Below are positions 1-21,186 of a stretch of 21,186 bases of DNA, one piece after another. Both the position numbers and the translations under genes were made by a program. The first letter of the stretch is position 1. Each line of letters opens with the position of its first letter. The stretch covers positions 1-21,186 of the forward strand of contig MU621376.1 in assembly GCA_025399215.1 (NCBI GenBank). The letters are read 5' to 3'. Source of the stretch: Globomyces pollinis-pini (taxonomy: Eukaryota; Chytridiomycota; Chytridiomycetes; Rhizophydiales; Globomycetaceae). A model generated the notes under the pieces. That model did no database searches and was not told the origin of the DNA. It saw only the letters and a list, made by a program, of their open reading frames with translations.

Positions 1-447
<447 letters not shown>

Positions 448-596
448 TTATTTTATATACATGAACTACAAACTATATCTACTTAAAATTTATTTTATTT
501 CTGTTATTTGATGTTAAAGATTGAATGGTCTGATTCCTATAATTTCCTATGTTTGAGATAGACTAAACATTTTGAATCGCGTTATTTTTCAAATAA

Positions 597-2174
597 ATGC
601 TGTCAACAACACAACCTAGGGAATCATTCCTAACCGACAAAGAGAATCTACCAACTATAGCGTTTAATATTTCCAAAAAAGAGCAATTTACGCCAAGTAA
701 TGGATTTAAAAATGTTCAAAGGAGATTGCGAGGACATTATAAAGTTACACTGTATTCTATTTAATTTAACTGACGGAATAGATTTAAGGAAGACATGAGT
801 TTACCAAAGCTAGTAGATATTAGCTTAATTGTATTTGGGGCCCCACGAGAGAAGTTTTCAACAGCAGAAGTACGATTTACCTCTTTTAAAACTTGATTTA
901 GTTTACAGCATTAAAAGGATTTCTAGAAAGAGGTGGTTCAATTTTATACATGACAGGAGAAGGGGGAGAAACTGCTTATAATACCAACTTCAACTATCTA
1001 CTAGAAGAATATGGCATGGCAGTCAATCCAGGTATCTTATACTGTAGTTTTATTATAGATTCCATGACGCGAACCGTATATTACAAATATTTCCATCCAA
1101 AAGAGGTGTATGTGACTCAGGGTGTTTTGAATAGAGAATTGAATAAAGCAGCTGGAAAGAAAACCGGTAAAACTGGAGAAAATGTACCAGAATTAGCAGG
1201 ATTTAATCCAAAGTAAAATTAAGCAACTAAATTATTTTAGTTCCTTGACATTTTTGTATCCATTTGGTTCGTCATTGAACGTGCAAAAACCAGCAGTTCC
1301 CATTCTGTCATCAGGAACCCTTTCCTATCCATTGAATAGACCATTAGGTGGAGTGTATCAAATTTCGAATAAAGGTGGCAAGTTATTCGCTCTTGGATCT
1401 GCACAAATGTTTTCAGATTCTTATTTGGAAAAGGAAGAAAATGGGAAACTCTTTGATGTTCTAATTCAATTCTTAACCAAAGGTTCCAGAAAGTTTATAT
1501 TGACCCTATGTTAGATAACATTGTATTAAACTCTATCGATGCGAATGAACCTGATGTAACCAACATCCATTAAACATTCTATTAGATAGCCGATTATCAT
1601 TACTTACCTGATACTGCACAATTATCAGAAACGCTACGGTCTTGCCTTCAGGTTTGAACATTGTTTTATTGATATGGATAGGAAAGTGAAGATTTGCCAA
1701 AAGATTTCACAACCTTATTTGATACAAAATTGTTTAAATTTGATACGACTCTTATCCCTACAGCTGCCCAGTTATACGGAGTATGTTTTTAATCTTTAAT
1801 TTGTTTTAGCAAATGGGCCTTAAACATGAGCCATTAACTTTAATACAACCGCAGGTATCAAATGATTGGATTAATTATAGTTTGAAACTCCTCTACCTCC
1901 ATTGGAACCGGCAGTATTTCCACCTGTACTCCAAGAAATTTCACCTCCCTCGTTAGACTTATTTGACCTTGATGAACATTTTGCCAGTGAAAAGGCAAAA
2001 TTAGCACAATTAACGAACAAATGTACCGATGATGATTTAGAATATTACATGCGTGAATGTGGGACCATTCTTGGAATCATGGATAAGTTGAATCCGGAAT
2101 GTCATGATGCTCGGCATGTTTTAGATCATGTTTTTAGAAGTATTGTTAATTGGAAGAAATTGAATCAGAGTTAA
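597..2174 (+). CDS. IFT52: Intraflagellar transport protein 52 (IFT-B core)
   Basis: Nine exons (597-751, 782-869, 902-1212, 1241-1482, 1515-1555, 1586-1651, 1682-1780, 1810-1854, 1881-2174) give 446 residues, close to the usual length of about 440. Recognisable family segments in order are GAPREKFSTAE, FLLEEYG-like NYLLEEYGM, YYKYFHPKEVYVTQGVLNRE, LYPFGSSL, PLNRP, GGKLFALGSAQMFSDSYLEKEEN, KHEPLTLIQPQFETPLP, LDLFDLDEHFASEKAKLAQ and TDDDLEYYMRECG. IFT52 is a core subunit of the IFT-B train and is needed to build the axoneme; the N-terminal half is the GIFT domain and the C-terminal part contacts other IFT-B subunits. The eight introns are 26-32 nt and every junction keeps frame, so the apparently broken reading frames are splicing, not decay. 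The gene implies a flagellated life stage. Confidence 0.93.
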
Positions 2175-2230
2175 AATGAATAATAATAATTTGAACAAAC
2201 ATCTTTAATCGCGTTCCAATGCTGTGTAAT

Positions 2231-2287
2231 GACAATTGCTTTTCCATTTACGTTTTTTCTATGAGAATTGCTTTTCTATTTACGTTT
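2231..2287. repeat. 25-bp imperfect direct repeat, two copies
   Basis: Copies at 2231-2255 and 2263-2287 differ at two positions and start 32 bp apart; each contains AATTGCTTTTC and ATTTACGTTT. They lie just after IFT52. They could be a duplicated regulatory site or a simple slippage product. Confidence 0.75.
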
Positions 2288-2702
2288 GATGCTTATTCAA
2301 CTACCCGTTATTACGTTACGCAGAAAAGCATTCGTGTAACCAAAAAAGCACTAAAGAAGATGAAGAAAGTCTAGATTAGGAAGTCAATCGAAAATCAAAA
2401 ACAACAATTATCGTTAAAAATCCCTCAAAATCATCAGATACCATTGCTCTATACTTAAACGAAAAAGAGAGGTGAATTAATCACGTCTTGGCAATGCTTT
2501 CCGCCATACAAGCCGACAGAATTACGCATTGTGTAATGAACTAAATAATGCTTTACAATTCATGACACACCAAGTTTCATCAGGCTACATAATTCAGTGC
2601 ATGGTTTGGCACCCAACCAACTATTCGTAGCCACCCCACGGCAGGGCTTCGAGCGGTGCAAGTAAAAGCAATCAGCTATGAAACACTCATACGAAATAAG
2701 GA

Positions 2703-2714
2703 GTATTTAAATAC
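2703..2714 (+). promoter_or_regulatory. Palindromic TATA-like box of the bHLH gene
   Basis: GTATTTAAATAC is a perfect 12-bp palindrome ending 36 bp before the ATG at 2750. A similar distance is seen for the boxes of QCR10 and ERG6 in this window, which suggests a core promoter with a very short 5' leader. Confidence 0.45.
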
Positions 2715-2749
2715 CAAAAGACGACACCCAAAAAAACATCCAACTTACT

Positions 2750-3100
2750 ATGCATTCTCCAAATAGTTCTCACTTTATTGATCCTATTGATTTAATCGAC
2801 AAAAGAAAGAATCGTAAACAATACTTGTCAGCCATTGAAAGACGACGAAGGGAAAAAATTAACCATTGTTTGGATAGACTAAGATCCATAGTTCCTACTT
2901 GTGTCAATGATTCCACTGGGAATCTGCAGCGCCTTACTGTACTTGAAAAAACGATTGATCATATCTTGGACCTTCACCAGAAAATTCTTGTCGTTCCACG
3001 TACAACTCATGTTCCAGCTTCGCCAGCATCTAGCCATGATGATTCACTAACAGCTGCTAAATCCAGAAGCTTAATGGATATCTCTAATTTAATTGATTAA
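2750..3100 (+). CDS. Small bHLH transcription factor
   Basis: A single-exon frame of 116 residues. Residues about 20-36 form the basic region, with the core ERRRREKIN (E30, R33, R34). Helix 1 follows to about residue 48, ending LRSIVP, then a loop, then helix 2 at about 62-80 (LTVLEKTIDHILDLHQK). The conserved Glu and Arg positions predict E-box DNA binding as a dimer. The residue four before the Glu, usually His in E-box binders, is Leu26, so the preferred site may differ. No leucine zipper follows; the tail is Ser/Ala rich and likely unstructured. There is no intron, unlike most neighbours. The target genes are unknown and I do not recognise a named orthologue. Confidence 0.85.
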   Translation: MHSPNSSHFIDPIDLIDKRKNRKQYLSAIERRRREKINHCLDRLRSIVPTCVNDSTGNLQRLTVLEKTIDHILDLHQKILVVPRTTHVPASPASSHDDSLTAAKSRSLMDISNLID

Positions 3101-3614
3101 ATTATTATATGGTTCTTCCGTCCTTGTACATACAGTTTACTTTTCACAATTTTCATCAATATATATCCTCTGAAATCGATATCTAATTTTATAACTTTGA
3201 ATATAATGGGAATCAACGATATAATAAGTACATCATTATCGCGCTTTGACTACCCCAGAAAACCAGTCAAAAACAAATACTTCTGGCATCAATCTGCCAC
3301 TGTTAATTCTTTTGGGCTATCAGTCACTGAAACTATTTTCAACTAAATTACTAATAATTTGTCGACCAATCATCTTTTCTTGCACGTTACTTATTAATAC
3401 TGCATTGATCATTATCTGAGCAGCGTTTTGGCCATAGTTGATTTTACGAAATCGTATCTCAAAGGGAACACTTAAACATGTTTTAAAGTGTTTATGATCC
3501 TATCTTTCTTTGAAAGTGTTTGTGAATATGAAAATAATTACGCACTGACCAACATCAGCATCGGAGTTATTTCATTAAAAATAACAAACAATCAGTTTAT
3601 CTTTTCAAACGATA
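3101..3614. other. Spacer and likely promoter of the aspartic protease gene
   Basis: No open frame or RNA gene recognised. The only structured element is an inverted repeat at 3467-3492, about 120 bp upstream of the protease start. Confidence 0.5.
3467..3492. promoter_or_regulatory. Inverted repeat upstream of the protease, possible operator
   Basis: AACACTT (3467-3473) pairs with AAGTGTT (3486-3492) around a self-complementary AAACATGTTT core. AAAGTGTTT occurs in the right arm and again shortly downstream (GAAAGTGTTTGTG). A dimeric regulator could bind here; no family is assigned. Confidence 0.3.
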
Positions 3615-5000
3615 ATGAATCTTAAATTTCTTTCGATTGTGTCGTATGCTCTCATCGTTAAAGGTAACACTAAAATGAATATTGCACAAGAGCAAGTCGT
3701 GTATAATGTTCCAGTTAAACGAGATCCAAATGATTATTATAATCAAGGAATGAAAGTCGTTGAAAAACGTCAGTTAAGACCTGGAGCGGTTCTTGGGAAA
3801 ACTACAGCAAAAACTACCACTACCACTGCAAGACCAACTACCACTACTACAAGACCAACTACTACTACCACTACTACTACCGCTAAACCTACTACTACAA
3901 CCTTGAACCTATCAACTCTGAGCACTCCAGTCGCGAATGGTAATCTTAATACTATTTATTTAACTCCAGATGGCCTTCCATTATTTTCAGTCCCAGTGAA
4001 GAACTGCTATGACCAACAATTTGCTTTGACAGCCATGATTGGTGATAAAAAGGTTCAATCACCATATAACTATTTATTGTTCATCGATACTGGTTCCTCA
4101 GATATTTGGGTTCGTGGTAGCAAATGTGTATCAACGGACTGGTCATGCAAAACAGGGGAGGTTGTGACAACCTCCGATAAATCACTTGTGACTACCGGCA
4201 AGACTTTCAAAATTGCCTACGGAGATGGCTCTACCAGTTGCAGTGGTGTCATCTACAGAGCCAATGTCACCATTGGTACACGAACGATCAATCTTCCTGT
4301 CGGTATCACCACCAAACAACAAGGTACATTTGATGATTGTACCGATGGAATGATTGGTATGGCGTTCAATCAATTGTCTTTCCTTAGTTCTGTATTGGGA
4401 GGCGAAAATACCAATTATTTGGATACTTTGAAATTAGACCCACCTCGAAATATGTTTTCCATGTATTCTTCCAATTTTGCCGATGGAGATGCAAGTGAAA
4501 TATCGTTTGGTGGGATTAATCCAAATCGGTATACAGGTACCATCAATTATGTCAAACTTGTATCCACAACCACTTGGGATATTACTATGAAAGGAGCCAC
4601 ATATCAAGCAGGTACCTCTTCCGGTAACCTGATGACTATGTTCACTTCTGCGGCTGTGGACTCCGGTACTTCAATGATTGTATTGGAAGCAGGGCCAGCG
4701 AATGCCATCAATAAATTCATTGGTGCTGGAGCACCATCAGGAGCGACTCAATTTTCAATCAATTGTGCAGTCGCTAATACTGGACCAACAGTTATTTTAA
4801 ATATTGATGGAAAAGCGTATCCGATCTCTTCCAAGTTTTATGTAACTAAGACTAGAGCTGGCAAATGCTATTCTGCATTTAGTAATGGTGCTGAATTGTA
4901 TGGAGTTGTGATTTTGGGAACACCTTTCATGCGGGCATACTACACTGTTTTTGACCGAAGAAATATGCGAGTTGGTTTCGCACCAGCTAAACACCCATAG
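3615..5000 (+). CDS. Secreted pepsin-family (A1) aspartic protease with Thr-rich segment
   Basis: A single-exon frame of 461 residues. Residues 1-17 form a hydrophobic signal peptide. A short propeptide-like part follows with two Lys-Arg pairs (35-36 and 51-52), possible Kex2-type processing sites. Residues about 63-97 are Thr-rich with Ala/Arg/Lys-Pro spacers, a likely O-glycosylated stalk. The catalytic domain starts near 120: first active-site DTGSS (D158), flap AYGDGS (Y202), second active-site DSGTS (D349), and the usual VILGTPFMRAYYTVFD ending. It should cleave proteins outside the cell, at the wall or in a vacuole-like compartment. The Thr-rich segment lies before the enzyme domain, and there is no GPI-type tail. 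The substrate is unknown; nutrition or host contact are guesses. Confidence 0.92.
   Translation: MNLKFLSIVSYALIVKGNTKMNIAQEQVVYNVPVKRDPNDYYNQGMKVVEKRQLRPGAVLGKTTAKTTTTTARPTTTTTRPTTTTTTTTAKPTTTTLNLSTLSTPVANGNLNTIYLTPDGLPLFSVPVKNCYDQQFALTAMIGDKKVQSPYNYLLFIDTGSSDIWVRGSKCVSTDWSCKTGEVVTTSDKSLVTTGKTFKIAYGDGSTSCSGVIYRANVTIGTRTINLPVGITTKQQGTFDDCTDGMIGMAFNQLSFLSSVLGGENTNYLDTLKLDPPRNMFSMYSSNFADGDASEISFGGINPNRYTGTINYVKLVSTTTWDITMKGATYQAGTSSGNLMTMFTSAAVDSGTSMIVLEAGPANAINKFIGAGAPSGATQFSINCAVANTGPTVILNIDGKAYPISSKFYVTKTRAGKCYSAFSNGAELYGVVILGTPFMRAYYTVFDRRNMRVGFAPAKHP
3801..3905 (+). repeat. Thr-codon repeat tract in the protease gene
   Basis: ACT/ACC triplets, broken by a few Ala, Arg, Lys and Pro codons, encode the Thr-rich stalk. 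The unit RPTTTTT occurs twice in a row. Such tracts tend to vary in length between strains. Confidence 0.75.
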
Positions 5001-5339
5001 CTATACTGACTGTAGTCGAATATATTGTGATTCGAATCAATCATTTTTAAGAATTTCAATAAGAACTTATTATGTAAAAATGTTGTATTTAGTAGTGATT
5101 GTAGTTTGTGTATCCCTGATTTGTTTAAGATCTCTAGTAATATCCAGTACATCGATACCCAGTATCTAACATTTCTAATTCAACATACATTTGTCTTTAC
5201 TCTACCCAACTGTATAGAACCCACCAAAAGCTTCTTTTGTGATTGGTGTCTGAACTGACACGTAACGGAGTGACACGAATGACTCACATCAATGTCTATT
5301 TTCACATTTTTGATTGGTTTCTTCTTCTCTAAAAAGTGA
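5001..5339. other. Spacer before the DUF2828-like gene, with two inverted CCAAT boxes
   Basis: No gene seen. GATTGGT occurs at 5241-5247 and 5312-5318, the reverse complement of a CCAAT-box core; the second is 22 bp before the start codon. A role as NF-Y/HAP sites is possible but the motif is short and may be chance. Confidence 0.35.
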
Positions 5340-6839
5340 ATGTTTTCTAACAGTTCAAATTGTACCAAATCAGACCAAATGAAAGACCCAAGACTTACTT
5401 TATTTAACAAGGTTGTGCTGTTAAATCAAGTTCTAATTGATAGTTTGTCAAATGATCCTCTAAAAAAACCACCAACAGAGTGTCTACTTACAAAATTAGG
5501 ATTTCTTGACTTAATCAAAAATTCATGGGAAGTTTGTCCACTCGATACATTCAAGATTCTGTTGCATTGGCGAGATAACCTTGAGAGCGAAACTCATCGT
5601 CATTGGTTCATCTTTGTCTTATCATACATTTGCAAATTAAATCCTGCGTGGATTCAAAGCAACATTGGCTGTATTTCTTATTATGGGCATCATCTTGATT
5701 TGATTCATTTATGGTATTATGTTGGTAAAGATACCAAATCTGTCATTTTGGACGCATTGATAGCACAATTAATAATTGATAGGAAATTAATGGATCGCTC
5801 AGATTCAGTCAATCAAATCTCATTCTTGGCAAAATCTATTCCAAATGAAAATGGCAAGTATGATCGATTGTTAGCAGGTCATCCTCGGTTTTGCATCGAG
5901 TTGTGCAAGGGTTTGTTTAAAATTGACTATGTAAATGTGCGGTCCTTAAAGTACTTGCGAAAAAATTACATTACACCTCTACGTCAAAAGATTAGAATTG
6001 TTGAAAACACAATTGGGAAGAAACCATTGAACAAAATATTTTATCAAAGCCGATCTGTCTTTTTAGAAAAGACATATATGAATACTGTTGAAGAAAATGA
6101 ATCGTTTTTGCAACCGAAGGTGATTGGTGAAAATGAATTTCACGCCCTTTACAAGTTTTTAATCAACGAGCCTTTCGGTCGATTTTATAACAAAAGTGTA
6201 TCTGATCTAGAATTACAAGCACAATGGAATGACTTGAAAGCTAACGTAGATGAAAGATGTATATTTGAAGATTGCATAGCCGTTACTCAAAATTCTAGAT
6301 GGATGGATCAAGTCTCTTTACGATTTGCCCACTTTTTAAGCTTACTGATGGTCAATCCGTCGAATGGTCGCAATATTGTCACCTTCTCCAATGTCCCTGA
6401 CTTATACACTGTATCAACTGGCAGTATTCAAGAGCAGGTCAATAGCCTACAGTATATACAATCCTCAACTCACCTGCACCTTGGAAGGCTTCTTGATCTG
6501 CTCTTAAGAGTTTACATCCACTCACAAAAGCATATCAAACGTGTGTTTGTATTTTCATGTGAATCATACGATCAAACTATGGTTGGAACTGAAGGTGTTA
6601 TTGATTTTTTTCGAATTGAATATCAAAAGCATGGTATTCACATTCCGCAAATTGTATTTTGGAACCTCAGTAATGAGACCATTACGCACCCTCAATACAC
6701 CAATCCCGAGACTATTACCATCAATGGAACCTCCGAAATGCTCTTGAATACTGTTTTGAATTCAAACCAGTTAAACCAATTAACCTCCATGTTTAACATT
6801 ATCCATGATACTCGTTATGATCATGTTCAAATGCCTTAA
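5340..6839 (+). CDS. DUF2828-family protein with degenerate VWA-like C-terminal half
   Basis: A single-exon frame of 499 residues; Met14 (5379) is an alternative start. The first half is helical, with YYGHHLDLIHLWYYV (114-128) and YLRKNYITPLRQKIRIVE (205-222), which match the pattern of DUF2828 proteins of plants, fungi and giant viruses (related to the TROVE/VWA group). The second half keeps the VWA-like strands (DCIAV 311-315, IVTFSNVPDLYTV 346-358, RVFVFS 401-406, PQIVFWNL 436-443). Where family members carry the metal-binding DxSGSM, this protein has TQNSRWM (316-322), and the later FSDM-type Asp is Cys407. Metal-dependent ligand binding is therefore likely lost. The function of the family is unknown. 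Assignment is from remembered motif patterns, without a search. Confidence 0.7.
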   Translation: MFSNSSNCTKSDQMKDPRLTLFNKVVLLNQVLIDSLSNDPLKKPPTECLLTKLGFLDLIKNSWEVCPLDTFKILLHWRDNLESETHRHWFIFVLSYICKLNPAWIQSNIGCISYYGHHLDLIHLWYYVGKDTKSVILDALIAQLIIDRKLMDRSDSVNQISFLAKSIPNENGKYDRLLAGHPRFCIELCKGLFKIDYVNVRSLKYLRKNYITPLRQKIRIVENTIGKKPLNKIFYQSRSVFLEKTYMNTVEENESFLQPKVIGENEFHALYKFLINEPFGRFYNKSVSDLELQAQWNDLKANVDERCIFEDCIAVTQNSRWMDQVSLRFAHFLSLLMVNPSNGRNIVTFSNVPDLYTVSTGSIQEQVNSLQYIQSSTHLHLGRLLDLLLRVYIHSQKHIKRVFVFSCESYDQTMVGTEGVIDFFRIEYQKHGIHIPQIVFWNLSNETITHPQYTNPETITINGTSEMLLNTVLNSNQLNQLTSMFNIIHDTRYDHVQMP

Positions 6840-7060
6840 ATAGTCCTGTTTTTTTCCTAATAAAATGAATTGTAACCGATTGACCTTTTCTAGTTGTAGT
6901 GGTGCAATATAGACATTCCAGAACAAATAAATTCGAAACTTCTATCCATTTGTTATCATTCTACTTTGGACATTCCATGTTTTATTTAAAATGGGAGTAC
7001 TGTCATTGATTTGTATCTATAGATAGAACATTTTTTTACCATTTGGAACTGGACATACAG

Positions 7061-9295
7061 ATGACGAGGTAAAATATGGTATCCTAAAGTTCTAGAGTAA
7101 ATGAAGATACAACCTTTATCCCCAAACATTCAAGTATCAAGTTTGATTCAGAGAATCCAGTGAAATTTGTGCAAGAATGTGTAGAACAGGATGGATTAGA
7201 ATTAACTCAATTCATTCTAAATTCATTTACAAACAAATCAGATTTAGATATCAGTTTAGTAGAAACATTGAAAGGATTATTGATACGATTTCCTTCTTGT
7301 CAACAACTGAATTGGTGTCTACCAACCTTTAAAGTATTGTTCAAAGCCAATACTGGAATCACATCCAACAATAACCGTATTATATTATACCGGAAATCAA
7401 TTATTGAACTGTTTGACTCTCAAATACACAATTTATCCAATTCTGCAGTATGTTTTGTATTGTAACAGTATAGCAGTCAATGAAAGATATTGATGTCTAT
7501 ATAAATTTACTCCAATCTACAAATGATAAGAATTTGATGTTGAGTGCTTGGGGATTGGTTTTAGTAATGTTTGGACAATCGTTACATCGCACCTCACATT
7601 TAAATGAATTACTATCATTGACAGAAGTATACAATTCAATTTTTTAATTCATCAATTGTAGGCTACGTTTAATTCTACTCGATTGACTTTAAGAGTTGGA
7701 TCTTTCAAAGCCTGGAAACGATTGATCTTAAATTTTACATTTGGAGGTTCGATTAAATGTATTTTTTATTGTAGAACATCTTTACAATCAAAAAAGAATT
7801 AATTTGATATTGATTCCAATTTGGAATTGTATTGAATTTGAAAAATCAAATGCAGTTCGTGAAACCTGTTTAGAATGTTTCTTATATTTGGTTGTACAAT
7901 TAACCAAACATTCACCTTCATATGATTTTATTCAATTGGTTATTGCACCCTTGATCAATTTCAATTTAGATTTAAATCTATTGACTGTATTCTTGAATCT
8001 CATTGGTAACATTTTGATTATAATTTTGTTTTAGTTAAAATGATTCAAGATATTGGAGATGAAAACAATCAGTTTGGTGGTATTATTGACGGTACATTTA
8101 TCAATCCTCCTTTGTATTAATAGTTATAGATTATAAATTATTTGGTGCTTCAACGGACATTTTATTGCAACATATACAACCGATAGTTACCGTAAAAGAT
8201 TGGAGCGTCTCACATTTTGAATTGTTTTTAAGATTCTTGAGAAATGTCTTGAACTCTTCGTTGGTGGTAAAATTCAATGTTATGATAACTTGTAGTTGAA
8301 AGTATCTAGCAATTCAAATAACTCTAGAATCTTCCATTAGATAGACTCTGGTACTTCATTATAAGATATATGGAATGGGCTTGGAATACTGGCTCTCAAA
8401 GTTTTGACATTATCACAAAGTTTCGTTTTTTAATTTAACATATTTTTATAGAGTTGTATTGTTTATTCATCAAAATATTACAAATCCTGTGACATTAAAT
8501 ATCCTTCTTCCTGGCCTGTGCCAGTTACATTTGCCTGATAGAGAGTTGACTAAAACTGATCTGACTGGCGCAAAGTATTTGGTAGATCATTGTGATAAAT
8601 ATATGCAGTTTACTGCACCAGGGACAAAGTTATACGTTTCTCTAACATCTTTTCAAAGTAAATTAAAATCAAAGGTATGTTTAATCAAATTTATCAAAGT
8701 TTCCTACATCACCTTACCAACCAGAAGAAAGAAAACGTGAATTAGAAAAGTATAATGGATTGGATAAAAGAGAAGTTCAAAGTAGTCCTGTTCCTCAAAA
8801 GAATAATTATGAATCAAAAAATAGACTGAAGCGAACGGCAACTGAATATGTGATTATACCACCAAAACCATCTATCCATCAACCCTTAACGGATCATCAA
8901 ATTGTACACTATCAATGTTAAACTTATATGTAGGAAACCATTGAAAATCATCCCATACAAACTAAGCTATTCAATACAGTAGATTTATCGCAAAAGGTTG
9001 ATGTGGATAGGTATGTTATTACCGTCATATATAAATTCTTGAAATTAAACTATAATAACATGATGATAACAATCACTAATCAAGTTTTAGCCCTCAAATG
9101 ACCAAACGATGGAAGGCTTCTGGCCCTTCAAATGAAAACAACCAGTCTTCCAACCTGGTACAGCATCATATCAACGGATTGCTAGAAAATTTACAAGGTT
9201 TGGACCAGTGTAACTTAAAAGAGTTGGTATCATTACAAAAGCAGTTGATTATGGTTATGACGAACGTTTGCGAAAAAATCGATATCCAATCCTGA
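7061..9295 (+). CDS. RIF1: RIF1-like HEAT-repeat protein, short form
   Basis: Thirteen exons (7061-7068, 7096-7447, 7474-7626, 7662-7746, 7775-8005, 8035-8091, 8130-8266, 8296-8301, 8328-8419, 8452-8674, 8700-8903, 8934-9010, 9091-9295) join in frame to 609 residues. The key match to the RIF1 N-terminal HEAT domain is GQSLHRTSHLNELLSL followed by LRVGSFKAWKRLILNF, the counterpart of the LGRTLHRS...AWKSLIDNF block in animal RIF1. RIF1 controls replication timing and telomere or break processing, in part by recruiting PP1. Animal and yeast RIF1 are three to four times longer; here only the HEAT part and a short polar tail remain, and I see no sure SILK/RVxF PP1 site. About 150 residues seem missing before the matched block, so the true start may lie upstream. 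The last intron is 80 nt; the others are 25-38 nt. Confidence 0.68.
8267..8327 (+). other. Composite intron: 29 nt + 6-nt exon + 26 nt (RIF1-like gene)
   Basis: GTAAAA...TGTAG (8267-8295), then TTGAAA (8296-8301), then GTATCT...CTCTAG (8302-8327). The hexamer adds Leu-Lys in frame. Splicing out all 61 nt at once would also keep frame, so the micro-exon is optional on protein grounds. Confidence 0.55.
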
Positions 9296-9300
9296 ATAAA
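9293..9300 (+). terminator. Poly(A) signal overlapping the stop codon of the RIF1-like gene
   Basis: TGAATAAA: the last base of the TGA stop is the first of AATAAA. It predicts a 3' UTR of only some tens of bases, fitting the 114-bp gap to the convergent MIOX gene. Confidence 0.55.
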
Positions 9301-9409
9301 TATCTCTATTGTATATTTTTTTTATATTATAGAATAAGAGATTCAGGATCTGATCAAGTTTTGAAATTGTAAAAAGATACTGTGATCAAAATGATACTTT
9401 ATATAGAAT

Positions 9410-10306
9410 TTACCAACTAAGTTTCCCAGGACAGTATTTATCTATCAGACTACTGTAGTAAGGTTTTAACTCATTGATATCAGGTCTGGCATCTGCCTTT
9501 GAGTATAAATCAAATTTGTTGAATTCTAAAACCCAATCCAATAGTACATGATCATTTTCAGTCATGAAATGACGATATTCCCCTTTTTGGTGCCAAGGAT
9601 AGCAGGAATGGTATCGTATCATAGCTAATCCCTCTTCTGGGATTTTAGTTTTGTTATGAATCAACATCTGATACAAATATTCATCATGTCCCCACGCAAA
9701 TTTTAGGTTCTTTAGTCCACATTGCATTTGGTACATCCCTAACTTTGTTGAATATCTTGGATTAGTCATATCTTTGTTTAATTTGTTAAACTCTGGGAAA
9801 ACACATGTATCAGGAATCTGACATCCTACAACCCAAGTATCACCCCCTAAAGCCCATTGATCACCTAATGCGGTGCCCTCTTGTCCATCAACTGGATCAC
9901 CCCACAAAAATTGAATTTTACCCATATCATGAAGTAATCCAACAAGCTGAAACCAATCTGGATGACCAGCAGCTCTAATTGATTCTGCTGTTTGCAACAT
10001 ATGCTCCAAATTCGGTAAAGAAGAATCAGGATCTGAAGAATCCACATAATCTTCCAATGCCTTGAAAGCTTCCCAAATAGACATTTTCGCCTTTGAGAAA
10101 CTTCCCCACTTCTGTTGCATCTTATTTTGAAACTCGACAGTTTGGTTTTGGCGCATTAAATTGTAATGTCTATGAACGATAGCTTGCCTACTACTGTCTT
10201 GATAGTTTCTAAATGTTTCTACTGCCTTCCCCATCGGTGGTAACCCATCAGTTTTCACACCAACAGCTGGAAGAACACTTTGGAAATTATTTGATGGAAT
10301 GATCAT
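9410..10306 (-). CDS. MIOX: Myo-inositol oxygenase
   Basis: A complete single-exon frame of 298 residues. MIOX opens the ring of myo-inositol with O2 to give D-glucuronate, in the cytosol. All ligands of the di-iron centre known from the human enzyme have counterparts: H102 (EHMLQTAE), H126 and D127 (LLHDMGK), H207 (GHDEYLY), H233 (RYHSCYPWH) and D266 (EFNKFDLY). The C-terminus DKYCPGKLSW is typical. Length is slightly above the animal enzyme. It is convergent with the RIF1-like gene. It has no intron although intron-rich genes lie on both sides, which could reflect intron loss, retroposition or later acquisition. The pathway partners for glucuronate use are not in the window. Confidence 0.96.
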   Translation of the reverse strand: MIIPSNNFQSVLPAVGVKTDGLPPMGKAVETFRNYQDSSRQAIVHRHYNLMRQNQTVEFQNKMQQKWGSFSKAKMSIWEAFKALEDYVDSSDPDSSLPNLEHMLQTAESIRAAGHPDWFQLVGLLHDMGKIQFLWGDPVDGQEGTALGDQWALGGDTWVVGCQIPDTCVFPEFNKLNKDMTNPRYSTKLGMYQMQCGLKNLKFAWGHDEYLYQMLIHNKTKIPEEGLAMIRYHSCYPWHQKGEYRHFMTENDHVLLDWVLEFNKFDLYSKADARPDINELKPYYSSLIDKYCPGKLSW

Positions 10307-10346
10307 TTTTTAATTGAATAACAATTATCGTTCCATTTTCATAAGG

Positions 10347-10711
10347 ATGACCCATGAAGCCACCCCGTGTACAAACAAAGTTGTGAAACATCAACCCTTC
10401 CAGAAAGTATCAGTCGATTGGACCAAGGATCTTCAAAGATTATACGACGTTCGATATTGTGATCTGGTTCTATTACCTGAGTAATGACAAATTTTGTAGT
10501 TTAACCAAAAATATTTACTAAATTCAAACGATTGATTGAGCTGTATTTACTAAAGAAGTTGACAAAAACTAAATGTAAATGATTTGCATTTAAAGATAAT
10601 CATGAATTACATGAACTTACTCAAAAACTGTTTTCAATTTTAAAATATTGGAATACGAACAGCTCGATAATAGAAACCTTTACAGATAAAACCTCATCAA
10701 GATTTCATTAA
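10347..10711 (+). CDS. Possible small coiled-coil protein gene, structure unresolved
   Basis: Between MIOX and ISY1 there are coding-like stretches that I could not join cleanly. From an ATG at 10347 a frame of 45 codons runs with SVDWTKDLQRLYDVRYCDL, up to a TAA at 10482-10484. Further on, FKRLIELYLLKKLTKTK (about 10524-10575) and NHELHELTQKLFSILKYW (from about 10600) are open and helical, with leucine/isoleucine heptad-like spacing, ending at a TAA at 10709-10711. Linking them needs introns outside the 25-38 nt range (about 21 nt and 74 nt) or a frameshift. It may be a real small gene with unusual introns, a decayed gene, or the leader of ISY1. No family recognised. Confidence 0.3.
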
Positions 10712-10773
10712 AATTGCTTTCTCTATGTGAATCTTTGTCAAAGTTGAAAAGAAAATTTTCCTTCCAAAGATCC

Positions 10774-11596
10774 ATGGCTAATAATCAAAAAGAAAAACAG
10801 AAATCAGTCGTTCATCGATTTAGAGAACAAGAAAAACTTGAAGATGATCCATTTGATGGTCATTCGAAGCGACCGTTTACCTCACATAATGTCAACTCTG
10901 TAAAGGAATGTGAAAAATGGAGAGCAGAAATCATATCAGAAATCGTTCGAAAGATTGAAAAAATAGCAGATCGTATTTAATTGTATTCTATCTAATGCAA
11001 TTTATTTTAGCAAACATGGAAGATCATCGAGTCAGAGAATTCAACGACAGTATCAATCAATCAATGAAGGAAAAAAGACATTGGGAGACTCGAATTAAAG
11101 AACTTGGCGGTCCAGATTACATGGTACTTGAATGATAAATGTCCTTATTGGTAGAAAAAAGGAGCATCCCAATTAGAAATGGGTGGGGTGACAGTTCCTG
11201 GTACTAGAGGTTATCGTTATTTTGGTAGAGCAAAGGAATTGGAAGGAGTTAGAGAGTTATTTGAACAAGCAGCAGAAATGCAAGCCAAAATATCACCAGA
11301 AGAATTAATTCAAAGAGTTGATGCTGATTATTATGGATACCGAGATGAAGAAGATGGATTATTGTTAGCTTATGAACAGAAAAGGGAAAAAGAGCGTAAA
11401 CATAAACAATTATTTAAATTTAGAGATTGAACTGTTGAAAGATCAAGATGTAATCAATGAAGATTTTGCAAGCAATCTACTTCCTCTACCATATGTTCCT
11501 AGTCAACAAGATATTGAAGATTGGATGGTAGTGAAAAGACAACAGGAACTTGTACAAAGATATCTGGGTAAAGAAGCGAAAGTCGGAAAAGTTTGA
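10774..11596 (+). CDS. ISY1: Pre-mRNA splicing factor ISY1
   Basis: Four exons (10774-10972, 11011-11123, 11155-11395, 11424-11596) give 241 residues. ISY1 is a component of the Prp19-associated spliceosome and acts around the first catalytic step. Family landmarks are RFREQ near the N-terminus, ECEKWRAEIISEIVRK, REFNDSINQSMKEKRHWETR, IKELGGPDYM, PGTRGYRYFGRAKELEGVRELFE, DADYYGYRDEEDGLLLAYE and the C-terminal WMVVKRQQELVQRYLG. The start at 10774 was chosen because ISY1 proteins begin shortly before the RFREQ block; an open extension upstream has no ATG. Introns are 38, 31 and 28 nt. A splicing factor from a genome with such short introns is of side interest. Confidence 0.93.
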
Positions 11597-11601
11597 ATAA
11601 A
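11594..11601 (+). terminator. Poly(A) signal overlapping the ISY1 stop codon
   Basis: TGAATAAA, with the stop TGA sharing its last base with AATAAA, as in the RIF1-like gene. Confidence 0.55.
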
Positions 11602-11641
11602 AATCATCAATTTAACTGATTTAAATCTGTCTTTTTCATAG

Positions 11642-11708
11642 TGGTTTTAGTATAAATTCACCTTGTTTTTTCATGGTATTTTATCTGGTTTTTATATAAA
11701 TTCACCTT
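11642..11708 (+). promoter_or_regulatory. Duplicated TATA module in front of QCR10
   Basis: Two 23-bp copies, 11642-11664 and 11686-11708, differ at two positions and share the exact 14-mer TATAAATTCACCTT. The second TATAAA begins 40 bp before the ATG. The shorter string TATAAATTC also occurs upstream of ERG6 on the minus strand. This looks like a duplicated core promoter. Confidence 0.5.
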
Positions 11709-11734
11709 CTGAATTTTTTCGTTTTTTCTCTAAA

Positions 11735-12032
11735 ATGTTGACACAAAAATGGATTACAGTCGCTCCTTGGATTCGTAAAAGTCTTGCTGCTACTACCGGT
11801 CCTAAAGTAAAGGGATAGTGAGTTTAAATTATTTACTAATATTAGGTAATTAACTGTTCAATCATTAACATTTAGCGGTCCTTCTGTTCTTCTCTGGGGT
11901 GCTGCTGCTGGCATCTTTGTCTTGGATATTGTGGAAGTTACTCCTTTATTCCGTAGAGAAGTTTTCGCTAAATTACCTATTGTCGGTGGATACTGGCAAC
12001 GCAAAATCGAAGCTTCTGCCAGAGTTGATTAA
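11735..12032 (+). CDS. QCR10: Cytochrome bc1 complex small subunit (QCR10-like)
   Basis: Exons 11735-11817 and 11876-12032 give 79 residues. The protein has a short basic N-terminus, one membrane helix (LLWGAAAGIFVLDIV) and then FRREVFAKLPIVGGYW, the pattern of fungal QCR10 / animal UQCR11: a Trp-Gly at the helix start, then a Lys-Ile/Leu-Pro-hydrophobic-Gly motif after it. It is a single-pass peripheral subunit of complex III in the inner mitochondrial membrane. An ATP synthase small subunit was considered, but the motif order fits QCR10 better. The only intervening region is 58 nt and splits into two tandem GT...AG units. Convergent with the dehydrogenase gene, 57 bp apart. Confidence 0.8.
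11818..11875 (+). other. Tandem intron 28 + 30 nt joined at AG|GT (QCR10)
   Basis: Unit 1 is GTGAGT...ATTAG (11818-11845), with TACTAAT shortly before its 3' end; unit 2 is GTAATT...TTTAG (11846-11875), with ATTAAC near its end. Splicing as one 58-nt intron or as two steps gives the same mRNA (TA|C, Tyr codon). Confidence 0.6.
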
Positions 12033-12037
12033 ATAAA
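12032..12037 (+). terminator. Poly(A) signal overlapping the QCR10 stop codon
   Basis: The TAA stop at 12030-12032 runs into AATAAA at 12032-12037. Confidence 0.5.
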
Positions 12038-12088
12038 TCACCAATTTACATCTCATACAGAACATTACGATTTTTGATTTCAATTTTC

Positions 12089-12094
12089 TTTATT
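12089..12094 (-). terminator. Poly(A) signal overlapping the HADH stop codon
   Basis: On the minus strand AATAAA contains the whole TAA stop codon (12090-12092). It faces the QCR10 signal across about 50 bp. Confidence 0.5.
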
Positions 12095-13303
12095 TTTTAG
12101 CTGGATATTCATAAAAACCACGACCAGTCTTCTTTCCTAACCAACCAGCATCAACATATTTGATCAACAATGGACATGGTCGATACCTGAAATCAGTCAT
12201 TACTAATATTTACTTGTCATCACCAAGTTGATGGTGTAAAACTCTCATGATGGCCAAACAGGTATCTAGCCCAATGAAATCACCCAAAACAAGTGGACCC
12301 ATTGGAGTGTTAGTTCTGTTAACGTTAGTAAACATATGGAAGCAAACCTAATGGTCAAATATGTTACTTAATCACTTACCCCAGTTTCATGGTAACATCA
12401 ATATCTTCCCGAGTAGCAATACCCTTACTTATGAACGATTGAAATAACTTACTTCTTGTAGAACATATGCAGCTAAAATGAACTATAAATTGAACATATC
12501 ATTTACCTTCGTTAATGTAAGGCATTAAGATTCGGTTAGCAATAAAACCAGGGACCTAATATCAAACGAACTAAATCAAATACATCAGCACTTTGAGTAG
12601 TCACTTTTCCAAATAGTTTAGCCAACTCTAACGTGGTATTCAACGTTTCTGGTGAAGTTGCAAGACCAGGAATAATTTCTACCAGCTTCATAATTGGGAC
12701 AGGATTCATGAAATGCATTCCAATAACCTACCAAAAATGAGTTCCGTTTTCTTAAGAATATTGATTCTCCTTTCAAACCAATAAGTTATTGAATTACCTT
12801 ATCTGGCCTAGCAGTTGAAGCGGCAATCTTAGTAATAGATATTGAAGAAGTGTTGGATGCCAATATAGCATGCTCTGGAGTGATTTGATCCAAATTCATA
12901 AACAATTCACGTTTCTAACACTCAGTAATCCAGTTCAACGATATACCAAACTAGGATTTTCAGAGACAGCTTCAATAACGAAATCAGAATTTTTGAAATC
13001 TTTAATATTATCTGTAATTGATAATCGTGATAACGTTTCTGAACGTTCATCTTCAGTTATTTTTCCTTTACTGACATCTTTTTGCAACATTAAATCTACA
13101 AGAATTAACTTCAATTAAACGATACCAATAAATTTGATTCCCTTTTCAGATTGTGCTTTATTAGAGTCCAAGATAGTGACATTTTTCTTTCCTTTCAATG
13201 CAGCTACATGAGCAATTCCGACACCCATTTGTCCTGCACCAACAATTCCAACATTTTGGATTTGGGAAGCTACTGAATACGATCTTTTGAATGCACGTAA
13301 CAT
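12090..13303 (-). CDS. HADH: Mitochondrial 3-hydroxyacyl-CoA dehydrogenase
   Basis: Nine exons (13303-13126, 13095-12947, 12914-12798, 12727-12584, 12555-12507, 12472-12453, 12423-12380, 12315-12214, 12186-12090) give 299 residues. The enzyme oxidises L-3-hydroxyacyl-CoA with NAD+ in fatty-acid beta-oxidation. The first 16 residues ([16 protein letters not shown]) look like a mitochondrial presequence, and the Met at 13303 was chosen for this reason. [10 protein letters not shown] (18-27) is the NAD-binding loop. The catalytic pair is H153 (MHFMNP) and E165 (KLVEIIPG), 12 apart as in the human enzyme. The C-terminal domain carries [38 protein letters not shown] and the terminal [10 protein letters not shown]. 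Most introns are 27-34 nt; one is 70 nt and one is a 32+32 nt tandem. One exon is only 20 nt. A bacterial-type 3-hydroxybutyryl-CoA dehydrogenase has the same fold and cannot be excluded as the closest relative. Confidence 0.93.
12316..12379 (-). other. Tandem intron 32 + 32 nt joined at AG|GT (HADH)
   Basis: Reading the minus strand, unit 1 is GTAAGT...CATTAG (12379-12348) and unit 2 is GTTTGC...AACAG (12347-12316), the latter with TTTACTAACG before its end. The units are equal in length. Removal restores GTNTPMGP exactly. Confidence 0.6.
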
Positions 13304-13436
13304 TTTAATTGCTTTTGAAAATGAGAAAAAAATTATGAATTGAAGGTCACAAGGGGGTTGGTTGGTGTAACAAACTATTCCCCCACATTTGGTTAAATTA
13401 TCATGAATTGTCAAGAACTGATTTTATTCGCGTAAT
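13304..13436 (-). promoter_or_regulatory. Upstream region of HADH with G5...C5 inverted pair
   Basis: GGGGG at 13353-13357 and CCCCC at 13380-13384 (plus strand) flank 22 bp that include GGTTGGTTGGTG. AGGGG on either strand resembles fungal stress-response elements. This stands out in AT-rich DNA, but no regulator can be named. The upstream LRR-like gene ends only 133 bp before the HADH start on the same strand. Confidence 0.3.
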
Positions 13437-14869
13437 TCACAGCATACTTTCAATCCGATGATGTAGCATGGACTGGACACGAAATGATGAAGACTCGTCT
13501 TTCAAGCATCCATTGACAAGGTCATAATCATAACCATTTGATTTATCAAACTGATTACATCTTCTAATGAGCTCCAGAAAACTGAAACGGAAAGGGGACA
13601 TTATCTTTCCAATACATAATCGATTCAACAATGTTTTTTCAATCAACGTTCGTTGATCCAAATAAAACTCTATATCAAAACAACAAAGATTAAAAATATT
13701 TGAGATTGTATCATGTGTTGTAACAGTTGCCAATAATATCAATTTCCGAGTTATCATCACCAGTAAAGAACAAAGTTTCCGATTCTGTAGATGTACATGA
13801 GCATTTCGTTTTCTCAATTCTTCAATCTCTACCAAATCAGTCTCACTCAACATCGTTGACTTGTTCATCTTCAACACCTGATGGAACCTATCCACATCCA
13901 ATTCCTCCAAACTAACATGTATCCAAGCATCATAGAAGATAAAAAATTCTATAAATGGGTTTAACAATACTGGTTCAATAAGTTCAATGTTTTCTTCTGG
14001 TAAACTATACGATATGTTACAAAATGATATTGTTTGAATGGTAGATAGTTCACTTAACAATTGCTCGGCATCTGGTGATTCCAATTGACATTGTGATATA
14101 GTTAATGATTGTAGATTGCTTTTGGAAATACTTGGTGCAATATGTTTCATTGGTATAGTATCATTAGATTGTTCTAATCCCAAATAAATTAGATTTCTTG
14201 ACCGTGTAATTATATTTGCTAGTGATTCTCCCGTCATTTCATCCAAATCTCCTATTATTCATGAAATTCCTTTTGTAATTTACCTAATTGTCAAGTTTTA
14301 GTTTGATTACCTAATAAAATCAAGTATACTAAAGATTTAGTTGACAGAGAATCAAGAATCTTTCGTTTACAATAATGATTCATTGAACCTAATTGTAAAC
14401 CATACAAGGATGAATTGGATTGAATGTAATCACAACAGTCTTCAATATCTTCAATTGAAATTGTTTTTATACTTAAATAATGAATATTTCCTTTCTTCTT
14501 TAATGCTGCGTAGATATTGGTATGATCAATTGTTTGGAATTCTAAATTGGTGATGCTACTGTTGGTTTCGATGGCATGACAGAAAGATGAGATTTGTTCT
14601 TTTGGTAGCCATTCAACTGAGTATTTTGATACTGAATTATCCAGGATTGGTTCTAAATCCAACTCTCGGTTGCAAGAATCAAAAGATTGTGAATCTAGAT
14701 CTTCATCAGAGTCTTCGTCGTTTTGAATATCGGCTTCAGATCCTTCTTCATCATCTGAATCAACATAATCTTCGTCAGTTTCAGATTCAACAGCATCCTC
14801 CTTCAGATTAGATTCAACAGCATCCTCCTTCAGATTCGATTGATTGTTTGGTTGTAACTCTTCACTCAT
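13437..14869 (-). CDS. Acidic, LRR-like protein of unknown function
   Basis: Exons 14869-14311 and 14251-13437 give 457 residues; an upstream in-frame Met at 14896 would add nine, but MSEELQ is the simpler start. Residues about 1-75 are very acidic (Glu/Asp/Ser) and hold a nine-residue tandem duplication, SNLKEDAVE. Residues about 95-270 show irregular leucine-rich repeats of the ribonuclease-inhibitor kind (for example NLIYLGLEQSN and NLQSLTISQCQLES). The C-terminal 190 residues are helical and unlike anything I recognise. The acidic N-terminus suggests a nuclear or protein-binding role, but this is a guess. The intervening region is a 27+32 nt tandem intron, and the reading frame downstream is intact. 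Confidence 0.75.
14252..14310 (-). other. Tandem intron 27 + 32 nt joined at AG|GT (LRR-like gene)
   Basis: On the minus strand unit 1 is GTAATC...CAATTAG (14310-14284) and unit 2 is GTAAAT...AATAG (14283-14252). Removing both restores LVYLILLGDLDEM in frame. Confidence 0.55.
14783..14836 (-). repeat. 27-bp perfect tandem duplication in coding sequence
   Basis: Copies at 14783-14809 and 14810-14836 are identical, in frame, and encode the duplicated SNLKEDAVE unit of the LRR-like protein. Identity at the DNA level suggests a recent event. Confidence 0.85.
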
Positions 14870-15030
14870 CTTGGCAACAATTGATAAAAACCACAAATGA
14901 AATGGATAAAAGACAACAGAATCACTTACTATTGTACTATTGGGAGATTCCCAACTCCATACTCAACAATAATTGTTAGAGATCACCTTAAACTCAATAT
15001 ATTTCAAACACTATGAACAATCATCTGAAA

Positions 15031-16552
15031 TTAATTATCAGGAGTTTCAGTATCCAATGGTTTACGAACCAAAAAGAAAAACATCGGAGTAAAGAGATTT
15101 TGCTCACCAGCAGCAACAAGAGCACGGGATGCATTCATCAACAATTGAGATATTTTGTGAGTACCACTTGGAGCTAAACGAAGGGTTTCTAAACTCCATA
15201 CCATTTTATCAGTAATACTATAATCAATATCTCGTAAAACTTACTATTGTCCAATTGGTGTCATGCGGAAATTAACCAAAGAGTCATAGTCAAGGTTGTA
15301 GGTTCCTTTAAGAGTACTATACCATGGTTTAGTGGCGACCGCGTTTGGATGAGATGGATCAGCTAAATCACAATATTCTTGAATTTCAAATCCAACAGCC
15401 TTAAGAGCATTCAAACAATCAGGGATAGATGATAATCGAGGAATTGAATTGCCTTCCTAAAACAATAAGTAAAAACGAATAAAATACTTCAAGAGCATGC
15501 ATAATGGTTTTGTGGTCCATGTTGGTTTCATCATAGTTTGCAGTGGTAAGCCATTCATAACATGCAAAGTATCCACCTGGCTTCAAAGTTCTGAAAATTT
15601 CCTTATATGGGTTTTCGAGGTTACGAGAATGGCAGGTAGCTTCGACAGCATACGCAGCATCAAATGAGTTTTCAGGGAACGGCATATTTTCAAAATCACC
15701 CTAAATACATTAGTATATATGTTATTCAGATAGGATTGTGTTTTTGAGAAAGCCAATATTTGACTCATCCTAGCAAAAGCAACATCGCATAATATCCTGT
15801 TCACTTCCTTTAATAAAAAGAGACCATACAGAAATACTATTGATGATGTGCCGTAATGGAATGTAATTAAAAAATTGTCATATCGCATTTTGATCAAAAG
15901 CATTGCTGCAGCAATGATTAAGAACAATACAACTCCACAAACGGTATGGTAGAATAAAGTTAATCTTTTTACCTTAACTGCTTTGCACAAGTTAGACAAT
16001 CCAAACTTGTTGGCCAAATAACCACAACGAGCGACTTGATATTCATTGTTGTTCAAGCCGACAACTTTAGCGCCAGAGAAACGTGCAACTTCCCTCATTG
16101 GACCACCTGGAAACACAATTAGGATAGATCAAAGTACCAACACCACAGCCAACATCCAAACAAACTTGATCAGGCTTCAAGTTCAGTTTTAAAGCCAAGT
16201 AGTCTTCATGTCGAGAGATAGATTGTTGGAAAGTGGATTCATTGTACATGACAGCGAAATGGAAAGAAGAACCCCATCCTAACAGATCAGTCATAAAGAA
16301 CAAACCATATTCATAAAAGTCGGTAACTAAGTCGTAGTAATGGTTGGTGAGTTTATCAGAGCCTTCACGACGTTTAGCAACGGATTCTTCAGTATCTTGA
16401 ATACCATTTTTGTGATCTTGATCCCAGAAGGCATTGTAAGAATCGACAGTGTTTTTATGAGCAGCAGAGTCAGTATTCTTTTTCCTAAGTCTAATCAAGA
16501 AATCGTCGGCTTGAGGATCTTGAACGGGAGTAGGAAGGGTGGAGGTAGTCAT
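15031..16552 (-). CDS. ERG6: Sterol 24-C-methyltransferase
   Basis: Six exons (16552-16306, 16278-16138, 16106-15973, 15700-15488, 15456-15245, 15217-15031) give 377 residues, the usual ERG6 length. The enzyme transfers a methyl group from S-adenosylmethionine to C-24 of zymosterol in ergosterol synthesis. The sterol-binding motif [11 protein letters not shown] is at 80-90, SAM motif [10 protein letters not shown] at 123-131, then [20 protein letters not shown] and the C-terminal [21 protein letters not shown]. Introns in order are 27, 31, 272, 31 and 27 nt. The first is a multiple of three without a stop, so a naive reading keeps nine extra residues (starting LFFMTDLL) inside the sterol motif; family alignment says it is spliced. 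The 272-nt intron is exceptional here. Divergent from the MFSD10-type gene. Confidence 0.96.
15701..15972 (-). other. 272-nt intron of ERG6, about ten times the local norm
   Basis: GTAAAA...ATTTAG on the minus strand, with TACTAAT shortly before the 3' end. Flanking exons join exactly at [11 protein letters not shown], so it is an intron. The host frame stays open right through it (90 codons) and would encode two hydrophobic segments. It contains the perfect 16-bp palindrome CATTGCTGCAGCAATG (15901-15916). Confidence 0.75.
16279..16305 (-). other. 27-nt in-frame, stop-free intron in ERG6
   Basis: GTTTGT...CTGTTAG on the minus strand. Length is 3n with no stop in the host frame. Removal restores the conserved [11 protein letters not shown] motif. 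Confidence 0.8.
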
Positions 16553-16974
16553 GGGTGAAGTAAAAAATTGAGATCACGACACAGGAATTTATAGTCGGAC
16601 AGATCAATGCGTAAACGATAAGAGAAAATTGGTTAATTTGAAGTACTAGTGAACCTAACTAATAATGCTGTTGGTCAATTAATACAAGGTAGAATAGGCA
16701 TCAAGTAAACGAAGGGATTCTACCAAATTGCTATAAGCAAATAGGAAAGAAATGATTGTTACTGAATAAGGTCTGTTTGCGGATTTGCTGTATACCACCA
16801 CCCTTGATCCATTCTTGTACCCGTTGCTTGATTAAATTCGTATAAATGTTGATGTGATCTATGAATTCAAACCAATGACCACTGAATCAACGTTTAACCA
16901 ACTGCGCTTCCTATTCTTCTTAAATCACTGTTAATTCATCTCTTGTGGTGTCTTTTGCTTGTCGTTTTTCTCTC
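16553..16974. promoter_or_regulatory. Divergent promoter region between ERG6 and the MFSD10-type gene
   Basis: No gene seen. On the minus strand TATAAA (16593-16588) lies 36-41 bp before the ERG6 ATG. ATCACGACAC at 16573-16582 differs at two positions from the classical sterol regulatory element ATCACCCCAC, which would suit ERG6 but may be chance. TATAAATG at 16841-16848 points toward the transporter, 127 bp before its ATG. Confidence 0.4.
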
Positions 16975-18611
16975 ATGAAATCACAATCTTCAATCCTTCG
17001 AGTGGTCATTTTCGCCTTACTCATCGACTTACTCGCCTTCACTATCATCCTGCCGTTATTCCCAAGACTGCTTAAGCATTACGAATCTACCGATGGAAAT
17101 AATGTACTCCCTGACCATTTTAACCATAGGAAAATACCCTTTACTACTATCTAACTACTCTGGTATCTTATTTCCTCTAATATCCAGGTATTTATTTATC
17201 TCTGATCCACAGGTTCGTAAACTAAGAGTTGTGATTGCGGGAAATGAAGATAGATTAGATATCATCATGTTTGGAGGGTTTCTAGGTTCTCTATACTCAT
17301 TTCTACAATTTATCAGTGCTCCTATTATTGGTAAATCCAGTGATATATATGGTAGACGGTTTGTCTTGTTGGTCAGCATGGTATTTCAACTCCAAAATAA
17401 CTTTTCTAGATTGGAAATGCCATTTCAATGTTATTATGGATTTTTGCTGATTCTTTTGAAATATTTTTAGTTTCGAGAATAGGTAAATGGAAAGTATTGA
17501 TTTACCATTTAGTGGGAGGTTTAACAGAAGGAAATGTTCAAATGTCTATTGCTATGATTTCTGATATTTCAGACTCAACCAATCGCTCGAAAACATTGGC
17601 TCTAGTTGGGATTTGTTTTGCCGTTGGATTCACCTTGGGACCGCCATTAGGTATTTACAACTAATCAAATAATCAACCATCATTTTTCATTATTAAAACA
17701 CCAATCTAAATTTCATTATATAATTCTCAAATGATAATCAACTAACGAATGGTATAGGTGCTTACATGACCAACATCAATCTCAAAGAATATTTCCCAAC
17801 ACTTCCAATAAATTCATACTCATCACCCGCCTTATTCGCATTTATCCTCATCATTATCGAAACAATCTATCTACTCGTAGCCTTACCCGAAACCTTAAAC
17901 TTTAAAAAAGAAACTAATGAAAAATCAAATCGATTGGATTCCAATACCAATCCACAATCATTAACTCACCTATCTATCATTCATTTCTTATTTTTGTTTG
18001 TTTTTAGTGGAATGGAATTCACATTAACGTTTTTAACGTATGATCGATTTCAGTTTAGTAATACTGAACAAGGTTGAGTGGTAGAAATGATTGATTTTAG
18101 GGAAATTATTGGCATTTTTTGGGATTTTGACTGCTATCGTTCAAGGTGGTTATGTTCGACGAGTTTCTGGTAAAGAATCTTTGATTGCATTTCAAGTAAT
18201 TGTTTTGTATTAATGATGTTAGGGTATCATTCATGATTGTTGGATATTCAACATCTAGGTATTTTAAGTTGTGGGATTGGTTTATTGATTATTGGATTGT
18301 TGGCTAAAACTGAATTGATCTATTTATATCTTGGATCAGCATTCATGGCATTTACATCTGGAACAGTTGTCACTTCATTAACATCTTTGGTGTCATTGGC
18401 AGATCATCAGAAACAAGGTGAAACGTTGGGGTACTTTCGATCTGCTGGTCAATTGGGTCGTTGTTTGGGTCCAATGGTGGCATGTAGTGGGTACTGGGTG
18501 TTGGGGTCCACTCAACTTTATACAGTATCGGGCATTTGGATGGTCGTTTTAGCTGGTATCTCTTGGTTAATTGTGCCATCAAAGTTTGTCAAAGGGTTTA
18601 AGCAAGATTAA
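16975..18611 (+). CDS. MFSD10: MFS transporter, MFSD10 (TETRAN) type
   Basis: Nine exons (16975-17103, 17130-17162, 17213-17380, 17410-17482, 17513-17650, 17758-18072, 18101-18195, the single base 18223, 18259-18611) give 434 residues with about 12 hydrophobic helices. MFSD10 matches include [36 protein letters not shown], the MFS loop motif SSDIYGRR (residues 96-103), [43 protein letters not shown] and [13 protein letters not shown]10 is related to bacterial tetracycline exporters and moves organic anions in animals; the substrate here is unknown. Introns are 26, 25+25, 29, 30, 107, 28 and 27+(1-nt exon)+35 nt. The 30-nt intron (17483-17512) is stop-free in frame. The ATG at 16975 was used because upstream in-frame codons are GTG only. 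Confidence 0.88.
17163..17212 (+). other. Tandem intron 25 + 25 nt joined at AG|GT (MFSD10-type gene)
   Basis: Unit 1 GTATCT...ATCCAG (17163-17187) and unit 2 GTATTT...TCCACAG (17188-17212) are equal in length, share a GTAT start and both end in a pyrimidine-rich CAG. The exon before is only 33 nt. The joined protein reads [14 protein letters not shown]. Confidence 0.65.
17483..17512 (+). other. 30-nt in-frame, stop-free intron (MFSD10-type gene)
   Basis: GTAAAT...CATTTAG. If kept it would insert ten residues ([10 protein letters not shown]) between SRI and VGGLTEG, where the family has none. Confidence 0.7.
18196..18258 (+). other. Composite intron 27 nt + 1-nt exon + 35 nt (MFSD10-type gene)
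   Basis: GTAATT...GTTAG (18196-18222), then a lone G (18223), then GTATCA...TCTAG (18224-18258). Removing the whole 63 nt gives CAA GTA TTT TAA, an immediate stop. Keeping the single G gives CAA GGT ATT TTA and restores the family spacing. Confidence 0.6.
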
Positions 18612-18856
18612 TATACTATATTGATAACCATATTCCGGTTTGTTTTAACATGTAGTTTGATTTATATTGATTGTCGCTTACTTATGGTCAATAGGTAGAC
18701 AATCTCAGGAAACGAAAAATTTAGAATCTTGTATAATATATTTTAATATATTCATCATAAAAAAGAAACGAATAAAATGAAAAATGAGAATAATCTTGAT
18801 AATTTTGTAGAATAATGAAAAGAATTTGATGAATGAAAAAAAAAAAGTAGAAGAGT
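18612..18856. other. AT-rich spacer between convergent MFSD10-type and MRN1-like genes
   Basis: It carries the 3' ends of both genes and runs of A (around 18836-18846). No gene or RNA recognised. Confidence 0.5.
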
Positions 18857-21046
18857 TTAATTCTTCAAGATTTCATTGGTGGGAGTGGAGGGAGGAGAGA
18901 CAAGAAAGGATTTAGAAGGTCGAATGGCATTTCCACAACGATCTTTACCAAAATTGATTCGGAACTGAGCATAGAATGGATTTTCAATGATTTCCTCGAC
19001 TGCTTTGATGGCATACGTAATATCGGTAAATGAAACAAAAGCAATTCTTTTTTCAGGTAACCGATTGATTAATTCTATTTCCCCAAATGGGGAGAAATCT
19101 TGGCGTAATGTTTCTTCACTGATGAATTCGTCAATTAAACCAATGTAAACGTTACGCGAAGCACCTTGTTCAACTTGGACAGCAATAGTGGGTGGAAGCG
19201 GAGAAGGCTTTCCCCACCCAAACTTGATTCGTTTGTTTTTCAACATTAATCCATCAGTAATACCACGGTTGTAAAAACTAGAGGCAGCTTCAGCTTCAAT
19301 GAATGTCGCAAAGGCAATATTCTTTTCAGGAAAATACTTAATCTGTTGTAAAATACCTCCTCGAATGACCTACATATTAGTTTACATTCTATTTACATCA
19401 CAAAGCTCCTTGGTTGTTACATCAGGATGAATGCCGCCTAAATAAACTGTACGATTGTCTTTGGGATCTGTAGGGTCTGCGGTGTGTTTTTTGTCGTCTG
19501 CAAGTGGTGGACTGGCACATCTATCTTTTCCATAGTACAGTCGCATGTGAGAGAAAGGGTCCTCTCGAGCCAAAGAATTTACCGCATTTATGGCTGAATT
19601 GATGCTGGTCAAATGAACAAAGCCAATTTTTTTATCAGATATCACCTTGATTGTATCAATCGAACCAAACCTTTCAAATTCATTCTTTAACCACTAGAAA
19701 AATGTCAGTCACATGTCATATATACCTCCGGAGTCATAAATGATTCCATGTTGCCTAAAAATACATTTCTTGAGGCACCCTTCATTACATAATCCTGGAT
19801 GGTTGGACTAACTGCTGATGGTTTCCCCCAACCGACTTTGATTTCTTCGCCTTTGAACAAAATCTTGGAATTGTTCATTTCGTCATAAATTTGAGATGCA
19901 ACATTAGGATCTAGAAAGGTAATAAAGATGCAATTTTTTTCCACCAAATGCTTGATTGATTCAATAGAGCCACCACGAATGAGATCTAAAAACTCGGATA
20001 GGAGATACTCATTTGGTAAGTTTCCAAAATAAAGGGTTCTGGCACATTCTACATCATATTGATTGGAATTTAATCCATGTGAAATAGGCGAAGAACCTCT
20101 TAAAAATGAAGTAGATCTGGAAGCTTGGTGATAGGAAGGGAATTGTTGATCATTTTTCGGTTGGGAGGATTGAAAACCATATAAAATATTCTCGGGAGTG
20201 CTTGCGTTTCTAAAGGTTGAAAGTGGGCTATCTTGATGTGAGGTAGAAAAAAAAGGAGGATTTCGGTTGGAAGGTGACATATTTTGTGTATCATTTTTAA
20301 ACCCAGATGAATAGAATGTCGAATTAGGCTTGAATAGATAATCTTGATTATGAGAGTAAAAATCAGGAGGAGAATAGTTTTGTAACCTTGAATTATGGTG
20401 TTCTTGTGCCATCGTTGTTGATCTATGCCTATCATTATTTAGACTTGACTTTCGAAAAGGGGCTGAATGACCAGCATAAAAGTCTTGAGATTGAGGATGA
20501 ATGTTTGAAGGGTTAAAATCTTGACTAAAAGAAGAGGAAAAAAGTTGATTATTTATAGAAGAAGAATGATATTGATTGTATTCACTGGAAGCATAATTTG
20601 AGGTATGAATTTCAAAATCTAATGGTTTGCTCTGTTCACTACGTTCACTGTGGTATGAATCACCCAGAGACATAGAATTGTAATGATTCTCCAACAAGTA
20701 GTCAGTATTCAGTAAAGACGGTTTGTAAGAGGTTTTTTGGGAATAGAAGTCATCATTATTTGAATGTTGTAATAAATCGGGTAACTAAATGTGAGATGAA
20801 AGGAAAACATACGGAAGACACGGAAGGTTGTTTTAAATGGTTCAAGGTATGATTACGCGGTAGTAGAGACGAAGAGAGACCATCATGTAGAGACATTGAA
20901 CGAGTTCTAACGGAATCTCTGTTACTATCACTTTCGATATCGATTGAATGGTTGAATAAAGTCTGATGATTGTAAGATTGAGAAGTGATTGATACATTAG
21001 GAAGAATTCTATCATTTTTCAAATTAGAATTTTCAGCAACGCGCAT
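18857..21046 (-). CDS. MRN1: Four-RRM RNA-binding protein, Mrn1/Nrd1 type
   Basis: Four exons (21046-20813, 20784-19726, 19693-19397, 19369-18857) give 700 residues; introns are 28, 32 and 27 nt, all phase 0. Residues 1 to about 325 are low-complexity, rich in Ser, Asn, Gln, His and Tyr, prion-like. Four RRMs follow: about 326-400 (TLYFGNLP ... GWGKPS), 417-486 (NVFLGNM ... YYGKDRC), 511-590 (TVYLGGI ... GWGKPS) and 604-675 (NVYIGLI ... FGKDRC). The arrangement and the GWGKPS and GKDRC linkers match budding-yeast Mrn1 and fission-yeast Nrd1, cytoplasmic regulators of mRNA fate, the latter restraining sexual differentiation. RRMs 1 and 3 and RRMs 2 and 4 resemble each other, so a two-RRM unit seems to have been duplicated. 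Assignment is by motif. Confidence 0.88.
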
Positions 21047-21186
21047 AGTGGTAATGTAGTCAAGAGAGAGGTAACGATATGCAAGTTATAGTAATCTAAT
21101 AACACACCAAACAAGTTCAATAAATAAAAGAAAAGAACGCAAGGCACAGTAAATCAAGAATTAAAAAAGTAAAGAAATTCCAAAGT
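21047..21186. other. Upstream region of the MRN1-like gene, to the window end
   Basis: AT-rich, no gene or clear promoter element seen. Confidence 0.4.

What the first reader, a model, noticed from the sequence alone, without database searches (positions are those of the whole stretch)
7061..18258. Double introns: 50-64 nt intervening regions are pairs of tiny introns
Of 49 intervening positions I reconstructed, 39 are single introns of 25-38 nt, four are longer (70, 80, 107, 272 nt), and none of 39-69 nt is simple. Six of 50-64 nt each split into two canonical GT...AG units in the local size range, with 0, 0, 0, 0, 1 and 6 nt between them. A chance AGGT near the middle of every such region is unlikely, more so in AT-rich DNA. 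I infer tandem miniature introns, removed stepwise (recursive splicing or stwintron-like), perhaps formed by intron insertion or duplication at an existing splice border.
Basis: partly seen in the sequence, partly recalled or inferred. Interest (0 to 1): 0.87.

Follow-up and report, generated by a model that had tools for sequence, protein, structure and literature searches.

The report
Back-to-back trains of tiny introns
In this fungus-like genome a number of genes are interrupted not by one intron but by two to ten complete miniature introns joined end to end with no exon between them, an arrangement that mature messenger RNA hides and that our literature searches did not turn up.

Summary
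The genome's introns are mostly 23-38 nt. In 271 kb my gene finder called 642 single introns of that size and 13 zero-exon arrays; one was false (end of an Ess1/Pin1 gene), leaving ten pairs, one array of four and one of five. Between short introns, an exon length of exactly 0 occurs 19 times, lengths 1-4 once in all. Genome-wide, three AG|GT borders at unit spacing occur 726 times, against 77 at a wider spacing. Two fetched arrays have ten units each (285 and 289 nt); with them removed, the proteins align to PHYHD1 and CHMP3 without a gap at the junction. In five of six long arrays units are unlike each other yet keep donor, branch site and acceptor, so each is probably recognised on its own. 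One array shows clear unit duplication. Unit-by-unit removal is inferred; no RNA data were available. They are not stwintrons. New variant of a known kind; interest high.

The parts
11818..11845 (+). first 28-nt unit of a zero-exon pair in a QCR10-like gene (CDS about 11735-12032)
   Evidence: Pfam QCR10; alignments to PDB 8ab6 and 9etz chains are gapless across the junction but begin only 2-4 residues before it
11846..11875 (+). second 30-nt unit of the same pair; boundary AG|GT at 11845/11846
17163..17187 (+). first 25-nt unit of a zero-exon pair in an MFS transporter gene (CDS 16975-18611)
   Evidence: MFS_1 spans the junction, (no residue-level check)
17188..17212 (+). second 25-nt unit of the same pair
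18196..18222 (+). 27-nt intron upstream of a 1-nt exon in the MFS gene
18223..18223 (+). 1-nt exon (G) that keeps the reading frame
   Evidence: frame; MFS_1 score 137.1 bits with it against 130.9 for a single 89-nt intron
18224..18258 (+). 35-nt intron downstream of the 1-nt exon
8267..8295 (+). 29-nt intron upstream of a 6-nt exon (gene about 7061-9295)
8296..8301 (+). 6-nt exon between two tiny introns
   Evidence: no homology check
8302..8327 (+). 26-nt intron downstream of the 6-nt exon
14284..14310 (-). first (upstream) 27-nt unit of a zero-exon pair in an LRR-like gene
   Evidence: no domain match for a part of this gene
14252..14283 (-). second 32-nt unit of the same pair
12348..12379 (-). 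first (upstream) 32-nt unit of a zero-exon pair in a 3-hydroxyacyl-CoA dehydrogenase gene
   Evidence: alignment to PDB 4kug gapless across the junction
12316..12347 (-). second 32-nt unit of the same pair

Best explanation
The 50-64 nt regions are tandem arrays of complete, minimal GT-AG introns of about 28 nt that abut at AG|GT with no exon between them. In this genome such arrays run from two to at least ten units. Each unit carries its own donor, branch site (yTnAy, mostly 7-15 nt before the end) and acceptor and is probably recognised by intron definition and removed on its own, most likely in order of transcription. Each removal leaves exon joined to the next GT, so the next unit becomes an ordinary intron (recursive splicing at zero-length exons). 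Any order, or even one long step, gives the same mRNA, so gain or loss of a whole unit is neutral for the protein. Arrays can therefore grow by duplication of a unit (seen) and probably by gain of introns at AG|GT borders (compatible with the counts). Shown: the arrays, the absence of their sequence from the homology-matched coding sequence, the signals per unit, and duplication in one array. Inferred: unit-by-unit removal, its order, and the insertion route.
For: Size: 642 single introns of 23-38 nt and one called gap of 39-49 nt in 271 kb. Exon lengths between two short introns: 0 nt 19 times, 1 nt once, 2-4 nt never, 85 in all over 5-60 nt, about 1.5 per nt (two of the 19 fall in the rejected triple). 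Six of the ten pairs were called as one gap in runs blind to inner structure. Unit signals in six long arrays lie in the range of ordinary single introns (mean quantiles 0.37-0.70), and 0 of 5000 mononucleotide shuffles of each can be tiled by GT..AG units at all. With the array left out, alignment is gapless at the junction for ten units in CHMP3/Vps24, ten in PHYHD1, five in a CLK/LAMMER kinase at HDLG|LIHTDLKPEN, and pairs in HADH, QCR10 (little upstream overlap), CDKL2 and an M48 peptidase. Genome-wide: 726 matches at unit spacing against 77 at 39-54 nt; in 46 of 55 listed clusters every unit is at or above the 5% quantile of single introns. Independent recognition of close neighbours: 1-nt exon, 5-nt exon at the DEAH box, 12-nt exon in the XDH iron-sulphur motif. 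Duplication: units 2-6 of the PHYHD1 array are alike, two identical; 9 of 90 adjacent unit pairs have p<0.01.
Against: No RNA data: splicing in one step is not excluded, and for zero-nt arrays the mRNA cannot tell. Longer single introns exist: 70 nt in HADH, and by my gene models 107 nt in the MFS gene and 272 nt in the sterol-methyltransferase-like gene (the latter judged by recalled motifs). So the spliceosome is not confined to 38 nt. The gene finder makes mistakes: a triple at C3:42769-42853 with 0 of 2000 shuffles as good is really the end of an Ess1/Pin1 gene (motif recalled), so the shuffle test alone proves little; and the first called unit of the PHYHD1 array is coding, that of the MCM8-like array probably too. 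Pairs at C1:14785, C3:46263, C2:76671 and W:14252 lack homology support; those at W:17163 and C3:9059 and the four-unit array have at most domain-level or recalled support. The reversed-pattern control gave 904 matches, more than the 726; I rest on the spacing control.
Confidence: 0.78

Rival explanations
1. Each array is removed in one step as one longer intron, from the first donor to the last acceptor; the inner AG|GT sites are relics of past duplication or insertion and are not used.
For: Simple introns of 57-272 nt appear to exist, so longer introns can be spliced. The mature mRNA is the same either way.
Against: Unused inner sites should decay, yet in the CHMP3 array no two of ten units are alike at p<0.01 while all ten keep donor, branch site and acceptor at intron spacing. 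Of called gaps of 50-66 nt ten are pairs and six single, and of the six I judge two artefacts and three doubtful. Micro-exons of 1, 5 and 12 nt between tiny introns are kept.
Confidence: 0.17
2. The arrays are artefacts of gene modelling or of chance AGGT in AT-rich DNA.
For: AT-rich introns often allow one chance tiling (shuffles with any tiling: 138-576 of 2000 for the ten called pairs). One called triple was an artefact. An antisense AGGT chain at C2:36468 is a coding repeat.
Against: Gapless homology at the junction of seven arrays; 0 of 5000 shuffles tile the long arrays; 726 against 77 by spacing.
Confidence: 0.03
3. They are stwintrons: an internal intron interrupts a splice element of an external intron.
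For: Two consecutive reactions per position are plausible, in a fungus-like genome.
Against: Each unit is complete by itself and they abut at AG|GT; no donor, branch site or acceptor is split. The [D1,2] form needs G[GT..AG]T (search model in PMC9024468, passage), which is not the layout here.
Confidence: 0.02

Closest known systems
Recursive splicing at zero-nucleotide ratchet points (Drosophila; PMC8605326, passages seen)
   Same: Juxtaposed acceptor and donor (AG|GT); removal of one segment regenerates a donor for the next; nothing of the zero-length exon stays in the mRNA.
   Different: There: predominantly long introns, and a cryptic RS-exon is needed at the ratchet point. Here: units of about 28 nt, each a complete minimal intron, up to ten in a row.
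Stwintrons of fungi (PMC5639578 abstract and passages; PMC9024468 and PMC7138796 passages)
   Same: Two spliceosomal introns at one position in fungi, taken out by consecutive reactions; stwintronisation is a proposed route.
   Different: Defined by an internal intron that interrupts a splice element of an external one. Here no element is interrupted and the number of units is open-ended.
Dual-specific splice sites and the UBC tandem array (PMC10809524, abstract)
   Same: AGGT that can act as donor or acceptor, in tandem.
   Different: There the sites bound coding ubiquitin repeats and change the protein; here the repeats are the introns and the mRNA does not change.
Minimal introns of ciliates such as Paramecium and Nyctotherus (PMC5014332, PMC2633312; listing only)
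   Same: Introns of about 25 nt (Paramecium, Nyctotherus).
   Different: Zero-exon arrays are not mentioned in the abstract starts that I saw.
Introners (PMC9860276; listing only)
   Same: Fast intron gain.
   Different: No multi-copy intron family was found in the 271-kb sample.

Membership tests
Recursive splicing at zero-length exons | Acceptor and donor juxtaposed as AG|GT inside the intervening sequence | tested here: met
Recursive splicing at zero-length exons | Stepwise removal with splicing intermediates | not testable with these tools
   no RNA data; indirect support
Recursive splicing at zero-length exons | Long host intron with a cryptic RS-exon | tested here: not met
   arrays of 50-289 nt made of 24-34 nt units; long host excluded by size; a cryptic exon was not searched for; definition from PMC8605326 passages
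Stwintron | An internal intron interrupts donor, branch site or acceptor of an external intron | tested here: not met
   units are complete and abut; definition
Introner-derived introns | Many near-identical introns dispersed in the genome | tested here: not met
   among 675 units in 271 kb (pairs sharing a 7-mer, length within 4 nt) one pair scored 15 and the rest 12 or less; only the sample was examined
Ordinary U2-type introns of this genome (each unit) | GT..AG, length 23-38, donor, branch-site and acceptor scores like singles | tested here: met
   about 94% of 154 units reach the 5% quantile of singles
Tandem satellite or minisatellite | Units similar in sequence at constant period | tested here: inconclusive
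   met in part by the PHYHD1 array (units 2-6), not by five other arrays (0 pairs at p<0.01 in each)

The most novel reading that the evidence does not exclude
Hundreds of 'intron trains' in one genome: up to ten or more minimal introns head to tail, each kept functional by selection and removed one after another like a zip during transcription. Intervening sequence then grows in whole-intron steps, by unit duplication and by reinsertion at the AG|GT borders that introns themselves supply, so an existing intron becomes a favoured target for the next. Ordinary RNA-seq annotation cannot see it, so it may be overlooked elsewhere.
Probability: 0.62. Interest if true: 0.92.

Novelty: new variant of a known kind. 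Interest (0 to 1): 0.86.

Why it matters
It gives a natural test bed for two open questions: whether introns preferentially arise at existing splice borders, and how small and how close introns can be for the spliceosome. Ten complete introns of about 29 nt in a row at one exon junction would need ten successive spliceosome cycles in under 300 nt, or a way to ignore 18 good splice sites; either answer would be informative. It also warns annotators: zero-exon arrays leave no trace in mature mRNA and are easily recorded as one odd-length intron.

Tried and rejected
Gene finder with a uniform intron-length prior: many likely false long introns; replaced by a prior centred on short lengths, with a branch-site model. 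Triple at C3:42769-42853 rejected: the first 'unit' encodes the C-terminus of an Ess1/Pin1 parvulin (motif recalled). Four-fold AGGT chain at C2:36468: antisense of a coding repeat. Pair C2:6987-7127 (26+115) set aside as unsupported. First called unit of the PHYHD1 array (27 nt) is coding by homology and that of the MCM8-like array probably so (family and its sequence recalled, not checked by a call). Recent tandem duplication as the general origin: little sign in the 271-kb sample, lowest p 0.028; supported in the PHYHD1 array and in 9 of 90 adjacent pairs. Introner family: not found in the sample. SEN1 homologues to check the four-unit array: none at E<=0.001; Pfam SEN1_N spans it. Organism: a single-kinase tree puts the query on a long branch beside other long branches, unsure; MIOX is nearest to oomycetes; I leave it as a fungus-like eukaryote. 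A paralogue of the HADH gene at C330 spans residue 234, the place of the pair, in one open frame, which does not tell gain from loss. U6 search was silent in the genome and in the controls.
Full report
Setting. The window is the whole of contig C287 (21,186 bases) of an unnamed 18.5-Mb, 459-contig genome, about 35% GC. Gene content looks fungal: QCR10 and SEN1_N and a CLK/KNS1 kinase whose named matches are nearly all fungi, apart from a top entry labelled Taxus. A tree of one kinase does not place the organism securely. No annotation, RNA or relatives were available.

Method. I wrote an unsupervised gene finder (periodic Markov coding model, donor and acceptor matrices, branch-site motif, intron lengths up to 300 nt from then on) and trained it on the window plus 200 kb of contigs C1 and C2. 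It was then run with inner exons allowed down to 0 nt, or forbidden below 12 nt, the latter so that gaps are found without help from inner signals. Another 50 kb of C3 was added. The total is 271 kb, about 1.5% of the genome.

The observation. All six doubles are confirmed at 8267-8327, 11818-11875, 12316-12379, 14252-14310, 17163-17212 and 18196-18258. The HADH double is backed by an alignment to a solved structure without a gap at the junction; so is the QCR10 double, though those alignments begin only 2-4 residues before it. In the 1-nt case, removal of the whole 63 nt would break the frame; keeping the G and removing 27+35 gives an MFS_1 score of 137.1 bits, against 130.9 for the in-frame rival of a single 89-nt intron.

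Beyond the window. In 271 kb 731 gaps were called: 642 single introns of 23-38 nt, one of 39-49, six single and ten paired of 50-66, and the rest longer, 68 of them single. Some of the long ones join two genes (for example window 6634-6899 and 13312-13447, C1:15318-15462; my reading). Of 14 rows with more than one unit, one (26+115) was set aside and one triple was judged to be the coding end of an Ess1/Pin1 gene (motif recalled). Twelve arrays remain: ten pairs, one of four units (SEN1 gene) and one of five (CLK-like kinase). Six of the ten pairs were also called as one gap by the run blind to inner structure; C1:14785, C2:18066, C2:76671 and C3:46263 were not. The five-unit array sits inside the catalytic loop, HDLG|LIHTDLKPEN, and without it the protein matches CLK2 with no gap there. 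Pairs in a CDKL2-like kinase and an M48 peptidase are gapless at the junction too. Pairs at C1:14785, C3:46263, C2:76671 and W:14252 have no homology support; W:17163 and the four-unit array lie inside Pfam matches, and C3:9059 rests on a recalled family.

Spacing. Between two short introns an exon of 0 nt occurs 19 times (17 without the rejected triple), 1 nt once, 2-4 nt never, and 5-60 nt 85 times, about 1.5 per nt. Zero is a sharp peak.

Shuffles. For the pairs, 138-576 of 2000 dinucleotide shuffles can be tiled somehow and 0-75 as well as the real sequence. This test is weak on its own: arrays were picked by the same scores, and the rejected triple passed it with 0 of 2000.

Genome-wide. 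Three AG|GT boundaries at spacing 23-38 (pattern with H before and W after) give 726 matches in the genome; the same pattern at 39-54 gives 77. The tool's own control, the pattern read backwards, gave 904 and 898; it measures a different word that looks commoner here, so I rely on spacing. The 99 matches listed, all on C1-C17, form 55 clusters; in 46 every unit scores at or above the 5% quantile of single introns. By proportion that suggests some 340 such clusters in the genome, an extrapolation that ignores background.

Long arrays. I fetched four. Ten units (29,28,28,28,28,27,29,29,28,31) interrupt a PHYHD1-like gene; the protein has no gap against PHYHD1 at the junction once the preceding 27 nt, first called an intron, is read as coding. 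Ten units (26-32 nt) interrupt a CHMP3/Vps24 gene at AKE|VVNS, with no gap there against CHMP3. Six units lie in an MCM8-like gene (family recalled, not checked) and five in an unidentified gene. In all six long arrays, these four and the two of the sample, 0 of 5000 mononucleotide shuffles can be tiled, and stop codons stand in all three frames.

Are the units functional? In five of the six long arrays no two units are similar at p<0.01, yet donor, branch site and acceptor are kept; mean signal quantiles of the six are 0.37-0.70 relative to single introns. Neutral relics would be expected to lose them. That tiny introns can be spliced separately very near each other is indicated by conserved micro-exons: 5 nt covering DE of a DEAH box and 12 nt in the iron-sulphur motif of xanthine dehydrogenase. 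A second, 8-nt micro-exon called in the latter gene lies beside an alignment gap and is not claimed.

Origin. In the PHYHD1 array units 2 and 3 are identical, 2-6 are alike, and 1 resembles 8: duplication of units, as in a satellite. Over the clusters that passed, 9 of 90 adjacent pairs have p<0.01, expected 0.9 (identical neighbours were merged there). In the 271-kb sample the lowest pair p was 0.028. Intron positions prefer AG|G: AG|GT sites in coding sequence are occupied 21 times of 397. If each intron edge were a target at the rate of its own context, 31 zero-exon boundaries would be expected; 19 were called, 17 kept. Both the four- and the five-unit array of the sample lie at AG|GT exon sites, which make up 21 of 655 positions (p about 0.001). 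So gain at splice borders is compatible with the numbers; it is not proved, and the two routes are not exclusive.

Mechanism. Best reading: intron definition on each short unit, removal probably in order of transcription, each step regenerating exon|GT. Any order gives the same mRNA. The main rival, one-step removal, cannot be excluded by sequence, because single introns of 57-272 nt appear to exist. One of these, C3:24851-24907, even looks like a pair that lost its inner acceptor, since its last 26 nt look like an intron by themselves (by eye).

Known or new. Ten searches of the paper library listed stwintrons, ratchet points, dual-specific sites and minimal ciliate introns; in the capped listings, abstracts and passages that I saw there were no arrays of abutting minimal introns. 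That library lacks most subscription journals. The closest known process is recursive splicing at zero-nucleotide exons (PMC8605326, passages). Stwintrons (PMC5639578 abstract and passages; PMC9024468 and PMC7138796 passages) differ by definition. I therefore call it a new variant of a known kind.

Noticed in passing
G000:C1:21683-21964 (-), in L004 (C1:20001-30000): The N-terminus of the CLK-like kinase gene has 15-nt exons (RRYDD repeats) alternating with seven introns of 25-30 nt, a tandem exon-intron repeat.
   Followed up: partly
G000:C1:36062-36121 (-): A 5-nt exon between 28- and 27-nt introns covers the DE of a DEAH box in a RadD/Irc3-like helicase gene.
   Followed up: yes
G000:C1:94342-94501 (-): 12-nt micro-exon (and a less certain 8-nt one) in the iron-sulphur motif region of a xanthine dehydrogenase gene.
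   Followed up: partly
window 15701-15972 (-): A 272-nt intron called in the sterol 24-C-methyltransferase-like gene, without inner AGGT; by eye part of it reads like a hydrophobic open stretch.
   Followed up: no
window 9410-10306 (-): Intronless myo-inositol oxygenase gene in an intron-rich genome; the named closest proteins are mostly from oomycetes (61-76% identity), a possible horizontal transfer.
   Followed up: partly
L024 (G000:C3:20001-30000), C3:24851-24907 (+): Simple 57-nt intron whose last 26 nt look like a complete intron while the expected inner AG is missing: possible decayed pair.
   Followed up: no
G000, whole: The Rfam U6 model found nothing, but the control genomes were silent as well, so this says nothing about absence.
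   Followed up: no
G000:C2:36468-36585: A four-fold AGGT chain at intron spacing that is the antisense of a coding tandem repeat: a decoy for pattern searches.
   Followed up: yes
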